64,000 nucleotides of DNA from the NCBI RefSeq assembly GCF_000018025.1, contig NC_009831.1:5312501-5376500 (forward strand). Direction: 5' to 3'. Origin of the DNA: Shewanella sediminis HAW-EB3. GTDB lineage: Bacteria; Pseudomonadota; Gammaproteobacteria; Enterobacterales; Shewanellaceae. A program made the translations under genes and the position numbers. Numbering within the stretch: position 1 is the stretch's first letter; every line of letters starts with the position of its first letter. Shown in pieces: positions 1 to 64,000 of the stretch. A model generated the notes under the pieces. The model had not been told where the DNA came from. It searched no databases and saw nothing but the letters and a program-made list of their open reading frames with translations.

Positions 1-335
<335 letters not shown>

Positions 336-520
336 AAGTTTTGTTGGTTCCTAAGAACCGGCTCAATGAATTCTGATTTCGTTTAAAAGACTCGGAAGAA
401 TCTTAAAAACGTTTGTACATATTGCTATGAACACTCATCGTTACATTGAGTAAAATTTTTGACTACTTCGTGAGAAGTAGTTTCGAATAACTCAACACCT
501 GTGAGTGTCCACACAGATTA

Positions 521-542
521 CTTGATAAATTGTTAAAGAGCG
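521..542 (-). promoter_or_regulatory. rRNA leader boxA-type antitermination site
   Basis: On the minus strand this reads CGCTCTTTAACAATTTATC, the boxA/leader sequence found about 190 nt upstream of gammaproteobacterial 16S genes, where the Nus antitermination complex assembles. It lies between the P1 promoter and the 16S 5' end, as expected. The leader (336-600) otherwise holds the 16S processing-stem region and no gene. Confidence 0.8.
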
Positions 543-600
543 TAGCATCAATTTTTCAGATGCTGCCGTTAGACGCTAGGTCGTTGGCTTAGGGATGCGT

Positions 601-628
601 ATTCTACACTTCCCGTTGTTGGCGTCAA
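601..628 (-). promoter_or_regulatory. rRNA operon P1-type sigma-70 promoter
   Basis: On the minus strand: -35 TTGACG (623-628), a 16-bp spacer, -10 TAGAAT (601-606). An A/T-rich UP-like tract lies upstream (about 629-655) and a G/C-containing discriminator downstream. The 16-bp spacer is typical of growth-rate-regulated rRNA P1 promoters. The region from here to 1051 holds no other gene I can support. Confidence 0.8.
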
Positions 629-1051
629 GCGCTAATTTTAAGAAGTTTTTCAAGTGTCTTTTTCTTATACAAGAGAATGACAAATGAAAACCTTAAAGGC
701 TTTCTGCCTGAGTTATCTTTCGTTAAAAAGTTAACTCAACTTCAACTGCACTCTCTTACGAGATGTAGGCTGTATGCCTGCTGTGCCGTGTCAGTGGTTG
801 CGCATTATAGGGAACTCAGAGCAGAGCACAACCCCTTTTTTTCACTTTTACGTTCATGCGTCGAAGTTTTGTGCAGACCCATTGTTTTTTGATTATTTTA
901 ACTACGTTTCGAGTGAGAATCATCCAGCAATGAATGGCGGCATTAACTATTAAGTTCATTTTTTCGGCAATGGGCTAGTGTAATGCTAAATAATTCATTA
1001 CCATATACCTGCTATTAACAGTTATTTATCAATTCTTCAGAGAACATATAT
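629..1051. other. intergenic region between rRNA promoter and RRM gene
   Basis: This stretch holds the upstream A/T-rich part of the rRNA promoter and the promoter region of the RRM-protein gene. One open frame (677-892, +) is not convincing: no family resemblance, no clear Shine-Dalgarno sequence. I see no tRNA, repeat or mobile element. Confidence 0.5.
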
Positions 1052-1519
1052 ATGCAAAAGCCATTTCTTATCGTTTTGATTATCGCCATAGTTGGCGCAT
1101 TCGCGTTCAACCAGTTCGCAGGCCTTAATGCCGCAATCGCTTTTTTCACAGGTGCTATTATTGCAAGTGTTGTATTCGCACTTCAGGGTAAATCATCTCC
1201 ATCCGCTAACAATGCCGAGAGCGTTGAGCAATATACCGGCCCAACAATGACACTATACGTAGGTAACTTGCCTTATCGTGTACATGAAGGTGAAGTAAAG
1301 GAGTTGTTCGGTAAATACGGTCCGGTAAATTCTGTGCGTTTGGTTCGTGACCGCAAGACAGGCCGACGTAAAGGTTTTGGATTTATTGAAATGTCAGAGG
1401 CTGGCGCTAAGAAAGCCATGTCTAAATTAAATGAATTCGATTTCCAGGAACGTACACTAAAAGTAAGAGAAGCAAAATCTCAAGATGCAGACAAGAGCGA
1501 GAGTCAAGCTAACACTTAA
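1052..1519 (+). CDS. membrane-anchored RRM RNA-binding protein
   Basis: A 155-aa protein with two parts. Residues 5-45 are hydrophobic and can form two short membrane helices with a Gly-rich turn. Residues about 65-142 are a complete RNA recognition motif: RNP2 LYVGNL at 68-73 and RNP1 KGFGFIEM at 107-114, with the aromatic residues that stack on RNA. The tail is charged and Ser/Lys/Asp-rich. Single-RRM proteins occur in many bacteria; this membrane-anchored form is met in Shewanella and relatives, but its RNA targets are unknown to me. It is monocistronic and converges on murI. The fold is secure; the role (RNA handling at the inner membrane) is inferred. Confidence 0.85.
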   Translation: MQKPFLIVLIIAIVGAFAFNQFAGLNAAIAFFTGAIIASVVFALQGKSSPSANNAESVEQYTGPTMTLYVGNLPYRVHEGEVKELFGKYGPVNSVRLVRDRKTGRRKGFGFIEMSEAGAKKAMSKLNEFDFQERTLKVREAKSQDADKSESQANT

Positions 1520-1547
1520 GCTTAATTCTTGATGCTCACTAAACGCA

Positions 1548-2396
1548 TTAGCCAGTTTGGACCTTTTCAATATTTGAAAACCCAATTTTGGCTAATGTGT
1601 TTTTAAGCCCATCGCTTATCTCCTCAGACGTATACAGCGCTATCATCTCCTTTGACTCCGAACCACTCACTTCATCCTTAGAATTATTTCGATTACGGTT
1701 CTTTTCGTCCAATTGTAAACATAGGCTTATTACCCTTGCCGCCACCGCCTTGGCAGAATCCAGTAATAATACATTTTCACCCAGATAGTCTTGTATCTCG
1801 ACTTTGAGCATAGGGAAGTGAGTGCAGCCTAAAACAAGTGTGTCGAGTCCACTGCATTTAATAGGGTTTAATATTTTAGCGATATCCGCTTGTATGATGT
1901 CGATGCCGGCAGCTTTTCTCTCCGACAATATAACCAGTTCAGAAGAACCATATAGTTCAACCTTACAATCACCACCAAACTGTTCTATCAATTCGTGAGT
2001 ATAGGGTCGTCTTATCGTTCCCGGAGTTGCCAGTACACCAATATGCTTATTTCGTGATAATGCTGCAGCGGGTTTTATTGCGGGCACCACTCCGACAACC
2101 GGAATGTTCAGCACTTCTCTCAGTGCTGGTAAAACTAAGGTGCTCGCCGTATTACAGGCAATCACAATTAAGGACGCATCGATCATTTTAACAATAGAAG
2201 TGATAAGAGCCTTGCAGCCACTTATCAATACCTGCTCGTCCAACTCGCCGTATGGCAGGCGGGCATTATCGAAAAGGTAGCAATATTGTTTATCAGGTAG
2301 TACTTGCCTAATCTCGTCGAAAATAGATAAGCCACCTATTCCTGAATCAAAAACAAGTATTGGTCCTGACAAATCTCTTCTCCACTTAGTATGCAT
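1548..2396 (-). CDS. murI: glutamate racemase
   Basis: Interconverts L- and D-glutamate to supply D-Glu for peptidoglycan. The N-terminal VFDSGIGGLS motif carries the catalytic-region Asp/Ser, and the two catalytic cysteines sit in VIACNTAST and LVLGCTHFP. Length 282 aa is normal for the family. The frame stays open to 2447, but that start would add a hydrophobic stretch not seen in MurI and its only SD-like bases abut the ATG, so I prefer the ATG at 2396 (MHTKWRRDLSGP). A TATTAT/TATACT-like -10 lies near 2460 on this strand. Divergent from trmA and convergent with the RRM gene. Confidence 0.9.
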   Translation of the reverse strand: MHTKWRRDLSGPILVFDSGIGGLSIFDEIRQVLPDKQYCYLFDNARLPYGELDEQVLISGCKALITSIVKMIDASLIVIACNTASTLVLPALREVLNIPVVGVVPAIKPAAALSRNKHIGVLATPGTIRRPYTHELIEQFGGDCKVELYGSSELVILSERKAAGIDIIQADIAKILNPIKCSGLDTLVLGCTHFPMLKVEIQDYLGENVLLLDSAKAVAARVISLCLQLDEKNRNRNNSKDEVSGSESKEMIALYTSEEISDGLKNTLAKIGFSNIEKVQTG

Positions 2397-2502
2397 ACAT
2401 GAATTTTCACACAACAGCCCTAAAATCGGAAGCCAGAAACTGGACATCCTTGCAATCTAGTATAATAATTCCGCCCCAAATCAAACCAAGGGTGATCAAT
2501 AA

Positions 2503-3600
2503 ATGAATTTAGCAGCAATGGATCCTAATACCTATGATGCGCAACTCGAAGAAAAACGTATCAAGCTGGAACAGATATTCACTGATTTTGATACGCCAAA
2601 GCTAGAAGTTTTTAGTTCCGAACCGGCTCATTATCGTATGCGTGCCGAATTCCGCATATGGCATGACGGTGAGGACATGTACTACTACATGTTTGATAAA
2701 GCACTCGACAGCAAAGTCCGTTGCGATCAATTTCTCCCTGCTAGTGAATTGATCAATAAGGTGATGCCAGCCCTTATGGAAGAGTTAAGGCCCAATCCAA
2801 CTCTGAGACATAGGTTATTCCAGATAGATTTCTTATCAACGCTTAGTGGCGAAATCTTAGTGTCTTTGTTGTATCACAAGCAACTTGATGCACAGTGGGA
2901 GATTGAAGCTAAAGCCTTAAAAGAGAAGTTAGCAGCCACTTTCAACATCAATATTATTGGTCGAGCTCGTAAACAGAAACTGATCATAGACAAAGACTTT
3001 GTCATCGAGTCATTAACTGTCAATAACGAACAGCTTCAATATCATCAGATTGAAAATAGCTTTACCCAACCTAATGGTAAAGTCTCGGTGAAGATGTTGG
3101 AGTGGGCTATTGATGTCACTAAAAATAGCCAAGGCGATCTACTGGAGCTTTATTGTGGTAATGGTAATTTTTCAATTGCCCTGGCACAAAATTTCGATCG
3201 CGTATTAGCCACCGAACTCGCAAAACCTTCGGTTGAGTCCGCACAATACAATATCAAGATAAATAAGATCGACAACCTGCAGATCATCCGTATGTCGGCA
3301 GAAGATTTTACCGATGCAATGGCAAAGAAGCGTACCTTCAGACGCCTGGAGGGGATCGATTTAGATAGCTACAACTGTAATACCATCTTCGTTGACCCAC
3401 CTAGAGCAGGTATGGATCCAGATACCGTTAAGCTGGTGCAAGGCTACGATCGTATCGTTTATATCTCTTGTAACCCGAATACTTTAATCGACAACTTAGC
3501 TGAGCTGAGCAAAACACATAAGATCACGCGCTTTGCTCTATTTGACCAATTCCCATATACAGATCATATGGAATCGGGAGTCTTCTTAGAGAGACGCTAA
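2503..3600 (+). CDS. trmA: tRNA (uracil-5-)-methyltransferase
   Basis: Makes m5U54 (T-loop ribothymidine) in tRNA using SAM. At 365 aa it is practically the E. coli length (366). Visible motifs: SAM-binding [11 protein letters not shown] near residue 216, the [10 protein letters not shown] motif, the nucleophilic Cys in YISCNP near residue 323, and the C-terminal [10 protein letters not shown] with the general-base Glu. Start at 2503; a second in-frame ATG at 2518 is a possible alternative. Divergent from murI and followed by a strong terminator. Confidence 0.96.
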
Positions 3601-3630
3601 TCCATTTGCAAAGGCATAAACGTTCCAGAC

Positions 3631-3659
3631 AAAAAAAGGGCCAATGAGCCCTTTTTTTA
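3631..3659. terminator. bidirectional rho-independent terminator (trmA / fabR)
   Basis: Hairpin GGGC-CAATGA-GCCC framed by A7 on the left and T7 on the right, so it can act on both strands. It lies 30 bp after trmA and downstream of the convergent fabR. Confidence 0.9.
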
Positions 3660-3716
3660 TCTCTACAATAATATCTAAATCATAGAGTAAATTTTAAAGT
3701 GTTAACGTAGAAGGTT

Positions 3717-4334
3717 CTACTTATTATCCATCTTTTGTTGCAACACCTCGGAACCTTTAGCCACCATACGTAGCTGTATCACCAACCGGTCTGCAAGTAC
3801 CTTCCTATCTACCCGCTTCATATCTAATGCAGCAGCCCCCGCGTTAAAAACCAGTGTCACCAGAGCCTCAGCCTGAGCCCTTGCTAATTCCGGGCTTCGT
3901 TTTGCTGTCGCTTCGGTATAATGAGTCAACTCAGAGATAAAATGCTCGATTTCACGAGCCACCGCTGCACGAAATGGTGCCGACGTCCCCGAACGTTCGT
4001 GTAATAGAATCCGAAACACGTTGGGGTTTGATTCTAATACCTCCATAAAGGTTTCGACAGATATTCGGATAACACTTCCTCCAGCTTCGGCTCGCTGTCG
4101 CCCTTTACGCATCAGCTGCCTGAGAGTTAAGCCCCCCTCATCGACCATGGTAAGTCCAAGTTCATTCATATCTTTGAAATGACGATAAAACGAGGTAGGT
4201 GCAATTTTGGCTTCTCTCGCAACTTCACGCAAACTCAGACTAGAGAAACTACGCTCAGCATTTAATTGATTAAACGCCGCATCGACGAGTGCCCGACGTG
4301 TCTTCTCTTTCTGCTGTGCTCTTATACCCATCAT
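3717..4334 (-). CDS. fabR: TetR-family repressor of unsaturated fatty acid genes
   Basis: FabR represses unsaturated fatty acid synthesis genes and senses acyl-thioester pools. The 205-aa protein has the FabR N-terminus ([19 protein letters not shown]), a TetR HTH at about residues 10-60 ([20 protein letters not shown]) and the diagnostic [20 protein letters not shown] segment. The start is ATG ATG at 4334/4331; the second matches the E. coli MGVRAQQ register. It is divergent from a desaturase, with a perfect FabR palindrome between them, so control of the desaturase (and possibly itself) is the obvious reading. Confidence 0.95.
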
Positions 4335-4445
4335 GATGGATCCGCTATCTAAGGTGTTATCACGAGATGATACATTTTTTGATAGTAAAACGCAGCCCCT
4401 TGATCCCGCTTCTAACTTGACCTAATCAGTTTGAAAGGCTAAATT

Positions 4446-4463
4446 AGCGTACAGATGTACGCT
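4446..4463. promoter_or_regulatory. FabR operator (perfect palindrome)
   Basis: AGCGTACAGATGTACGCT is an exact 8+2+8 inverted repeat matching the FabR recognition palindrome known from fabA/fabB in enteric bacteria. It lies 24 bp upstream of the desaturase ATG and 112 bp from the fabR start, in the position for repression of the desaturase. Confidence 0.88.
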
Positions 4464-4486
4464 CAAAGTTAAACTGGAAAATAATA

Positions 4487-5605
4487 ATGAATACACCACC
4501 GTTAATTTGGACCAATGTGCTGCTATTTGCCATCACATTTCTTGGTGCCGCGATCTTTGTCCCTTGGTATGGGATCCTACAGGGCTATGGCTTAATTGAA
4601 TGGCTAGCCTTTATTGGTTTTGCTTTTGCCAGTGGCCTATCTATTACCGCCGGATACCATAGACTCTGGTCACACAAAACGTATAAAGCCAGTTCATCTG
4701 TACGCTTTATCTTTGCCTTGGGGGGGGCATTAGCATTGCAAAATAGTGCCCTTCATTGGTCTTCCGATCATCGTGTTCACCACAAACATGTCGATAACAA
4801 TGACAAAGATCCCTATTCAGCCAAAATGGGATTTTGGTATAGCCACATAGGTTGGATGTTAAGAGAGTACCAAGCACAGCGTTATCACGATTATAAAAAT
4901 GTTCGTGACTTACAAAATGACAAGATTGTCATGTGGCAGCACAAATACTACTTAGCATTAGTGCTTCTGATGAATATTGCTCTGCCCGCATTTCTTGGCT
5001 GGCTCAACGGTGACATACTGGGCATGCTCCTGATGGCGGGTTTGTTAAGGCTCGTTGTCGTTCATCACTGTACATTCTTCATTAATTCACTGGCGCATGT
5101 CTGGGGAAGTCAGCCCTACACAGATAAAAATACCGCCAGAGATAACGGGATCATTGCCCTTCTCACCTATGGCGAGGGCTACCATAACTTTCATCATATC
5201 TTTGAAAATGATTATCGAAATGGCATTAAGTGGTGGCAATACGATCCAACCAAATGGCTTATCAATTTGCTTAACTGGCTGGGTTTAGCAAAAGATCTAC
5301 GTGTCACACCTCAAGAGAGAGTTGAGAGCGCCATGTTACAGATGCAACTTAAGCGAACTCAGCGTCGAGTTGCAAATCTAACTAACTGCGATGAGGCGTT
5401 AGAAAAGCTTCAGGCTGAATATGAGCTGTTAAAGTCGCACCTGGCAGATTATTACAAGGCGAAGAAAGAGCTTTTGGAAGCGAAGCGCAAACAACTGGCC
5501 AGCAAGCAACTGATGTTGCAGGTTGAGGAGATGAAGCAACGTTTCCTTGCCCAGCAAAAGAACTGGCAAATGCTGACGTCGACTTACGCGCAGCCAATAA
5601 AATAG
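4487..5605 (+). CDS. membrane fatty acid desaturase (delta-9 acyl-CoA/acyl-lipid type)
   Basis: Introduces a double bond into saturated acyl chains using a membrane di-iron centre. The 372-aa protein has the three histidine boxes of the family: HRLWSH near residue 59, HRVHHKHVD near residue 95 and HNFHHIF near residue 235, between four hydrophobic stretches. The last roughly 100 residues are Lys/Glu/Gln-rich and predicted coiled coil, a C-terminal extension on the catalytic core. Control by FabR through the adjacent palindrome fits a role in membrane fluidity, for example at low temperature. The exact acyl carrier is not readable from the sequence. Confidence 0.92.
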   Translation: MNTPPLIWTNVLLFAITFLGAAIFVPWYGILQGYGLIEWLAFIGFAFASGLSITAGYHRLWSHKTYKASSSVRFIFALGGALALQNSALHWSSDHRVHHKHVDNNDKDPYSAKMGFWYSHIGWMLREYQAQRYHDYKNVRDLQNDKIVMWQHKYYLALVLLMNIALPAFLGWLNGDILGMLLMAGLLRLVVVHHCTFFINSLAHVWGSQPYTDKNTARDNGIIALLTYGEGYHNFHHIFENDYRNGIKWWQYDPTKWLINLLNWLGLAKDLRVTPQERVESAMLQMQLKRTQRRVANLTNCDEALEKLQAEYELLKSHLADYYKAKKELLEAKRKQLASKQLMLQVEEMKQRFLAQQKNWQMLTSTYAQPIK

Positions 5606-5620
5606 TCCATTAATAAGCGC

Positions 5621-5795
5621 AATACAGTCCGGCCATCGAAGGTGGTGGCCGTTTGAACGTTTAGCCTTGAGGTTTTCGCCCCCATAGAAGGCTGAGCTAA
5701 GACCGGGCGGTCACTTGTCGACTTGCAGGGCGCAGTTTATTGAAGTGATTTGGCTATAGGACTATGATGTCCGCCTAACAATCTTATCAACGGAC
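5621..5795 (+). promoter_or_regulatory. structured leader upstream of selD (candidate cis-regulatory RNA)
   Basis: Several inverted repeats follow one another in the 200 bp before selD: GGCCATC/GGTGGCC (5631-5650), AGCCTT/AAGGCT (5663-5693), GACC/GGTC (5701-5712), and two mutually exclusive pairs just before the gene, GGAC/GTCC (5759-5772) and GTCCG/CGGAC (5769-5795), the latter followed by TTTT. selD has no obvious Shine-Dalgarno sequence. The repeats are seen; that they form a regulatory RNA is inference. I do not recognise a named RNA family, and it is not a tRNA-Sec gene. Confidence 0.4.
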
Positions 5796-5805
5796 TTTTG
5801 CGTTC

Positions 5806-6846
5806 ATGTCAGAATCAGAAATAAAGCTTACCGAATACAGTCACGGAGCAGGATGTGGCTGTAAAATATCTCCAAAAGTCCTCAGTACCATTTTAGCCTC
5901 TCAGCTTCCTGTATTCGAAGATCCGAACATACTCGTTGGTAATCAAACCAGAGATGACGCAGCCGTTTATAAGCTCAACGATGAGACCGGAATCATAAGC
6001 ACCACCGACTTCTTTATGCCGATAGTCGATGATCCTTTTACCTTTGGCCGCATCGCGGCGACCAATGCTATCAGCGATATCTACGCCATGGGCGGCACCC
6101 CAATGATGGCAATTGCTATCTTGGGCTGGCCAGTCAATAAATTATCACCCGAGGTGGCACAGCAAGTTGTTGATGGTGGACGTCAAGCCTGCGCCGATGC
6201 GGGAATCATGTTAGCGGGAGGGCACAGTATCGATTCCCCCGAGCCCATATTCGGACTCGCAGTGTCGGGGCAAATTCCCCTGTCTGAGCTAAAACAGAAT
6301 AATACGGCTCAACCCGGTGACAAACTCTACATCACCAAACCACTGGGCATTGGCATATTAACGACGGCACAAAAGCAGAAGAAGATAGCCCCGGAAGATA
6401 CGAATATTGCCGCCGACGCTATGTGCCAACTCAATATTTTAGGTCCTATCATAGCTAAAATATCCGGCGTAAATGCCATGACCGATGTGACAGGTTTCGG
6501 ACTCGCGGGACATCTGATTGAGATGTGTCAGGGCGCTGGCTTAAACTCACAAATTCAAGTGTCTGCGCTTCCATTACTGCCTAAAGCTGAACAGTACCTT
6601 GAAATGGGATGTATCCCTGGCGGCACACATCGAAACTTCGACAGCTATAGTGAGCATCTACCAATGCTCAGTGACAAACAGAAAGCCATTATCTGCGATC
6701 CTCAAACCAGTGGTGGCTTACTGATCTCAGTCTCCGCCGAAGCCGAAAGCGAACTTGTCGAGCTACTCACTAAGCATAAAGTCCCATCCAGCTGTATCGG
6801 GAGTCTTAACAGTTTTAACCAGCTGACATTAGTGGAGCTCCTCTAA
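5806..6846 (+). CDS. selD: selenide, water dikinase (selenophosphate synthetase)
   Basis: Makes selenophosphate from selenide and ATP, the selenium donor for selenocysteine and for 2-selenouridine in tRNA. The 346-aa protein closely follows E. coli SelD, with the N-terminal [11 protein letters not shown] segment holding the active-site Cys17 and Lys20 (a Cys rather than Sec form), the [11 protein letters not shown] and [13 protein letters not shown] metal/ATP motifs, and DPQTSGGLL near the C-terminus. Its TAA overlaps the ATG of mnmH by one base, so the two are translationally coupled. selA/selB are not in the window. Confidence 0.97.
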
Positions 6847-7955
6847 TGAGCCAAAACATAGTTCCCAAGAGTGCCTACAGAGAGATAATGCTCAGTGGTC
6901 ATCCTATGATGGATGTCAGAGCTCCTATAGAATTTAATAAGGGGGCGTTTCCATCGAGTACTAATTTGCCACTCATGCAAGATAGTGAGCGTCAAAAGGT
7001 GGGGACTTGTTATAAGAATAAAGGTCAGGATGCGGCAATTGCCCTCGGCCATTCACTGGTTAATGGTCAAATCAAGCAACAGAGAGTCGAGGCATGGCTT
7101 GAGTTTATTAGCCTGCATCCCAATGCCTATCTTTATTGCTTTCGCGGGGGGCTAAGATCTCAACTGACACAGCAATGGATAAAAGAGGCCGGGATAGAGA
7201 TTCCCTATGTTGAGGGTGGTTATAAAGCCATGCGTCAATACCTGATCGAAGTGATAGATGAGGCGCCAAAACAGAGTCCCATCCATATTCTCAGTGGGAT
7301 AACGGGTAGTGGTAAAACTGACTTTTTGCTTCAACGCTCTGAGGCTATCGATCTCGAAGGGCTGGCCCATCATCGTGGTTCAAGTTTTGGACGATATCAT
7401 GAGCCACAACCAAGCCAGATTAACTTCGAGAATAACCTGGCCGTCTCACTGCTCAAACATCAAGAGAGAGCGGAGAAATGTCTGCTTGTTGAGGATGAAA
7501 GCTTCCTGATTGGACGTTCAGCAATACCAAAGCAGTTCTACTCGGGTATGCAAGCCGCCGATATGCTTGTACTTGAGGAGCCAGAGGGAGCCAGGCTAAA
7601 CAGACTACTGAACGAATATGTCCATAAGATGCACTCCGGCTATGTGGAGCGCTTAGGTGAAGAAGCCGGATTCGATGCATTTGCAGAGTACCTGAGCCAA
7701 AGCATCACAGGAATTAAGAAACGACTCGGGGGTCAGCTTCATGATGAATTTCAATCCATCATAGCTAATGCACTCAATATACAACGCCAGCGTGGCGATA
7801 CTCAGCCGCATATGGAGTGGATATCGCTTCTCCTCACAAAATATTACGATCCTATGTACCAATACCAGCTGGATAAGAAACAATCCAGAGTCATTTTCAA
7901 GGGCTCGCATCAAGCCATGCATGAATGGTTAGATGAGTATTCGTCAAAGGGATAA
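6846..7955 (+). CDS. mnmH: tRNA 2-selenouridine synthase
   Basis: Also called SelU/YbbB: replaces sulfur by selenium at wobble 2-thiouridine of Lys, Glu and Gln tRNAs, using selenophosphate from SelD. The N-terminal rhodanese domain has its catalytic Cys98 in YLYCFRGG; the C-terminal domain has a P-loop GITGSGKT at 151-158. Length 369 aa is normal. The start overlaps the selD stop by one base, and the pair forms an operon ended by a terminator. Confidence 0.95.
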
Positions 7956-7984
7956 TCCATACGGCTAATCCATGCTGAAAACAG

Positions 7985-8018
7985 AGAGCCTTTACTATTT
8001 GTTAAAGGCTCTTTCTTT
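7985..8018. terminator. terminator hairpin after mnmH
   Basis: AGAGCCTTTA (7985-7994) pairs with TAAAGGCTCT (8003-8012), a 10-bp stem followed by a T-rich stretch. It overlaps the stop codon of the convergent MFS gene at 8017-8019 and could serve both strands. Confidence 0.8.
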
Positions 8019-9786
8019 AACGGTCCAAAGTAACGATAAGGCTTGTATCCCCACTTCGCCCTCTGTCCCCTGACTTCGATGCTTCTGAACTGTTAATACT
8101 GATATAGCGCTTAGGGAAGGCGGCCAATCTCGCACAAAACTCATCGGCTAAGAGTAAATAGTCTTCCTTTGAAAGATACACTAACTCGTTGTCAGACAGT
8201 GCAAATTCAATTTGATTTAGCATCTCCTCCCGGTCTTTGAAATGATGTTTACAAGTTTCATCTGCCCCCTTGTTTTTGGGTAAGGTAAATTCTACAGCCA
8301 TCCCACTCCATCTCAGCAGTCCGGACCATAAGTCTTGCCTCAAAGTACCTTTCACCATAATACGAACCGTTCTTATAGACAGGTGTTGCAGCAAGAACAA
8401 CTCCTTAGCCGTACAGGGAGAACCTATGAGCAAGGCCGCTTCTGTTTTAGGAATCAAGTCTCTATCTATCACAGTTACCGAATGAAAAATCCGAGAGTGC
8501 AGGTAAGCGATAAATCTTGCTCCAAGCTCGGGCTGCTTTGCATAAAGATAGAGCCCGACGGCTAAATTCGTGATAGCGAGTAACAGAAACAACTCAGCAA
8601 TGCTCCAGTTCAATACCCCAAGAATAATCATTGAACTAGCAGCCGAAACCACCATAAACAGCGCATTTAAAATATTATTCGCCGCTATGGCCTGAGCACA
8701 CTCCCCCTCTTTTGTTCTGGCTTGAATGAATGCGTATAGGGGGACAATGAAGACCCCTCCGCTGACTCCCACCATAAAGAGATCAAACATCAATCGATAA
8801 TGCTTCGACTCATAGAGGAAGGAGAGAGCGGTATAAATCTGGTCTTGCTCCCATGAACCACCTGGAATGGCCCAATAAAGGTCGACACCGAAAAGGGCTA
8901 ACCCCAGTAAGCCAAAGGGCAAGAGTCCCATTTCAACCTGTCTGAATGAGAGCCGCTCACACATAAAAGATCCAACCGCAATTCCGATAGAGAAGAGGGC
9001 TAACAACAGAGATACGACAGTAGCGCCGGAGTGCAGGTGTGTTTTGGCAAAGTTGGGAAACTGTGTCAGATAGGTCGCCCCAAGAAACCAGAACCAACTG
9101 ATAGCCAGAACAGCCATCCATATAGAGGGAGTGCGTTGCACTTTTCTGATGCTATTGATAGCGCCAGAGAAAGGAGCAAAACGCAGCTTCTTAGGTTCCC
9201 GCTTTAACGGTATCGCCGGAATGAGTCGGCTAGAAAGATAGCCTGACAGGGCCAGAAAACAAACCGACAAGGCCGCGAAAAACTTAGGGTTGTCGCTTGC
9301 CACAATGAAACCTGCGGTGATCGTTCCCGTGAGAATGGAGATAAAGGTCCCCATTTCAACCCAAGCGTTGCCCGTGACCAACTCTTTATCTTTAAGCACC
9401 TGAGGCAGAAGGGAGTATTTGACCGGTCCAAAATAGGCGGATTGAACACCGGTCAAAAAGAGCAGTAACAACATCGACAGGTAGCTTTGGGTGAGTATTG
9501 CCACGGCGGCGCAAAGCATGATGATAACTTCTAACAGTTTAAGGCGCCTGATCAGCAGAGCCTTATCGATATTATCCGCAATCAATCCCGCATGGGCTGA
9601 GAACAGAAAAAACGGCAATATAAACAAACCTGCGGCTAAATTGACAAAAAGATTGACCCCTATAGGCAGGCTATCGACTTGAGAATAAGTGACGAACAGG
9701 AGTAAAACATTTTTATAGACATTGTCGTTCAGCGCGCCAAGGCACTGAGTAACAAAGTAGGGAAAAAAGCGCCTGCTCAGTACCAT
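8017..9786 (-). CDS. MFS transporter, LplT-like, with C-terminal extension
   Basis: A 589-aa protein. Residues 1-415 or so carry the multi-helix MFS fold resembling LplT/Aas-linked lysophospholipid flippases: FVTQCLGALNDNVYKN at the N-terminus, an FGPVKYSLLPQ loop motif and a GAWVEMG-like segment read as GNAWVEMG. Residues about 430-589 form a soluble, charged extension that I do not recognise; it has neither the HxxxxD acyltransferase motif nor the AMP-ligase signature of the three-domain Aas fusions. Substrate (lysophospholipid) is inferred from the family. A GNAT gene lies just upstream on the same strand with 31 bp between. Confidence 0.78.
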   Translation of the reverse strand: MVLSRRFFPYFVTQCLGALNDNVYKNVLLLFVTYSQVDSLPIGVNLFVNLAAGLFILPFFLFSAHAGLIADNIDKALLIRRLKLLEVIIMLCAAVAILTQSYLSMLLLLFLTGVQSAYFGPVKYSLLPQVLKDKELVTGNAWVEMGTFISILTGTITAGFIVASDNPKFFAALSVCFLALSGYLSSRLIPAIPLKREPKKLRFAPFSGAINSIRKVQRTPSIWMAVLAISWFWFLGATYLTQFPNFAKTHLHSGATVVSLLLALFSIGIAVGSFMCERLSFRQVEMGLLPFGLLGLALFGVDLYWAIPGGSWEQDQIYTALSFLYESKHYRLMFDLFMVGVSGGVFIVPLYAFIQARTKEGECAQAIAANNILNALFMVVSAASSMIILGVLNWSIAELFLLLAITNLAVGLYLYAKQPELGARFIAYLHSRIFHSVTVIDRDLIPKTEAALLIGSPCTAKELFLLQHLSIRTVRIMVKGTLRQDLWSGLLRWSGMAVEFTLPKNKGADETCKHHFKDREEMLNQIEFALSDNELVYLSKEDYLLLADEFCARLAAFPKRYISINSSEASKSGDRGRSGDTSLIVTLDR

Positions 9787-9817
9787 ACTTTCCCCTCAAT
9801 AGAAGCCATAGAAAAGA

Positions 9818-10264
9818 CTACTTAACATAAGTCAGCAACAACCTGGGGGCATCATCGCCAAAATAGTCCGATTCATAACCCGTCTGAACGAAGCCCTGTT
9901 TCAGGTACAACTCCTTAGCACTATTTTCAGGTGCTACAGTCAAGTGTACATGAGTGACCGATGAGGGGAGCCTGTTCAGATATTTAGTCAAAAGCTTGCG
10001 TCCAATCCCACGCCCCCGCTGCGTTTCACTGACAGCGACAGATAAGATCCAACGAAGATGCGGCTCTGCTCCCGCAGAGGCGAGTAGATACCCCAGTGGA
10101 GTCCCATCATCGCAGGCCAACAGGAAGCCCTCGGGCCAACAATCCAATGCCTGACGAAAGAAAAAGTCCGGGTAACTGTGGCCGGGGAAACAAGCCTGTT
10201 CGAGCACATTCACACCTTGAAGGTCACTCTTATCGGCAAGGCGTATCTGTATCGCGTTACTCAT
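9818..10264 (-). CDS. GNAT-family N-acetyltransferase
   Basis: A 148-aa single-domain GNAT. Acetyl-CoA motif A is visible as VAVSETQRGRGIGRKLL (Q/RxxGxG/A), followed by the SSVTHVHLTVAPENSAKELYLKQGF motif-B region typical of RimI-like and small-molecule acetyltransferases. The substrate cannot be read from the sequence. The gene overlaps the end of cysQ upstream by 8 bp (10257-10264), suggesting co-translation in a cysQ-GNAT-MFS transcription unit. Confidence 0.85.
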   Translation of the reverse strand: MSNAIQIRLADKSDLQGVNVLEQACFPGHSYPDFFFRQALDCWPEGFLLACDDGTPLGYLLASAGAEPHLRWILSVAVSETQRGRGIGRKLLTKYLNRLPSSVTHVHLTVAPENSAKELYLKQGFVQTGYESDYFGDDAPRLLLTYVK

Positions 10265-11069
10265 TTAATAAAATTCTATCCCACGCAAGGTGAGGTGAGC
10301 CAACAACAATAAAGTTGGGGTTTTCCAGGCTTTCGCGCTCATTATAACTCAGTGGCTGAAGCTCAAGATCCATTATCTGACCGCCAGCTTCCTCGATAAT
10401 AATCTGTGCAGCACCGGTATCCCACTCACCCGTAGGGCCAATACGCACATAACAATCGGCTTTACCTTCGGCAATAAGACAGCTCTTCAAGGCTGCGCCA
10501 CCGAGAACAATTAATTCACAATGTTTTGGCTGATTAAAGAGTTTCAATACTGACTGAGGGTCCTGACGGCGGCTCACCGCGAGCTTCAATGGTGGTTCAT
10601 TACTATCGGGAAGTTGACGACTGGTGATCCTCACTTCCGACTTATCATCTCGCTTGTAGGCACCGAGCCCGGCAATCGCGTAATAGCAAACTTCTGTCAT
10701 AGGGACATAAACCACTCCCATGATGGGACGGTTATGTTCAACCAGAGCGATAATGACCGAAAAATCCCCACTCCCGGCAATAAACTCCCCGGTACCATCG
10801 AGAGGGTCGACGAGCCAATAACGGCTCCAATGCTCTCTCTGTGAGAAAGGAATTTCGGCATCCTCCTCGGACAAAACCGGAATATCTGGCGTTAATGCCT
10901 TAAGCGCCAAACTAATAATATTATGTGCTGCGATATCAGCAGAAGTGACCGGAGTATTATCCGACTTAATCTCTTTATCAAATGTGCCATTCAGATAGAT
11001 ATTTCGAATCTCCGAACCAGCCTTAACTGCGATATCAATAACTTGCTCTATGTAATCTTCTGGCTTCAT
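10257..11069 (-). CDS. cysQ: 3'(2'),5'-bisphosphate nucleotidase
   Basis: Hydrolyses adenosine 3',5'-bisphosphate (pAp) formed in sulfate assimilation and CoA-dependent transfer; inositol-monophosphatase superfamily. Metal-site motifs are visible: EEDAEIPF, DPLDGTGEF and GEWDTGAAQIIIEEAGG. I choose the ATG at 11069 (MKPEDYIEQV), preceded by GGAG at 6-nt spacing, over an upstream TTG at 11093. This gives 270 aa, close to the usual length. nudE lies 56 bp upstream in the same direction. Confidence 0.94.
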   Translation of the reverse strand: MKPEDYIEQVIDIAVKAGSEIRNIYLNGTFDKEIKSDNTPVTSADIAAHNIISLALKALTPDIPVLSEEDAEIPFSQREHWSRYWLVDPLDGTGEFIAGSGDFSVIIALVEHNRPIMGVVYVPMTEVCYYAIAGLGAYKRDDKSEVRITSRQLPDSNEPPLKLAVSRRQDPQSVLKLFNQPKHCELIVLGGAALKSCLIAEGKADCYVRIGPTGEWDTGAAQIIIEEAGGQIMDLELQPLSYNERESLENPNFIVVGSPHLAWDRILLNE

Positions 11070-11125
11070 AACCGCTCCAACAGCCCACAACAAGTAAAAC
11101 TTTATTAAATTAAAATTTCAAACAA

Positions 11126-11671
11126 TTACAGTTTTAGATATTTCTGAGCTAAAAACAAGGCGCTCACGCTTCTTGATTCAGAAAAGTCTTCCAGATCCAA
11201 AAGAGACTGCCATCTGTCGAGGGGCCAATGGATCAGCTCGATAGGCTCAGGTTCATCCCCCTCGAGTTGGCTTTCGAATAACTCCTCTGCAATAAAAATT
11301 TGCATCTTACTGGCAAAATATCCGGGAGCTAAGCTGAGTTCCATAAGATGTGTAAGCTTAGCGGCACCATACCCAATCTCCTCCTGCAACTCTCTGTTAG
11401 CCGCTTCATGCGCCTCCTCTCCGGGATCGATTAGCCCCTTAGGAAAACCGAGTTCATAGGAGTGAGTTCCGGCGGCGTACTCTCTGCCAAGAAGCAGAGT
11501 CTCACTGTTGAGCACAGGGACCACCATGACAGCACCACGGTTATTACCCTTCATCCTTTCATATTGACGCTCGACCTGATTCGAAAACTTCAGGTGTACC
11601 TGCTCGATTTTAAACAGGCGGCTTTGGGCAACGATCTCAGCGCCTAAAATTTCCGGTTTCTTGTCCTTCAT
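11126..11671 (-). CDS. nudE: ADP compounds hydrolase NudE (Nudix)
   Basis: A 181-aa Nudix hydrolase; the box is visible as GLIDPGEEAHEAANRELQEE followed by IG. The N-terminal layout and the position between cysQ and divergent yrfG match NudE, which hydrolyses ADP-ribose, Ap3A and NADH. Likely co-transcribed with cysQ. Confidence 0.93.
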   Translation of the reverse strand: MKDKKPEILGAEIVAQSRLFKIEQVHLKFSNQVERQYERMKGNNRGAVMVVPVLNSETLLLGREYAAGTHSYELGFPKGLIDPGEEAHEAANRELQEEIGYGAAKLTHLMELSLAPGYFASKMQIFIAEELFESQLEGDEPEPIELIHWPLDRWQSLLDLEDFSESRSVSALFLAQKYLKL

Positions 11672-11759
11672 GAAAGTTCCTGAATAAAATGGGTATTGGC
11701 TTAACCATACAATCTTACTATTATGTTTTTAATCTACAACCAGAATTTGAACAGATCAT

Positions 11760-12425
11760 ATGTTTCCATGGAATAAGATAGATACAGTATTACTCGATAT
11801 GGACGGCACACTGCTGGACCTTCATTTCGATAATCACTTTTGGTTAAGTCTGGTCCCTAAAGAGCTAAGCCGCCAGAAAGGGCTCGATAGCCAAGCCGCT
11901 CAGCACCTGGTTGAAACCGCATACCAGAAAGTATTCGGTACTTTAGATTGGTATTGTCTGGACTATTGGCAACGGGAGTTACAGATAGACATCAAGGAGT
12001 TACATAAAACCTTGGTCAATAGGATCCAGCTCAGACAAGACAGCATGCCTTTCTTAACGGCCTTAGGTGTACAAGGTAAGTCACGCATTTTGGTGACCAA
12101 TGCTCACCCACACAGCCTTTCACTAAAGCTGGAACATACCGATCTGAGCAAGGGCTTAGATAAGATGATATCAAGCCATGAGACAGGTTACCCCAAGGAG
12201 CACCCAAAGTTTTGGCTGCATCTGTTTCAACAGTTCAACTTAGACCCAAGCCGCTGCCTGTTTGTGGATGACAGCGAAGCCATTCTAAAAGCAGCGAAAG
12301 AGGCCGGGGTGGGATATCAGCTTGGCATCACCAACCCTGATAGCCAAAAACCAGATAAAGTTTTTAGCGATTTCCCATCGATTGGGGATTATCACCTGCT
12401 ATTGGATGACCTTTTAGCCGATTGA
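11760..12425 (+). CDS. yrfG: GMP/IMP 5'-nucleotidase YrfG (HAD family)
   Basis: A 221-aa HAD hydrolase with motif I LLDMDGTLLDL (nucleophile Asp and acid/base Asp), motif II VTNAHPHSL, a Lys region around YPKEHPKFW and motif III/IV FVDDSEAIL. The N-terminal MFPWNKIDTVLLDMDGTL and the position opposite nudE match E. coli YrfG, which dephosphorylates GMP and IMP. The 88 bp between nudE and yrfG hold both divergent promoters. Confidence 0.9.
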   Translation: MFPWNKIDTVLLDMDGTLLDLHFDNHFWLSLVPKELSRQKGLDSQAAQHLVETAYQKVFGTLDWYCLDYWQRELQIDIKELHKTLVNRIQLRQDSMPFLTALGVQGKSRILVTNAHPHSLSLKLEHTDLSKGLDKMISSHETGYPKEHPKFWLHLFQQFNLDPSRCLFVDDSEAILKAAKEAGVGYQLGITNPDSQKPDKVFSDFPSIGDYHLLLDDLLAD

Positions 12426-12439
12426 AAGACAATTCCCAG

Positions 12440-12636
12440 ACACAACGAAGGTTTTATACCATGACCGACAGGGTCTAAAGCGCTCCATTCGCTTCAAAGA
12501 CATTTCCCATATCCCTATGGGTCAGATGTAGGAAATGCCATATTGATGCAGGGAGCATCCTTAACCTACATAAGTGTTCTGACTGCCAGGGATGGTGGGA
12601 ATGCCAATAAATGTAGGGAACATTTATTGGCCAGAC
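12440..12636. repeat. degenerate intergenic repeat with perfect hairpin
   Basis: The spacer between yrfG and gspN carries short repeated phrases (GATGCAGGGAGCATC-like, AAATGTAGGGAACATTT) characteristic of dispersed Shewanella intergenic repeats. The clearest part is CCAATAAATG-TAGGGAA-CATTTATTGG (12604-12630), a perfect 10-bp stem with a 7-nt loop. Family membership is inference from resemblance; I cannot count copies outside the window. Confidence 0.45.
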
Positions 12637-12638
12637 AC

Positions 12639-12665
12639 AAAAAAGGCACTGTTTAGTGCCTTTTT
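12639..12665. terminator. bidirectional terminator between yrfG and the gsp operon
   Basis: GGCACT-GTTT-AGTGCC stem with A6 before and T5 after, lying between convergent yrfG and gspN, so usable from both sides. Confidence 0.9.
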
Positions 12666-12695
12666 GAAACTGCCAATAAAGAGAAAGTCCTCAGT

Positions 12696-13454
12696 CTACA
12701 AAGGGATTCGTCCTTGATAACTAATCGGATAATACCCTTGGCTATCTTTCTTACCTAAGAAGCTAAGTGCTTTCTTCAGATCTTCAGGTTGAGATGGTGT
12801 CTCTTTGATCTTAGCCGAAACCTTTACCATCTTCTCTCCCTTCACTAACACGGTGCCGCTTAAGCCGAGCTGGTTCATCGTTTCATCGGAGTTCACATTA
12901 ACATTACCATCGACACAGCTTAAGCCCAGTTCGATATCACCCAAGGGATAATCACCGAACTGATTTTTCACCTTGGCACTGTTAAGGAAGACTTTACCGG
13001 TTAACTGCTCACACCAAGGCTGACCTTGAGCTAGCTCCTCGATGAACAGGCTGATATCACCACCAATTTTAGTGCGAAACGGTAACCTGGTATTGCCGAT
13101 CAGGAAACTTCCCGGGGCTTCAAATCGTAATCCTTGCGCCTTGATGCCGCTCATAGAAAGTGTCACCTGACCTTTGCCGTTAACCGCGCTAGCACGGTTA
13201 CCAATCACAAGATCTAACTTAGCTTTGCCGAGAAACAGAGCCCAGGGACTCAGCTCCCACTGCACCTGCTCCAGCTGTCTCTTTTGAATCGTAACCGTCT
13301 CAACACTTCCCGACCATATCGAACCGGAAACTCCACTCAAACTTATCGTATTAGGTAATGGTGCTAGCCTGACGACGACACTTGCCGGTAATAATGCGAT
13401 CAAAAAAACCAAATAGATCAACACACCAATAATAACTTTCTTTGCTAAATTCAC
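12696..13454 (-). CDS. gspN: type II secretion system protein N
   Basis: A 252-aa inner-membrane protein: one N-terminal membrane helix (residues 7-27) followed by a periplasmic beta-rich domain with the ISLSGVSGSIWSG motif of the GspN family. It is the last gene of the gsp operon, 80 bp after gspM. GspN is an accessory component, dispensable in some systems; its exact role is unsettled. Confidence 0.9.
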   Translation of the reverse strand: MNLAKKVIIGVLIYLVFLIALLPASVVVRLAPLPNTISLSGVSGSIWSGSVETVTIQKRQLEQVQWELSPWALFLGKAKLDLVIGNRASAVNGKGQVTLSMSGIKAQGLRFEAPGSFLIGNTRLPFRTKIGGDISLFIEELAQGQPWCEQLTGKVFLNSAKVKNQFGDYPLGDIELGLSCVDGNVNVNSDETMNQLGLSGTVLVKGEKMVKVSAKIKETPSQPEDLKKALSFLGKKDSQGYYPISYQGRIPL

Positions 13455-13534
13455 TACATTACCTTTATAAAAACAGTCACTTTCTATGCCAAACCCTAAG
13501 CCATATGGTTAATCAAAACAGTTTACGCCTGGCA

Positions 13535-14011
13535 TCATTGTGATAGCTGAATACGACGAACACGGACTAATCCAGGCACATCCGATTCAGCAAGATCTAT
13601 GCTATCTAACGATAACCCTTTCTCCTGAACCAATTCATTCAAATATCCAAGCAACGCATCGAACGGGACATCGTCCATCCATAGCTGGATCTTGTTACCC
13701 TGAGGCTGCATACGCGTTATCTCTAATCCAAAGGCTCCCGCACTCAGGTTAACGGCGGCACTTAAACTACCGTTAAACTTTGATTGAGTACCGCTTTGCT
13801 TCAAACCCGCGATTTTATTTGCGGTTTGCTTAACAAAATTCAATGTGCTCTCTTGTGCCTGCAATCGACGCTCGGCATCAATTTCTGCATTCGATATCGG
13901 AGTCCAGATCCCCCAATAAAATATGCCGATAACCAGCACGACAGCACAAGTTCCGACCAGTTGCTGCTCTCGCAAGATTAGGCCGTTCCACCACGCTTTA
14001 AGGTTCTCCAT
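13535..14011 (-). CDS. gspM: type II secretion system protein M
   Basis: A 158-aa bitopic inner-membrane protein: short cytoplasmic start, membrane helix at about residues 19-37 (QLVGTCAVVLVIGIFYWGIW), then a periplasmic ferredoxin-like domain. It partners GspL in the inner-membrane platform. One base separates it from gspL upstream, indicating translational coupling. Confidence 0.93.
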   Translation of the reverse strand: MENLKAWWNGLILREQQLVGTCAVVLVIGIFYWGIWTPISNAEIDAERRLQAQESTLNFVKQTANKIAGLKQSGTQSKFNGSLSAAVNLSAGAFGLEITRMQPQGNKIQLWMDDVPFDALLGYLNELVQEKGLSLDSIDLAESDVPGLVRVRRIQLSQ

Positions 14012-14012
14012 C

Positions 14013-15206
14013 TTACTTACTCCTCAGCGTTAGCGTACTGGTTACGGCGTCTTCGCCACTGTTCATAGCCCCCGAATCGAGCTGATAGGAGCGCGACACA
14101 ATCGTCTTAAACTGTTCAATCTGTGCATAACTCTTAGCAGTAACCTGCATTCTGAGCTCGTTACGTGCGCTATCGAAGCGTAAGGTTGTCGGCTTCAAAT
14201 CTGCAACCTGGGTAAAGGCCTCTTCTAATCCTTCAAGCATAGAGAAAAATTCACTCCCGCCGCCCTGGCCTTGCATGCTGCGTAGCTCTCTATCCATCTG
14301 AGACCTCAGGTTTACGATGCGTGAGCTTCCCGGAACCACTCGCTTATAAATAGCCTCACTTTCAGCCTGCAAACGAGCCTGCTCAGCATCGAGTTGATAG
14401 ATGTTGAGCCCTTTATTGACTAAAGCCAACAGGAGAGCAGCCACGGCGACGATCGCGACATTACGCCATAACATGAGATTTTTACCATAGTCTCGCTTAG
14501 GCGTATAAGCACCGGATAACAGATTCAGAGGTGCGGTTAAGACTCCCTTAGCTAGCACTAACATAGGTAACTCAAGCGCCTGTTCCTGTATATCTGCGCC
14601 AGTCATTGATAACTCACTATAGGCAGCAACCGTCACAGGCGTTTCAGACTCAACCGGCAGTAGTTTAGGTAGCACACTGTTCATCCACTCTTCACTCAGG
14701 CTGACACCCGCACCTTCACCGGTTCTCAACAGATACTCACGGTTGAATTTCATTGCTGCCCACTGACACTGCTCCAGCGGTAGAGCTAAGCAGTCGGGAA
14801 CGATGCGTTTGGCCTTTAAACCTGCTTCACTGAGCCAATTAAGCCAGTTTTGCATCTGTTCATGGGCAACCACGGCGACACTCAAAGACTCGCCACTGCG
14901 TGGACCCGGCACAAAATGAAGTTGTTCAACATTCTCTGCCAAGCTCTCTTCGAGCATAAAGGGGAGAGCCTGTATTGCCTGGCGTTGTCCTTTTTCCGGG
15001 AGATCGACCTTAGTCAGGGTGATCGAAGAGGAGGGAACTAATACATCCACAGGGCGATTACCGGCGCGCTCAGTCAGACTCGACAGAGCAGCTGCATCCT
15101 TTACCTCACCAGAGGCGATGATCTCTTGTTCCTGCTCAGACCAAACCAGCCAAGAGCAGGGCTGCTCTGAGGTTGTTCCTAAGCGGATAAATAGTCTCTC
15201 ACTCAC
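14013..15206 (-). CDS. gspL: type II secretion system protein L
   Basis: Inner-membrane protein that recruits the GspE ATPase. The cytoplasmic actin-like domain occupies residues 1 to about 235; a membrane helix follows (MLWRNVAIVAVAALLLALVN) and then a periplasmic domain. The frame opens at 15221 with TTG, but the GTG at 15206 has GGAG seven bases upstream and gives the family N-terminus MSERLFIRLG, so I use it (397 aa). 86 bp separate it from gspK. Confidence 0.92.
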   Translation of the reverse strand: MSERLFIRLGTTSEQPCSWLVWSEQEQEIIASGEVKDAAALSSLTERAGNRPVDVLVPSSSITLTKVDLPEKGQRQAIQALPFMLEESLAENVEQLHFVPGPRSGESLSVAVVAHEQMQNWLNWLSEAGLKAKRIVPDCLALPLEQCQWAAMKFNREYLLRTGEGAGVSLSEEWMNSVLPKLLPVESETPVTVAAYSELSMTGADIQEQALELPMLVLAKGVLTAPLNLLSGAYTPKRDYGKNLMLWRNVAIVAVAALLLALVNKGLNIYQLDAEQARLQAESEAIYKRVVPGSSRIVNLRSQMDRELRSMQGQGGGSEFFSMLEGLEEAFTQVADLKPTTLRFDSARNELRMQVTAKSYAQIEQFKTIVSRSYQLDSGAMNSGEDAVTSTLTLRSK

Positions 15207-15292
15207 ATTCACTCTCCACAAACCTCATCAAATCACCCGATGAGGTTATCTCATTTTATTCTTTTACCACCCGACGTCGGGTAATATTAATT

Positions 15293-16291
15293 TTATTTCT
15301 GACCGCCATACTGTCGTGTCAGAATATCCATCTTATTGTCACTGCCTCGTTTCAGCACACTATCCAAGCGAAACGTAGCGTTATCGACCTTGGCCCCAGC
15401 CTCTAATAGGAAGTAGTTACTGTCGACGACAAATGTTGTTTTCAAGTCAGCTTCCGATTGCAGGCTGGCCAAAGATGAGTTTGACCAAAAGTCCTCTATC
15501 TTCTCGAAACCATCGCCGGGTCGTTGATTGATGATACTCTCGGCCTCGCCTACGGAAATTTTATTATCAAACATGCCGGCCATTAAGGCAGCCTGCTCGA
15601 CCTTCAAGGTATTCACATTGAGCAGCTGGCGGTCATCACCGGGGATGACACAAATATAGGGCAACAATTTAAGATAGATATCTTGCGTATACCCCATGAC
15701 AGCTCTTAACTCACTACGGTGACTCATCAGAGTGTTCGCCGCCCTATAGGGCACATTCCTCGATTCATAATCCGCATCTTCGGCACCAAATGGACTCGCC
15801 GTGCTGTCTTCATCGATATAATCTTTCAGGGTGTGAGTCAGCCGCTCCGCCGAAAACTCATCCATACCCAGTGCAACCAACAGCCCTTTATACTGCACCG
15901 CAGGCAGGGGAAGTTTAGGCTGCCCATTCTCAACCTCTTTACTCTCGATAGACAAGGCATTGAGGTTAAAACAGGAACGCATATCACTGATCGTTCCACC
16001 AATCTCACCGTGCTCGGCGGGAAAAACCACATCGGCCTGTGCCCAATACTGCTGCAGGTGAACCGTACCATCGGCATCATCGAGATCTTGCTTCAATACT
16101 TTCTTGGTTAACTCTTCGGCCGAAATCGCGTACCAAAATGCCTGGTCGTATTGAGTTAAATTCAATGTCCGCCGGACCGAAAGCTGATTACGACTATTAA
16201 TATTGGTCGCGATTATCGCCACCATAGCCACAATCAATAGTACAACGATGAGTGCAACACCTCGCTGCTTACCGGGAAGCTTCTTAACCAC
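15293..16291 (-). CDS. gspK: type II secretion minor pseudopilin K
   Basis: A 332-aa minor pseudopilin that caps the pseudopilus tip together with GspI and GspJ. The prepilin signal MVKKLPGKQRG^VALIVV is visible, with a non-Glu residue at mature +5, as is usual for GspK. The large helical domain inserted in the pseudopilin fold accounts for the length. Its start overlaps the last base of gspJ. Confidence 0.94.
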   Translation of the reverse strand: MVKKLPGKQRGVALIVVLLIVAMVAIIATNINSRNQLSVRRTLNLTQYDQAFWYAISAEELTKKVLKQDLDDADGTVHLQQYWAQADVVFPAEHGEIGGTISDMRSCFNLNALSIESKEVENGQPKLPLPAVQYKGLLVALGMDEFSAERLTHTLKDYIDEDSTASPFGAEDADYESRNVPYRAANTLMSHRSELRAVMGYTQDIYLKLLPYICVIPGDDRQLLNVNTLKVEQAALMAGMFDNKISVGEAESIINQRPGDGFEKIEDFWSNSSLASLQSEADLKTTFVVDSNYFLLEAGAKVDNATFRLDSVLKRGSDNKMDILTRQYGGQK

Positions 16292-17043
16292 TAGCCTTCA
16301 TCCCTGTCATCACCGCTGCCATTTCCGGAGTTGTTGCCGTTATTATTACCAGAGTTGTTGCCATTATTATTGCCGGAGTTATTACCACCGTTATTGTTGC
16401 CACCATTGTTATTACTTCCCGAGCCGACGGGAGCACCTGTTGACAGCAAAAATTTACGCTGGATTTTACCATAACCTTCTAATTCGATTTCCATCGCAAT
16501 CGCCTTCGGCAGCTTAGTCGCATCGACTTTTCTCTCCCACTTATCTTCCATAAAGAAGGAGTATTCCACCGAGATCACATCTTTAATGACGATTGTTTTG
16601 ATCGGCTCACTGCCGAACTCTGGCTCTGGATAGGGATAATACCAGCGCTCAAGGTTGTTATCCTGCACCACATAGGCCACAGATTGAATGCTGCCTCTTG
16701 GCAATAAGCCATCGGGGTTTAGCCAGCCCAGACGAAAGAAAACCAGCGCCTCAGATTCTGAATCCAGAATATCTTCACCGGTTTGAAATACGGTTGTGCC
16801 GCGACCCCCCTCGAGCAGGCGAGGCGTGCGTGCCACCATCTGCCCTAAATCACGCTCGAGCGCCCCGAAGCCCTGTTGCATCGACTTCAGCTTGCCGGAA
16901 AACTCTTTTGTCGCGGCATCATTTTGAATCACCGTGTGCAGGACAGAGTTAGCCGCGAGCCCCAACATGGCAAAAATAGCGATGGCGACTAACATCTCAA
17001 GCAAGGTAAAACCTGCGATAACTCTAGTCTTGATTGAGTACAT
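16291..17043 (-). CDS. gspJ: type II secretion minor pseudopilin J, with Asn/Gly/Ser tail
   Basis: A 250-aa minor pseudopilin with prepilin signal MYSIKTRVIAG^FTLLEM (Glu at mature +5). The pseudopilin domain ends around residue 207. The last roughly 40 residues are almost only Asn, Gly and Ser, built from 8-residue GNNNGNNS-type units, then an acidic end. The DNA here is a 24-bp tandem repeat (16327-16410), an expansion not part of the usual GspJ. Overlaps gspI by 20 bp and gspK by 1 bp. Confidence 0.93.
   Translation of the reverse strand: MYSIKTRVIAGFTLLEMLVAIAIFAMLGLAANSVLHTVIQNDAATKEFSGKLKSMQQGFGALERDLGQMVARTPRLLEGGRGTTVFQTGEDILDSESEALVFFRLGWLNPDGLLPRGSIQSVAYVVQDNNLERWYYPYPEPEFGSEPIKTIVIKDVISVEYSFFMEDKWERKVDATKLPKAIAMEIELEGYGKIQRKFLLSTGAPVGSGSNNNGGNNNGGNNSGNNNGNNSGNNNGNNSGNGSGDDRDEG
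16310..16422 (-). repeat. minisatellite encoding the GspJ Asn/Gly/Ser tail
   Basis: Two 24-bp units (16327-16350 and 16351-16374) differ at 3 positions, followed by a 27-bp variant and shorter degenerate units. All stay in the gspJ frame. Such repeats can change length by slippage without breaking the frame. Confidence 0.85.
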
Positions 17044-17395
17044 AACTACTTACCTGGGCAAGAATACGTTGATATCGCTCATCATCACTGACGCTGATGC
17101 GGATCATTCTGAATTTATCATCCGTGGTTTTTACCACCTCTTTACGCCAATACCAATCTCGACCAGCCAGTTCAGTTTCCCCCTCTTTCTTACCGATATC
17201 AGGAAACTTCGGCTCCAGTCTCGCCTCGACCATCTCATTGTCGGCGACCCATTGCGCATAGGTCCGCTCCTCTAAGATTGGCATGTTGGCAATTTGATCT
17301 CCCAGGCTCTTAGTGATCGACACCGCAGCAATGGCAAATACGGCTAAAGCAACGATAACTTCGAGTAAGGTCATGCCCTTAACGCTATGATTCAC
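17024..17395 (-). CDS. gspI: type II secretion minor pseudopilin I
   Basis: A 123-aa minor pseudopilin with prepilin site MNHSVKG^MTLLEV and hydrophobic helix VIVALAVFAIAAVS. I choose the GTG at 17395, which has GGAG six bases upstream, over the TTG at 17407. It forms the tip complex with GspJ and GspK. Overlaps gspJ by 20 bp. Confidence 0.92.
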   Translation of the reverse strand: MNHSVKGMTLLEVIVALAVFAIAAVSITKSLGDQIANMPILEERTYAQWVADNEMVEARLEPKFPDIGKKEGETELAGRDWYWRKEVVKTTDDKFRMIRISVSDDERYQRILAQVSSYVLNQD

Positions 17396-17478
17396 AAACA
17401 GCTCCAACCTTTGTTATCAGAACCTTAATGCTAAAATAGGATACCGCCTCAGAAAAATAGGGCTTTTTAACGAATATG

Positions 17479-18051
17479 TTAGTCATCGAATCCATCGTCT
17501 CTCCCCAAAGTTAATCGACCAAGGGAATCGCCCACAACCAGGGCCTCGATCTCTCTGCCGGATTCATCTTTGCTCGAGAAAATAAGCTCGAAGGTACTCA
17601 TCTCTCCGCTGGGGAAAAGCAACACCTGAGGCTCAGGAAACTTCTTCATATCCTCTTCAGACTTTTCAATCAGCGGCTCCTCGAACCAGGTGTCTTTCTC
17701 TTCATCGTCTTGAACCAAAGGTAAGCCATCCAGAATAAGGTCCAGCTTAACGCCATACTCCATCTGCCTTTCGGATAAGATTCTATCTTGAGCCAGGGGC
17801 TTCCATTTACCTTCGTCGTAAAAGACATATTTATAGCTTTCATCATCAATCACTATGCCGATGAAATGCCCACTGAGTACGGTCTCATCGAGCACCATCT
17901 CAGTCGCAGCCATAAACTGCAAAGCCGATCTCTCCAACTCTCTTTGCTTATCGGCACCACTCATACTCATAGTCACAGCAGAAGCGGCCAGCCCCATCAA
18001 GAGGACGACCAGCAAAACTTCCATTAAGGTAAAACCTTTTTGCGACTTCAT
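17479..18051 (-). CDS. gspH: type II secretion minor pseudopilin H
   Basis: A 190-aa minor pseudopilin with prepilin signal MKSQKG^FTLMEV and hydrophobic helix LLVVLLMGLAASAVTMSMSG. It links the tip complex to the major pseudopilin. The C-terminal region is rich in Glu/Asp. 83 bp separate it from gspI. Confidence 0.93.
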   Translation of the reverse strand: MKSQKGFTLMEVLLVVLLMGLAASAVTMSMSGADKQRELERSALQFMAATEMVLDETVLSGHFIGIVIDDESYKYVFYDEGKWKPLAQDRILSERQMEYGVKLDLILDGLPLVQDDEEKDTWFEEPLIEKSEEDMKKFPEPQVLLFPSGEMSTFELIFSSKDESGREIEALVVGDSLGRLTLGRDDGFDD

Positions 18052-18080
18052 CAGTTTTCTTTAATCAACGAATATTAAGT

Positions 18081-18515
18081 TTACTGGTAATCTTGCAGGT
18101 TCCAGTTACCGATATCATCTTCGGTACCTGGCTGACCATCGGGGCCGGCGCTGAACACATCTAGCTTGCCATTCTCACCCGGGCTAAGTAGCAGGTAATT
18201 ATTTCTCCATGGATCCTGTGGTAAACGCTTCACATAACCATCGGCACGGTAATTACGTGGCTCCGGAGAGATAGTAGGCTTCTGAACTAATGCTTCTAAC
18301 CCCTGCTCTGTCGTTGGGTAGATGCTGTTATCCAGCTTATACATATCCAAAGAATTTTCTAACGCAACGATATCCGAAACGGCTTTCTGCAGATCGGCCT
18401 TATCTTTATTACCCATCAAGTTAGGCACAACCATAGAGGCTAAGATACCTAAGATCACGATAACAACCATCACTTCGAGTAAGGTAAAACCTTTCTGTTT
18501 GTTTCTTGCTTGCAT
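18081..18515 (-). CDS. gspG: type II secretion major pseudopilin G
   Basis: The main subunit of the pseudopilus. Prepilin site NKQKG^FTLLEVMVVIVILGI, and the C-terminal calcium-loop region DVFSAGPDGQPGTEDDIGNW typical of GspG. The frame opens at 18551, but ATG 18515 (MQARNKQKG) has AGGA eight bases upstream and gives the expected short leader; 144 aa. The 147-bp gap before it could hold extra control of this abundantly needed subunit. Confidence 0.95.
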   Translation of the reverse strand: MQARNKQKGFTLLEVMVVIVILGILASMVVPNLMGNKDKADLQKAVSDIVALENSLDMYKLDNSIYPTTEQGLEALVQKPTISPEPRNYRADGYVKRLPQDPWRNNYLLLSPGENGKLDVFSAGPDGQPGTEDDIGNWNLQDYQ

Positions 18516-18662
18516 TAACAACGTCCTCTTATTGAAACCGCTCCACATCACAATCGCTCGACGCAGAGAAATAGGTAAAACAGTTATTTACTTACTGCTA
18601 TTCTGCCTTAAAGTCAGGTTCACAGTTCAATTCATTTAACGACATTTTTTGATGACCGGTAT

Positions 18663-19886
18663 TTAGCCACTGATCATATTATTCAGCTCTAAGATCGGTT
18701 GCAGAATAGCCAACACGATAAACAGCACCACAGCAGCCATACTCACCACGAGCAGAGGTTCAAATACACCCAGCGCAATATTCACATTGGACTCGAACTC
18801 TCGGTCTTGGTTATCGGCGGCTCGCTCCAGCATCTGCTCAAGTTGACCACTCTTTTCACCCGATGTGATCATATAGAGCATCATAGGAGGGAAAAGTTTC
18901 GTATTAGTCAGTGCTGCACCTAAACTGGTACCTTCCCGAACTCTGGCGGTAGCATCTTCAACCGCAGCTCGTACTCTTACATTAATAAGCACTTCGCTGG
19001 CAATACGCATTGCATCCAGCAGTGGCACCGCACTGGCGGTCAGAATACTTAAGGTTCGTGCAAATCTGGCAGTATTAAGCCCTTTGCTGACACGGCCTAT
19101 GACCGGAAACACGAGTAGTAAGCTGTCATACTTCATTCGATATTCGGCTTTCGTTAAGAGCCGCTTCAACAGCACAAAGCCTATGACAATGACACCTAAA
19201 ACCAGCAAGCCGTAATCTCTGACAAAATCAGATGAAGCGATCAACAGCAAGGTTGTCCAGGGCAACTCCTGTCCCATATGCTCAAACTGACCCACCACCT
19301 CAGGTACAACAGCGGCTAGCAATATCGCGATAACACTGATTGCCACGACAGTAAGCACCACAGGGTAGATCATCGCCTGCGTCATCTTACTCTTCAACTG
19401 ATGTCTTCTCTCGGTGTAATCGGCAAGACGGTTAAGCACGACTTCGAGGTGACCGGATTTTTCACCCGATGCCACCATGGCGCGATAGAGATCATCGAAA
19501 ATATGGGGAAACTCTGCCATGGAATCTGCCAGGCTATAACCTTCGACGACACGGGATCTGACCGCCATAATCATGCTGGCTAAACGATCTTTCTCGCACT
19601 GCTGTCCTACCGCCTTCAATGCCTCTTCGACGGGTAAACCCGCCGCAACCAAGGTTGCCACCTGACGGGTGATTAACGCGAGTTCCGCAACTGAGATCCC
19701 TCGTTGAAAGAGACTCTTACCGGTCGATTTCGCTTTGGATTCTTTTTCAACAACCGGGGTGATCTCGAGCGGCATCAAACGTTGTTCGCGAAGCTGACCT
19801 CGAGCATGACGCGCCGTATCGGCTTCCATCACACCTTTTTGTTGCTTACCTTTTGAATCTAACGCCTTGTATTCAAATGCTGGCAT
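18663..19886 (-). CDS. gspF: type II secretion inner-membrane platform protein F
   Basis: A 407-aa polytopic protein with two copies of the GspF cytoplasmic helical domain (about residues 70-195 and 275-395), each followed by membrane helices, and the N-terminal MPAFEYKALDSKGK signature. Central part of the assembly platform contacting GspE and GspL. Three bases separate it from gspE. Confidence 0.96.
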   Translation of the reverse strand: MPAFEYKALDSKGKQQKGVMEADTARHARGQLREQRLMPLEITPVVEKESKAKSTGKSLFQRGISVAELALITRQVATLVAAGLPVEEALKAVGQQCEKDRLASMIMAVRSRVVEGYSLADSMAEFPHIFDDLYRAMVASGEKSGHLEVVLNRLADYTERRHQLKSKMTQAMIYPVVLTVVAISVIAILLAAVVPEVVGQFEHMGQELPWTTLLLIASSDFVRDYGLLVLGVIVIGFVLLKRLLTKAEYRMKYDSLLLVFPVIGRVSKGLNTARFARTLSILTASAVPLLDAMRIASEVLINVRVRAAVEDATARVREGTSLGAALTNTKLFPPMMLYMITSGEKSGQLEQMLERAADNQDREFESNVNIALGVFEPLLVVSMAAVVLFIVLAILQPILELNNMISG

Positions 19887-19889
19887 CGA

Positions 19890-21464
19890 TTATTCCTCGC
19901 GGGTTACACGCAACACTTCTTCCAGGGTTGTGATCCCAGCAAGTACCTTACTCATACCATCATGACGAATACTCGGCGTCGATTGTCGAATATGTTTCTC
20001 AATCGCCAATTCTCCGCGACCGGTATGAATGAGTTCACGAACATCGTCATCGACCACGAGTAACTCATGAATACCTGTACGTCCACGATAGCCATTATGG
20101 CCACATGCCTTGCATCCCTGAGCGCGATAGATCACTCGTGTATCATCGTCTTTCATGCCCAGTAACGCACGTTCACTCAGAGCCGGTGCGTGTTCAGACT
20201 TACACTCGGAGCACAGGGTTCGGATCAATCGTTGAGCCAACACGCCCAATAAACTCGATGAGACGAGGAAAGGTTCGACACCCATATCCTGTAATCGGGT
20301 AATCGAACCTGAGGCTGTGTTGGTATGCAAGGTCGACAGTACCATATGGCCCGTCAATGAAGCCTGAACCGCAATTTGAGCCGTCTCTAAATCACGGATC
20401 TCACCAATCATCACGACATCGGGATCTTGTCGCAGAATCGCACGCAGACCTCTGGCAAAAGTCATATCGACCTTAGTGTTCACCTGAGTCTGACCGATCC
20501 CTTCAAGCTCATACTCGATGGGGTCTTCGACGGTAAGAATATTGGTATCTTTGGTGTTGAGTTCGGTTAATCCGGCATAGAGGGTCGTACTCTTACCCGA
20601 ACCCGTAGGTCCGGTGACCAGGATAATACCGTGAGGTTTACGGATCAGTTCATCGAACTGAATGCGTACCGCTTCGGTCATGCCCAGTTGGATAAGATCT
20701 AAGTTACCCGCATTTTTATCGAGCAGACGCAAAACCACACGCTCGCCATGACTCGACGGCATCGTCGATACACGAACATCGACCGCACGACCGGCAATAC
20801 GTAGCGAGATGCGGCCATCTTGAGGCACACGTTTCTCGGCGATATCCAGACGTGCCATCACCTTGATACGTGAAACCAAGAGTGACGAGAGTTTACGGTT
20901 CGGCTTGAGCACCTCTTTGAGTACACCATCGACCCGGAAACGCACAACAAGCTGTTTCTCGTAGGTCTCGATATGAATATCGGACGCCTCTTCCTTAATC
21001 GCTTCCGATAACAGGGCGTTGATCAATTTAATGATCGGCGCATCGTCATCGCCTTCAAGCAGATCTTCGGTCTGCGGCAACTCCTCGGCCAGGGTAAACA
21101 GATCCATCTCATTGCCGATATCTTCCATCAGCTGCTGAGCCTCTGAAGAGTTCGCCTGATAAGCCTGTGTTAGCCTTGCCTCGAACTCGTCCGGCGCAAG
21201 CTGAACCAGAGGCAGCTCCTTACCTGTATAGCGGCGAGCCTCGAGTAAAGCTTCGACTGGCGTGGAAGCGGTATGAAACAGGGTAAGACCCGGCTCATTT
21301 ACACTATCCAGTACCACTTCGAAGCGATGTGCAAAGGCAAAAGGTAAACGCTCCTTACTCGTGGAGTGAAACACCTCATCGGTTTCACTTTCGACTGCCA
21401 GCCCAAGCTCATCGGTCACTTGCGCCAGCTCATCATTGTGAGAGGCTTGAGTCTCACTCATCAT
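19890..21464 (-). CDS. gspE: type II secretion ATPase E
   Basis: Hexameric ATPase powering pseudopilus extension. A 524-aa protein: N-terminal N1E-like domain binding GspL, Walker [11 protein letters not shown], Asp box/Walker [13 protein letters not shown], His box, and the zinc-binding CxxC...CxxC element (CSEC and CKAC). Its start lies inside the last codons of gspD (11-bp overlap), indicating translational coupling. Confidence 0.97.
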
Positions 21465-23628
21465 CTTTATCTTCGGTGGTGGCTGAAGTGTTATTTTCGC
21501 TTGAGCTTTCTTCGCTCTCTTGTTGATCTTTTTCTTTACTCTCAGATATCGTCTTCAAGGCCGGATCCGTTTCACGCATCTTAGTAGCTAGACCTTTGCC
21601 CTCTTTATAACGCTCAAGGATCTCGTTAACTTCGGGTGGAAGGTAATCGGATTGGTTCCACTCTTCGAGTATAGGCACTTCGCTGTCTGGCATTAAGTTA
21701 ATACCGCGATCCTGCTGCTCAAGCTGCAGAGCTCGGAAGTAGTTGTACTTACGCCCTGCGATGCCTTCCATGGTAATGCCGTCACGAATAATGGTTGGCT
21801 TGATAAACACCATCAAATTAGTTTTTCTCGTACCGCTTGATGAAGACTTGAACAGATGACCGATAATAGGAAGATCGCCGAGGAAGGGGACTTTCTGTAC
21901 ACTCTCCTGCACCTCTTCTTTGATCAAGCCCCCCAAGACCACAATCTGACCCGAATCGGCCATTACAGTGGTTGTCAGACGACGGGTCGCGAAGGTTACA
22001 TCGACACCGGTTTTACCGTTAATGCCAGAGACTTCCTGCTCGATGGTTAACTTAACCGAGGTACCTTCGTTGATCTGAGGCACAACTTTAAGCTTAACCC
22101 CGACCTCTTTACGTTCCACCGTTTGGAATGGGTTGGTATTACTCGAACTCGAAGTCGAGCCGGTCAAAATTGGTACCTCATCACCGACGATAAACGACGC
22201 TTCCTGGTTATCCAGTGTGGTGATAGAGGGAGTCGCGAGCACATTCGATTTCGTATCGCTGGAAACGGCCTGAATAAGTGCCCCGAAGTCGCCCATGGCA
22301 ACACCCCATGCCATACCGTTAACCTTGCCTAAGGCTTGAGCCAACAAGGTGATATCACCTTGAGTCGCGGGGTTATCGGTACAGGTCTTGTTATCACCCG
22401 ATCCGGTACAGGTTTGAGAAGCCTCTTTTTCCTGAGCCTGCCAGACACCGGCGCCAATTTCACCAATTGTAGGGCCTAAATTATTAAACTGAGTACCACC
22501 GCCGGCAGCTGTGGCCCACTGTACGCCGAAGCCAACATCATCCCCTTCGCCGACCTCAACGATAATCGCCTCCACCAATACCTGAGCACGGCGAATATCG
22601 AGCTGATTGATAACACTCTCGATGGTGCGCATCTGATCCGGCTCGGCGCTGATGACCAAGGCGTTGGTGTCGGCATGGGCCATAATGTTAATTTCATTAC
22701 GACGTTTACTGCCACCTTGCTGCGCGCCACCATCTTTATCATCGACCAACTTCTGGGCAAACCCGGTCAACACCTCGACCAGATCTTCCGCATTGGCATA
22801 ACGCAGGTAACGAACCTTAGTGTTACCCATACTGGCTTGCTCGGCATCCAGCTTCTTAATCAGTGACACCACACGCTGACGGCTCTTCTCATCACCACTG
22901 ACTAAAACAGCATTCATGCGCTCATCGGCCACCACTTTTGGTGCCTGACCCGGCAACTGAGACTTATTGGCAGTCGAGCGATAGAGGGTATCGATAATTC
23001 GAACGATTTCACCCGCCGATGCAAACTCAAGGGAGACCACCTGAACCTCTGTATCGCCCTGCTTATCGACGCGGCGAACGATCTCAACTAATTTGTTTAC
23101 CACGGCTGCACGGCCGGAGATCATCAACACATTCGATGGGTCATAGTTAACGACATTACCGCCACCGGCATTGTCATTGAGTTGGCGTAGCAGTGGAGCC
23201 AACTGTTTGGCTTCTGTGTTATAGAGGGCAACAATACGTGTCACCATCTCATCGCCTAAACCGGGTCTATCATCATCGGCAACCCTGATCGATGCCGTCT
23301 TGGCATCCTTATCCTTGATCACCTTGATGATGTTGTTGTCCATCTCTACGACCGCATAGCCATAAACCTGGAGCACATTGAGGAAGAATTGATAATACTG
23401 CTCATCGTCAAGCAGGTCATAGCTTCGGACATTTATTTTGCCACGAACCGTTGGGTCTACGATGATGGTTCTATTCAGGTTTTTACCAACGATGTTGATA
23501 AACTCTTGAATATCTGTCCCTTTAAAATTTGCCGCATACTGCTCAGACCAAGCGATTTGAGGAGCTAAAAGTGAGGCCCCCATCACCATGCCGGCGATAA
23601 GCTTGTGGCGAAATTTCTTATTATTCAT
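21454..23628 (-). CDS. gspD: type II secretion outer-membrane secretin D
   Basis: Forms the outer-membrane channel. The frame opens at 23682, but ATG 23628 ([13 protein letters not shown]) has an AGGGGAAG SD and starts a proper signal peptide ending near QIAWS; 724 aa. Order: signal peptide, N0 ([19 protein letters not shown]), three N/KH-like domains, secretin domain with VPILTGS and [14 protein letters not shown], then a 60-residue end finishing in a Ser/Glu/Asp-rich tail. No gspS pilotin gene is nearby. Confidence 0.95.
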
Positions 23629-23653
23629 TTGTGTACTTCCCCTAAAACCTTTT

Positions 23654-24565
23654 TTATTGCGGCAGACTGAACAGGATCTCAACCAGCTGCCCTTCCCGTT
23701 CGATCATCAATGAGATCTCGGTTAATTCAGGTAGTTGTGCCATGACTTCTAATGCCTGACTCATCTGAGTCAAATCGTAGCCGTTAATTGATTTTGCTAA
23801 ATCGTTAGCCTTAAAACCGGCCCTCTTAAATAGCTCTCTGTCTTTACCCGGATTTAAACGGTAACCCTGAAGCTCTCCGCCACTTTTTACCGGTGAAATG
23901 GCCAGATAGTCGGTTAATTTACTCGGATCGGCCAACAGTTCGTCTCTGGAGCTCACCAGCTCTTTGGCAACCTGGCGGTCTCTTCTCTTGTCGACCTTAC
24001 CAACCGACGACTTGGCGCGCTGTAACTGCTGGTTCGCCTTACCCCCAGTCTCATATTTTAGACCATCTAACATCAAGGTCTCATAACGACCACTGTTAGT
24101 GATAATAATACGATCCGCATAGACCTCTTTTAGCGAGGCCGAAGTGCCTTTAATTTTATCACCTAAACTATAGGTGTTCTGACTGCCACTTGAGGCAATA
24201 ACTGCTAAACCATGCTGTTGTGATGTGGAGGCCACAACGCCGGTCAACTGAATCGAAAGTGAGGTCTTAGGTGCATCAGTGATCTTTTCTTCAACTGGTG
24301 CAATTTTAGGCTGGTTTGAGCCTGAATCGGCCTTGCCGAACAGAGATAGCTCTTTCAAATCGGAAATACTGACACGACTACCCGAACTGCTGGTTACGGG
24401 GGTAGGCAGCCAATTTGGTGATGAATCAGAGGCTGGAACTAACTTCCAGGTGATCTGAGCTAAGAGGTAAAGGATCACTAACAAACCGACCCAAAAAGCC
24501 GCCAAACTCAAAGGCTTATGCGGTATTCCCGCAGCCTTATTAATAACTTTATCTAATAAATCCAT
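23654..24565 (-). CDS. gspC: type II secretion system protein C
   Basis: First gene of the operon. A 303-aa bitopic protein: short cytoplasmic start, membrane helix at about 21-41, a homology-region domain with LFGKAD and the LTGVVAS beta domain that contacts GspD N0, and a C-terminal PDZ domain (LQGYRLNPGKDRELFKRAGF to the end). It bridges the inner-membrane platform and the secretin and has a part in substrate choice. The operon promoter must lie in 24566-24822, which it shares with divergent hslR. Confidence 0.94.
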   Translation of the reverse strand: MDLLDKVINKAAGIPHKPLSLAAFWVGLLVILYLLAQITWKLVPASDSSPNWLPTPVTSSSGSRVSISDLKELSLFGKADSGSNQPKIAPVEEKITDAPKTSLSIQLTGVVASTSQQHGLAVIASSGSQNTYSLGDKIKGTSASLKEVYADRIIITNSGRYETLMLDGLKYETGGKANQQLQRAKSSVGKVDKRRDRQVAKELVSSRDELLADPSKLTDYLAISPVKSGGELQGYRLNPGKDRELFKRAGFKANDLAKSINGYDLTQMSQALEVMAQLPELTEISLMIEREGQLVEILFSLPQ

Positions 24566-24822
24566 ATTGAGTGGACCCTCTATACAGGTCTCTGTTCTGC
24601 TTAAGATAATTTAGGATGTCGTGACTCATGCTAACCTACACGGCTAATAGCAACAAGCCCATAACACCTGCTTAATTGGCGAAAATCGCCCAAATATGCT
24701 AACTTTACGCGCCTGAAAAGGGTGTGAAGCTGGTCGCTATATTAGGTGATTGGAACACTAAAAAGCGATTTTATTACCCAGCATGTGAAGTTGCCCATCA
24801 TTAATTTTACTATGGAGACTCG

Positions 24823-25221
24823 ATGAACAAGCCGTCCGAACAACCAAAAGCCATCCGTCTGGATAAATGGCTTTGGGCTGCACGCTTCTATAAGACCCGT
24901 GCCATCGCAAAAGAGATGATTAATGGTGGTAAAGTTCACTACAACGGTCAGCGAGCAAAATCCAGTAAACTTGCAGAATTAGATGCTGTAATAAAATTAA
25001 GACAGGGTTATGACGAAAAAGAGATCATCATTAAAAAACTGTCAGATCAGCGTCAAAAAGCAACATTCGCTCAAACTTTGTACCAGGAAACCCCCGAAAG
25101 CTTAGCTAAAAGAGAAACCTATGCTGAGGCGAGACGATTAAATGTCTTGAACAATCCGGCTCCGGATCATAAACCAGATAAAAAGCAACGCCGGCAATTG
25201 ATACGCTTTAAAGAGAGCTAA
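24823..25221 (+). CDS. hslR: ribosome-associated heat shock protein Hsp15
   Basis: A 132-aa RNA-binding protein with an N-terminal S4 domain (IRLDKWLWAARFYKTRAIAK). Hsp15 binds free 50S subunits carrying stalled nascent chains with tRNA, for recycling. The C-terminus is very basic. Sits ahead of hslO in the same direction, as in many gammaproteobacteria. Confidence 0.95.
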   Translation: MNKPSEQPKAIRLDKWLWAARFYKTRAIAKEMINGGKVHYNGQRAKSSKLAELDAVIKLRQGYDEKEIIIKKLSDQRQKATFAQTLYQETPESLAKRETYAEARRLNVLNNPAPDHKPDKKQRRQLIRFKES

Positions 25222-25333
25222 TATCAAGTTCGGCATTGAAGTAACGATTAAAGACCATATATTAAGCACTATCTGAACTGCTCAGTTAGCTGAATAGTTT
25301 TATACCGAATGACATTGTGAGATTGAAACTGAA

Positions 25334-26194
25334 ATGAGTAAAGATAATTTACACCGCTACCTATTTGAAAATGCTGACGTCCGAGGCGAATTGGTACAGC
25401 TTGAGCAGAGTTATCAAGAGATCCTCTCGGCTCATACTTACCCTACACAAATTCAGGAACTCTTGGGTGAGTTGATGGCAGCCACATCACTGCTAACCGC
25501 TACGCTGAAGTTCAGCGGTGATATCAGTGTTCAACTTCAAGGAGATGGCCCTATCTCACTTGCTGTAATCAATGGCAACAACCTTCAACAACTCAGAGGC
25601 GTTGCTCGCTGGGATGGCGAACTAAGCGATGGTGCGACCCTGCAGCAACTGTTCGGCAAAGGGCATATGGTCATCACCTTAACCCCAGCGAAAGGAGAAC
25701 GCTATCAAGGGGTTGTAGCGCTAGACAAAGATTCTCTTGCCGCATGCCTTGAGGAATATTTTACTCAGTCTGAACAGTTACCCACTAAAATATCTCTGTT
25801 TGCCAACGGTAAACAAGCTGCCGGTATGTTGCTTCAGGTCCTACCGAGCGAAGGCGATCACAATGCAGAGTTTGAACACTTAGAGCAACTCACCGCAACG
25901 GTTAAAGCCGAAGAGCTTTTCGAACTGGAAGCCGAGGAGGTATTACATCGACTCTATCATCAGGAAGAGGTTCGCCTGTTTGACCCTATCGAAGTGACTT
26001 TCTCATGTACCTGTTCCAGAGAGCGTAGTGCCTCGGCAATTCGCACCGTTTCAAAAGCTGAAATTGATACGATCATTGCCGAACAGGGTAAGATTGAGAT
26101 GGGTTGTGAATACTGCAATACCACCTATGATTTTGATTCAATTGATGTTGAAGCTATTTTTAGCAACACACAGGCACCAGAGACCAAACAGTAA
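25334..26194 (+). CDS. hslO: redox-regulated chaperone Hsp33
   Basis: A 286-aa holdase activated by oxidation. The C-terminal redox switch is intact: CTC in [10 protein letters not shown] and CEYC in [10 protein letters not shown] coordinate zinc when reduced. The N-terminal domain matches the family ([18 protein letters not shown]). Followed by a strong terminator. Confidence 0.96.
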
Positions 26195-26218
26195 CGGCTC
26201 AGTGACCACAATGAATGA

Positions 26219-26250
26219 AAAGAGGGCGCCCGTGAGCGCCCTCTTTTTTT
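26219..26250 (+). terminator. rho-independent terminator after hslO
   Basis: GAGGGCGC-CCGTGA-GCGCCCTC stem followed by TTTTTTT, 25 bp after the hslO stop. Confidence 0.92.
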
Positions 26251-26398
26251 AGTCAAAAACACGATCTTCCTCACACATTCATATCTGCTTCAGTTACAAT
26301 CACATTTCAGCGCATCAAGACGCCCATTTTTCAAATAATAAATACAAGTCAGCAAAGACTGACAAATAATTCCGACCTTAAACATGGAGACCCTACAG

Positions 26399-27940
26399 AT
26401 GGCGGATGGAACACACAGTACTCACCGTAACCCCTCAACGGCACAACTCATTGAACTTGCTCTATCCAGAGGAGAAGGTGAACTGACTGCAAATGGTGCA
26501 CTAGTCGCAAAAACCGGTGAACGTACCGGGCGCTCGCCTAACGATCGTTTTATCGTTAAAGAGCCTGGCTCGGAAGCAGATATCGATTGGGGAACAGTCA
26601 ACAAGCCTTTCGAACAAACCGTATTTACCGCGCTATGGAACAGAGTCGAGTCCTACCTGGGCGACAAAGAGCTATTTGTCTCTGACCTGGAAGTCGGTGC
26701 AGATCCTGAACATTATCAACCGGTACGAGTCACCACCGAAACGGCTTGGCATCAGCTGTTTGCTCGTAACCTCTTTATCGTTCCTGAGCAATTTAACGCT
26801 GCCGATAAGCCTATCTGGCAGATCATGAACGCGCCGGGTTTTGAATGCATACCAGAAAGAGACGGCACTCACTCCGATGCGACCGTGATCATCAACTTTG
26901 CCGAGCGCAAAGTACTCCTTGCCGGCCTTAAATACGCCGGTGAGATGAAAAAATCTATGTTCTCGGTACAAAACTTCCTTCTTCCGGCAAAGGGTGTGCT
27001 CCCTATGCACTGCTCGGCTAACGTTGGAATCAAAGGCGATACAACACTCTTCTTCGGTCTGTCGGGCACAGGCAAGACCACACTGTCGGCCGATCCTAAG
27101 CGCTTTCTAATCGGCGACGACGAGCACGGTTGGGCACCCGGCGGCGTTTTCAACATCGAAGGTGGCTGTTACGCAAAGTGTATCGATTTGAGTCAGAAAA
27201 ATGAGCCCGTTATCTGGAATGCGATCCGCTTCGGAACCGTACTCGAAAACGTCACCATGGATGAGAACCGAGTTCCGGACTACACCGACTCAACCCTGAC
27301 AGAGAACAGTCGCGCCGCTTACCCGCTAGAGCATATCGAGCTGCGTAAAGAGGAAAACCTTGGCGCAGAGCCCCATGCCGTGGTCTTCCTGACCTGTGAT
27401 GTTTCGGGTGTCTTACCGCCGGTATCCATACTCACTAAAGAGCAGGCGGCCTACCACTTCCTATCGGGTTATACGGCGAAGGTCGGCTCGACTGAGATGG
27501 GCTCCAGCTCCGCGATACAATCAACCTTCTCTACTTGCTTCGGTGCACCTTTTTTCCCTCGTCCGGCAGGTGTTTACGCCGAGCTGTTGATGAAGCGTAT
27601 CGAATCGTTCGGTAGCCAAGTTTATCTGGTTAATACCGGTTGGACTGGCGGTCCTCACGGTATCGGCAAGCGTTTCGATATACCAACGACCCGAGCGATC
27701 GTAGATGCGATTGTTAATGATGATCTAAAGGGGGTCGAGACTGAACATCTGGCTAAGCTGAATCTGAATGTCCCCCTCGCCATTCCGGGCGTTGAGACCA
27801 AGCTGCTTAACCCGGTGAATACCTGGGAAGACAAGGCTAAGTATGCAGAGTATGCACAACAACTAGCCGAGAGCTTCACTGAGAACTTTGCTAAATACCA
27901 GGTACCGGATTCGATTAAGAACGCCGGACCTAATGCTTAG
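26399..27940 (+). CDS. pckA: phosphoenolpyruvate carboxykinase (ATP)
   Basis: Converts oxaloacetate and ATP to PEP, CO2 and ADP, the first step of gluconeogenesis. Visible motifs: [14 protein letters not shown]-loop [11 protein letters not shown], metal/adenine loop [10 protein letters not shown] and [12 protein letters not shown]. Two in-frame ATGs exist; 26399 ([12 protein letters not shown]) has GGAG upstream while 26384 has nothing SD-like, so I use 26399 (513 aa). It is monocistronic, with a strong terminator. Confidence 0.96.
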
Positions 27941-27980
27941 CCTAAATGAGCCATATCATTTAGATTAAATGTTAAAACAT

Positions 27981-28018
27981 AAAATCCCAGTCTGGTACTC
28001 CAGACTGGGATTTTTTAT
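27981..28018 (+). terminator. rho-independent terminator after pckA
   Basis: AATCCCAGTCTGG / CCAGACTGGGATT, a 13-bp perfect stem with a TACT loop, followed by T-rich sequence. Confidence 0.95.
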
Positions 28019-28200
28019 TGCTTTCGGTTTTCTGTTTAACGCCTAGTGGTAACCATCAGGAAGACAGATGGGAGAAAATAGAGTTCGCTGGCAGTAAGCT
28101 TTTATCGCTTGTCTAAGTGCATCTATATCATCACTGCACTACCGTAACGCCTATCAAAGCCCTTTAACGGTGATCGCAAGTTAAGCACACCAATCATTAA

Positions 28201-28262
28201 GTAAAGCAAGCTTGACTTACGTTTCTGGTTAAATTATCTTCATAGGTAAAGCATGCGTTACC
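28201..28262 (+). promoter_or_regulatory. promoter with two flanking palindromes (candidate XRE operators)
   Basis: -35 TTGACT (28212-28217), 17-bp spacer, -10 TATCTT (28235-28240). One palindrome, GTAAAGCAAGCTTGACTTAC (28201-28220), covers the -35; a second, GGTAAAGCATGCGTTACC (28245-28262), lies at the expected transcription start. Both begin GTAAAGCA. The likely ligand is the XRE regulator encoded downstream in the same operon (inference). Confidence 0.6.
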
Positions 28263-28309
28263 TTTTATTCGTCAGTTCAGATGAAAATTAAAATATAAGG
28301 AAAGGAACT

Positions 28310-28732
28310 ATGAAAAGTATTTTCAATGCACTCTGCTCCAAGGGGCTACCGGCAAGAGATCTGAAGAATGCCAACCGAGTTAACTTGCTTGCTGTACTTT
28401 GGGCACTATCACTCTTGGTCGGCTCACTGCTGTCCCAATACTATTCTTTATCCGTCTTGGTAATCAGCCTCGCATTCATCACTCACACTGTCATAGGCAT
28501 TGCCATGGTGTTTGCCTACAAACGATACTTGACCGAACTCGATGAGATGGAGAGAAAGATCCAACTGGATGCCTTAGCCCTATCCGTCGGCGTAACCATA
28601 ATTGGCTTTTCAAGCTATTCAATCTTGGCTAAAAATGGCATTCTTCCGGAGCTGAACTCCGCCTACCTGATAGCACTGATGGCATTAACCTATATCGCGG
28701 GCATCATCAGTGGCCGCCTAAGATACAGTTGA
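28310..28732 (+). CDS. four-helix integral membrane protein of unknown function
   Basis: A 140-aa protein with four predicted membrane helices (about residues 26-42, 47-70, 84-104 and 116-136) and a charged cytoplasmic loop KRYLTELDEMERKIQLDALAL between helices 2 and 3. I do not know a function. It has a good SD (AGGAAAGGAACT) and is followed after 7 bp by a small XRE regulator; membrane protein plus short HTH pairs of this kind recur in bacteria and are usually co-regulated. Confidence 0.75.
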   Translation: MKSIFNALCSKGLPARDLKNANRVNLLAVLWALSLLVGSLLSQYYSLSVLVISLAFITHTVIGIAMVFAYKRYLTELDEMERKIQLDALALSVGVTIIGFSSYSILAKNGILPELNSAYLIALMALTYIAGIISGRLRYS

Positions 28733-28739
28733 GATCCAG

Positions 28740-28976
28740 ATGAAAAATCGATTAAAAGTGCTCCGCGCAGAGCGGAACTGGACCCAAGCCGATCTCGCCG
28801 AAAAGCTCGACGTTTCCCGGCAGACGATTAATGCTATCGAAAAGGGAAAGTATGATCCAAGTTTGCCGCTGGCGTTTAAAGTTGCCAGGCTTTTTGAAGC
28901 TTCGATCGAAACTATTTTCGATGATGAGGTGGAGGTGGATTCAGAGCCATCAAGTTTGGCTCCCTTAGTAGACTAA
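28740..28976 (+). CDS. small XRE-family transcriptional regulator
   Basis: A 78-aa protein that is almost only a Cro/CI-type helix-turn-helix: MKNRLKVLRAERNWTQADLA, then VSRQTINAIEKGKYDPSLPL as recognition region. The short acidic tail leaves no effector domain. Seven bases after the membrane-protein gene, so one operon; autoregulation through the palindromes at 28201-28262 is plausible. Confidence 0.88.
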   Translation: MKNRLKVLRAERNWTQADLAEKLDVSRQTINAIEKGKYDPSLPLAFKVARLFEASIETIFDDEVEVDSEPSSLAPLVD

Positions 28977-29385
28977 CATTTGGCTAAAATATCATTTGGA
29001 ATGAATTATTAGACCATAGCCGAATTGTTATCAATTGCCTGCCGCAAGCTGATGTGCAGCCACTTCTATGAGACGCCACTAGTACAATCCCTGTAGGCTC
29101 AGCCAAAGCTTCCCTGCTTTGGAAGCTCACAGCCGCGTCTACACCTGCTGGTGAAGAAAAGAGTCATCTCTTCGATTTATGCTATTCGACCTATGCGCAA
29201 GAGGCGAGACAGCTCAGCCCACTTGAGCCGGGTGTAGGATGAAGCCCCACGACGTTAGTTGTTAGATGTAGTCTAACGAATAAGGCCAAGTTAGAGTAAC
29301 CATTACGTGACACCGCCTATTGTATTCATTACCCATTTAATGAAAGATATCTGGCTAATAATAAAACCAATATTGAGTACCTATC
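28977..29385. other. intergenic region with degenerate repeat-like sequence
   Basis: About 410 bp without a supportable gene. It contains short hairpins such as CCAAAGC-TTCCCT-GCTTTGG (about 29112-29131) and phrases resembling dispersed Shewanella intergenic repeats. The last 100 bp should hold the promoter of the M14 peptidase. I see no RNA gene. Confidence 0.4.
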
Positions 29386-31233
29386 ATGCGCTTCAAGCAC
29401 TTATCAGCCGCCATCTTAATTAGCCTTTCAAGCTCCAGCGTACTCGCTAGCGATGAAGTGACCTCCCAGTTGGTTGAGCCCCAAATAGCCACAACTTATA
29501 TCAACGATGCCATACTGCCACCAGCCATCGAATGGCATGGCAAGAGTGAAGCCCTGCTCCTGGATGCAGATGATGAATGGGCCACACCATTCGAACAAAA
29601 CGGCCTTAAGACGAGTCCAAGCTATGATAAAACCTTCGCCTGGCTCGATAAACTCATTGAACAAACGGATAAACTGAAAAAGGTCAGCCTGGGTAAGAGC
29701 CCGCAAGGACGTGACATCTGGATGATTATCGCATCGAGTGAAGGTGCAGGCTCTCCAGAGGAGTTACAGAAAAATGGGAAGGCCAGCGTACTGGTGCAGG
29801 CGGGAATACACTCCGGAGAGATCGACGGCAAAGATGCCGGCATGATGCTGTTAAGAGATATCGTTATCGGTGATAAAGGTGCCCTACTCGATAATGCCAA
29901 CCTTCTATTTGTCCCTATTTTTAGTGTCGATGCCCATGAACGTTCGACCCAATATAACCGGGTCAATCAACGCGGACCAGTGAATATGGGGTGGCGCACC
30001 ACATCAAAGAACCTCAACCTGAACCGTGACTATGCCAAGGCCGATGCCCTTGAGATGCAACATATGCTGCACGCCATCAATGAGTGGCAACCGGCTCTCT
30101 ATATCGATGTGCATGTCACCGATGGCATAGATTACCAGTACGATGTCACCTTCGGCTACAACCAGCCCCAGGGGCTAAGTCCGGCCAGTTACCGCTGGCT
30201 TGAGCAGAGCTATCGCCCGGCGATAGAGGCTGAACTCTCGGCTCAGGGGCACATTCCGGGGCAGTTGATATTTGCCCTCGATAATACCGACATAACCAAA
30301 GGTATGTCGCTGTGGAATCCAAGCCCCAGATATTCAAACGGCTATGGCGATGCCCGCCACCTGCCGACCATTTTAATCGAAAATCACAGCCTGAAACCCT
30401 TCAAGCAGCGCGTTCTTGGCACCTACGTCATGCTGGAGGCAACGCTCAAAACGGTTAGCGAACAATCTACAAAGCTTAGATCTGCCATTCAGCAAGATAA
30501 GTACAGCTACTCACCACAGCTCACCCTTACCTGGAAGGAGAAGCAACAGGAGAAGGGTTGGGATTTTAAAGGAATAAGTTACCGATTAGAGCAAAGTGCT
30601 ATCAGTGGTAATGATGTCGTGCGTTGGACCGGTGAGCCTAAACTCTACCCCAATCTGCCGGTCATGGGTAACTCAGTCGCAGACATTCGGGTGCACCGCC
30701 CAAGCGCCTATTACATACCACCACAATGGGCTGACGTTATCAAAAGGCTTGATATTCACGGTATACGCATGACCCGTTTAGAAACCGCGACTCAATTAAG
30801 TGTCGATCAATACCACCTGAGTCAGCCGGTTTTTTCAGGTAAGGACTACGAGGGCCGACAGCGTGTAAGCGCCCAGGCAGTGCTCAACCCAATCGATACC
30901 TTACTTCCGGTGGGCACCGTCAAGATAGATACCCGACAACCCCTTGGCGACCTTGCCATTTTATTGCTTGAGCCTCAATCGCCAGACTCCCTATTGCAAT
31001 GGGGATTTTTCAATCCAATATTTACCAGAACGGAATACATTGAAAACTATGCCGTTGAGCCTTTAGCGGCGCAGATGCTACAGGAGAATCCAAAGCTACA
31101 ACAGGCATTTAATGAAGCACTCAAAGATGAAGCATTCGCCACCGACCCCAAGGCGCGTTTACGCTGGTTTTATCAAAGAAGTCCTTACTTCGATGATAAC
31201 TATGAGAAATACCCAGTCTTGAGACAAAGGTAA
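29386..31233 (+). CDS. secreted M14-family zinc carboxypeptidase
   Basis: A 615-aa exported metallopeptidase: signal peptide at residues 1-21 (AAILISLSSSSVLAS). Zinc ligands are visible: H142 and E145 in HSGEIDGKD and H243 in DVHVTDG; the substrate-binding NLNRDYAK motif is at 211-218. The C-terminal 250 residues are an extra domain with no motif I recognise. It could be periplasmic or exported; the gsp system in this window is a possible route, but that is speculation. Monocistronic. Confidence 0.85.
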   Translation: MRFKHLSAAILISLSSSSVLASDEVTSQLVEPQIATTYINDAILPPAIEWHGKSEALLLDADDEWATPFEQNGLKTSPSYDKTFAWLDKLIEQTDKLKKVSLGKSPQGRDIWMIIASSEGAGSPEELQKNGKASVLVQAGIHSGEIDGKDAGMMLLRDIVIGDKGALLDNANLLFVPIFSVDAHERSTQYNRVNQRGPVNMGWRTTSKNLNLNRDYAKADALEMQHMLHAINEWQPALYIDVHVTDGIDYQYDVTFGYNQPQGLSPASYRWLEQSYRPAIEAELSAQGHIPGQLIFALDNTDITKGMSLWNPSPRYSNGYGDARHLPTILIENHSLKPFKQRVLGTYVMLEATLKTVSEQSTKLRSAIQQDKYSYSPQLTLTWKEKQQEKGWDFKGISYRLEQSAISGNDVVRWTGEPKLYPNLPVMGNSVADIRVHRPSAYYIPPQWADVIKRLDIHGIRMTRLETATQLSVDQYHLSQPVFSGKDYEGRQRVSAQAVLNPIDTLLPVGTVKIDTRQPLGDLAILLLEPQSPDSLLQWGFFNPIFTRTEYIENYAVEPLAAQMLQENPKLQQAFNEALKDEAFATDPKARLRWFYQRSPYFDDNYEKYPVLRQR

Positions 31234-31666
31234 ATTATAGACCTATGCATTAGTTATTGATTATAAAGGTAAACAGATTGTGGTGCGGCGGCCGTTTCAA
31301 ACAACAGCCTCCCGCGCCACGCCACACTTCAAACCTATTAGTTGAAGCAAAACCCCGTTAAAACCTATCAAACGACACGCTTTTACAACAAAACCAGCCG
31401 AAATCACAATTAATAAAAAACCGGGATAGGAGTCATGATTACTTTTCACCATATGACCAAGATCTCACTTTTCTTGCTAAACCATTGATTTAGATCAACA
31501 TGCAAAATCAATACAGGTTTAACGTATACCCCACATTGCAATTAACAATTAAGTTTCAATTAAGTTTCAATTAATTGGCAAATCGTTAGCAATGGCATAA
31601 GAAAAATAATCAAAAAAACTAGATGGTACCAGTGAGTTAATTGGACGTGCAATAGAGGTATATAAA
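31234..31666. other. intergenic region carrying the HAO promoter
   Basis: About 430 bp. The left part has an imperfect G/C-rich inverted repeat (about 31279-31328) that may be a weak terminator for the peptidase gene. The right part has the FNR-type box at 31485-31498, a TATACC -10-like sequence near 31525-31530, and a long untranslated stretch to the ATG at 31667. No gene seen. Confidence 0.5.
31485..31498. promoter_or_regulatory. FNR/EtrA binding site
   Basis: TTGATTTAGATCAA matches the FNR consensus TTGAT-N4-ATCAA exactly. A -10-like TATACC follows about 30 bp downstream, close to the spacing of activated class II promoters. It suggests anaerobic induction of the HAO/NapC-type pair by EtrA (the Shewanella FNR). 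It lies 168 bp before the start codon. Confidence 0.8.
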
Positions 31667-33133
31667 ATGGAATATGCTCGCAATACACGCCGTTGGTTAT
31701 CGATACTACTCCCGCTCGTCGCGGTGATAAGCCTATCGTGGACATCAACAGCAAACGCTGAAGCAAAAGCGCTAATATTAAAACCCTTCAAACAGTTAAG
31801 TGATGAAAGTGCAGAGTGCGCCGCCTGTCACAAAGAAAAAAACCCTTCTATCTATGGCCAATGGGGCAGATCAAAGCATTACGGCGCTAACGTCGGTTGT
31901 TATGAATGTCACGCCGCGGATAAAGGTGATAAAGATGCAATAACGCACGAAGGCCGTCTGATTTCGGTCATCGTCTCACCAAAAGATTGCTCTCAATGTC
32001 ACAATCAGGAAGTAGAGCAGTTCACTAAGAGTCACCACGCTAAAGCCGGTAAGATCATGGGCTCACTCGATAACTTCCTTGCTGAAGTTGTTGAAGGTGC
32101 AATGACTTTTAATGGTAAGTCACCTGCAGCCGTCAACGGATGTTGGCAGTGTCATGGTTCTGAGGTCAAAGTATTGCCTAATGGCGATCTCGATCCAACC
32201 ACTTGGCCAAACACAGGTATCGGTCGAATCAACCCGGACGGATCAATTGGTGCATGTACAGCTTGTCACCAACGTCATGAATTCTCTATGGTTCAAGCTC
32301 GTCGTCCCGAAGCATGTGGTAAGTGTCACTTAGGTCCGGATCATCCGCAAAAAGAGGTGTATGACGAATCTAAGCACGGTATTAACTTCTATGCCAATGT
32401 CGACCGTATGAATCTCGATTCATCTAAGTGGATTGCGGGTGAAGACTATGACGCGGCGCCAACCTGTGCAACCTGTCATATGTCTGCTACACGTGAGCAA
32501 GCAGTGACTCACGATGTGGGCGACCGTATCAGCTGGACATTAAGACCGGCTGTTTCAGAGAAGATCGATGCTAAAGCTCTCGCACAAGGCCACAAGGTCA
32601 AGAGCTGGCAAGATAGACGTGCCGACATGCAGGATGTTTGTCAGTCTTGTCACACTAAGTCGGTGACAGATAATTTCTATCAACAGTTCGATTCTCTGGT
32701 CAATCTGTATAACGATAAGTTTGCAGGCCCAGGTAAGTCTCTGATGGATATGTTGAAGAAAGAGAAGATGCTAACAGAAACGGCTTTCGATGAAGAGATC
32801 GAATGGACCTGGTTCTTCCTCTGGCACCATGAAGGTCGACGTGCACGTCACGGCGCAGCTATGCAAGCACCTGACTATGTACAATGGCATGGTATGTTTG
32901 AAGTGGCCGAGCGTTTCTACATCGAGATGGTACCTCAGTACCTGGAAGTGGTAGAGAAAGCCGAGCACAGTGGCAATACTCAAGGCGCAGAAAAAGCACG
33001 TAAGCTCCTCGAAGAGATTCTATCTCGCCCTGAGCATGCATGGTTTACAGGTAATGAGCCCGATGAGGTGAAAAAAGCCCGTAAAGCCGCGCAAAAAGAG
33101 TTTAAAGCACGCTACCTGAGTGAAAGCAAATAG
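31667..33133 (+). CDS. haoA: octahaem cytochrome c, hydroxylamine oxidoreductase (HAO) family
   Basis: A 488-aa periplasmic protein: signal peptide to about ANA (31), then eight CxxCH haem motifs at residues 51, 78, 108, 159, 197, 217, 267 and 325. The spacing and the C-terminal helical part with HHEGRRARHGAAMQ and PDYVQWHGMFEV match the HAO family, not octahaem tetrathionate reductase or pentahaem NrfA. In ammonia oxidisers HAO oxidises hydroxylamine; in bacteria pairing it with a NapC-type protein it is thought to work reductively on hydroxylamine or nitrite. The partner gene and FNR box favour the reductive role. Whether Tyr404 is the haem-crosslinking tyrosine needs alignment. Confidence 0.88.
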   Translation: MEYARNTRRWLSILLPLVAVISLSWTSTANAEAKALILKPFKQLSDESAECAACHKEKNPSIYGQWGRSKHYGANVGCYECHAADKGDKDAITHEGRLISVIVSPKDCSQCHNQEVEQFTKSHHAKAGKIMGSLDNFLAEVVEGAMTFNGKSPAAVNGCWQCHGSEVKVLPNGDLDPTTWPNTGIGRINPDGSIGACTACHQRHEFSMVQARRPEACGKCHLGPDHPQKEVYDESKHGINFYANVDRMNLDSSKWIAGEDYDAAPTCATCHMSATREQAVTHDVGDRISWTLRPAVSEKIDAKALAQGHKVKSWQDRRADMQDVCQSCHTKSVTDNFYQQFDSLVNLYNDKFAGPGKSLMDMLKKEKMLTETAFDEEIEWTWFFLWHHEGRRARHGAAMQAPDYVQWHGMFEVAERFYIEMVPQYLEVVEKAEHSGNTQGAEKARKLLEEILSRPEHAWFTGNEPDEVKKARKAAQKEFKARYLSESK

Positions 33134-33189
33134 CAACCGAGTAAGGGGGTAATAATGGCCCCCTTTCTCCCCAAACTGAGGAGACTCAA

Positions 33190-33756
33190 GTGAATAAAAA
33201 AGGGGAAAATACTCGGTGGCAACGACTGTGGAGCTGGTTAAAAAGACCGTTAGCTTTGGGGATCCCCATCGGGATGTTCCTACTGGTATTGGTCGGCACA
33301 TCGTTTCAAGCAATGATGGTGGTATCCAACCAAAATGAGTTCTGTTTTAGTTGCCACCTCACAATGGATACGATAGTTCAGGAGTATCAAGCCTCATCAC
33401 ATTTTGGTGATGGCGAAAATATTCCGGCCACTTGCTCAGATTGTCATGTTCCACATCCATTCATCGACAAGATGATCGTTAAGACCATCGCCTTGAAGGA
33501 TGTTTATCACATGATTGCAGGGACGATTACGAAGGAAAACTTTGAAGAACACAGACCGGCCATGGCTGAGAGTGTTTGGAAAGCATTCAAGAAGAATGAC
33601 TCCGCGAATTGTCGTCACTGTCACCAGGGTGAAAACTTTGATTTAGCCAAGCAACCACAACGAGCTCGCCTGAATCATGAAAAAATTGAAGCTAGAGGGG
33701 AAACCTGTATTGATTGTCATCAGGGACTGACCCATAAACGCATAGTTGTTCGATAA
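33190..33756 (+). CDS. NapC/NrfH-type tetrahaem quinol dehydrogenase
   Basis: A 188-aa inner-membrane cytochrome: one membrane helix (about 22-42) and four CxxCH motifs at residues 52, 82, 141 and 173. The family passes electrons from menaquinol to a periplasmic reductase. It starts with GTG, preceded by GAGGAG, 57 bp after haoA, so the two form an operon; this equals the haoA-cycM arrangement known in Epsilonproteobacteria. Part of its 3' end is repeated in decayed form just downstream. Confidence 0.92.
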   Translation: MNKKGENTRWQRLWSWLKRPLALGIPIGMFLLVLVGTSFQAMMVVSNQNEFCFSCHLTMDTIVQEYQASSHFGDGENIPATCSDCHVPHPFIDKMIVKTIALKDVYHMIAGTITKENFEEHRPAMAESVWKAFKKNDSANCRHCHQGENFDLAKQPQRARLNHEKIEARGETCIDCHQGLTHKRIVVR

Positions 33757-33782
33757 ATTGATATTGGTTATATCAATATCTA

Positions 33783-33817
33783 AGCTCCCTGAACTCAAAA
33801 AGAGTCATCAGGGAGCT
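33783..33817 (+). terminator. hairpin after the NapC-type gene (weak terminator)
   Basis: AGCTCCCTGA / TCAGGGAGCT, a 10-bp perfect stem with a 15-nt loop, but no T-run follows. A second inverted pair, GATATTG/CAATATC, lies just before (33760-33780). They may protect the mRNA end rather than terminate. Confidence 0.5.
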
Positions 33818-33861
33818 AATTGAAAAACATAAACGAATAGTTGTTCGTTAAGCTGATATTT
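33804..33861 (+). repeat. decayed duplicate of the 3' end of the NapC-type gene
   Basis: Sequence at 33716-33766 (last codons of the cytochrome gene plus a few bases) recurs at 33804-33861: GTCATCAGGGA at the start, a 7-bp insertion, then a 34-bp block (33733-33766 versus 33828-33861) matching at 29 of 34 positions. The copy has no open frame. It looks like a remnant of a tandem duplication, or of a lost second cytochrome gene. Confidence 0.7.
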
Positions 33862-33876
33862 GAAAATCTCCATCAC

Positions 33877-33906
33877 AGGCCGCACTCTCCACGCGGCCTT
33901 TTTATT
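33877..33906 (+). terminator. rho-independent terminator, haoA operon / methyltransferase
   Basis: AGGCCGC-ACTCTCCAC-GCGGCCT stem followed by TTTTATT. It is placed between the cytochrome operon and the convergent methyltransferase gene. Confidence 0.88.
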
Positions 33907-33926
33907 TACCTGTCCTACAGACAGAA

Positions 33927-34721
33927 TCAACCAGGTTTAATCGCACTCACCGAATAGGTCAGTGGCACACGCTGCTGCTTATGTTCAAGAAAATACCTTG
34001 TGCTCAGCTCTCCAGCGGAATTGGTGATACTCTCCTCCTGCAGGCCGGCAAATGCATCATAGGGGCTGAAATCAAATTCGTTATAACCCTTTAGCTCCAG
34101 CCCGGCGTTAATCAGAGCATTTAACACCTCTGAGATGGGATGTGGCCAGCTCATCACAGTATTTATCTCGCCATCACAGTTCTCTGTGTAGGTCCCCTCT
34201 TCATCTACATCCGGCTCTTGCTTAGCAAAATAACTGTAGCCATCGAACAGTGCTTCTAAAGGATGAAACTCTACCATATAGAACTGTCCACCCGCCTTTA
34301 AACAGTCACTCACAACCTTTGCCCACCGATCCAGATCTGGCAGCCAGGCGATGGCACCGTAAGAGGTAAACACGATATCAAATTGACGGGATACTCTCTC
34401 TGGCGTGCTGTACAGATCGGTACAGATAAACTTAGCCTCGGCCTCAATCTGTTTCGCTAGCTCCTGTGCTTGCTCTATCGCGGCGGATGAGAGATCGATT
34501 CCGGTAACATCGGCGCCCTCTCGTGCCCAGGATAAGGTATCTAAGCCAAAATGGCATTGAAGGTGAAGCAGACTCTTACCTTTTACATTCAACCCACACA
34601 GCTCTATCTCTTGTAGCGAACTCTTGCCTTTCAGAAAGCCTTCAATATCATAAAACTTCGAACCTACATGAATTTTTGTACGCTTATCCCAAGCGGCTTT
34701 ATTTACGGCTAAGTAATCCAT
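33927..34721 (-). CDS. class I SAM-dependent methyltransferase
   Basis: A 264-aa protein with SAM-binding motif I as LLHLQCHFGLDTLSWAREGA, the acidic motif II in VTGIDLSSAAIEQAQ and motif post-II FDIVFTSYGAIAWLPD. The Gly-rich loop reads LQCHFGLDT, as in a group of conserved bacterial methyltransferases of unknown substrate. Monocistronic, with its own promoter in 34722-34800. Substrate not inferable. Confidence 0.85.
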   Translation of the reverse strand: MDYLAVNKAAWDKRTKIHVGSKFYDIEGFLKGKSSLQEIELCGLNVKGKSLLHLQCHFGLDTLSWAREGADVTGIDLSSAAIEQAQELAKQIEAEAKFICTDLYSTPERVSRQFDIVFTSYGAIAWLPDLDRWAKVVSDCLKAGGQFYMVEFHPLEALFDGYSYFAKQEPDVDEEGTYTENCDGEINTVMSWPHPISEVLNALINAGLELKGYNEFDFSPYDAFAGLQEESITNSAGELSTRYFLEHKQQRVPLTYSVSAIKPG

Positions 34722-34967
34722 CTCGACTCTCTTCTCTTAATTGTTCTGTATCTCGTTACTAACGAGTTGAGAAAATTCACCAACTCAATAGGTCAACTAC
34801 CTTATCTTTTGAGCATAAAAGCTAACACTTAAAATCAACAATTTAAATAACATTCACAAAACACATACAAAACATGAAGATACATTATTGGCACAAACAA
34901 TGCTTAGTCACCTGTACAGAAGAAAAGTACCAAACAAGAATATTTTGATTTTAAAAGGAATAATAAG

Positions 34968-35723
34968 ATGCTCATTCGCCCTACTATCTTAGCTAGCGTA
35001 TTAAGTTTATCTCTTTCAGGATGCATCATTAATGTTAATGGCGCCGATATGAGCCCGCTTGAACATCAACATCAATCCATCCAACTCGACGCCAGTGGCC
35101 TCAATGCGCTGGTTGCCGAAACAGGAGCGGGGTCGCTCGAAATAGAGGGAGTCAAAGGCTTAACCCATATCACACTCGAGGCCGATATCTACACCCGAGA
35201 TGGCGTAGAGGCTGAACTTTCCCTCGAGCGTCAAGGAGCAAAGGCACACCTGATTGCCGATTTCGATTCTAATGTGAGCTTTGGAAACTCTCCCTATATA
35301 GATCTTGTGCTGAAAGTCCCCTCACAGATGAAGATGGACATCGATGACGGCTCAGGCAGCATAGATATTTCAGGCGTTGACGCCGATATAAAACTTCAGG
35401 ATGGATCGGGTAGTATCGCTATAGAGGGTGGCAAAAACCTGGAGATAGAAGATGGCTCCGGTGGTATCACCCTCAAAAACGTCGATGGTGGGATCCACCT
35501 CGAAGATGGCTCAGGTTCCATTGAGATAAAAGATGTCGACGGCGATATCACGATCAATGATGGTTCGGGTAGCCTCTCTGTGAAGAACGTACAGGGCAAA
35601 GTAACCATTGATGACGGCTCCGGCAGCATCGATGTCGTCAATACGCAGGGGTTAAACATTATCGATTCCGGCTCAGGCGATGTGAGTTTCGACCAGATAG
35701 ATGGCCCTGTAAGTATGCACTAA
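34968..35723 (+). CDS. lipoprotein with repeated DGSGSI beta-strand units (DUF4097-like)
   Basis: A 251-aa lipoprotein: lipobox LSGC with Cys19. From about residue 125 to the end the sequence is seven tandem 17-19-residue units, each starting (D)DGSGS(I/L) and holding alternating hydrophobic residues, as in a right-handed beta-helix/DUF4097-type adhesin fold. The last unit ends exactly at the stop codon. The codons differ between units, so the repeat is old. Function unknown; a cell-envelope structural or sensing role is inferred. SD AAGGAATAATAAG. Confidence 0.8.
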   Translation: MLIRPTILASVLSLSLSGCIINVNGADMSPLEHQHQSIQLDASGLNALVAETGAGSLEIEGVKGLTHITLEADIYTRDGVEAELSLERQGAKAHLIADFDSNVSFGNSPYIDLVLKVPSQMKMDIDDGSGSIDISGVDADIKLQDGSGSIAIEGGKNLEIEDGSGGITLKNVDGGIHLEDGSGSIEIKDVDGDITINDGSGSLSVKNVQGKVTIDDGSGSIDVVNTQGLNIIDSGSGDVSFDQIDGPVSMH

Positions 35724-35875
35724 CCCTGTCTTGGCAACCAAAAGACTTCCCGGCGCAGGCGGCTAGGTAGGATAGTGTTTATTTAGTTATCCGAATTAGC
35801 CCCTGCCCACCCCATGAACACAATGCTGCGATAACGACGCCTTGTGGCAGACCGGCAGACCCCGCACCATAAACT

Positions 35876-36076
35876 TCAGCGGTCCTGGTTAAGTCTTGTT
35901 TTTACCTTAGCCCTTGTCTTAGTCTTGACCTTAGTAGATAACTCATCGTATCGGTCAAACAATAAGGTGGCAAAATGAAGGATCAGCAATCCATACAATA
36001 ACCATTGAAAGCCCGCCCCCTGCAGCTCGGTTCGATGAGAGATAGGTTCTCTTGTTTGTTCTATCAGAGCAGTCAT
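35876..36076 (-). CDS. small single-helix membrane protein
   Basis: A 66-aa protein. The frame is open further up, but the ATG at 36076 has GGAGGA at 5-nt spacing, which decides the start. One membrane helix (FQWLLYGLLILHFATLLFD) is followed by a strongly basic tail of Lys/Arg/Thr. No family recognised. The strong SD and coherent topology support a real gene; there is no neighbour in the same transcription unit. Confidence 0.55.
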   Translation of the reverse strand: MTALIEQTREPISHRTELQGAGFQWLLYGLLILHFATLLFDRYDELSTKVKTKTRAKVKTRLNQDR

Positions 36077-36155
36077 CATATTCCTCCAATTTGAGCTCAA
36101 ATAACAGTTAAGACTTACAGTTAAGAAAGAGTACATCGAAGGAGGTGAAAGAAGT

Positions 36156-36182
36156 GTGAAGACACTATTCAGTGTTTTTTAG
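36156..36182 (+). other. tiny ORF with perfect SD overlapping a terminator-like hairpin
   Basis: GGAGG (36141-36145) lies 10 bases before GTG, which opens an 8-codon frame (MKTLFSVF) ending at TAG 36182. The same bases hold ACACT-ATTC-AGTGT followed by a T-run. It may be chance, or a leader-peptide/terminator arrangement; nothing obvious lies downstream to be attenuated. Confidence 0.2.
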
Positions 36183-36296
36183 GTATTAAAACTGAGAGAA
36201 ATAAACAATCTCCTTCATATAGCGAAGATTGCTTACTTAATTTAATCAAATAAAAAGAATTCAAGCCGTTCCAGCTAAGGCTTAAACAAATAAGGT

Positions 36297-36566
36297 CTAA
36301 TACCAATCGGTATAAGAAAGTGATCAACTCAGAGTTATTTTTGGCTGCATAATTCAAGGCGAAAGAGTGAGGGAATCGTGATCCCTTTTGAACTAATTCA
36401 ACACAGAAGTAAGCCGCCAAAAACACTCCTTAAAGGCGAGTTTTAGCACTTGCGATACGGCGTTAACGAGCTTAAACGTAGAATAACTATGTTCCTCACT
36501 CGTTGCCTTGCCTCACAAGCGCTAAATTCTCGCTGAGTGACCACACCTTTATACCTATTGGTATAA
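36297..36566. mobile_element. MITE-like dispersed element, copy 1
   Basis: Left end TACCAATCGGTATAA (36301-36315) and right end TTATACCTATTGGTA (36549-36563) are inverted repeats matching at 14 of 15 positions. The interior has TGATCAACTCAGAG, ATTCAAGGCGAAAGAG and CAGAAGTAAGCCGCC, phrases shared in order with the sequence at 49101-49250. About 270 bp, non-coding, so a non-autonomous element is the simplest reading. Confidence 0.65.
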
Positions 36567-36619
36567 CCCCGATAAAGAGGGCACTCAGGGGAGCCGTAGC
36601 CACCTCGATTTTCATAATC

Positions 36620-36874
36620 CTAGCCTATCAAGGCAAGCTTTTTAGCTCTGGACCAACGCTTAATCGCAATCTCTCGTTTCAGTGCTTCAGACTGAGTACC
36701 AACCGCCTCGTTATACACTAAGAGCAAAGGCCCCTTTCCTCGCAGGAATTTAGCGGCTTTAGGCCCGCCGCTTTGATGCTCCTTAAACCGCCGCTCAATA
36801 TTCAGCGTCACCCCGGTATAGAGATGACCGTTAGCGCATTGGATCATATACAGGAACCACAAAGGCTCACTCAT
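36620..36874 (-). CDS. GIY-YIG domain protein (UPF0213/YhbQ family)
   Basis: An 84-aa protein that is just a GIY-YIG nuclease fold: FLYMIQCANGHLYTGVT (the GIY...YIG element in the LYTG form), then ERRFKEHQSGGPKAAKF, with the E/K-rich KREIAIKRWSRAKK end of the UPF0213 group. YhbQ-like proteins have been linked to DNA repair, but the role is not settled. Its ATG overlaps the stop of the upstream peptidase gene by four bases, so the two are co-translated. Confidence 0.9.
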   Translation of the reverse strand: MSEPLWFLYMIQCANGHLYTGVTLNIERRFKEHQSGGPKAAKFLRGKGPLLLVYNEAVGTQSEALKREIAIKRWSRAKKLALIG

Positions 36875-39054
36875 TTAGTCTTAATCTCGTTAAGTCCCAG
36901 TAGACCCAGGAAAAAAGCGTATTCTTGAGCCGTATCCTGGTATCTCCTATAGCGACCACTCTTACCACCATGACCCGCCTCCATATCAATATGGAAGAGC
37001 AATTGATTGTCGTCAGTCTTATAATCCCTGAGTTTAGCGACCCATTTAGCGGGTTCAAAATACTGCACTTGCGAGTCATGAAGGCCGGTAGTAACGAGCA
37101 TGTGAGGGTAAGCTTGTCGCTTTATCTGATCATAGGGCGAATAGCTAAGCATATAGTCGAAATACCTCTTCTCATTGGGGTTACCCCATTCATCATACTC
37201 ATTAGTCGTTAACGGTATAGACTCATCCAGCATAGTCGTCACAATATCGACAAAGGGCACATGGGCCGCTACGGCAAAATATAGTTCCGGTGCTTGATTT
37301 ATAACGCCTCCCATTAACAAGCCACCCGCACTGCCACCTGCCGCGACAACACGTTTCCTGTCGCCGTACCCTTGAGACGTCAATGCCTTAGTCACGTCAA
37401 TAAAGTCATCGAAGCTATGTTGCTTATTTAGCATGCGACCATCGTCATACCAGGGCCTGCCCAACATCTCGCCTCCACGGACATGGGCAATAGCATATAC
37501 CACGCCCCTGTCCAGAAGGCTTATAGCCGAACTGTCAAAATCGGGATCTATCGTATGGCCATAGGCACCATAGCCATATTGATAGAGTGGATTGCTACCA
37601 TCTTTGCTAAATGTATCTTTTCGATAAACTAAGGTAACAGGTACCTGAACACCATCTCTGGCCGTAATAAATATGCGCTCGGCCTTATAGGCTTCGCTCT
37701 CGAACCCTCCAAGTACCTTCTCTTGCTTGAGTAACACTCGTATCGGCAGACTGGTTAGGTCATACTCATAAATTGACTCCGGAGTCGTCGGGCTCGAGTA
37801 GTAGATCCGTAACTTATCACTCTCTTGTCGGGCATTGACATCCAGGCCCACGATATAGGCAGGATCATTAAACGGGATCTCAAAAGGCTCACTCTCAACG
37901 TACTCGCCTTGGCTAACATCACCATTATTAACATGAGTAAGGCGGAAGACCCGAAGTTGGCTTATCCCTTTCTCACGGGTTTGCACGATTAAGAATTTCT
38001 CCAACAGGAGATAATCTTCAATACGGCTATCCGCTCTGGCGCCAATGACCTCCTGCCACATAGCCTTATCACTAAACTTTGTTTCGTCGACCTTCATCAA
38101 GCGAAAGTTAATCGCCTTCCAGTTGGTGAGAATGTAGTAACTGCTACCAAGCTTAGCGACAGAGTATTCATGCCCCTCCTCTCGTGCCAACAATGGCTTA
38201 AACTCACCTAATGGCATATCGGCATCGAGAACTGACACCTCACTCGTTGTCGTACTCTCATTGAAGAGCGTTATTCTGGACTCATCGAGAGACTTACCCA
38301 ACGAGATATAAAAGCTATCATCCTTCTCCTCGAAAACCAGAACGTCCTGTGATTGTGATGTCCCTAGTTGATGACGAAATACCTGAAACCCCAACAAGGT
38401 CTTAGGATCTTTGGCTATATAGAACAGGTGCTTATTATCATTAGCCCAAACAACCCGGCCATCGGTTCCCGTGAGTTCATCCTCTAACAACTTCCCGCTG
38501 GCAATGTCTTTAAAATAGACCCTATAGATACGGCGACTTAAGGTATCTTCTCCGAAGGCGATTATCGATTCATCGGGACTCACGGACACACCGCCCAGGC
38601 CATAGAATTCATGACCTTCTGCGCGCAGATTCACATCGAGTAACAGAGTTTCATCGCCATCGGGCTCACCTTGCCTTATCACCAGAGGGTATTCAAAACC
38701 TTGCTTATATCGGCGTGAATACCAATGTGAATGCCATAGATAGGGCACACTCGACTCATCTTTATCTAAACGGCCGATGAGCTCATCGAACAGTGTCTGT
38801 TGAAAACCTTCAAATGGAGAAAACTGTGCTTTTGTATATCGATTTTCAGCCTCTAAGTGCGCCAACACTTTGGGATTTTTACGAGCGTCATCTCTTAACC
38901 AATAGTAATCGTCGATGCGCTCGATGCCATGCAACTTCATCTCATTAGGAATTTTTTCAGCGATCGGGGGCTGAACCGGGTTAACAGGCTTCATAGACGT
39001 ACATCCAACGAATAGGGTTAATAGTAATAAACTCAAAACGAACTTAGGAATCAT
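36871..39054 (-). CDS. prolyl oligopeptidase-family peptidase (oligopeptidase B-like), lipoprotein
   Basis: A 727-aa S9-family serine peptidase. The catalytic Ser is in AAGGSAGGLLMGG, the Asp in TGLHDSQVQYFEP and the His in EAGHGGKSGR. The N-terminal beta-propeller starts after KLHGIERIDDYYWLRDD. Unlike cytoplasmic PtrB it has a lipobox (LFVGC, Cys18), so an envelope location is likely. The frame opens at 39069, but ATG 39054 has AAGG at proper spacing. Oligopeptidase B cleaves short peptides after Arg/Lys; specificity here is inferred. Confidence 0.88.
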   Translation of the reverse strand: MIPKFVLSLLLLTLFVGCTSMKPVNPVQPPIAEKIPNEMKLHGIERIDDYYWLRDDARKNPKVLAHLEAENRYTKAQFSPFEGFQQTLFDELIGRLDKDESSVPYLWHSHWYSRRYKQGFEYPLVIRQGEPDGDETLLLDVNLRAEGHEFYGLGGVSVSPDESIIAFGEDTLSRRIYRVYFKDIASGKLLEDELTGTDGRVVWANDNKHLFYIAKDPKTLLGFQVFRHQLGTSQSQDVLVFEEKDDSFYISLGKSLDESRITLFNESTTTSEVSVLDADMPLGEFKPLLAREEGHEYSVAKLGSSYYILTNWKAINFRLMKVDETKFSDKAMWQEVIGARADSRIEDYLLLEKFLIVQTREKGISQLRVFRLTHVNNGDVSQGEYVESEPFEIPFNDPAYIVGLDVNARQESDKLRIYYSSPTTPESIYEYDLTSLPIRVLLKQEKVLGGFESEAYKAERIFITARDGVQVPVTLVYRKDTFSKDGSNPLYQYGYGAYGHTIDPDFDSSAISLLDRGVVYAIAHVRGGEMLGRPWYDDGRMLNKQHSFDDFIDVTKALTSQGYGDRKRVVAAGGSAGGLLMGGVINQAPELYFAVAAHVPFVDIVTTMLDESIPLTTNEYDEWGNPNEKRYFDYMLSYSPYDQIKRQAYPHMLVTTGLHDSQVQYFEPAKWVAKLRDYKTDDNQLLFHIDMEAGHGGKSGRYRRYQDTAQEYAFFLGLLGLNEIKTK

Positions 39055-39199
39055 AGGCACCTTACACATCCTTGCTAGACGATGACTTGGATTGAAAATA
39101 GATCATTGATTCGAGTCTAAAGTTGATAACCCCAGAGGTAAAGCAAAGAAATCTCCCTGAGTCTGAGGATCTTACCCAAACACAGGTCATGGCTCACAC

Positions 39200-39228
39200 T
39201 TGACTGGTTACCACTTGTCATTTGTATA
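39200..39228 (+). promoter_or_regulatory. sigma-70 promoter of ribB
   Basis: -35 TTGACT (39200-39205), 17-bp spacer, -10 TGTATA (39223-39228). It puts the transcript start some 50 bp before the riboswitch core. Confidence 0.55.
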
Positions 39229-39283
39229 AAAGAGGCGCACCATGCTTGCGCTCGTTATCCGGACTTTTGTCTGATATACGAGT

Positions 39284-39555
39284 AAATTCTCAGGGCGGGG
39301 TGAAACTCCCCACCGGCGGTGATAGCTTTCAGGTCAGCCTGAAACTTAAGCCCGCGAGCGCCCAAACCGACTTAACTATCCTCGAAGAACTATCTTCGAA
39401 GATTGTCAGTTTGGGGTCAGCAGATCTGGTGATTTTGGTTTTCAATCAGACTTTGTAGTCGTTGGAAACCGAGTAATTCCAGAGCCGACGGTAATGAGCT
39501 TTCTACTTAAAGACTTTTTTTAGTAGCAAGTCTGAGTCCGGATGAAAGAGAATGT
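39284..39555 (+). promoter_or_regulatory. FMN riboswitch (RFN element)
   Basis: Conserved RFN blocks occur in order: TCTCAGGGCGGGGTGAAACT, then CCCCACCGGCGGTGAT, AAGCCCGCGAGCG, GGTCAGCAGATCTGGTG, CCAGAGCCGACGGT and AGTCCGGATGAAAGAGAA. Two variable stems are long: one has CCAAACCGAC/GTCAGTTTGG (39362-39412), the other spans the stretch before AGTCCGG. It should shut off ribB when FMN is plentiful. The expression platform lies in the following 180 bp. Confidence 0.97.
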
Positions 39556-39737
39556 AAGATGGAATGGCAGTGCACTGAATCTGACAGAGACTCGAAGGGT
39601 CACCTCAGCCTCTCGTTCGGTGTGTATACCGTGTCCACCTCTTATTTCACACCCTCATTGTATCTACAATGTCGGTGTCATTTTCTGCACGCCCTGATTC
39701 TGGAAAACCCAATGTAGTTTTTTAAGGATTTTAAACC

Positions 39738-40391
39738 ATGAATCAGTCATTACTCTCCCCCTTCGGCACCGCTATCGAACGTGTCGAAACAGCGCTAATC
39801 TCTCTCAAGCAAGGTCGCGGCGTTCTCGTTGTCGATGATGAAGACAGAGAAAATGAAGGCGATCTCATCTATTCAGCCGAAACACTAACCAATGAACAGA
39901 TGGCACTGCTTATTCGTGAAGGTAGCGGCATAGTATGCCTCTGCCTTCCCGATGAAAGGGTTAAACATTTAGCCCTTCCTCCAATGGTTGAAAATAACTC
40001 TAGCCAGTATGGCACCGCCTTTACGGTTAGCATTGAGGCAAAAGAGGGAGTCACTACAGGCGTTTCTGCCGCCGATCGTGTGACCACAATCAAAACCGCA
40101 ATTGCTGACGATGCTCAACCCGACGACTTAGCTCGTCCCGGACATGTCTACCCACTTCGTGCTCAACCCGGTGGCGTAATGACTCGCAGAGGTCACACGG
40201 AAGGGACTATCGACTTGATGATACTCGCAGGGTTGAAGCCAGCCGGCGTACTTTGTGAAATTACCAACCCTGATGGCACCATGGCCAGACTGGCTGAGAT
40301 CATCAGTTTCGGAGCGAAACATGATCTTCCCGTTCTGACCATCGAGGATATAGTCGAATACCGTAAGTCTCTGATGGCCGAAGCCAGTTAG
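39738..40391 (+). CDS. ribB: 3,4-dihydroxy-2-butanone-4-phosphate synthase
   Basis: Converts ribulose 5-phosphate to the four-carbon unit of riboflavin. The 217-aa single-domain protein shows [16 protein letters not shown] (metal and substrate acids), [13 protein letters not shown] and [11 protein letters not shown]. No GTP cyclohydrolase II domain is fused. Controlled by the FMN riboswitch directly upstream; monocistronic with a strong terminator. Confidence 0.97.
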
Positions 40392-40416
40392 CTCTAATCA
40401 GAAACTGTAATAGTCA

Positions 40417-40452
40417 CTAAACAAAAAGCAGAACCCCCTGCTTTTTGTTTAG
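40417..40452 (+). terminator. rho-independent terminator after ribB
   Basis: CTAAACAAAAAGCAG / CTGCTTTTTGTTTAG, a 15-bp perfect stem with a 6-nt loop. The right arm has the T-run. Confidence 0.9.
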
Positions 40453-40453
40453 C

Positions 40454-40486
40454 GTCAATAACCATATGAAAATTATGGTTATTGAC
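40454..40486. repeat. perfect 12-bp inverted repeat after the ribB terminator
   Basis: GTCAATAACCAT and ATGGTTATTGAC with a 9-nt loop. Placed one base after the ribB terminator, with no T-run. It may be a second stem-loop or a protein-binding palindrome. Confidence 0.7.
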
Positions 40487-40721
40487 ACCCCACTGTCCTG
40501 TTTATAAAACAATCACATATATTATCATTGATAAATATAACAAAAATAATGCTTTAGTCGAATCTTTGACGCCAGGAAAATAAACCGTGACCTAGATTAG
40601 ACTTCCATGAAATAACTGTGACACATCTATAAAGCTATGATATTTATCCGTGACCCAATATTTTACGGTCGCGATAGACACCTGAAAACGCCGTAGAACA
40701 ACACTGGCACGGAGCACTTAA

Positions 40722-43700
40722 ATGTCATCAGTAATGAATTGGCTTAGCTTGAAACAAAAGTTAATTTTGTTTGCTTCAATTCCAATGCTGTTACTCACAC
40801 TATTTGGCTCTATGGGAATGCTGCACCTTTCAGACAGCTATCAATCCGCTCAAAAAAACTCTCTGGCTATTGAGATAACTCAAGAAGTTGAAAACCTGAT
40901 TTTCGAACTACAAAAAGAGCGCGGTCTCTCCGCAGGCTATATAGGTAGTGCTGGTGATAAATACCGGAAAAGACTTACAACCCAAAGGGTCGATACCGAT
41001 AAGCACCTGTCTCAACTGCTGACAGGTCAAGCTATTCAGCAGCTATACCGGGCGCTAAAAGGCAATCAAAACCAGATTGCCCCCCTACGGGACAGCTTGA
41101 ATCAAATAAAAACCATGAGTCATGAGATTATCTTAGTCCGTGAAGATGTCACTAGGAAGCTGGAAAAGGAATCGTTTCACTTCTACTCAGAGTTCAATCA
41201 TCAGCTATTAATCTTTATCTCCCAATTACAGCAACAGACCGAAGATGTCCCGCAGGCAAGAGCCTATAACGATCTGATCAATGTCCTCATGATCCAGGAG
41301 TTGGCGGGAAAAGAGCGTGGGCTCATGAATCGGCTGCTATCGGCAAATCTTATGGAAGCCGGCGCCTATATCGGCATAAATACGATAGAGCACGAATTAG
41401 ATCACGCAGTCTCTCAGCTATTATCGACAGCCACCGATGAAAACAAAAATTTAATCAAGGACCTATTAACGAGTAAATCTAATCTCGACTATCTTCTTAT
41501 GCGCCAGCATGTCAAGACTCAGATAGAGCTTGTCGAACAGGCACAAGAGATGAGTGTATCTATGGGTTATGGTGGATTGATTCATGACTTCAAGAACTAT
41601 CTCCTCAGAGGAGACCAAGAGTATCTCGATAGCTTCAATAATAATCTAAAGCAGATAAACCTTCAGCTAGCCAGGTTCAGACAGCACTCAGATCTTAGCG
41701 ATAAACAGCTTAGTGCGATAAAGCAGATTGCAGAGACCATTAATAACTACGACATCCATATCGACCAGCTGCGGATACTCAAACAGCAAAAGCTCACGAT
41801 AGAGGAGCAAGATAACCGGATACGTATAGACGACGAACCTATGCTCAACGCATTATCACTCCTTCAGTATCAAGCCCCCAGCGTCGACAGCGAGGTTTGG
41901 TGGGAAATTGCCAGCGAGCGAATCAATCATCTGCACCGGGTCAGCTCGGTGATCACAGACGAGGTAGCCAAACTCAGTTCCCAACAAAAAAATCAATCTA
42001 TCATCTATCTCGTGACAGGGATCCTGACCGCTCTGCTCACCATTCTACTGCTTTTCCTTCTGGGGCGTAGCATGGTGAGAAACCTGGTCGGTAGTATTGC
42101 AAGTATCGCCAACGATATGCAGAAGATGGCACACGACCCTCATCTGGAGCTTACTGTGCCGGTCATAGGTAATGATGAAATTGCCCGGATGTCTCTGGCA
42201 CTTAACCTTATGCTTAAGGAGCGCCTCAAGGCTAACCGTCAGCTCAGCCTGGCTGCAGCCGTATTCGATTACTCTGCCGAAGGGATCATGGTTACCGACC
42301 AAGATAACCATATCGAGCTGATTAATCCCGCATTTACTCAGATAACCGGTTACAGTCTGGAAGATGTAAAAGGCAGAAACCCATCCGTATTAAACTCCAA
42401 CCAACAACCACATCATTTCTATGACTCCATGTGGAAGTCGCTGAAAGAGTTGGATAAATGGGAAGGTGAGATCTGGAATAAACGTAAAGATGGTCAAGTC
42501 TACCCGGAATATCTGGCCATCACAGTCGTCAGAGATGAAGCGGGAGAGATCACCCATCATATCGGTCTTTTCCTCGATATCAGTAATCGTAAAAAATATG
42601 AACAAGATATCTGGTATAAGACAAACTATGATCCACTCACGAATCTGGCCAACCGCCACCAATACTCGTTGAAGATACAACAAGAGATGTCCGTTGCAAA
42701 ACAGCAGTCTCAACAACTTGCTATTCTTTTTATTGATCTCGATCGCTTTAAGTATACCAATGACATCTATGGCCATGCGGTTGGCAATGAACTCCTATGT
42801 CTGGTCGCCGCCAGATTAGAGTCGCTCTTAGGTAAACATGATTTTGTCGCTCGCCTCAGTGGTGATGAATTTGTCATTATTCTCTCCAATGTGAAACGCA
42901 GGAATGAGGTACGTCAGTTTGTCGAAAATGTCATTGACCACCTATCTTCACCGTTTGGACTCAGTAATAATGAGTTGATGATCTCTGCCAGCATAGGTGT
43001 AAGCCTATTTCCTGAAAATGGAGCTGACGGCGAACTGCTGACTCGCAATGCCGAAACGGCGATGTATCAGGCAAAAGGCGATGGCCGTAACAGTTACCGC
43101 TACTTCTCTGCAAACATGAACAGTAATATGTTGGAGCGAGTGCAACTGGAACAACGCCTCAGACGCGCCGTACTACAGGAAGAGTTCTGTCTGTTCTATC
43201 AGCCCATAGTCAATATGGACGGTCGAACTGTCATAGGCGTCGAGGCACTTATTCGCTGGCGCGACCCTAAGTATGGACTCATTTCACCGGATAAGTTTAT
43301 TCCAGTTGCAGAAGAAACCGGGCTCATCGAACCCATAGGCGAATGGGTATTGCAGCAAGCCCTCACAGATCTAAGCCACTGGCATGCTAATGGCTTTATG
43401 ATCAACATGGCGATTAATGTCTCAGGCAGACAGCTTATCAACTCCAATCAGGTCTCGTTTGATTCTCTGCTGGACAGTATGCTGCAAAAGCACAAGATAG
43501 CACCTCGATACCTGCACATTGAGATCACCGAGTCCATGCTGATGGATGATACCGAGCAGTGTCAGCAAAAACTGGAGGCTATTCGTGATCTCGGTATCGA
43601 TATCTATATTGACGACTTCGGTACCGGATACTCCTCACTGAGTTACCTCAAACGTTTTCCTATCTCGGTAATTAAGATCGATAAGAGCTTTGTCGATAAT

Positions 43701-43952
43701 ATGCTGGAGCGACAATCGGATGCCAACCTGATCAAGGCGATTGTGATGATGGGGCAGAGCTTAGAGTTGAAACTCGTTGCCGAAGGCATAGAAACCGAGG
43801 AGCAGTGGGAATTCTTGCAAAACTTAGGTTGTAATTTTGGACAGGGTTACCTGATCTCCAGACCACGCCCCATCGATGAGCTGACCGAGTTATTGGCTGA
43901 TAACCTGAAATCGGGGCAAGAAGTTGAGCTGCAAAGGTGCTCGGCGCTCTAG
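40722..43952 (+). CDS. NIT-HAMP-PAS-GGDEF-EAL membrane signalling protein
   Basis: A 1076-aa c-di-GMP signalling protein. Order: membrane helix near 14-32; periplasmic NIT-type sensor (FELQKERGLSAGYIGS motif, about 40-300, linked to nitrate/nitrite sensing in this family); second helix near 425-447; HAMP; PAS (about 515-625); diguanylate cyclase domain with SGDEF at 713-717 in place of GGDEF; EAL domain with EAL at 841-843 and DDFGTGYSSLSYLKRFP. The EAL motifs look complete, so phosphodiesterase activity is likely; cyclase activity with SGDEF is possible but uncertain. Monocistronic. Confidence 0.92.
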   Translation: MSSVMNWLSLKQKLILFASIPMLLLTLFGSMGMLHLSDSYQSAQKNSLAIEITQEVENLIFELQKERGLSAGYIGSAGDKYRKRLTTQRVDTDKHLSQLLTGQAIQQLYRALKGNQNQIAPLRDSLNQIKTMSHEIILVREDVTRKLEKESFHFYSEFNHQLLIFISQLQQQTEDVPQARAYNDLINVLMIQELAGKERGLMNRLLSANLMEAGAYIGINTIEHELDHAVSQLLSTATDENKNLIKDLLTSKSNLDYLLMRQHVKTQIELVEQAQEMSVSMGYGGLIHDFKNYLLRGDQEYLDSFNNNLKQINLQLARFRQHSDLSDKQLSAIKQIAETINNYDIHIDQLRILKQQKLTIEEQDNRIRIDDEPMLNALSLLQYQAPSVDSEVWWEIASERINHLHRVSSVITDEVAKLSSQQKNQSIIYLVTGILTALLTILLLFLLGRSMVRNLVGSIASIANDMQKMAHDPHLELTVPVIGNDEIARMSLALNLMLKERLKANRQLSLAAAVFDYSAEGIMVTDQDNHIELINPAFTQITGYSLEDVKGRNPSVLNSNQQPHHFYDSMWKSLKELDKWEGEIWNKRKDGQVYPEYLAITVVRDEAGEITHHIGLFLDISNRKKYEQDIWYKTNYDPLTNLANRHQYSLKIQQEMSVAKQQSQQLAILFIDLDRFKYTNDIYGHAVGNELLCLVAARLESLLGKHDFVARLSGDEFVIILSNVKRRNEVRQFVENVIDHLSSPFGLSNNELMISASIGVSLFPENGADGELLTRNAETAMYQAKGDGRNSYRYFSANMNSNMLERVQLEQRLRRAVLQEEFCLFYQPIVNMDGRTVIGVEALIRWRDPKYGLISPDKFIPVAEETGLIEPIGEWVLQQALTDLSHWHANGFMINMAINVSGRQLINSNQVSFDSLLDSMLQKHKIAPRYLHIEITESMLMDDTEQCQQKLEAIRDLGIDIYIDDFGTGYSSLSYLKRFPISVIKIDKSFVDNMLERQSDANLIKAIVMMGQSLELKLVAEGIETEEQWEFLQNLGCNFGQGYLISRPRPIDELTELLADNLKSGQEVELQRCSAL

Positions 43953-43977
43953 AGATATCAATGGCGTTAAGGGATCA

Positions 43978-44003
43978 AAAAGGAGCAGAAAATCTGCTCC
44001 TTA
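43978..44003. terminator. hairpin between the GGDEF/EAL gene and ferritin
   Basis: AAGGAGCAGA-AAA-TCTGCTCCTT, a 10-bp perfect stem, lies between convergent genes. T/A runs are short, so it is a weak terminator on either strand. Confidence 0.65.
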
Positions 44004-44075
44004 GTCACTATGCGAACGGCTCTGAATCAGGCAAAACTACTGGCAAAAAACCAGCAACACTAGCCAACCAAGAGA

Positions 44076-44603
44076 TTATTCACCCGCAGAAGTCATAACA
44101 CTGGCAGACTCTTCGATAGCCATCTGCGCCAGATCTTTATCGACGAAGAACAGGGCTTTGCCATCTTCACCGACTAAACGGATCTTATCGACAATTGACT
44201 TAAACAACTTCTCCTCTTCATGCTGCTCAGAGACATACCACTGAAGGAAGTTAAACGTAGAGTAATCTTGATTAGTGAAAGCCGCATGAGCGAGTGCATT
44301 AATCTTACTGGTGATCATCTGCTCATGTTCATAGGTGTATTCAAATAACGCCAACAAAGAAGCAAACTCTGACTGTGGTGCTTCGATTGCACCAAGCAAT
44401 GGCATACCGCCAGTTTCACTAACATAAGTAAACAGACGATGCATATGCTGCATCTCTTCGTCTGCATGGGCGCGCATAAACTTAGCCGCACCTTCGAAAC
44501 CTTTGTCTTCACACCATGCGCTCATCTGCAGGTAAAGGTTTGAAGAGAAAAACTCAACATTAATTTGAGCGTTTAATTGATCAATCATTGTTTGTGCCAG
44601 CAT
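44076..44603 (-). CDS. ftnA: ferritin
   Basis: A 175-aa non-haem ferritin storing iron. Ferroxidase residues are visible: [14 protein letters not shown] (Glu), [13 protein letters not shown] (Glu/His) and EYTYEHEQM; the [10 protein letters not shown] motif follows. The frame opens with GTG at 44618, but ATG 44603 ([18 protein letters not shown]) has AGGA upstream and gives the family start. A Fur-box-like sequence lies about 90 bp upstream. Confidence 0.94.
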
Positions 44604-44693
44604 TTTAATTCCTATCACTATTTGGGCTAAGTCATTGTCATCAAGCTGGAGTGAAAATGCAATGAAATTTACTTAAACCACTGTTTCTTAAAT

Positions 44694-44712
44694 ACTAATA
44701 ATTATCATTAAA
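44694..44712. promoter_or_regulatory. candidate Fur box upstream of ftnA
   Basis: On the minus strand the 19-mer TTTAATGATAATTATTAGT matches the Fur consensus GATAATGATAATCATTATC at 14 of 19 positions. It lies about 90 bp before the ftnA start. Ferritins are often linked to Fur directly or through a small RNA. Confidence 0.5.
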
Positions 44713-44866
44713 GATTGTAAAACTTAGCCCAACACCACCTTAGTAACATTTGCTAACCAAATGATGCAGACCTGTTAACACTTACCTTCTACTATCTGTC
44801 ATTAGAAAAATGACCTTCAAAGAAAGAGAGCCATTCCCACAGACTCTCTAAGTGTCAGGAAAGACA

Positions 44867-47800
44867 ATGAATTTGACTCGAATAAGTACCCATAATCCCG
44901 CAGGCACCTTAGTCACCTTATTGCTGATCGCCATTTTTGGTGCCCTGGCCATCGCCAAGTTACCTATTCAGTTACTGCCCGATATTCAGCGTCCACAAAT
45001 TTCAGTTTTCAACAACTGGCGCTCAGCGGCGCCGCAGGAGATGGAATCTAACATCATAGAACCTCAGGAGAATGTCCTTAGACAGGTTCCCGGTGTGGTA
45101 GAGATGACATCTAATATCTCTCAAGGATTTGGTCGGGTCTCATTAACTTTTGAGGTGGGAAGCAATATGCAAGAGGCGATGATCAATGTGATCAACGCCC
45201 TCAATCAAACCCCGCCTCGCCCGCTGGATGCCAATGAGCCCTTTATTAATGTCGGTGGCGGCAGAGGCACACCTAATCTGGCCTCATTACTCATTCGTAT
45301 GGCACCCGATAACCCGGATACCGATTTCGCAAAGTACCAAAAACTGATCGACGATATTGTAGAGCCCAGACTCAGGCAGATAACCGGTGTCGGGAGCGTA
45401 CAACTGCAGAGCCGACGCCCTAAAGAGCTGCACATTCTGTTTGATCCTTATCGCGCGGCCGCACTGGGTATCACACTGGAGCAGCTGCGGAATACCTTAT
45501 CACGTGCCGCCGACATCTCAGGCGGTACGGCAAACGTAGGTCGTCGCCAATACATGGTGAGGTTTATCGGCCAATACACGCCGGAGAATTTAGGTAACCT
45601 AATCGTCACCTATAACGATGGGCGTCCGGTGTACATCAACGAGCTCGCCGACGTCGCAGTTTCAAGCGCCGAGGTTCAGGGCTTTACTAAGCGTAATGGC
45701 TATCCGGCCTATTATATGACTATCGAAGGTACCTTCGATGCCAATACCGTTACCGTACTCAACGGTGTGAACGACGCTATCGACGAACTGAATGCCGGAG
45801 CCTTGAAAGAGGCAGGCCTGGTCATGGACCTCTCTTTCGATGCCTCCATACATATCAAACGCGCCATCTTATTGGTTAAAGGCAACTTGGCGATAGGGGT
45901 ACTATTAGCCTTAGTGATCCTGTTTGCCTTCCTGCGCAGCTTCCGCGCGACCTTAATGATCGCCTCGACTATTCCTGTCGCACTACTCATCGCCTTCTTC
46001 TCTCTCGAGGCCATGGGACGCACCTTGAATGTGATCTCTCTGGCTGGCCTTGCCTTTGCCGTCGGCCTGGTGCTCGACGCCGCCATTATCGTTCAGGAAA
46101 ACATAGTACGACTTCTGCAGCAAGGCAGCAGGCTCAGACAGGCAATTGAGGAGGGCACCGGACAGGTAAAGGGTGCACTCATGGCGTCGACAGCCACCAC
46201 GGTCGCCATTTTTGTTCCTATACTCTTTATGCCCGGAGTGGAGGGGCAACTCTTCTCCGACCTGGCCCTCACACTCTCTGTTGCCGTAGTCTCATCCTTT
46301 ATCAGTGCGATCACCTTAATTCCGGTCTTTAGTCTATTGTGGCTAAAACTCCCCGGGAAAGCGGCCCCACAGATGAACAGACCGAACTTATGGTCCAAAC
46401 TGACTCGGCTTATTCGTACGCTCACCGGTGATAAGAAGCGGGCCACAATCTGGTGTGCCCTACTGATCATCGGCAGTGGCATCATGACCTTTGCACTGAT
46501 GCCACGTCCGGACTTTCTGCCTCAAGCGCGCTCAGATGGCATATTTGCCTTCTTCTCACTACCTCCCGGATCCAACGTACAAACCTTAGAGAAAGAGGTG
46601 GGCGATGTGATTATTGAGCGACTCAAGCCCTACTACGATAAGGAGAAGTCTCCCTATATCAAGGGCTATAACTTCTCCATGTATTCGGCATTTAACGTGC
46701 TATTTATCTATCCTGAAGATCCCTCACAAGCCGATGAGATGATCAAACTTCTAAACGATGAGATATTAATCGGCCTGCCCGATACCCAAGCTTTTACCAA
46801 CCGAGGTTCGCTGCTGCAGTTTGGCTTTAACGGCGGCCGGGCTATCAATATCGATCTGCAAGGACCCGATATGGAAGCCTTGATGACGTCTGCCGGTAAA
46901 GGCATGAAGCTTATCACCGATGCGCTTCCCGGCGCCGTCGTTCGACCACTGCCGGGATTATCCATGGCGCAGCCCGAGCTTCAGCTTATTCCAAACGAGC
47001 GACGACTCGCTCAGGCCGGAGTGGATCGAACCCAGATTGCCAATGCCATTCGAGCCTATACCTCCGGCCTGTTTGTCGGAGAATACTTCGATGGTAACGA
47101 ACGCATGGATATCCTGTTAAAAGGCCCCAAATGGCAAGTCCCGGAGCAACTATCCGCAACACCTGTCTATACCCAAGCCGCAGGCATTCAGACAATAGGT
47201 GAACTGGCAAAAATCAAACGTACAGTGGGTCCGACTCAGCTGCAGAGAGTTAATGGCAAACGCAGCGTCAGCTTATTGATATTTCCACCAGCCGATATGT
47301 CACTGGATGAAGCATTGGAGATCATCAATGAAAAGGCGGTTCCCAGCCTAAAGGCCAGCCTGCCGACGAACAGCTCGCTCAAGTTCCGTGGCAGTGCCGA
47401 CAAACTGGACCAAACAATAAAAGATATGGGGGCTAACTTCCTTCTGGCAGTCGTCATTCTGTTCCTGCTGATGTCAGCCATGTTTAAATCGGCTAAAGAC
47501 AGCCTGCTGGTACTGCTCTCTATGCCATTGGCCATCTGTGGTGGCGTACTTAGCCTTAGACTACTAAACTTGTTTAGTTTTCAAAGCTTAGATCTACTGA
47601 CGATGATCGGCTTCATCATCTTGTTGGGCTTAGTAGTCAACAACGCCATCCTGTTAGTCGATCAGACGCGCCAGGGAACCAGGGATGGACTCAATATCGA
47701 CGACGCTATCTATCAAGCTGTTGCCACGCGGGCACGCCCTGTCTATATGAGTACACTCACCTCTATCTTTGGCATGTTGCCACTCATGCTGGTGCCTGGC

Positions 47801-47983
47801 GTCGGTAGCGAAATCTACCGGGGACTCGCGGCAGTCATTGTTGGCGGCATGACATTCAGCGCGCTGTTTACCCTGATATTAATACCGAGTCTATTGAGGT
47901 TAACCCACCTATCTGCACGCAACACTCAAACCACTCACAACCCTTTAACTCACTCTACTGCAACCGACTCCGGAGCCAAGTGA
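44867..47983 (+). CDS. RND-family efflux permease
   Basis: A 1038-aa inner-membrane RND pump with the usual 12 helices and two large periplasmic loops; length is typical for the AcrB/HAE group. The helix-4 motif reads GLVLDAAIIVQEN, with one Asp where AcrB has two, and helix 10 reads GLVVNNAILLVDQ with Asn where AcrB has Lys940, so the proton relay differs from AcrB. ATG 44867 has AGGA upstream; the GTG at 44852 is less likely. Its stop overlaps the start of the adaptor gene. Substrate unknown. Confidence 0.93.
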   Translation: MNLTRISTHNPAGTLVTLLLIAIFGALAIAKLPIQLLPDIQRPQISVFNNWRSAAPQEMESNIIEPQENVLRQVPGVVEMTSNISQGFGRVSLTFEVGSNMQEAMINVINALNQTPPRPLDANEPFINVGGGRGTPNLASLLIRMAPDNPDTDFAKYQKLIDDIVEPRLRQITGVGSVQLQSRRPKELHILFDPYRAAALGITLEQLRNTLSRAADISGGTANVGRRQYMVRFIGQYTPENLGNLIVTYNDGRPVYINELADVAVSSAEVQGFTKRNGYPAYYMTIEGTFDANTVTVLNGVNDAIDELNAGALKEAGLVMDLSFDASIHIKRAILLVKGNLAIGVLLALVILFAFLRSFRATLMIASTIPVALLIAFFSLEAMGRTLNVISLAGLAFAVGLVLDAAIIVQENIVRLLQQGSRLRQAIEEGTGQVKGALMASTATTVAIFVPILFMPGVEGQLFSDLALTLSVAVVSSFISAITLIPVFSLLWLKLPGKAAPQMNRPNLWSKLTRLIRTLTGDKKRATIWCALLIIGSGIMTFALMPRPDFLPQARSDGIFAFFSLPPGSNVQTLEKEVGDVIIERLKPYYDKEKSPYIKGYNFSMYSAFNVLFIYPEDPSQADEMIKLLNDEILIGLPDTQAFTNRGSLLQFGFNGGRAINIDLQGPDMEALMTSAGKGMKLITDALPGAVVRPLPGLSMAQPELQLIPNERRLAQAGVDRTQIANAIRAYTSGLFVGEYFDGNERMDILLKGPKWQVPEQLSATPVYTQAAGIQTIGELAKIKRTVGPTQLQRVNGKRSVSLLIFPPADMSLDEALEIINEKAVPSLKASLPTNSSLKFRGSADKLDQTIKDMGANFLLAVVILFLLMSAMFKSAKDSLLVLLSMPLAICGGVLSLRLLNLFSFQSLDLLTMIGFIILLGLVVNNAILLVDQTRQGTRDGLNIDDAIYQAVATRARPVYMSTLTSIFGMLPLMLVPGVGSEIYRGLAAVIVGGMTFSALFTLILIPSLLRLTHLSARNTQTTHNPLTHSTATDSGAK

Positions 47984-49095
47984 TGAAACTGCTTACTTTT
48001 ATCCCAACGATTGTCACATTATCACTGACTCTGTCACTGCTCTCCCCCCACGCAGTCATCGCTGCCGAAGGTGATAAAAAGGAGGAAACGCCCCCCAGCT
48101 TAGTCAGTGTCGTTTCGGTAGAGAATCGGGCGCTATCACCTAAAATTATGGTGATAGGTTCGGTGCACTCCCGTAGTAGCTCAGAGTTAACAGCAGGCAT
48201 AGAGGGTAAACTGGAGTGGGTTCAGGAGGCGGGGACCCGAGTCAAGGCGGGAGAGGTGGTCGCGACACTGGAAAAGACTCGACTATCACTACTAAAAGAG
48301 CAACAGGAAGCCCAGATAGAGTATGAGCAGGTCGGCCTGACTCGGCTTGAGCGCGAATACCGACGCCTGCAAAAATTGATCGCCAGCAAAAGCGCTTCCG
48401 AAACTGAATTGGACAAGTCACGTTCAGACAGAGATTTGGCAGCAGCTAACCTTAAACTGGCACAGATAAAGCTGAAGATGATCATGGATGATCTTAGCCG
48501 CACCGAAGTTAAAGCCCCCTTCTCGGGGATCATCACCGAACGCAAACATCAGGCAGGAGAAGATATTAGCCGCTCGATTGCAATCATTGCGATGACAGAT
48601 CCCGACAACTTAGAGATACGTCTACATGCTCCTCTGAAGCACAGTCGACGGGTAAAGGTGGGAGATGAGCTCCATATCTATCATACAGAAGGCGAGTTTC
48701 ACGCCAATATACGCAGCCTGATCCCGGTATCGGATATTCGCTCACAAACCTTCGAGGCTCGCATCGATCTCCCAATTGAAATGCAAGATGCATTCAGTGT
48801 TGGCGAGCTCGTCTCTCTGGCTCTGCCTATCGCACCTAAACAGCTCACCACCTTAGTGCCAAGGGATGCTATCGTACTTCGTTCGGCGGGAGCCTATTTG
48901 TTTAAGATAGACACTGACAATAAGGCGGTGAAGATCCCGGTCGAACTCGGCGATGGTGAGGGGGACTGGATTGCCGTCAATGGCGACCTGACCGAGAGTG
49001 ACACCGTCGTTATTCGTGGTGCCGAAACCTTACTCGATGGCCAGCAAGTTAAGCTTCAGCCCCTCCCGGGATCGGCGGTCTCGACCGCAGGCTAA
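47983..49095 (+). CDS. RND efflux periplasmic adaptor (membrane fusion protein)
   Basis: A 370-aa adaptor: N-terminal signal sequence ending near VIAAEG, barrel/lipoyl half-motifs (GKLEWVQEAGTRVKAGEVVATLE and KAPFSGIITERKHQAGEDI regions), an alpha-hairpin between (about 95-150) and beta-barrel domains after. ATG 47983 has GGAG seven bases upstream and overlaps the permease TGA by one base. The order permease-adaptor is the reverse of the common one, and no outer-membrane channel gene follows. Confidence 0.92.
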   Translation: MKLLTFIPTIVTLSLTLSLLSPHAVIAAEGDKKEETPPSLVSVVSVENRALSPKIMVIGSVHSRSSSELTAGIEGKLEWVQEAGTRVKAGEVVATLEKTRLSLLKEQQEAQIEYEQVGLTRLEREYRRLQKLIASKSASETELDKSRSDRDLAAANLKLAQIKLKMIMDDLSRTEVKAPFSGIITERKHQAGEDISRSIAIIAMTDPDNLEIRLHAPLKHSRRVKVGDELHIYHTEGEFHANIRSLIPVSDIRSQTFEARIDLPIEMQDAFSVGELVSLALPIAPKQLTTLVPRDAIVLRSAGAYLFKIDTDNKAVKIPVELGDGEGDWIAVNGDLTESDTVVIRGAETLLDGQQVKLQPLPGSAVSTAG

Positions 49096-49466
49096 GCTAA
49101 TACCAACAGCATTAAATATGTCATCAATTCAGAGCCCCTTAGATTTTTCAATTCAAGGCGCATTGATGAAGAGATGGCAGCTCCCTTTTAAGACAACGCA
49201 AAGCAGAAGTGGAAATTCTGAGGAGCTCACGTAGTGCGGCGGATGTTTAAGGCAAAGGGCTTTGCCCTATTACGCTGCGTTGAATGCTTTTGATATACGA
49301 CGGCATGGATGCAGTCGTATTCCTCTCAAAAAACAATTTCATACAATTCTTATTCATACCGATTAAAAACTGCAGTTGAGATCATGGCCTTCTTGATTCA
49401 CCGTGGCATAATGAGCGACAACTTTTGACTCTATTCGCCTGTATTCACGTATCTTAAGGTAGCCCG
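49096..49466. other. intergenic region with MITE-like copy 2 and moeA promoter
   Basis: Mostly the diverged second copy of the MITE-like element (49101-49367), then about 100 bp before moeA. No supportable gene. Confidence 0.55.
49101..49367. mobile_element. MITE-like dispersed element, copy 2 (diverged)
   Basis: Starts TACCAACAGCATTAAA, preceded by CTAA as in copy 1, then TCATCAATTCAGAG, AATTCAAGGCGCATTGATGA, CTCCCTTTTAAGACAACGC and GCAGAAGTGG, which align in order with copy 1 at 36301-36440. The right end CATACCGATTAAAA is a weaker inverted match. The middle has an extra stretch. Same family by shared order; divergence is clear. Confidence 0.55.
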
Positions 49467-50711
49467 ATGCCCAGTAAAGCAGATCCATGTTCTCGACCAA
49501 GTCTTATGCATCCAGATGAAGCGATCGCCCTACTCCTCAAGCAGGTAAACACTGTAGATGATTCTGAAGTTGTGCAGCTCTCCCACGCCTTAGGCCGCGT
49601 TCTGGCTGAAGATTTAGCCTCCAGCATCGATCTTCCTCCTTTTAATAATTCAGCTATGGATGGTTACGCCTTCCGTTTCGACGATCTTGCCGGTAATGAA
49701 AGTCTGACGTTGATAGGGCAATCCTTTGCCGGACACCCGTTTGAAGGGGTACCGAAGGCCAACACCTGTATTCGCATCATGACCGGAGCTCCCGTTCCGG
49801 ATGGATACGACACGGTGCAGATGCAGGAGAAGGTCGAAGCTAAAGAGAATTCAATCTTCATTGAAGCACCTAAAGCTAAGGGCGCCAATGTACGCTACCG
49901 TGGCGAAGAGGTGAAACCCGGCGGTAAGGTACTCGTCTCCGGGACTCAGATAGGCGCAGCCGAGATGGGCGTACTCGCGACGATTGGTGCAAGCCAGCTC
50001 CGAGTCACCCGCCAGATAAAGGTCGCCTTCTTCTCCACCGGAGATGAATTACGCCCCATCGGCACCGAACTCGCACCGGGACAGATTTACGACTCCAATC
50101 GTTACAGCATTCAGGGCCTGTTGAGTCGTGCTAATGTTGAATGGATCGACATGGGCGTGATTGAAGACGATCCTGAAGCGATACGTCATGCCTTTCGCAA
50201 CGCCTCGGCCAATGCCGACATGGTACTGACCTCAGGCGGCGTATCTGTCGGTGATGCCGACTACACTAAACAAATCCTCGACGAAGAGGGAGAGGTCACC
50301 TTCTGGAAACTGGCCATCAAACCAGGAAAGCCTTTCGCCTTCGGCCACCTGGGCAAGGCTATCTTCTGCGGTCTTCCCGGCAATCCGGTCTCCTCTATGG
50401 TGACCTTCTATAAGCTCGTTTGGCCACTGTTAAATAAGATGCAGGGCCTGCCTCAAGTGAAACCATTACAGTTAAAGGCCAAGCTTAAAGGCAATTTGCG
50501 TAAATTCCCGGGTCGCGTCGAATATCAGCGTGGCATCCTGAGTACGAACGAGAACGATGAAGCCGAAGTCAGCATTACCGGTAGCCAAGGTTCCGGCATG
50601 CTCACCTCTATGAGTCTGGCCAACTGTTTCGTTATCTTAAGTCAGGAACAGGGTGATACCGCCGATGGCACCATGGTCACGGTTGAACCTTTTAATTCAG
50701 TACTTTGCTAG
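49467..50711 (+). CDS. moeA: molybdopterin molybdenumtransferase
   Basis: Inserts molybdate into adenylylated molybdopterin, the last step of Mo-cofactor synthesis. A 414-aa protein with NSAMDGYAFR, RIMTGAPVPDGYDTVQMQE, GEEVKPGG, SGGVSVGDADYTK and GLPGNPVSSMVTF, all family motifs. Start ATG at 49467. moeB follows after 82 bp in the same direction, as in E. coli. Confidence 0.96.
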   Translation: MPSKADPCSRPSLMHPDEAIALLLKQVNTVDDSEVVQLSHALGRVLAEDLASSIDLPPFNNSAMDGYAFRFDDLAGNESLTLIGQSFAGHPFEGVPKANTCIRIMTGAPVPDGYDTVQMQEKVEAKENSIFIEAPKAKGANVRYRGEEVKPGGKVLVSGTQIGAAEMGVLATIGASQLRVTRQIKVAFFSTGDELRPIGTELAPGQIYDSNRYSIQGLLSRANVEWIDMGVIEDDPEAIRHAFRNASANADMVLTSGGVSVGDADYTKQILDEEGEVTFWKLAIKPGKPFAFGHLGKAIFCGLPGNPVSSMVTFYKLVWPLLNKMQGLPQVKPLQLKAKLKGNLRKFPGRVEYQRGILSTNENDEAEVSITGSQGSGMLTSMSLANCFVILSQEQGDTADGTMVTVEPFNSVLC

Positions 50712-50793
50712 AATAAGTGCTTAGCTAAAATAAGTGCTTAGCAAATAGATACAGACACAACGATTTTCATTATTCGTTCAGGAATAAAGCAAT

Positions 50794-51579
50794 ATGAGCT
50801 CGACCCAAGATACCGATGAGATTTTGTCCGATAGTGAGATGCTCAGATACAGTCGACAGATCTCCATCAAGGCGATGGATTTCGACGGACAGGAGAGGTT
50901 AAAACTCGCCAGAGTCCTGGTTATAGGCGCCGGCGGTCTTGGCTGTGCAGCCACTCAATACCTTGCCGTTGCGGGTGTTGGGCAGATGACAATCGTCGAC
51001 TTCGATACCGTTGAGATCTCTAATCTTCAGCGTCAGGTATTACATCAGGACAGGAATGTCGGCCAGCCAAAAGTCGAATCGGCAAGAGAGACACTAAGCC
51101 AGCTCAACCCTCATATTCAGATCGACACCATCAACGCGGTGCTCGACGATCCTGAATTGGATGAGCTAGTCGCTAAACATACTCTGGTGCTGGACTGCAC
51201 AGATAATGTGGCTGTACGCGAGCAACTCAATAAAAGCTGCTTTACTCATAAGATACCTCTGGTGTCCGCCGCCGCCATCCGCATGGAAGGGACGGTCACA
51301 GTATTTGACTATCAAGGTGAACACCCTTGCTACCACTGCTTCAGCAAGTTATTTGGTGAACAAATGCTCACCTGCGTCGAGTCAGGGATATTGGCACCGG
51401 TCGTCGGCATGATAGGTTGCTTACAAGCCACCGAGGCCATTAAGGTCATCTCGAATATGGGCAAACCACTCATAGGTCGCATCTTAATGATCGATGCCAT
51501 GACGATGGAGTTTCGCGAGATGAAGATAGCGAAACAGGCTAATTGTTCAGTTTGTGCTAAACAGGAAGCAGAGAAGTAG
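50794..51579 (+). CDS. moeB: molybdopterin-synthase adenylyltransferase
   Basis: Activates the small subunit MoaD by C-terminal adenylation. A 261-aa E1-like enzyme: LRYSRQISI, nucleotide-binding VLVIGAGGLGCAATQYLA, NLQRQVLHQ, catalytic-region DCTDNVAVREQLN, and zinc cysteines CYHC and CSVC. Likely co-transcribed with moeA. Confidence 0.95.
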   Translation: MSSTQDTDEILSDSEMLRYSRQISIKAMDFDGQERLKLARVLVIGAGGLGCAATQYLAVAGVGQMTIVDFDTVEISNLQRQVLHQDRNVGQPKVESARETLSQLNPHIQIDTINAVLDDPELDELVAKHTLVLDCTDNVAVREQLNKSCFTHKIPLVSAAAIRMEGTVTVFDYQGEHPCYHCFSKLFGEQMLTCVESGILAPVVGMIGCLQATEAIKVISNMGKPLIGRILMIDAMTMEFREMKIAKQANCSVCAKQEAEK

Positions 51580-51617
51580 CAGTCCGCAAGCTCATAGGAC
51601 ACCAATCTTGAGACAGT

Positions 51618-51645
51618 GCGATTAGATAAGCCACTATCTAATCGC
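51618..51645. terminator. hairpin between convergent moeB and the YecR-like gene
   Basis: GCGATTAGATA-AGCCAC-TATCTAATCGC, an 11-bp perfect stem with a 6-nt loop. No T-run, so it is terminator-like by position rather than by full form. Confidence 0.55.
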
Positions 51646-51670
51646 CACTCAATCTCAACGGCTTAAATTC

Positions 51671-51976
51671 TTAGTCAACGCACTGATACTCTTTGGTGAT
51701 CGTGTAAGAACGGCATTGCTCATCGGCACAGGTCTTGGTTTCCACATCGAACGGCTTAGCCCCGGAAAATCCCCAGTAGCCGCAGCGCAGCTTCGCTAAC
51801 TTAAGCCCATCGCTCTCGTCTGGAGTATGCTTATCCAATGCCCCCAGCTCATAGCTTAGCCGCACAACGGCATCACTTTTTGAACCACCCACCGCTCCCC
51901 AATCATTCTGAGTTGCACAACCCGAGACGGTCAACAAGACTGCAGCAGCCAACGATATCTTTAACATTGAACTCAT
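51671..51976 (-). CDS. YecR-like lipoprotein
   Basis: A 101-aa lipoprotein: lipobox VSGC with Cys20 and a short domain with VVRLSYELG, AKLRCGYWGFSGAKPF and TKEYQCVD at the C-terminus, the pattern of the YecR family (in E. coli a flagellar-regulon lipoprotein of unknown role). The frame opens with GTG at 51991; ATG 51976 gives a proper signal peptide. SD is weak. No operon partner. Confidence 0.75.
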   Translation of the reverse strand: MSSMLKISLAAAVLLTVSGCATQNDWGAVGGSKSDAVVRLSYELGALDKHTPDESDGLKLAKLRCGYWGFSGAKPFDVETKTCADEQCRSYTITKEYQCVD

Positions 51977-52183
51977 ATTAAGCCATATCACATTAAGTAA
52001 AATTATCGCCGCATACTAACCCATTCTTATCTGTGATGAATTCACTACCTCGCATAAAACCAACAAAATCACAAACCCCTCACCAAATGTTACAATTAGA
52101 TTTACATATTGTGACCTCTAAATCGTGACTTATTCACAAACACTAAACCAACATAGACAAATGAAGAGAAGGGAATACGCCCG

Positions 52184-53182
52184 ATGCCATTGACAAGATT
52201 ACCCCTCAACCCTAGTTATGATGAGGCTTGTGATATTTGCGATCACTGGCAACTCAATGATTGGCAACCTCTGCTCGATATCATCATCGACCGGCACAAC
52301 ATAACTGTCTCCCAAGTGTCTCAGAACTTCGAAGGCACTAATCCTGTGTTTGAGCTGACATTGAACTCTGAGCAAAGTGAAGAGCAAGCTTATATCGTTA
52401 AGGTTCTCGCGCCAAACTGGCACAGCCAGTTTCAGAGCGAATATCACAGCCTCAAATTACTCAATGGTCAAGATTTAGGAATCGCCGTACCTAAATTGCT
52501 CTACTCGGGAGAGGTCGATAACTGGTACTACTTAATCATTGAGAAACTCGAAGGAGTAATGCTGTCATCGGTAATGGCCACACTAGCCTTAGAGAATAAA
52601 CTGGAGATAGCCCATGCTCTCGGTCAGTTCAGTGCCCGACTACACCGACTCGATGTAGCCGGGATCCCAGAGATAAAACTGGATTGGCCGGAATTTGTTC
52701 GGTTACAGAGAAAGCATTGCTATGCGAAACGCAAGAAACAACAAGTTCCCACCGCCTTGCTTGAGCGTTTAACCTCCTATCTGGAACAGCATATCTCCAG
52801 GCTAGATACTTTTTTGAAGAGCGAGGAGATGCACCTGATCCATACCGATCTACATCCGGGTAACCTGCTGGTAGCGGCCCGAGGGGGCCATTACCGACTC
52901 GTAGGAATTTTTGATTTTGGTGACGCCCTCGTCTGCCCCGATCCACTGTTTGAGTTTGCCTCTCCTGCCCTACTGTTTGCACAGGGAGAGCCCGGAATAT
53001 TTAATGCCTTTCTTGACGGCTATGGTTACCGGGAAGAGCGGAATAACGGCTTGCAACAACATATGATGGTATTGAGCCAGTTAAGACACACAGGCGATCT
53101 CAATTATCTGCTCCATCATGTTCCCCATTGCGCCGATGAAACCCGTTGGCAAGCCCTGGAATCAAAATTTTTCCCGCTATGA
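52184..53182 (+). CDS. APH-fold phosphotransferase (aminoglycoside phosphotransferase-like)
   Basis: A 332-aa small-molecule kinase fold: ATP-lobe Lys in EQAYIVKVLAP, catalytic Brenner motif HTDLHPGNLLV and metal-binding GIFDFGDALV. APH-family members phosphorylate drugs, choline, fructosamines and homoserine, so resistance must not be assumed. It stands alone, convergent with the bufferin operon. Confidence 0.85.
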   Translation: MPLTRLPLNPSYDEACDICDHWQLNDWQPLLDIIIDRHNITVSQVSQNFEGTNPVFELTLNSEQSEEQAYIVKVLAPNWHSQFQSEYHSLKLLNGQDLGIAVPKLLYSGEVDNWYYLIIEKLEGVMLSSVMATLALENKLEIAHALGQFSARLHRLDVAGIPEIKLDWPEFVRLQRKHCYAKRKKQQVPTALLERLTSYLEQHISRLDTFLKSEEMHLIHTDLHPGNLLVAARGGHYRLVGIFDFGDALVCPDPLFEFASPALLFAQGEPGIFNAFLDGYGYREERNNGLQQHMMVLSQLRHTGDLNYLLHHVPHCADETRWQALESKFFPL

Positions 53183-53216
53183 GGAGTCCGCTCTACATCA
53201 GCCTGATATGCCAGGC

Positions 53217-53891
53217 TCAATCGATACTTTGAGCCTCGGCCATCAATAGCCCCTTTTCTACCCAAAGTAATACCCTTATCCCTTTGACGTAGATCTCCAG
53301 AGCCTGCTCTCCGGACTCTACATTCGGTAATTTCCCGTAAAGCTCTGCATCATAACCCACCTCATAAAGCGTCACTTTATTTCCGGTATCTGATTGATAA
53401 CGGATCTGAGCCGCGCTAACACCTTGAATTGAGCAGTATCTGGCGCCGAGCAACTGGTTATTTTGCTTCGAAAATAGGCTAGACTTCACAACTGAAAAAT
53501 CCAATTCGGTAAAATACTCACGTATTGGCTCGATTCTCTGAGAATCGATTTCGAGGGGCTTCATATTAATATGGTTCATCGCCACTTCATCGGCAATCTT
53601 CCAACTCATAGCGGGTTCCCCTGGGTAAAAATTGAGGCTCAAGGTCAAAATTAAAATAAGGCTGGCTGCCAGAGCCATATAAGATCTCAGGCGCATCTTC
53701 GAGCTGCTGACATCTTCGACTTGCCCTTTACTATTATCGAATGATGACTCTACCGGTGACTCCTCTGCCATATGACCCGCAAGCAAGTGTTCGAATTTCG
53801 TCAGTTTTTCATCATCGAGACGCTGCTGCTCGATAAACTGCTTTGCCGACTGTTTAAATGAGGTATCCATCTTATCTGTTTTTTTGTTCAT
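53217..53891 (-). CDS. putative anti-sigma factor, last gene of the bufferin operon
   Basis: A 224-aa bitopic protein: cytoplasmic N-terminus (1-68) with short helices, a membrane helix at about 69-87 (SYMALAASLILILTLSLNF) and a periplasmic C-terminal domain with an isolated Cys (RYCSIQG). I recognise no named domain. Its start overlaps the ECF sigma gene by four bases (ATGA); this placement and topology fit an anti-sigma factor. Inferred mainly from context. Confidence 0.7.
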   Translation of the reverse strand: MNKKTDKMDTSFKQSAKQFIEQQRLDDEKLTKFEHLLAGHMAEESPVESSFDNSKGQVEDVSSSKMRLRSYMALAASLILILTLSLNFYPGEPAMSWKIADEVAMNHINMKPLEIDSQRIEPIREYFTELDFSVVKSSLFSKQNNQLLGARYCSIQGVSAAQIRYQSDTGNKVTLYEVGYDAELYGKLPNVESGEQALEIYVKGIRVLLWVEKGLLMAEAQSID

Positions 53892-54373
53892 GATGAAGCC
53901 CCGAACAAACGCCTCTTCTGCTCTTCGCTCGCATCGGCAACCTTTTGCTTTATTCGGTGTAAACGGGACAGAATCGTCCCTCGGGGCTGATTAAGATCTT
54001 CGCTGATTTCTGATGCGCTAAAGCCATCGATGGCCCACAGGTAGAGCACCTCTCGTTCGGCAGAGTTCAATAAATTAAGCACTTGTTCAATGAGGTGATG
54101 CTGTATCTGCAATGTCTCTAAAGACGTTTCATCGAGTAAAATCGGCGCATGCTCTTCGATAGACTCGAATGCCACCTTCTGTTTGCGACGGCAATCATCG
54201 ACAAATTGATTACGAATGATCTTCCTTATGTAGGCATGGGAATACTCAACCTCTTTACCCCGTCGAATCCACTTCTCCAGCGACGTTTGCAGTAGATCTT
54301 CCGCACTTCCGCGTTCGGTCGTTAAACAGAAACAGTAACGATACAGGCCGTGAAGCTGCTCGCGAGACAACAT
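53888..54373 (-). CDS. ECF RNA polymerase sigma factor
   Basis: A 161-aa sigma-70 family ECF factor. Region 2 is visible as LYRYCFCLTTERGSAEDLLQ and YIRKIIRNQFVDDCRRK; region 4 as LLNSAEREVLYLWAIDGFSASEISEDLNQPRGTILSRLHRIKQK. No anti-sigma or extra domain is fused. It sits directly after the DUF2063 gene and overlaps the putative anti-sigma gene. Likely control of its own operon, in answer to metal or oxidative stress, is inferred from related clusters. Confidence 0.92.
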   Translation of the reverse strand: MLSREQLHGLYRYCFCLTTERGSAEDLLQTSLEKWIRRGKEVEYSHAYIRKIIRNQFVDDCRRKQKVAFESIEEHAPILLDETSLETLQIQHHLIEQVLNLLNSAEREVLYLWAIDGFSASEISEDLNQPRGTILSRLHRIKQKVADASEEQKRRLFGASS

Positions 54374-55153
54374 TTATCTTGGCTCTCGCAGGCGAAATCC
54401 ACATATCCAGCCCTTAGCGATGAATTCCGCCAGGTCCGTCATATCAAAAGACGCCTCCGTCATCACTCCTAAGGTCACTTCGGCATCGAACGCCATTAAC
54501 AGCTCATACCCGAGGCGGGATATGCGCTCCACTCTGGGTTTAAAGGGATCACGATAGATACAGAAGTGATAATGCTCCTGAGGCATATCAATCTCAACAT
54601 GGTCACTGTGCTCTTGAGCATTGCGCTCTTGATGATTCAGCCAGATCTCATATAGAGGAAAACCTGAACTTCGTATAAAAATATCGGGACGCAATATCAT
54701 AACGACATTCTCTTGCTGTCGTTCGCTAAGTCCAGCTATTTCAGCCAATTCGAGGCAGGGTCTACCGTCCGCGGCATAATAACTCTTAAGCAGCAACCAC
54801 TCGAGTTGAGCGAGCTCGGGGAGATATTCGAGTCCATTAAATGCTAAGTTAGTTTCAAGTATCTCCTCAATAAACCGGGGAAAACCTTCACCATAATGGT
54901 TAAGATTACTCTCCTGCATAGGATTAACGTTAAGGTAATCCTGAGCCATCTTAGAGAAACACCCCTCGCCGACAATCTGCTCACAGATAGGAAATGCCTT
55001 AATCAAAGTCGCCTTTAAGGCCTGTAGGGTGTTATTACGATATATCTCTAACCGGGCTGACTCACGGGGGTTTACCAGTGAAAGGAACTCTTCATCACAG
55101 CCTTCCGGACTGAGCGCCTCCATAAATGAGTTCTGCCATTGAGCTAAGCGCAT
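54374..55153 (-). CDS. bufC: DUF2063 protein, bufferin maturation partner (BufC-like)
   Basis: A 259-aa protein of the DUF2063 family (N-terminal putative DNA-binding-like helical domain): LAQWQNSFMEALSPEG and ARLEIYRNNTLQALKATLIKAFPICEQIVGEGCF are the family signature. In bufferin systems this protein recognises the precursor and presents it to the MNIO enzyme. It overlaps the DUF692 gene by 10 bp, and the sigma gene starts right after it. Confidence 0.88.
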   Translation of the reverse strand: MRLAQWQNSFMEALSPEGCDEEFLSLVNPRESARLEIYRNNTLQALKATLIKAFPICEQIVGEGCFSKMAQDYLNVNPMQESNLNHYGEGFPRFIEEILETNLAFNGLEYLPELAQLEWLLLKSYYAADGRPCLELAEIAGLSERQQENVVMILRPDIFIRSSGFPLYEIWLNHQERNAQEHSDHVEIDMPQEHYHFCIYRDPFKPRVERISRLGYELLMAFDAEVTLGVMTEASFDMTDLAEFIAKGWICGFRLREPR

Positions 55154-56046
55154 TGTCCTACCCCTCTGTCTCCCTCAGCTTTCCCGCGAGAATCGGTTCG
55201 ACTACCATTCGGGTGCCGATTTTCATCGGCGGCCTGTAATATCGCCGCTGCGATATTTCGTTCGGCGAGCAACCTCTCCAGTGGTGGTAAGTCGTTATCC
55301 CACTCGATCATGCTGGGTATGGCTCCATTTTTGGCAATAAAATGCTCGAATTCCTGCCATACATCTTTGTCTACCGGATGGTTATGGGCATCGAGCAGAA
55401 AGTCTCCCTTGTCATGGAAACCCGCGAGGTGGATCTGCTTCACCCGCTCCACCGGAATAGCTTCCATAAACGCCTGCATATCCTGATTGAGATTCTTAGC
55501 CGTGACATAGGCGTTATTGATATCTAACAGCAGATAGCAATCGGCTTCTTTCGCCACAGCAGCAAGAAACTCTCCTTCGGTCAGCTCATTAAATTGACAG
55601 CTTACATAGGTAGACACGTTTTCAAGCAGAATTCTTTCACCCATAAACTCCTGCACCTGAATAATACGTCGGCTCAGGTGTTTCACCGCCTCTTCGGTGT
55701 AGGGTAAGGGCAAGAGATCGGGGACCTTACGTCCGGCATTACCAGAGAAGCTCGCATGCTCCGAATACCAGAGGGCGCCCGTTGATTCCTTTAACGCTCT
55801 GATTTGTGCCAGATAGTCCAGGTCTATGGCAGGCAAACCACCTAAGGAAAGGCCTACGCTGTGGAGCACCAGAGGATAACGTTCGGCAATGGCCTCGAGC
55901 ATCTGCTTATTCAGCCCTCCTTCAACTAACCAGTTATCCGCCAACACCTCAAACCATGGAATATCGGATTCATCGGCAGCTAAGATCTGCTGCACATGGG
56001 GGATGCGCAGGCCAATTCCCGCACCGTTCAGACTCCCCCGTTTCAT
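55144..56046 (-). CDS. bufB: DUF692 multinuclear non-haem iron oxidase (MNIO, BufB-like)
   Basis: A 300-aa TIM-barrel enzyme. Metal-ligand segments are visible in order: LHSVGLSLGG, YSEHASFSG, LLENVSTY, LLLDINNAYV, HLAGFHD, DAHNHPV and MIEWDNDLPP. MNIO enzymes oxidise cysteines in ribosomal peptides; in bufferins they yield thiooxazole-type groups that bind copper. Its start overlaps the precursor gene by one base. The last 30 residues are a polar tail not part of the core. Confidence 0.92.
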   Translation of the reverse strand: MKRGSLNGAGIGLRIPHVQQILAADESDIPWFEVLADNWLVEGGLNKQMLEAIAERYPLVLHSVGLSLGGLPAIDLDYLAQIRALKESTGALWYSEHASFSGNAGRKVPDLLPLPYTEEAVKHLSRRIIQVQEFMGERILLENVSTYVSCQFNELTEGEFLAAVAKEADCYLLLDINNAYVTAKNLNQDMQAFMEAIPVERVKQIHLAGFHDKGDFLLDAHNHPVDKDVWQEFEHFIAKNGAIPSMIEWDNDLPPLERLLAERNIAAAILQAADENRHPNGSRTDSRGKAEGDRGVGQCA

Positions 56047-56330
56047 CAGGATTTAGCCGGTTTCACGGCTTTAATGACGCCGCCAGTGATCTTTTCACAC
56101 GTTCCGGCAGGCACATAGACCCACTCATTGGGTAAGTTGTCAGACTTAGCTTGTCCGGCGCAGCCATGACTGCCATCGAGTGCACCACAATCATTTGCCC
56201 CAGCCTTGGCAATACCTGCACATTTTTCCCACTGCGTGGGCTGTTCTGGAACCGCGTTAGCCCCCATGGATATTCCCGCAGCCAAAATACCTGCCACAGT
56301 TAATCCGAGAGCTTTGTTAGTAGAGTTCAT
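56046..56330 (-). CDS. bufA: DUF2282 peptide, bufferin precursor (BufA1-like)
   Basis: A 94-aa precursor, first gene of the operon. Signal peptide at residues 1-26 ([16 protein letters not shown]), then a mature part with exactly four cysteines: C37, C48, C57 and C78. The [14 protein letters not shown] motif is the DUF2282 hallmark. In characterised relatives an MNIO/DUF2063 pair modifies the cysteines and the peptide is exported through Sec to sequester copper. AAGGA SD nine bases before ATG. Nothing in the gene departs from the family. Confidence 0.92.
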
Positions 56331-56495
56331 ATCGTTCTGTCCTTATAGAAAATGAAGTGTTCATATCTATAACGAATACTAGACCCTGTTTGATTGCACC
56401 GATTGTAAATTATTTGTTAGTTATTGTTCCTGCGGTCTGACTTGTCAGCTTCTTAGAGGGAATGAGTTGGGGAGCAAGGAATTGAGAACAGATAC

Positions 56496-56528
56496 AAAAA
56501 AGCACTTCAAAAAGAAGTGCTTTTATTT
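56496..56528. terminator. rho-independent terminator downstream of gltS
   Basis: AAAAGCACTTC-AAAAA-GAAGTGCTTTT, an 11-bp stem. It lies about 35 bp after the gltS stop on the minus strand, isolating gltS from the bufferin operon whose promoter must lie in 56331-56495. Confidence 0.85.
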
Positions 56529-56560
56529 GGGAGAGCTCGCGCTATTGGTTTAGTTCAAGC

Positions 56561-57784
56561 TTATCCGATAAAACTTAAGTAGCCCTGCAGGATAATCGCA
56601 TTCACAATATCGATGAAGAAAGCCCCGACGATTGGTACGACCATGAAGGCCTGCGGCGACGGCCCCGTTCTCGAAACGAGTGCACCCATATTCATTACGG
56701 CCGTAGGTGTTGCCCCCATACCAAAGCCGCAATGACCACCAGCCATCACGGCGGCATCATAGTTACTTCCCATCAGTCGGAACGTCACAAAATAAGCAAA
56801 GAACGCTAAGGTGATGGTTTGCACCAACAGGATTATCAATAAAGGCACGGCAAGATCGAATATTTCCCAAAGTTTCAGGTTCATCAGTGCCATAGCCAAA
56901 AACAGAGATAAAGATACCGTACCCAGAACGTCGACACTCTCACTGTTTATCTTATAACCACGGGATAACTCAGTGATATTGGTGATCACCACACCTAAAA
57001 ACAGTGCATAGACAAAGTCTGGCATTTTCAGCCAGCCAATATCCATAGTAGAAACCAGCGAACCGATCCATTTAGCACCCGCTACACACAGAAGCAGCAG
57101 GAAGAGTACCTCGAGGATACTCTTAGCCGTCACCCTGTCCTCTTCTAACTGATCGTAGGTGAGAAGATCTGGGTGATCTTTATGGTGATTACCGCCTACG
57201 CCATATGAAGAGAGCAGATCATTTTTATTGATCAACCTCTGTGCTACCGGACCACCGATTATCCCGCCCATGACCAGGCCAAATGTAGCCGCAGCCATGG
57301 CGAACTCGAGGGTGTTGATGCCGTAGGTGTCTGAAAAGGTTTGTGCCCACGCAGCCCCCGTTCCATGACCACCAGACAGGGTGATAGAACCGGCAATTAA
57401 CCCCATCAGAGGTTCTAATCCCAGCGTCGTAGCTAAACTGACACCCACGGCATTTTGGATCACGATATAGAGAGAAGCGATACCTAAGAAGATAAAGACC
57501 TTACTGCCTCCCTTGAGCAATAACTTATAACTTGCCGCTAAACCAACCGTACTGAAAAACATCAGCATCAGGGTGTTTTGCATCGACAGAGTAAATTCCA
57601 ATGCAACATTGTTAAAGTGCAGAATTGTGATGATCGCGGCGACAATCAGGCCACCGACGATAGGTTCAGGAATATTATATTTCCTGAATGAGGCAACGTG
57701 ACGATTGACAAAATGGCCAATGAAAAGCACCAAAATAGCCACTAAGAACGACTCTAGTTCACCTATTGAATAAACTGTATTCAT
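56561..57784 (-). CDS. gltS: sodium/glutamate symporter
   Basis: A 407-aa polytopic inner-membrane carrier of the GltS (ESS) family, importing glutamate with sodium. Family motifs: FRKYNIPEPIVGGL near the N-terminus, TLSGGHGTGAAW in the first re-entrant loop and MAGGHCGFGMGATPTA in the second, the two Gly-rich inverted-topology loops. AGGAG lies four bases before ATG. Monocistronic. Confidence 0.95.
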   Translation of the reverse strand: MNTVYSIGELESFLVAILVLFIGHFVNRHVASFRKYNIPEPIVGGLIVAAIITILHFNNVALEFTLSMQNTLMLMFFSTVGLAASYKLLLKGGSKVFIFLGIASLYIVIQNAVGVSLATTLGLEPLMGLIAGSITLSGGHGTGAAWAQTFSDTYGINTLEFAMAAATFGLVMGGIIGGPVAQRLINKNDLLSSYGVGGNHHKDHPDLLTYDQLEEDRVTAKSILEVLFLLLLCVAGAKWIGSLVSTMDIGWLKMPDFVYALFLGVVITNITELSRGYKINSESVDVLGTVSLSLFLAMALMNLKLWEIFDLAVPLLIILLVQTITLAFFAYFVTFRLMGSNYDAAVMAGGHCGFGMGATPTAVMNMGALVSRTGPSPQAFMVVPIVGAFFIDIVNAIILQGYLSFIG

Positions 57785-58120
57785 GAAACTCCTATTTGAA
57801 TATGTAAAGCCAAACTGCGCTAACCTGAAACATCAGAATTCAGGCTATCAATAACTTTACTTTCTTTCGGTCAGTACCTAACAAAGAGAGATGTTCGGTA
57901 CCTATGATGAGACAGCCGGGCATTCTGCCACAACTCACCATGTTTACGGTATTGCCGAATTAGCAAAAAGGCATATTCGTCGCAAATAAAGAGGAAAAAA
58001 CACATCATCAGGATGATAATCCACCACATAGGTGAATTAACAACCCGCAAGAATGGGAAGCTGAAGGTGTTTTACAGATGTATATGAAAGTAACCTGGCC
58101 CGAAGAGGCACAGATTTAGA
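57785..58120. other. intergenic region between gltS and DUF2986 gene
   Basis: About 335 bp holding the gltS promoter region on the right strand side and nothing else I can support: no long frame, tRNA, or clear repeat. Confidence 0.4.
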
Positions 58121-58279
58121 TTAATCTGCAGCAATAGGGCTTGCTTGTACCTCCTCTAAGGCGAGTCTGGCACGCTCATCTTTAGAGATATATTTGGGTT
58201 TATTATGGCCGTGCAGCTTGGCATTGGCTTTTTTAGCTTTGCTTTTAAGTGTTTGGTTAATCTTTTTCTTTCGATTCAT
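58121..58279 (-). CDS. DUF2986 small basic protein
   Basis: A 52-aa protein read from the minus strand: starts MNRKKKINQTLKSKAKKANA, then HNKPKYISKDERARLALEE and a short tail. The Lys-rich start and the KPKYISK motif are the DUF2986 signature found in Shewanella and Vibrio. Function unknown; nucleic-acid or ribosome contact is conceivable from the charge. The SD is weak. Confidence 0.82.
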   Translation of the reverse strand: MNRKKKINQTLKSKAKKANAKLHGHNKPKYISKDERARLALEEVQASPIAAD

Positions 58280-58425
58280 CTTGCGGCCCGGTCAACGCTT
58301 TAATCAGCAGGCCATTATATATCAGCAGCGCACATAATACCTAAATGCACACGCCATCTTTTATTTGCACTACACCAGATTTATATTAGCATTACTTAAA
58401 CGAACTATTAACTTTAAGCCTTGCC

Positions 58426-59205
58426 ATGACAATACAGGTACACTTATCTCTGGCGACTCTGCCCCTTCTTGTTTTTCTGGTTAGCTTAAGCAGCGCAGCC
58501 GCAGAGCGACAAGCTCCCGCTCAAGAATCGGCATATTTTCCTATCATAGCGGTAGAAAATAGCTGGCCTCCCTATGCCGATGAAATGGGAGAGGGTCTGT
58601 CGACATCCATAGTAAAACATGCATTTTCGGCCGTTGGTATTACACCGAAAATCCAGGTGTTGCCCTACGCAAGAGTGCTTTACGATATTAAGAGTGGCAA
58701 TGTCGTTGGCGGGTTTAATGTGAGCAAACAAGCCTCCACTGAGGCTATTTATCTATTTGGCAATTCAGCCCTGTTCATGGCTAAATCCTCATTCTTTTTC
58801 CGTCCGGAAGATGGGGCTCAATACGCCAACATTAACGATCTTCCTGACGATTTTAAAGTTGGACGGATTTTCGGCTACGAATATGGGCAGACATTCGAAC
58901 ATGAGCAGCACAGATTCAGAGAGCTTAAAGTCTCCAGTCAGACTCAACTCATCAATATATTGCTGGCTGGCAGAGTCGATGCCGTGATCATGTACGATGA
59001 AGTGGCAAAGTACACCCTGAATAAGATGAAGTTGGACTCAACAAGCTTATATAGAGGCTTCCCGAATAAAGAGAGCAGAATCCACCTTGCCTTCTCTCGA
59101 AAGCATCCAGGCTCTGAAGCACTCGCAAAGGCATTAGACAAGGGGATAGAGATTATCCACTCGAATGGCGTCTATGAGAAAATAGTTACAGGAGAGATAG
59201 ACTAA
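58426..59205 (+). CDS. periplasmic amino-acid-type substrate-binding protein
   Basis: A 259-aa exported protein: signal peptide at residues 1-27 or so (LPLLVFLVSLSSAAA), then an SBP_bac_3-type two-lobe domain starting VENSWPPYADEMGEGLSTSIV, with YARVLYDIKSGNVVGGFNV and GRVDAVIMYDE. No permease or ATPase gene is next to it; such orphan proteins are frequent in Shewanella and may serve signalling or shared transporters. Ligand unknown. Confidence 0.85.
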   Translation: MTIQVHLSLATLPLLVFLVSLSSAAAERQAPAQESAYFPIIAVENSWPPYADEMGEGLSTSIVKHAFSAVGITPKIQVLPYARVLYDIKSGNVVGGFNVSKQASTEAIYLFGNSALFMAKSSFFFRPEDGAQYANINDLPDDFKVGRIFGYEYGQTFEHEQHRFRELKVSSQTQLINILLAGRVDAVIMYDEVAKYTLNKMKLDSTSLYRGFPNKESRIHLAFSRKHPGSEALAKALDKGIEIIHSNGVYEKIVTGEID

Positions 59206-59233
59206 TTGGTACAGACCTACTGCCTCTCAATAG

Positions 59234-59260
59234 AAATGCAGCCATTTGGCTGCATTTTAT
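59234..59260 (+). terminator. rho-independent terminator after the binding-protein gene
   Basis: AAATGCAGCC-ATTT-GGCTGCATTT stem followed by TATCT, about 30 bp after the stop codon. Confidence 0.8.
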
Positions 59261-59286
59261 CTGTCAAACACCCTCTACTGAGCAGG

Positions 59287-59451
59287 TTACTTAGTCACAA
59301 CCCAGAGCGCATGCAGCAGACCAGGAATAAAGAAGAGCAAGCATAGGATGATGTTAATCAACAGGTCTTTACCTACACCCGATTTCAGGAATACGGCTAC
59401 GGGGGGTAGCAAGATAGCGATAATAATGAGTAAAAGCTTATTGGTGTCCAT
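59287..59451 (-). CDS. YqaE/Pmp3-family small membrane protein
   Basis: A 54-aa protein read from the minus strand: MDTNKLLLIIIAILLPPVAV, then FLKSGVGKDLLINIILCLLF and FIPGLLHALWVV. Two membrane helices with the PPVAVFLKSG turn and PGLLHALWV end are the Pmp3/YqaE signature. Members respond to stress and membrane potential, but no precise function is known. GGGAGA at 7-nt spacing supports the start. It ends just past the convergent terminator. Confidence 0.92.
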   Translation of the reverse strand: MDTNKLLLIIIAILLPPVAVFLKSGVGKDLLINIILCLLFFIPGLLHALWVVTK

Positions 59452-59474
59452 TAATAAATCTCCCTAAAAATAAT

Positions 59475-60149
59475 TCATTTTCGTTTTGGCCAATCTAACT
59501 TCTCAGGCTCCGACCATATTTGCAACTGCTTAATTGCATCAGGAGTTGTAAATTCAGCGCCTTGCGCCGGGTAGTTCAAGTATTGGTACGCTTTAGCGCG
59601 AAAGATAAAACTTAAGCTAAAAGCATGCAGGTAGCCCCGGTCGGCCTCGCCGCCACCGTAAAGCCTATCGCCTAAAATCGGCACGCCTATACTGGCAAGT
59701 GCCACCCTTAATTGATGGGTCTTTCCGCTCAAAGGTTTAAGCAGATACAACCTAACGCCTTCGGCAACAGATTGAGAAAAAAACTGTGTCATCGCAGGGT
59801 TCTCCATCGTACGCATTAGCTTGTACATGCTGCGACGAGATTTGGCCATATCTCCGACCACCCAACCTTGCTTCTTCTTTGGTTTTCCTTTCGCTATCGC
59901 CACGTAATATTTCTGAACCTTATGTTCAGTGAAGAGCTGCGTAAACTCGGCTGCGGCCCGACTACTCTTGGCAAACAACAATAACCCGGAAGTCAGGGTG
60001 TCGAGGCGATGAACCGAGAAGAGTTTCACCCCGAGATCTTGTTCAACCTGGGCCATAACCCCTGCCGTCCCATCCTGACTGTGAAAGTGGACATCGTGGG
60101 ATTTAGATATCACTAAAAAATCAGCTTCATCTGCAATTATCTGGTACAT
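59475..60149 (-). CDS. RluA-family RNA pseudouridine synthase
   Basis: A 224-aa enzyme with the RluA-group catalytic motif HRLDTLTSGLL (Asp nucleophile), KYYVAIAKG and KTHQLRVALASIGVPILGDRLYGG. No S4 domain. The group turns uridine in tRNA or rRNA into pseudouridine; the target site is not readable. Sits 23 bp after the YqaE gene in the same direction. Confidence 0.9.
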   Translation of the reverse strand: MYQIIADEADFLVISKSHDVHFHSQDGTAGVMAQVEQDLGVKLFSVHRLDTLTSGLLLFAKSSRAAAEFTQLFTEHKVQKYYVAIAKGKPKKKQGWVVGDMAKSRRSMYKLMRTMENPAMTQFFSQSVAEGVRLYLLKPLSGKTHQLRVALASIGVPILGDRLYGGGEADRGYLHAFSLSFIFRAKAYQYLNYPAQGAEFTTPDAIKQLQIWSEPEKLDWPKRK

Positions 60150-60194
60150 CTATCGTTTGCTCACTGTCTATATATAAAATAAGATATTGGTGCA

Positions 60195-61547
60195 CTAGAA
60201 AGTAATACTCACTATCAGCCCGGGCTGGTTATCCATTAACTTAACCCGCGCATCATGTCTGGCCAAAATTGCTTTCACTAACGATAACCCTAACCCTGTG
60301 CCCTGATTGTGGCGACTCGGGTCTAACCTGACCAAACGCTCGAAGACCCTATCTTTCGCTTCGTTGGGAATACCGGGGCCATTGTCGCGGATCTGTATCT
60401 CTCTCCCCTGCTGCACTATCTCAATATGCGCACCTTCACCCGCATACTTGATCGCGTTATCGACCAGATTAAACAGAGCCTGGAACAGGAGGTACTTGTC
60501 ACCGGTTAATTTAACGTCTGTTCCCGTGGTAACCGAAAGAGTCTGCTGATTCATCTCAGCCATGGCTTCGGCCATCTCAAACAGGTCTTCACATAAAAGC
60601 TTTAGACTCAGCTCCTGTAACTCTAATGTCTGCTGCCCCTCTTCGATACGGGTCAGTGAGAGCATGGCATCGAACGTCGCCAGGCAATGATCTAACTTCT
60701 CGGTCAATATGGCACAGGCTTCGGGCAACTCTTCACAGGACCTGTCAGGCAGCTGCTCTAAACCTATCCTTAAGTGTGACAGAGGCGTTCTGAGATCGTG
60801 GGCAATGTTGTCTGTCGCCCCTCTCACTGCCGCCAAGTTGTTTTCCAGCGTGTCCAGCACCCGGTTAAACTTGCTGGCCAGCATGTCAAATTCATCCTGG
60901 CGCCAACTGACAGGAAAACGTGTCGAATACTCACCCCGCTCGATGCGACGGCTAAGACGGTTATATTGCACCAGACGGCGTAAGATCGCCTTAGAAAACA
61001 GATAACCTAAGGCCAGAGTCAGCACTATGGTTAACATCAGAGCCGTGATGGCAGCGTTAACGAATCTGTCTATCAAGGTTGCGAGCTGATCGGTTCGTGT
61101 AGCGATTAAAACCGGGCCATAGCGGGTCATGACTAAGCCACCGGTGAGAATATGTAGCTTATCCGGACCACCGGTCAATATCGGGAACTCACGGGTTTGC
61201 GGCAGCATAGGCATATCATCGGGCATCAAACTCAGTGCGCCAACCAAATCGAAAGAGTTACGCCATACGACAAGAGCCGTTTTAGGATCGGCTGTCTTGA
61301 CCTGTATACCGAAGCTTCTTCGATCTAAGGTCAGTGCCATCTGTTGGTAGCGGGCTTTTTCAGCCGCGAGATGTTGATCTGTCTGCAGCTCCTGCTCGTT
61401 CATCAATTGCCGGTACATGCCAAAGAGCAAGGTACCTATGATTAAGGTAACAAGAGCCGAGAAGATAATGGTAATGCGCCAGGCACTACTCTGATAAGGC
61501 TTAATTCCCTTGGCGGAGGCGATAACCTGCACCTCGAACGGTTTCAA
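60195..61547 (-). CDS. sensor histidine kinase (QseC/PmrB-like)
   Basis: Membrane histidine kinase: helix near residues 24-44, periplasmic sensor (about 50-165), second helix (about 167-187), HAMP, H-box DNIAHDLRTPLSHLR, N-box NLVDNAIKYA, G1 DNGPGIP and G2 GTGLGLSLV. The frame opens at 61547 with TTG inside the regulator gene; there is no ATG before the first helix, only GTG at 61532 and an ATT at 61505 overlapping the regulator stop at the place a start is expected. The true start is uncertain. Signal unknown. Confidence 0.88.
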   Translation of the reverse strand: MKPFEVQVIASAKGIKPYQSSAWRITIIFSALVTLIIGTLLFGMYRQLMNEQELQTDQHLAAEKARYQQMALTLDRRSFGIQVKTADPKTALVVWRNSFDLVGALSLMPDDMPMLPQTREFPILTGGPDKLHILTGGLVMTRYGPVLIATRTDQLATLIDRFVNAAITALMLTIVLTLALGYLFSKAILRRLVQYNRLSRRIERGEYSTRFPVSWRQDEFDMLASKFNRVLDTLENNLAAVRGATDNIAHDLRTPLSHLRIGLEQLPDRSCEELPEACAILTEKLDHCLATFDAMLSLTRIEEGQQTLELQELSLKLLCEDLFEMAEAMAEMNQQTLSVTTGTDVKLTGDKYLLFQALFNLVDNAIKYAGEGAHIEIVQQGREIQIRDNGPGIPNEAKDRVFERLVRLDPSRHNQGTGLGLSLVKAILARHDARVKLMDNQPGLIVSITF

Positions 61548-62178
61548 TCAACTCACCAAATCCCAGCTCTTCAAATTTGCGTCTGAGCTTAGCGATATGA
61601 ACATCAATCACATTGGTACGGGGATCAAAATGGTAATCCCACACGGCTTCGAATAACAGTGTGCGGCTAATAACTTGGTTTGGGTGTTCCATCAAGTACT
61701 TTAACAGTTGAAACTCTTTAGGTTGCAGCATAAGCTCGGTACCGTCTAAGGTCACTTTACGGGTAAGCAACTCCATCACCAGGTTTCCCACGGACAGCTC
61801 GGTATCGGCAGGCTGAGAAAAGCCTCTCTGCATCAGTTTTTCGGCGCGAACAAGCAACTCAGAGAAGGCAAAGGGCTTAGTCATATAGTCATCGCCACCC
61901 GCTCTCAAGCCTTTTACACGCTCATCGACATGGCTTAGCGCCGAAAGGATCAATACCGGTGTCTGACTACCTGTTGCCCTGAGTGCAGCAAGCAGCTTTA
62001 ATCCGTCAAGTTGAGGTAGCATACGGTCTAATATCACCAGGTCATACTTCATACTCGTCGCGAGGAGCAAGCCCTGATGACCATCACTTGCGGTCTCGAT
62101 GTTATGCCCCTGCTCCATAAAGCCTTTAACCACATATTCGATGGTGGTTGCATCATCTTCTACAAGTAAAATTTTCAT
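61501..62178 (-). CDS. OmpR/PhoB-family response regulator (QseB-like)
   Basis: A 225-aa regulator: receiver domain with phospho-acceptor Asp in LVILDRMLPQLDG and Lys in MTKPFAFSELL; C-terminal winged helix with LQPKEFQLLKYLMEH and NVIDVHIAKLRRKFEE. It overlaps the kinase gene downstream. The PepSY gene lies 9 bp upstream and a YgiW-like gene further up, a context resembling ygiW-qseBC and PepSY-associated systems. Confidence 0.94.
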   Translation of the reverse strand: MKILLVEDDATTIEYVVKGFMEQGHNIETASDGHQGLLLATSMKYDLVILDRMLPQLDGLKLLAALRATGSQTPVLILSALSHVDERVKGLRAGGDDYMTKPFAFSELLVRAEKLMQRGFSQPADTELSVGNLVMELLTRKVTLDGTELMLQPKEFQLLKYLMEHPNQVISRTLLFEAVWDYHFDPRTNVIDVHIAKLRRKFEELGFGELIETVRGAGYRLRQGN

Positions 62179-62187
62179 ACAGGTAAC

Positions 62188-62724
62188 CTAGTTCCATTTA
62201 AGCATTGGTAGAGGACGTTGAGTTTTAATATCGAATGCAATCTTACTCTTACCGTTTCCATCTAACAGTTTTAACTCCAGGTAACTGATATTAAGGTCGT
62301 GATCCAGTTGGGCTTCCACAATGTGCGCTTGGCTGTCTACCATCGCCTGTTTTACCAGATAACTAAAAGTTAACGACTCATCTTCCATCACACTCACAGC
62401 TTTAAGCTCATCTTTATCATCGGCTTCAAGAGACTCGACCCGTTGATGGATCAGTCGGCCATCTTTGGCTCTGAACTCAAATTCGGTGATGGTTTCAGCA
62501 CTGGTGTCTATAACGCTAATCTCATAGATTAGCTCACCCTTCTCAACATCTATTTCAAATTCGCTTATTACACCGGGGTAGTCTTTCTCGACTTGTAGCA
62601 TAAACGTTTGCGGAGAGATATTTTGCCCATCTGAGAGCAGTTCCAATACAGAGGCTCCAGCCAGACATGCGCCAGAAAAACCGGTACTTGAAAAAAGAAC
62701 TAAACTAACTAGCCAACGAGCCAT
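62188..62724 (-). CDS. exported PepSY-domain protein
   Basis: A 178-aa exported protein: signal peptide (VSLVLFSSTGFSGACLA), then two PepSY-like units (residues about 40-95, with VEKDYPGVISEFEIDVEKGELIYEI reading as the core, and about 110-175). Small PepSY proteins often accompany two-component systems and may modulate the sensor in the periplasm. First gene of the PepSY-regulator-kinase unit, 9 bp before the regulator. Confidence 0.82.
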   Translation of the reverse strand: MARWLVSLVLFSSTGFSGACLAGASVLELLSDGQNISPQTFMLQVEKDYPGVISEFEIDVEKGELIYEISVIDTSAETITEFEFRAKDGRLIHQRVESLEADDKDELKAVSVMEDESLTFSYLVKQAMVDSQAHIVEAQLDHDLNISYLELKLLDGNGKSKIAFDIKTQRPLPMLKWN

Positions 62725-62879
62725 CGCTCCTCCGTTATCATTTATACACGTTTCATCTTATATCAATAAAGAAAAAACCGTTACCGTTCAGATAATTCTA
62801 CTGCCAATTTTACTTCAACTGAGCCTATCCGAGTCGATGCAGTTTTAATGATTACAGACTCTATAGGATGACTCAATGG

Positions 62880-63239
62880 CTAAACACCCGATTCGTTAAT
62901 CAGGTCGATACTGTCAATTTCGATCTCGATACCTTGCCACTCATCATCGACCTCGCCTCTGAGCGTCACAGTTGTATCGCTGGAGACTTCGATATCACGC
63001 CAAAGCGCATCATCAATCTCGACCTCAATATCGCCGGTCGTATCCCGGAAAAGGTACTTTTCATCGCCTAAGCTTTTAACCAGATGTCCCGTCAGCTCTA
63101 CTGGAGTGTCATCTTTCGCTTTACCGGCTTCGGCCGCCGTTTTTGCATGGCTATTAACTCCCGGACCGTTATAGGCAGCAAATGCTGGCAGGGTTAATAC
63201 ACAAGATAAGATGATGGAGCCGGTTAATTTTTTAGACAT
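62880..63239 (-). CDS. YgiW/YdeI-family periplasmic OB-fold (BOF) protein
   Basis: A 119-aa exported protein: signal peptide to about AFA (21), then a BOF/OB-fold domain with GHLVKSLGDEKYLFRDTTGDIEVEID and TTVTLRGEVDDEWQGIEIEIDSI. Relatives (YgiW, YdeI) help tolerate peroxide, cadmium and antimicrobial peptides. Good AAAGGAGA-type SD before ATG at 63239. Upstream of the PepSY/two-component genes, on the same strand. Confidence 0.9.
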   Translation of the reverse strand: MSKKLTGSIILSCVLTLPAFAAYNGPGVNSHAKTAAEAGKAKDDTPVELTGHLVKSLGDEKYLFRDTTGDIEVEIDDALWRDIEVSSDTTVTLRGEVDDEWQGIEIEIDSIDLINESGV

Positions 63240-63372
63240 TTTGAGTTCTCCTTTTAAGTTAAGGCTAATCTTATGCGTTTAACCGTAAAGGAGAGATGGA
63301 AATCAGATTAATGTTTGATCATAAATGGGAGCCGAAAATATTGGTTACCATCTATAGCCTGAAAATCGTGGC

Positions 63373-64000
63373 CTATTGCGGCTCCAGAATATGAATAAGC
63401 TCAGATTTTAAGGCAACGGTTGTATTAACCCCCTCTGCCAACTCAAGCTTTAATGCCAGATGCAGCGGCACCTCGGCATTAATCTGATGGCGCACTCCCT
63501 TAACGCTTGCGACGATTCTGACGGTTTCTCCCATAGTCAACATCGAGTCTATGGTGATATCTAACTTGTTGAAACTTCGACATAGCCTGCCCTGTTTAAT
63601 CGAGTTAAATCGTATGCCGTGATTTGGGATCACCCAACGCACCTTAGTCCCGACGGCTAAGCTGTCGAAGTAGGTGCTGGCGATCAGGTGTTCGCCAAAC
63701 TTCAACCAGGTGATCTGGCGCTCCTCTTCCTGAGCAATCACATGAGCATCGAAGAGATTACGCAACCCCATCTGCTTGGCAACCGCTTCATTACGAGGAC
63801 GAGTCAATACCTCCTGAGGTATCCCCTGCTGCAACATCTTCCCCTGACTTATCAAAATCATATTATCGGCAAGCAGTAACGCCTCATTAAGATCGTGAGT
63901 CACCATGACAACGGGAATAGAGAGTTGTTCTTTCAATCTGGCCAGCTCGAGATAGAGACGCTCACGGGTCTCTCTGTCCACGGCAGAAAATGGCTCATCC
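63373..64000 (-). CDS. ABC transporter ATPase, C-terminal part (cut by window end)
   Basis: Reads in from the right edge: DEPFSAVD at the edge is the Walker B/D-loop, then MVTHDLNEALLLAD holds the H-loop His; the N-terminal part with Walker A and the signature motif is outside. The C-terminal third is a TOBE domain (LTMGETVRIVASVKGVRHQI onward), as in importers of molybdate, sulfate, iron or polyamines. MoeA/MoeB elsewhere in the window make molybdate (ModC) possible, but the sequence here does not decide. Confidence 0.85.
   Translation of the reverse strand, partial: DEPFSAVDRETRERLYLELARLKEQLSIPVVMVTHDLNEALLLADNMILISQGKMLQQGIPQEVLTRPRNEAVAKQMGLRNLFDAHVIAQEEERQITWLKFGEHLIASTYFDSLAVGTKVRWVIPNHGIRFNSIKQGRLCRSFNKLDITIDSMLTMGETVRIVASVKGVRHQINAEVPLHLALKLELAEGVNTTVALKSELIHILEPQ

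Follow-up and report, generated by a model that had tools for sequence, protein, structure and literature searches.

The window analysed here, a stretch of 64,000 nucleotides from the marine bacterium Shewanella sediminis HAW-EB3, contains on its minus strand a row of five genes (56330-53217) which, according to our reading of the open frames, encode a bufferin precursor (bufA), an MNIO enzyme, a DUF2063 protein, an ECF sigma factor and a membrane protein (Table 1). Successive genes, from bufA to the last one, overlap by 1, 10, 0 and 4 nt. An earlier note on this DNA had described five such gene families lying on a single strand with overlaps or zero spacing, and the open frames together with Pfam and NCBIfam profiles confirm this description. 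Between bufA and gltS, Rfam recognises no RNA element.

Table 1. Features of the five-gene row and its upstream region (positions within the window)
Feature	Position	Strand	Evidence
Terminator-like hairpin between gltS and the operon	56498..56524	-	weak: region has 3, 3.6 expected
Putative ECF promoter	56370..56398	-	-35 TGCAATCAAA 56398-56389, -10 CGTTA 56374-56370
bufA, 94-aa BufA1-type precursor, four Cys	56046..56330	-	DUF2282 1.9e-24 (Pfam)
Predicted Sec signal peptide of BufA, residues 1-26, ends ANA	56253..56330	-	by eye
MNIO enzyme, BufB type, 300 aa	55144..56046	-	MbnB_TglH_ChrH 1.1e-95 (Pfam)
DUF2063 partner (BufC/PME type 1), 259 aa	54374..55153	-	DUF2063 8.5e-20 (Pfam)
ECF sigma factor, 161 aa	53888..54373	-	Sigma70_r2 and r4_2 above cut-off (Pfam)
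Putative anti-sigma factor, 224 aa, bitopic, distantly DUF3379-like	53217..53891	-	
Membrane helix of the last protein, residues 64-87	53631..53702	-	predicted structure and hydrophobicity by eye
Periplasmic domain of the last protein, residues 90-224, helix and six strands, G-x-R-Y-C-S motif	53217..53624	-	

The first three genes have the make-up of a bufferin-1 (BufA1) unit, in which a DUF2282 precursor with four cysteines and a signal peptide (by eye) adjoins a BufB-type MNIO gene and a DUF2063 gene. The four cysteines are invariant among 20 aligned precursors, the predicted mature peptide starts with VPEQP, and some bufA orthologues carry the NCBI name BufA1. The MNIO protein scores 315.9 bits with the NCBIfam model MNIO_BufB (cut-off 310) and aligns with 3bww with its His/Asp/Asn/Glu motifs retained, as judged by eye; used as a query against viral contigs, it returned no relative. 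The DUF2063 protein scores well under the cut-off of the NCBIfam HvfC family. In the cytoplasm, the MNIO enzyme and its DUF2063 partner would act on BufA and, by analogy, possibly convert its central two cysteines to thiooxazoles, for which a loss of mass and an absorbance near 305 nm have been reported (PMC13097082); the modified peptide would then be exported and bind metal.

The sigma factor consists of Sigma70 regions 2 and 4 only, which marks it as an ECF protein, scores 61.1 bits with the NCBIfam sigma70-ECF model (cut-off 42.9) and matches ECF sigma factors of solved structure (best 2.2e-10). Of 63 regions 5' of bufA, 54 contain a promoter-like motif, TGCAATCA-N15/16-CGT (shuffling gives an expectation of 0.005), and in seven of the other nine the best site has one mismatch over 11 positions. 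That many genera preserve the motif agrees with the operon being controlled by its own sigma factor. Five copies occur in the S. sediminis genome: four lie opposite long open frames and the fifth stands 68 nt before bufA, so that the only site outside long open frames is that of the operon, and the sigma factor probably has its own operon as main target. A scan upstream of bufA recognised no sigma-70 site. In two genomes that have the sigma factor and the last gene and no DUF2282, a second motif site precedes a gene of a secreted-protein family whose members also stand before the sigma gene of sister operons; motif and sigma factor are thus linked independently of bufferin loci.

Beyond these regions the motif is less specific. 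When 369 gammaproteobacterial genomes were searched with an overly strict -10 element, 21 of them yielded 23 sites in total, compared with 11 for the reversed pattern; four of those 23 sites lie by a match of the class-wide protein search. In 16 selected genomes a looser form hit 25 times and its reversed pattern 4 times; 14 of the 25 sites precede bufferin genes, the sigma/last-gene pair or the target of that pair, and 11 lie elsewhere, five of which were inspected and found inside or opposite long open frames. Given these sites elsewhere, the motif by itself is no proof of a site.

The last protein crosses the membrane once, by a single helix, with a short part in the cytosol and a conserved domain on the outer side. 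None of the anti-sigma families in Pfam and NCBIfam matches it at cut-off. Its only Pfam match is to DUF3379 (PF11859; 5.8e-7, 29.5 bits, below the Pfam cut-off of 33.2; residues 55-184), a label that is precomputed for some of its homologues, and the periplasmic domain weakly resembles the C-terminal domain of RseB/MucB. The earlier statement that the periplasmic part has no known domain has to be qualified by these two weak likenesses. The domain keeps a near-invariant cysteine and histidine (Cys153, His107), Cys153 being present in 100% and 96% of two protein sets. We also considered a metal site Cys153-His107-Met217 and dropped it in part, position 217 being methionine in only 61% of bufferin-linked proteins. 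The cytosolic part has two predicted helices, modelled at low confidence, and in this it is comparable to the class II anti-sigma factor CnrY, whose contact with CnrH is made by two helices (PMC7406223). Its position, topology and conservation make the last protein fit to be an anti-sigma factor of a non-NrsF kind; from the gene pair and the topology we infer that it binds the sigma factor, which it would inhibit.

With the last protein alone as query, 80 loci were fetched. The five genes stand in the same order in 55 of them, 32 of these outside Shewanella, with the two regulators at the end of the bufferin operon as the earlier note had it, and an order shared so widely indicates that the arrangement is more than chance. 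In all 55 the sigma gene and the last gene overlap or lie at most 30 nt apart. In 15 of the 80 loci the strand that carries the last gene shows only the pair; two of these loci have bufferin genes on the opposite strand and one begins at a contig end. A class-wide sample has the last protein beside DUF2282 in 5 of 369 gammaproteobacterial genomes, about as often as NrsF (4 genomes); of the 17 strong matches that the last protein has in this sample, 12 are not beside DUF2282. Family profiles labelled no regulator like the last gene in two Cupriavidus clusters (unannotated stretches) and one Thiothrix plasmid cluster.

From these data we propose that the locus is a self-contained bufferin-1 operon of a new regulator make-up, and we consider this explanation as a whole to be likely. 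At rest, the short cytosolic part of the last protein would keep the ECF sigma factor tethered to the inner membrane. Stress in the periplasm, with an excess of copper or some other thiol-reactive agent as the likeliest cause, would act on the periplasmic domain, and the freed sigma factor would direct RNA polymerase to the one promoter at 56398-56370. The whole operon, regulators included, would then be transcribed, so that the switch would amplify itself and later reset.

Known bufferin-1 (DUF2282) clusters, including Caulobacter CC3254-3257 and Cupriavidus gigPABT, share with this operon a precursor with signal peptide and four cysteines, an MNIO enzyme, a DUF2063 partner and a nearby ECF sigma factor. 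They differ in that their sigma factor and regulator form a separate or divergent unit, whereas here both stand at the end of the gene row itself, DoxX is lacking and the regulator is not NrsF. Sigma-F/NrsF of Caulobacter, which controls bufferin genes (PMC3511200), and RpoQ/RsqA, whose genes adjoin the copper-induced gig (bufferin) operon (PMC10304878), likewise join an ECF sigma factor and a membrane regulator to bufferin genes. NrsF has conserved periplasmic cysteine, as does the last protein here, but it has six spans and two such cysteines (PMC3511200) against one span, a folded periplasmic domain and one cysteine; the NrsF profile PF06532 matches neither the last protein nor anything else in the genome, and the identity of the two can be excluded. 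The Caulobacter promoter, GTAACC-N16-CGAA (PMC3511200), also differs from the motif described above. Copper is a plausible signal by analogy with bufferin biology. Against the proposed explanation count the deletion of rpoQ in Cupriavidus, which did not lower gig expression (PMC10304878), and an MNIO cluster of Microbulbifer, with a precursor of a different type, which copper did not induce (PMC12538549).

DoxX (BufD) is frequent in bufferin-1 clusters and not universal. Its absence from this operon, already remarked in the earlier note, holds: by open frames and Pfam no DoxX gene adjoins it, and the nearest of five DoxX matches in the genome is about 1.8 Mb away on the circular map. A survey of MNIO clusters counts DoxX as a core part of bufferin clusters (PMC12452194), and one might read the operon as a decaying remnant. 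This is hardly credible, since all five genes are open and overlapping, the precursor is 97-98% identical in three near relatives, and immediately downstream of the 55 five-gene loci no DoxX gene could be recognised (seven of 12 downstream frames profile-scanned, the others judged by eye), which makes the absence typical. A search of the 80 loci with the five DoxX proteins of the genome also found none, a weak result as it missed the DoxX that Pfam sees in L106. Lacking BufD seems to be characteristic of this type of operon and no local loss.

As the signal, oxidative or thiol stress competes seriously with copper. The pair may sense such stress in the periplasm (hypochlorite, for example), with bufferin as one output and copper acting through thiol damage, and we hold this to be quite possible, though we lean against it. 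Related pairs with the same motif stand, in place of bufferin, beside thioredoxin and DsbD_TM (L094), peroxiredoxin and thioredoxin (L104), DoxX (L106) and cytochrome P460 (L125, and by eye L126), so that copper is not the only fitting signal and these surroundings speak no less for periplasmic redox stress; the conserved periplasmic Cys153 agrees with such a stress signal, and the hypochlorite-responsive RpoE2 of H. influenzae governs msrAB as well as an operon encoding a DoxX-like protein (PMC7907618). However, the bufferin precursor gene is present in 62 of the 80 loci, each redox context appears in only one or two loci within the stretches read, and the sigma-F-dependent genes of Caulobacter are not induced by agents making reactive oxygen species (PMC3511200).

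The same 62 loci, two of which (L087, L096) have precursor and last gene together where MNIO and DUF2063 were not called, would also suit a scheme in which bufferin itself is the signal, the metal-free peptide keeping the last protein inhibitory through its periplasmic domain until copper loading removes it. K111-P112 and R164, kept in bufferin-linked proteins and absent in the sister clade, point the same way, but the K-P state is one change on the tree, a clade mark that gives no independent support to an adaptation of the sensor to bufferin, and 7 of 22 proteins without bufferin nearby also keep it; we find this scheme unlikely. That the last protein is a membrane co-factor of export or maturation, with the sigma factor under transcriptional control only, would agree with the lack of an anti-sigma domain at cut-off and the poorly modelled cytosolic part, and is very unlikely, for the protein stays with the sigma factor in the pair-only loci, where bufferin, MNIO and DUF2063 were not called on that strand.

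The switching of bufferin genes is little studied. In the available part of the survey of MNIO clusters NrsF is the sole anti-sigma factor named (PMC12452194), and our literature searches, which reached few subscription papers, found no report of this regulator type, which would be a second one beside NrsF, or of this promoter. The predicted promoter is precise enough for testing by one reporter fusion, and the operon offers a small system for asking which periplasmic signal calls for a copper-buffering peptide. Only tentatively do we suggest that the pair belongs to an unnamed class of Proteobacteria sigma/anti-sigma systems, sensing periplasmic copper or thiol stress directly through a fused RseB-like domain, with Cys153 and His107 as sensor site, and driving a single, strongly conserved promoter. 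Were this RseB-like-sensor reading true, the promoter's target would have switched in the course of evolution between bufferin and an unnamed cysteine-containing protein that is secreted (VSCADF motif), and the latter would be a functional stand-in for bufferin.

According to our analysis, the core of the operon is that of ordinary bufferin-1 biosynthesis; with it goes a putative, presumably cotranscribed sigma/anti-sigma switch of a type for which no report was found in the literature searched. The earlier note had described a one-strand operon of five genes with overlaps or zero spacing, headed by a four-cysteine DUF2282 precursor, and both points are borne out (table). The first protein, of 94 aa, matches DUF2282 at 1.9e-24, all four of its cysteines are invariant in an alignment of 20 sequences chosen from 120 listed, and some orthologues, for instance that of Shewanella violacea, are named by NCBI as BufA1 family periplasmic bufferin-type metallophore. 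In Buf1, according to PMC12452194, modification affects the central cysteines, and a disulphide joins the outer two. The MNIO enzyme scores 315.9 bits against a cut-off of 310 for NCBIfam MNIO_BufB and aligns with the solved relatives 3bww, 8hci and MbnB, the His, Asp, Asn and Glu motifs being present by eye, and the DUF2063 identity of the partner protein is clear. The upstream neighbour, gltS, is codirectional with the operon and separated from it by a weak terminator-like hairpin; the downstream one is a convergent kinase-like gene. The host genome (5,517,674 bases, single contig) carries a second MNIO cluster; the 3.8 kb read there show no obvious sigma gene.

Coordinates of the operon and of related features (L numbers, fetched loci)
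Feature	Position	Strand	Remarks
Five-ORF operon (window)	56330-53217	minus	successive overlaps 1, 10, 0, 4 bases
Second MNIO cluster (own genome, C1 about 3455780-3458078)	L002:722-3020		181-aa EGKCG-repeat (oxazolin-like) precursor, MNIO, protein resembling DUF2063-type partner
DCC1-like thiol-disulfide oxidoreductase gene (Pfam run on L039 only)	L039:5086-5472		similar ORFs in L042-L044, L046, L053, L054, L056, L057; all end 68-102 nt before precursor ORF; one Shewanella group
Motif and regulator pair	L094:5847-8297		thioredoxin and DsbD_TM protein where bufferin genes would stand
More distant sigma pair	L125:4630-6419		divergent from cytochrome P460-type gene; motif in both directions between them
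More distant sigma pair	L126:3545-5460		as L125
Secreted DDPSIKG...VSCADF protein	L103:7095-7508		unnamed family, ~137 aa; precedes same pair or same motif where bufferin is absent
Same family	L118:4659-5072
Same family	L120:3951-4358
Same family	L121:892-1287
Same family	L145
Same family	L146

That bufferin genes and regulators share one operon proved recurrent. One-per-species genomes were searched with 31 aligned sequences of the last protein (the putative anti-sigma factor), without bufferin genes, and at the best 80 of 118 loci genes were called with profiles made from the window proteins. Precursor, MNIO, DUF2063, sigma and last gene follow in this order on one strand in 55 of these 80, including all 23 Shewanella-titled loci; the nearest relatives of our last protein are likewise from Shewanella. 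The other 57 loci are mostly from other Gammaproteobacteria, with two Betaproteobacteria-titled MAGs, three Hyphomicrobiales-type MAGs and one Oligoflexales also among the 80. The regulator pair stands alone on its strand in 15 loci, in two of which (L069, L070) bufferin genes lie nearby on the other strand; three loci have precursor, DUF2063 and pair without a separate MNIO call, two precursor and pair only, three lack the precursor, and two have the last gene alone, while L086, L089 and L099 begin at or near a contig end. Sigma and last gene overlap or lie within 30 nt in all 55 five-gene loci. A same-strand ORF of at least 80 aa within 250 nt downstream of the last gene is present in just 12 of them, and no DoxX was among the seven of these ORFs that were scanned.

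Some variants deserve mention. A single ORF matches both the MNIO and DUF2063 profiles in L091 (585 aa) and L093 (515 aa), where the two may be fused. In L072 and L128 the genes for precursor, DUF2063 protein, sigma factor and last protein are present and the profiles call no MNIO gene in between, and L087 and L096 show a minimal operon of precursor, sigma and last gene, with the predicted promoter motif.

This motif, TGCAATCA-N15/16-CGT, was found upstream of the precursor in 54 of the 63 regions compared, which come from 62 loci and the window and cover at most 300 nt upstream plus the first 30 nt of the ORF; single-base shuffling gives an expectation of 0.005. Since the loci are related, the hits do not count as independent events. 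Among the 50 cases with complete flanks, 45 have a spacer of 15 and 5 one of 16; A predominates at the next two bases, and C or T follows CGT in 98%. The best site in the nine regions without a strict match scores 10 of 11 in seven, 9 in L091 and 8 in L058, where a strict match does occur 376 nt ahead of the MNIO gene; 2000 random windows from the same loci gave 16 scores of 11 and 29 of 10, true sites included. The plain motif occurs five times in the own genome against two for the reversed pattern, once 68 nt before bufA and four times on the strand opposite a long open frame (466-592 codons). A longer-spacer variant, the sixth site, falls within a 781-codon frame.

The pair is also found without bufferin, and in a sister clade a secreted VSCADF-motif protein about 137 aa long often precedes it, for which no Pfam or NCBIfam family came above cut-off in two members scanned. 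Two genomes with the pair and without a DUF2282 match (G351, G487) have two motif sites each, one before the pair and the other before a secreted VSCADF-type protein elsewhere, which ties the motif to the sigma factor independently of bufferin loci. A looser motif gave 25 sites in 16 chosen genomes against 4 for the reversed pattern, and 14 of the 25 precede bufferin genes, the pair or its target, as judged partly by sequence identity with known loci.

The survey of DUF2282 clusters for the same last gene, proposed in the earlier note, did find it. Among 369 gammaproteobacterial genomes DUF2282 is present in 97, a last-protein match at E <=0.001 in 34 (17 with E <1e-18) and NrsF, the anti-sigma factor known from bufferin clusters, above its cut-off in 14. 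By eye from coordinates, the last protein is encoded no more than 3 kb from DUF2282 in five (G000, G338, G342, G478, G540) and NrsF in four (G364, G462, G483, G493), in these four always on the opposite strand. Our type is thus a minority regulator about as frequent as NrsF. Twelve of the 17 strong matches lie away from DUF2282 on the contig.

We compared the periplasmic residues of 68 bufferin-linked last proteins (those whose stretch also has a gene for precursor, MNIO or DUF2063) with 27 others. G149, R151, Y152, S154 and F132 are invariant in both, and Cys153 (100% vs 96%), His107 (97% vs 100%), Glu102 (98% vs 100%) and Asn106 (100% vs 92%) nearly so; a metal or redox site may involve His107 and Cys153. 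K111, P112 and R164 reach 95-100% in bufferin-linked proteins against 38-53% in others. On a tree of 94 rows, made without these columns and with five rows from truncated contigs or proteins set aside in the bufferin count, the K111-P112 state changes once and is therefore a clade marker.

As to the signal, copper or thiol stress may be considered. Copper is what earlier studies of bufferins lead one to expect, and both copper and gold induce the gig operon of Cupriavidus; its expression, however, rose on rpoQ deletion, so that control of gig by RpoQ is an assumption (PMC10304878). Thiol stress would agree with the redox neighbours of related pairs, namely thioredoxin and DsbD_TM (L094), peroxiredoxin and thioredoxin (L104), DoxX (L106) and cytochrome P460 (L125 and L126; Pfam run on L125 only), and RpoE2 of H. 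influenzae responds to hypochlorite (PMC7907618). We lean to copper for the bufferin-linked members.
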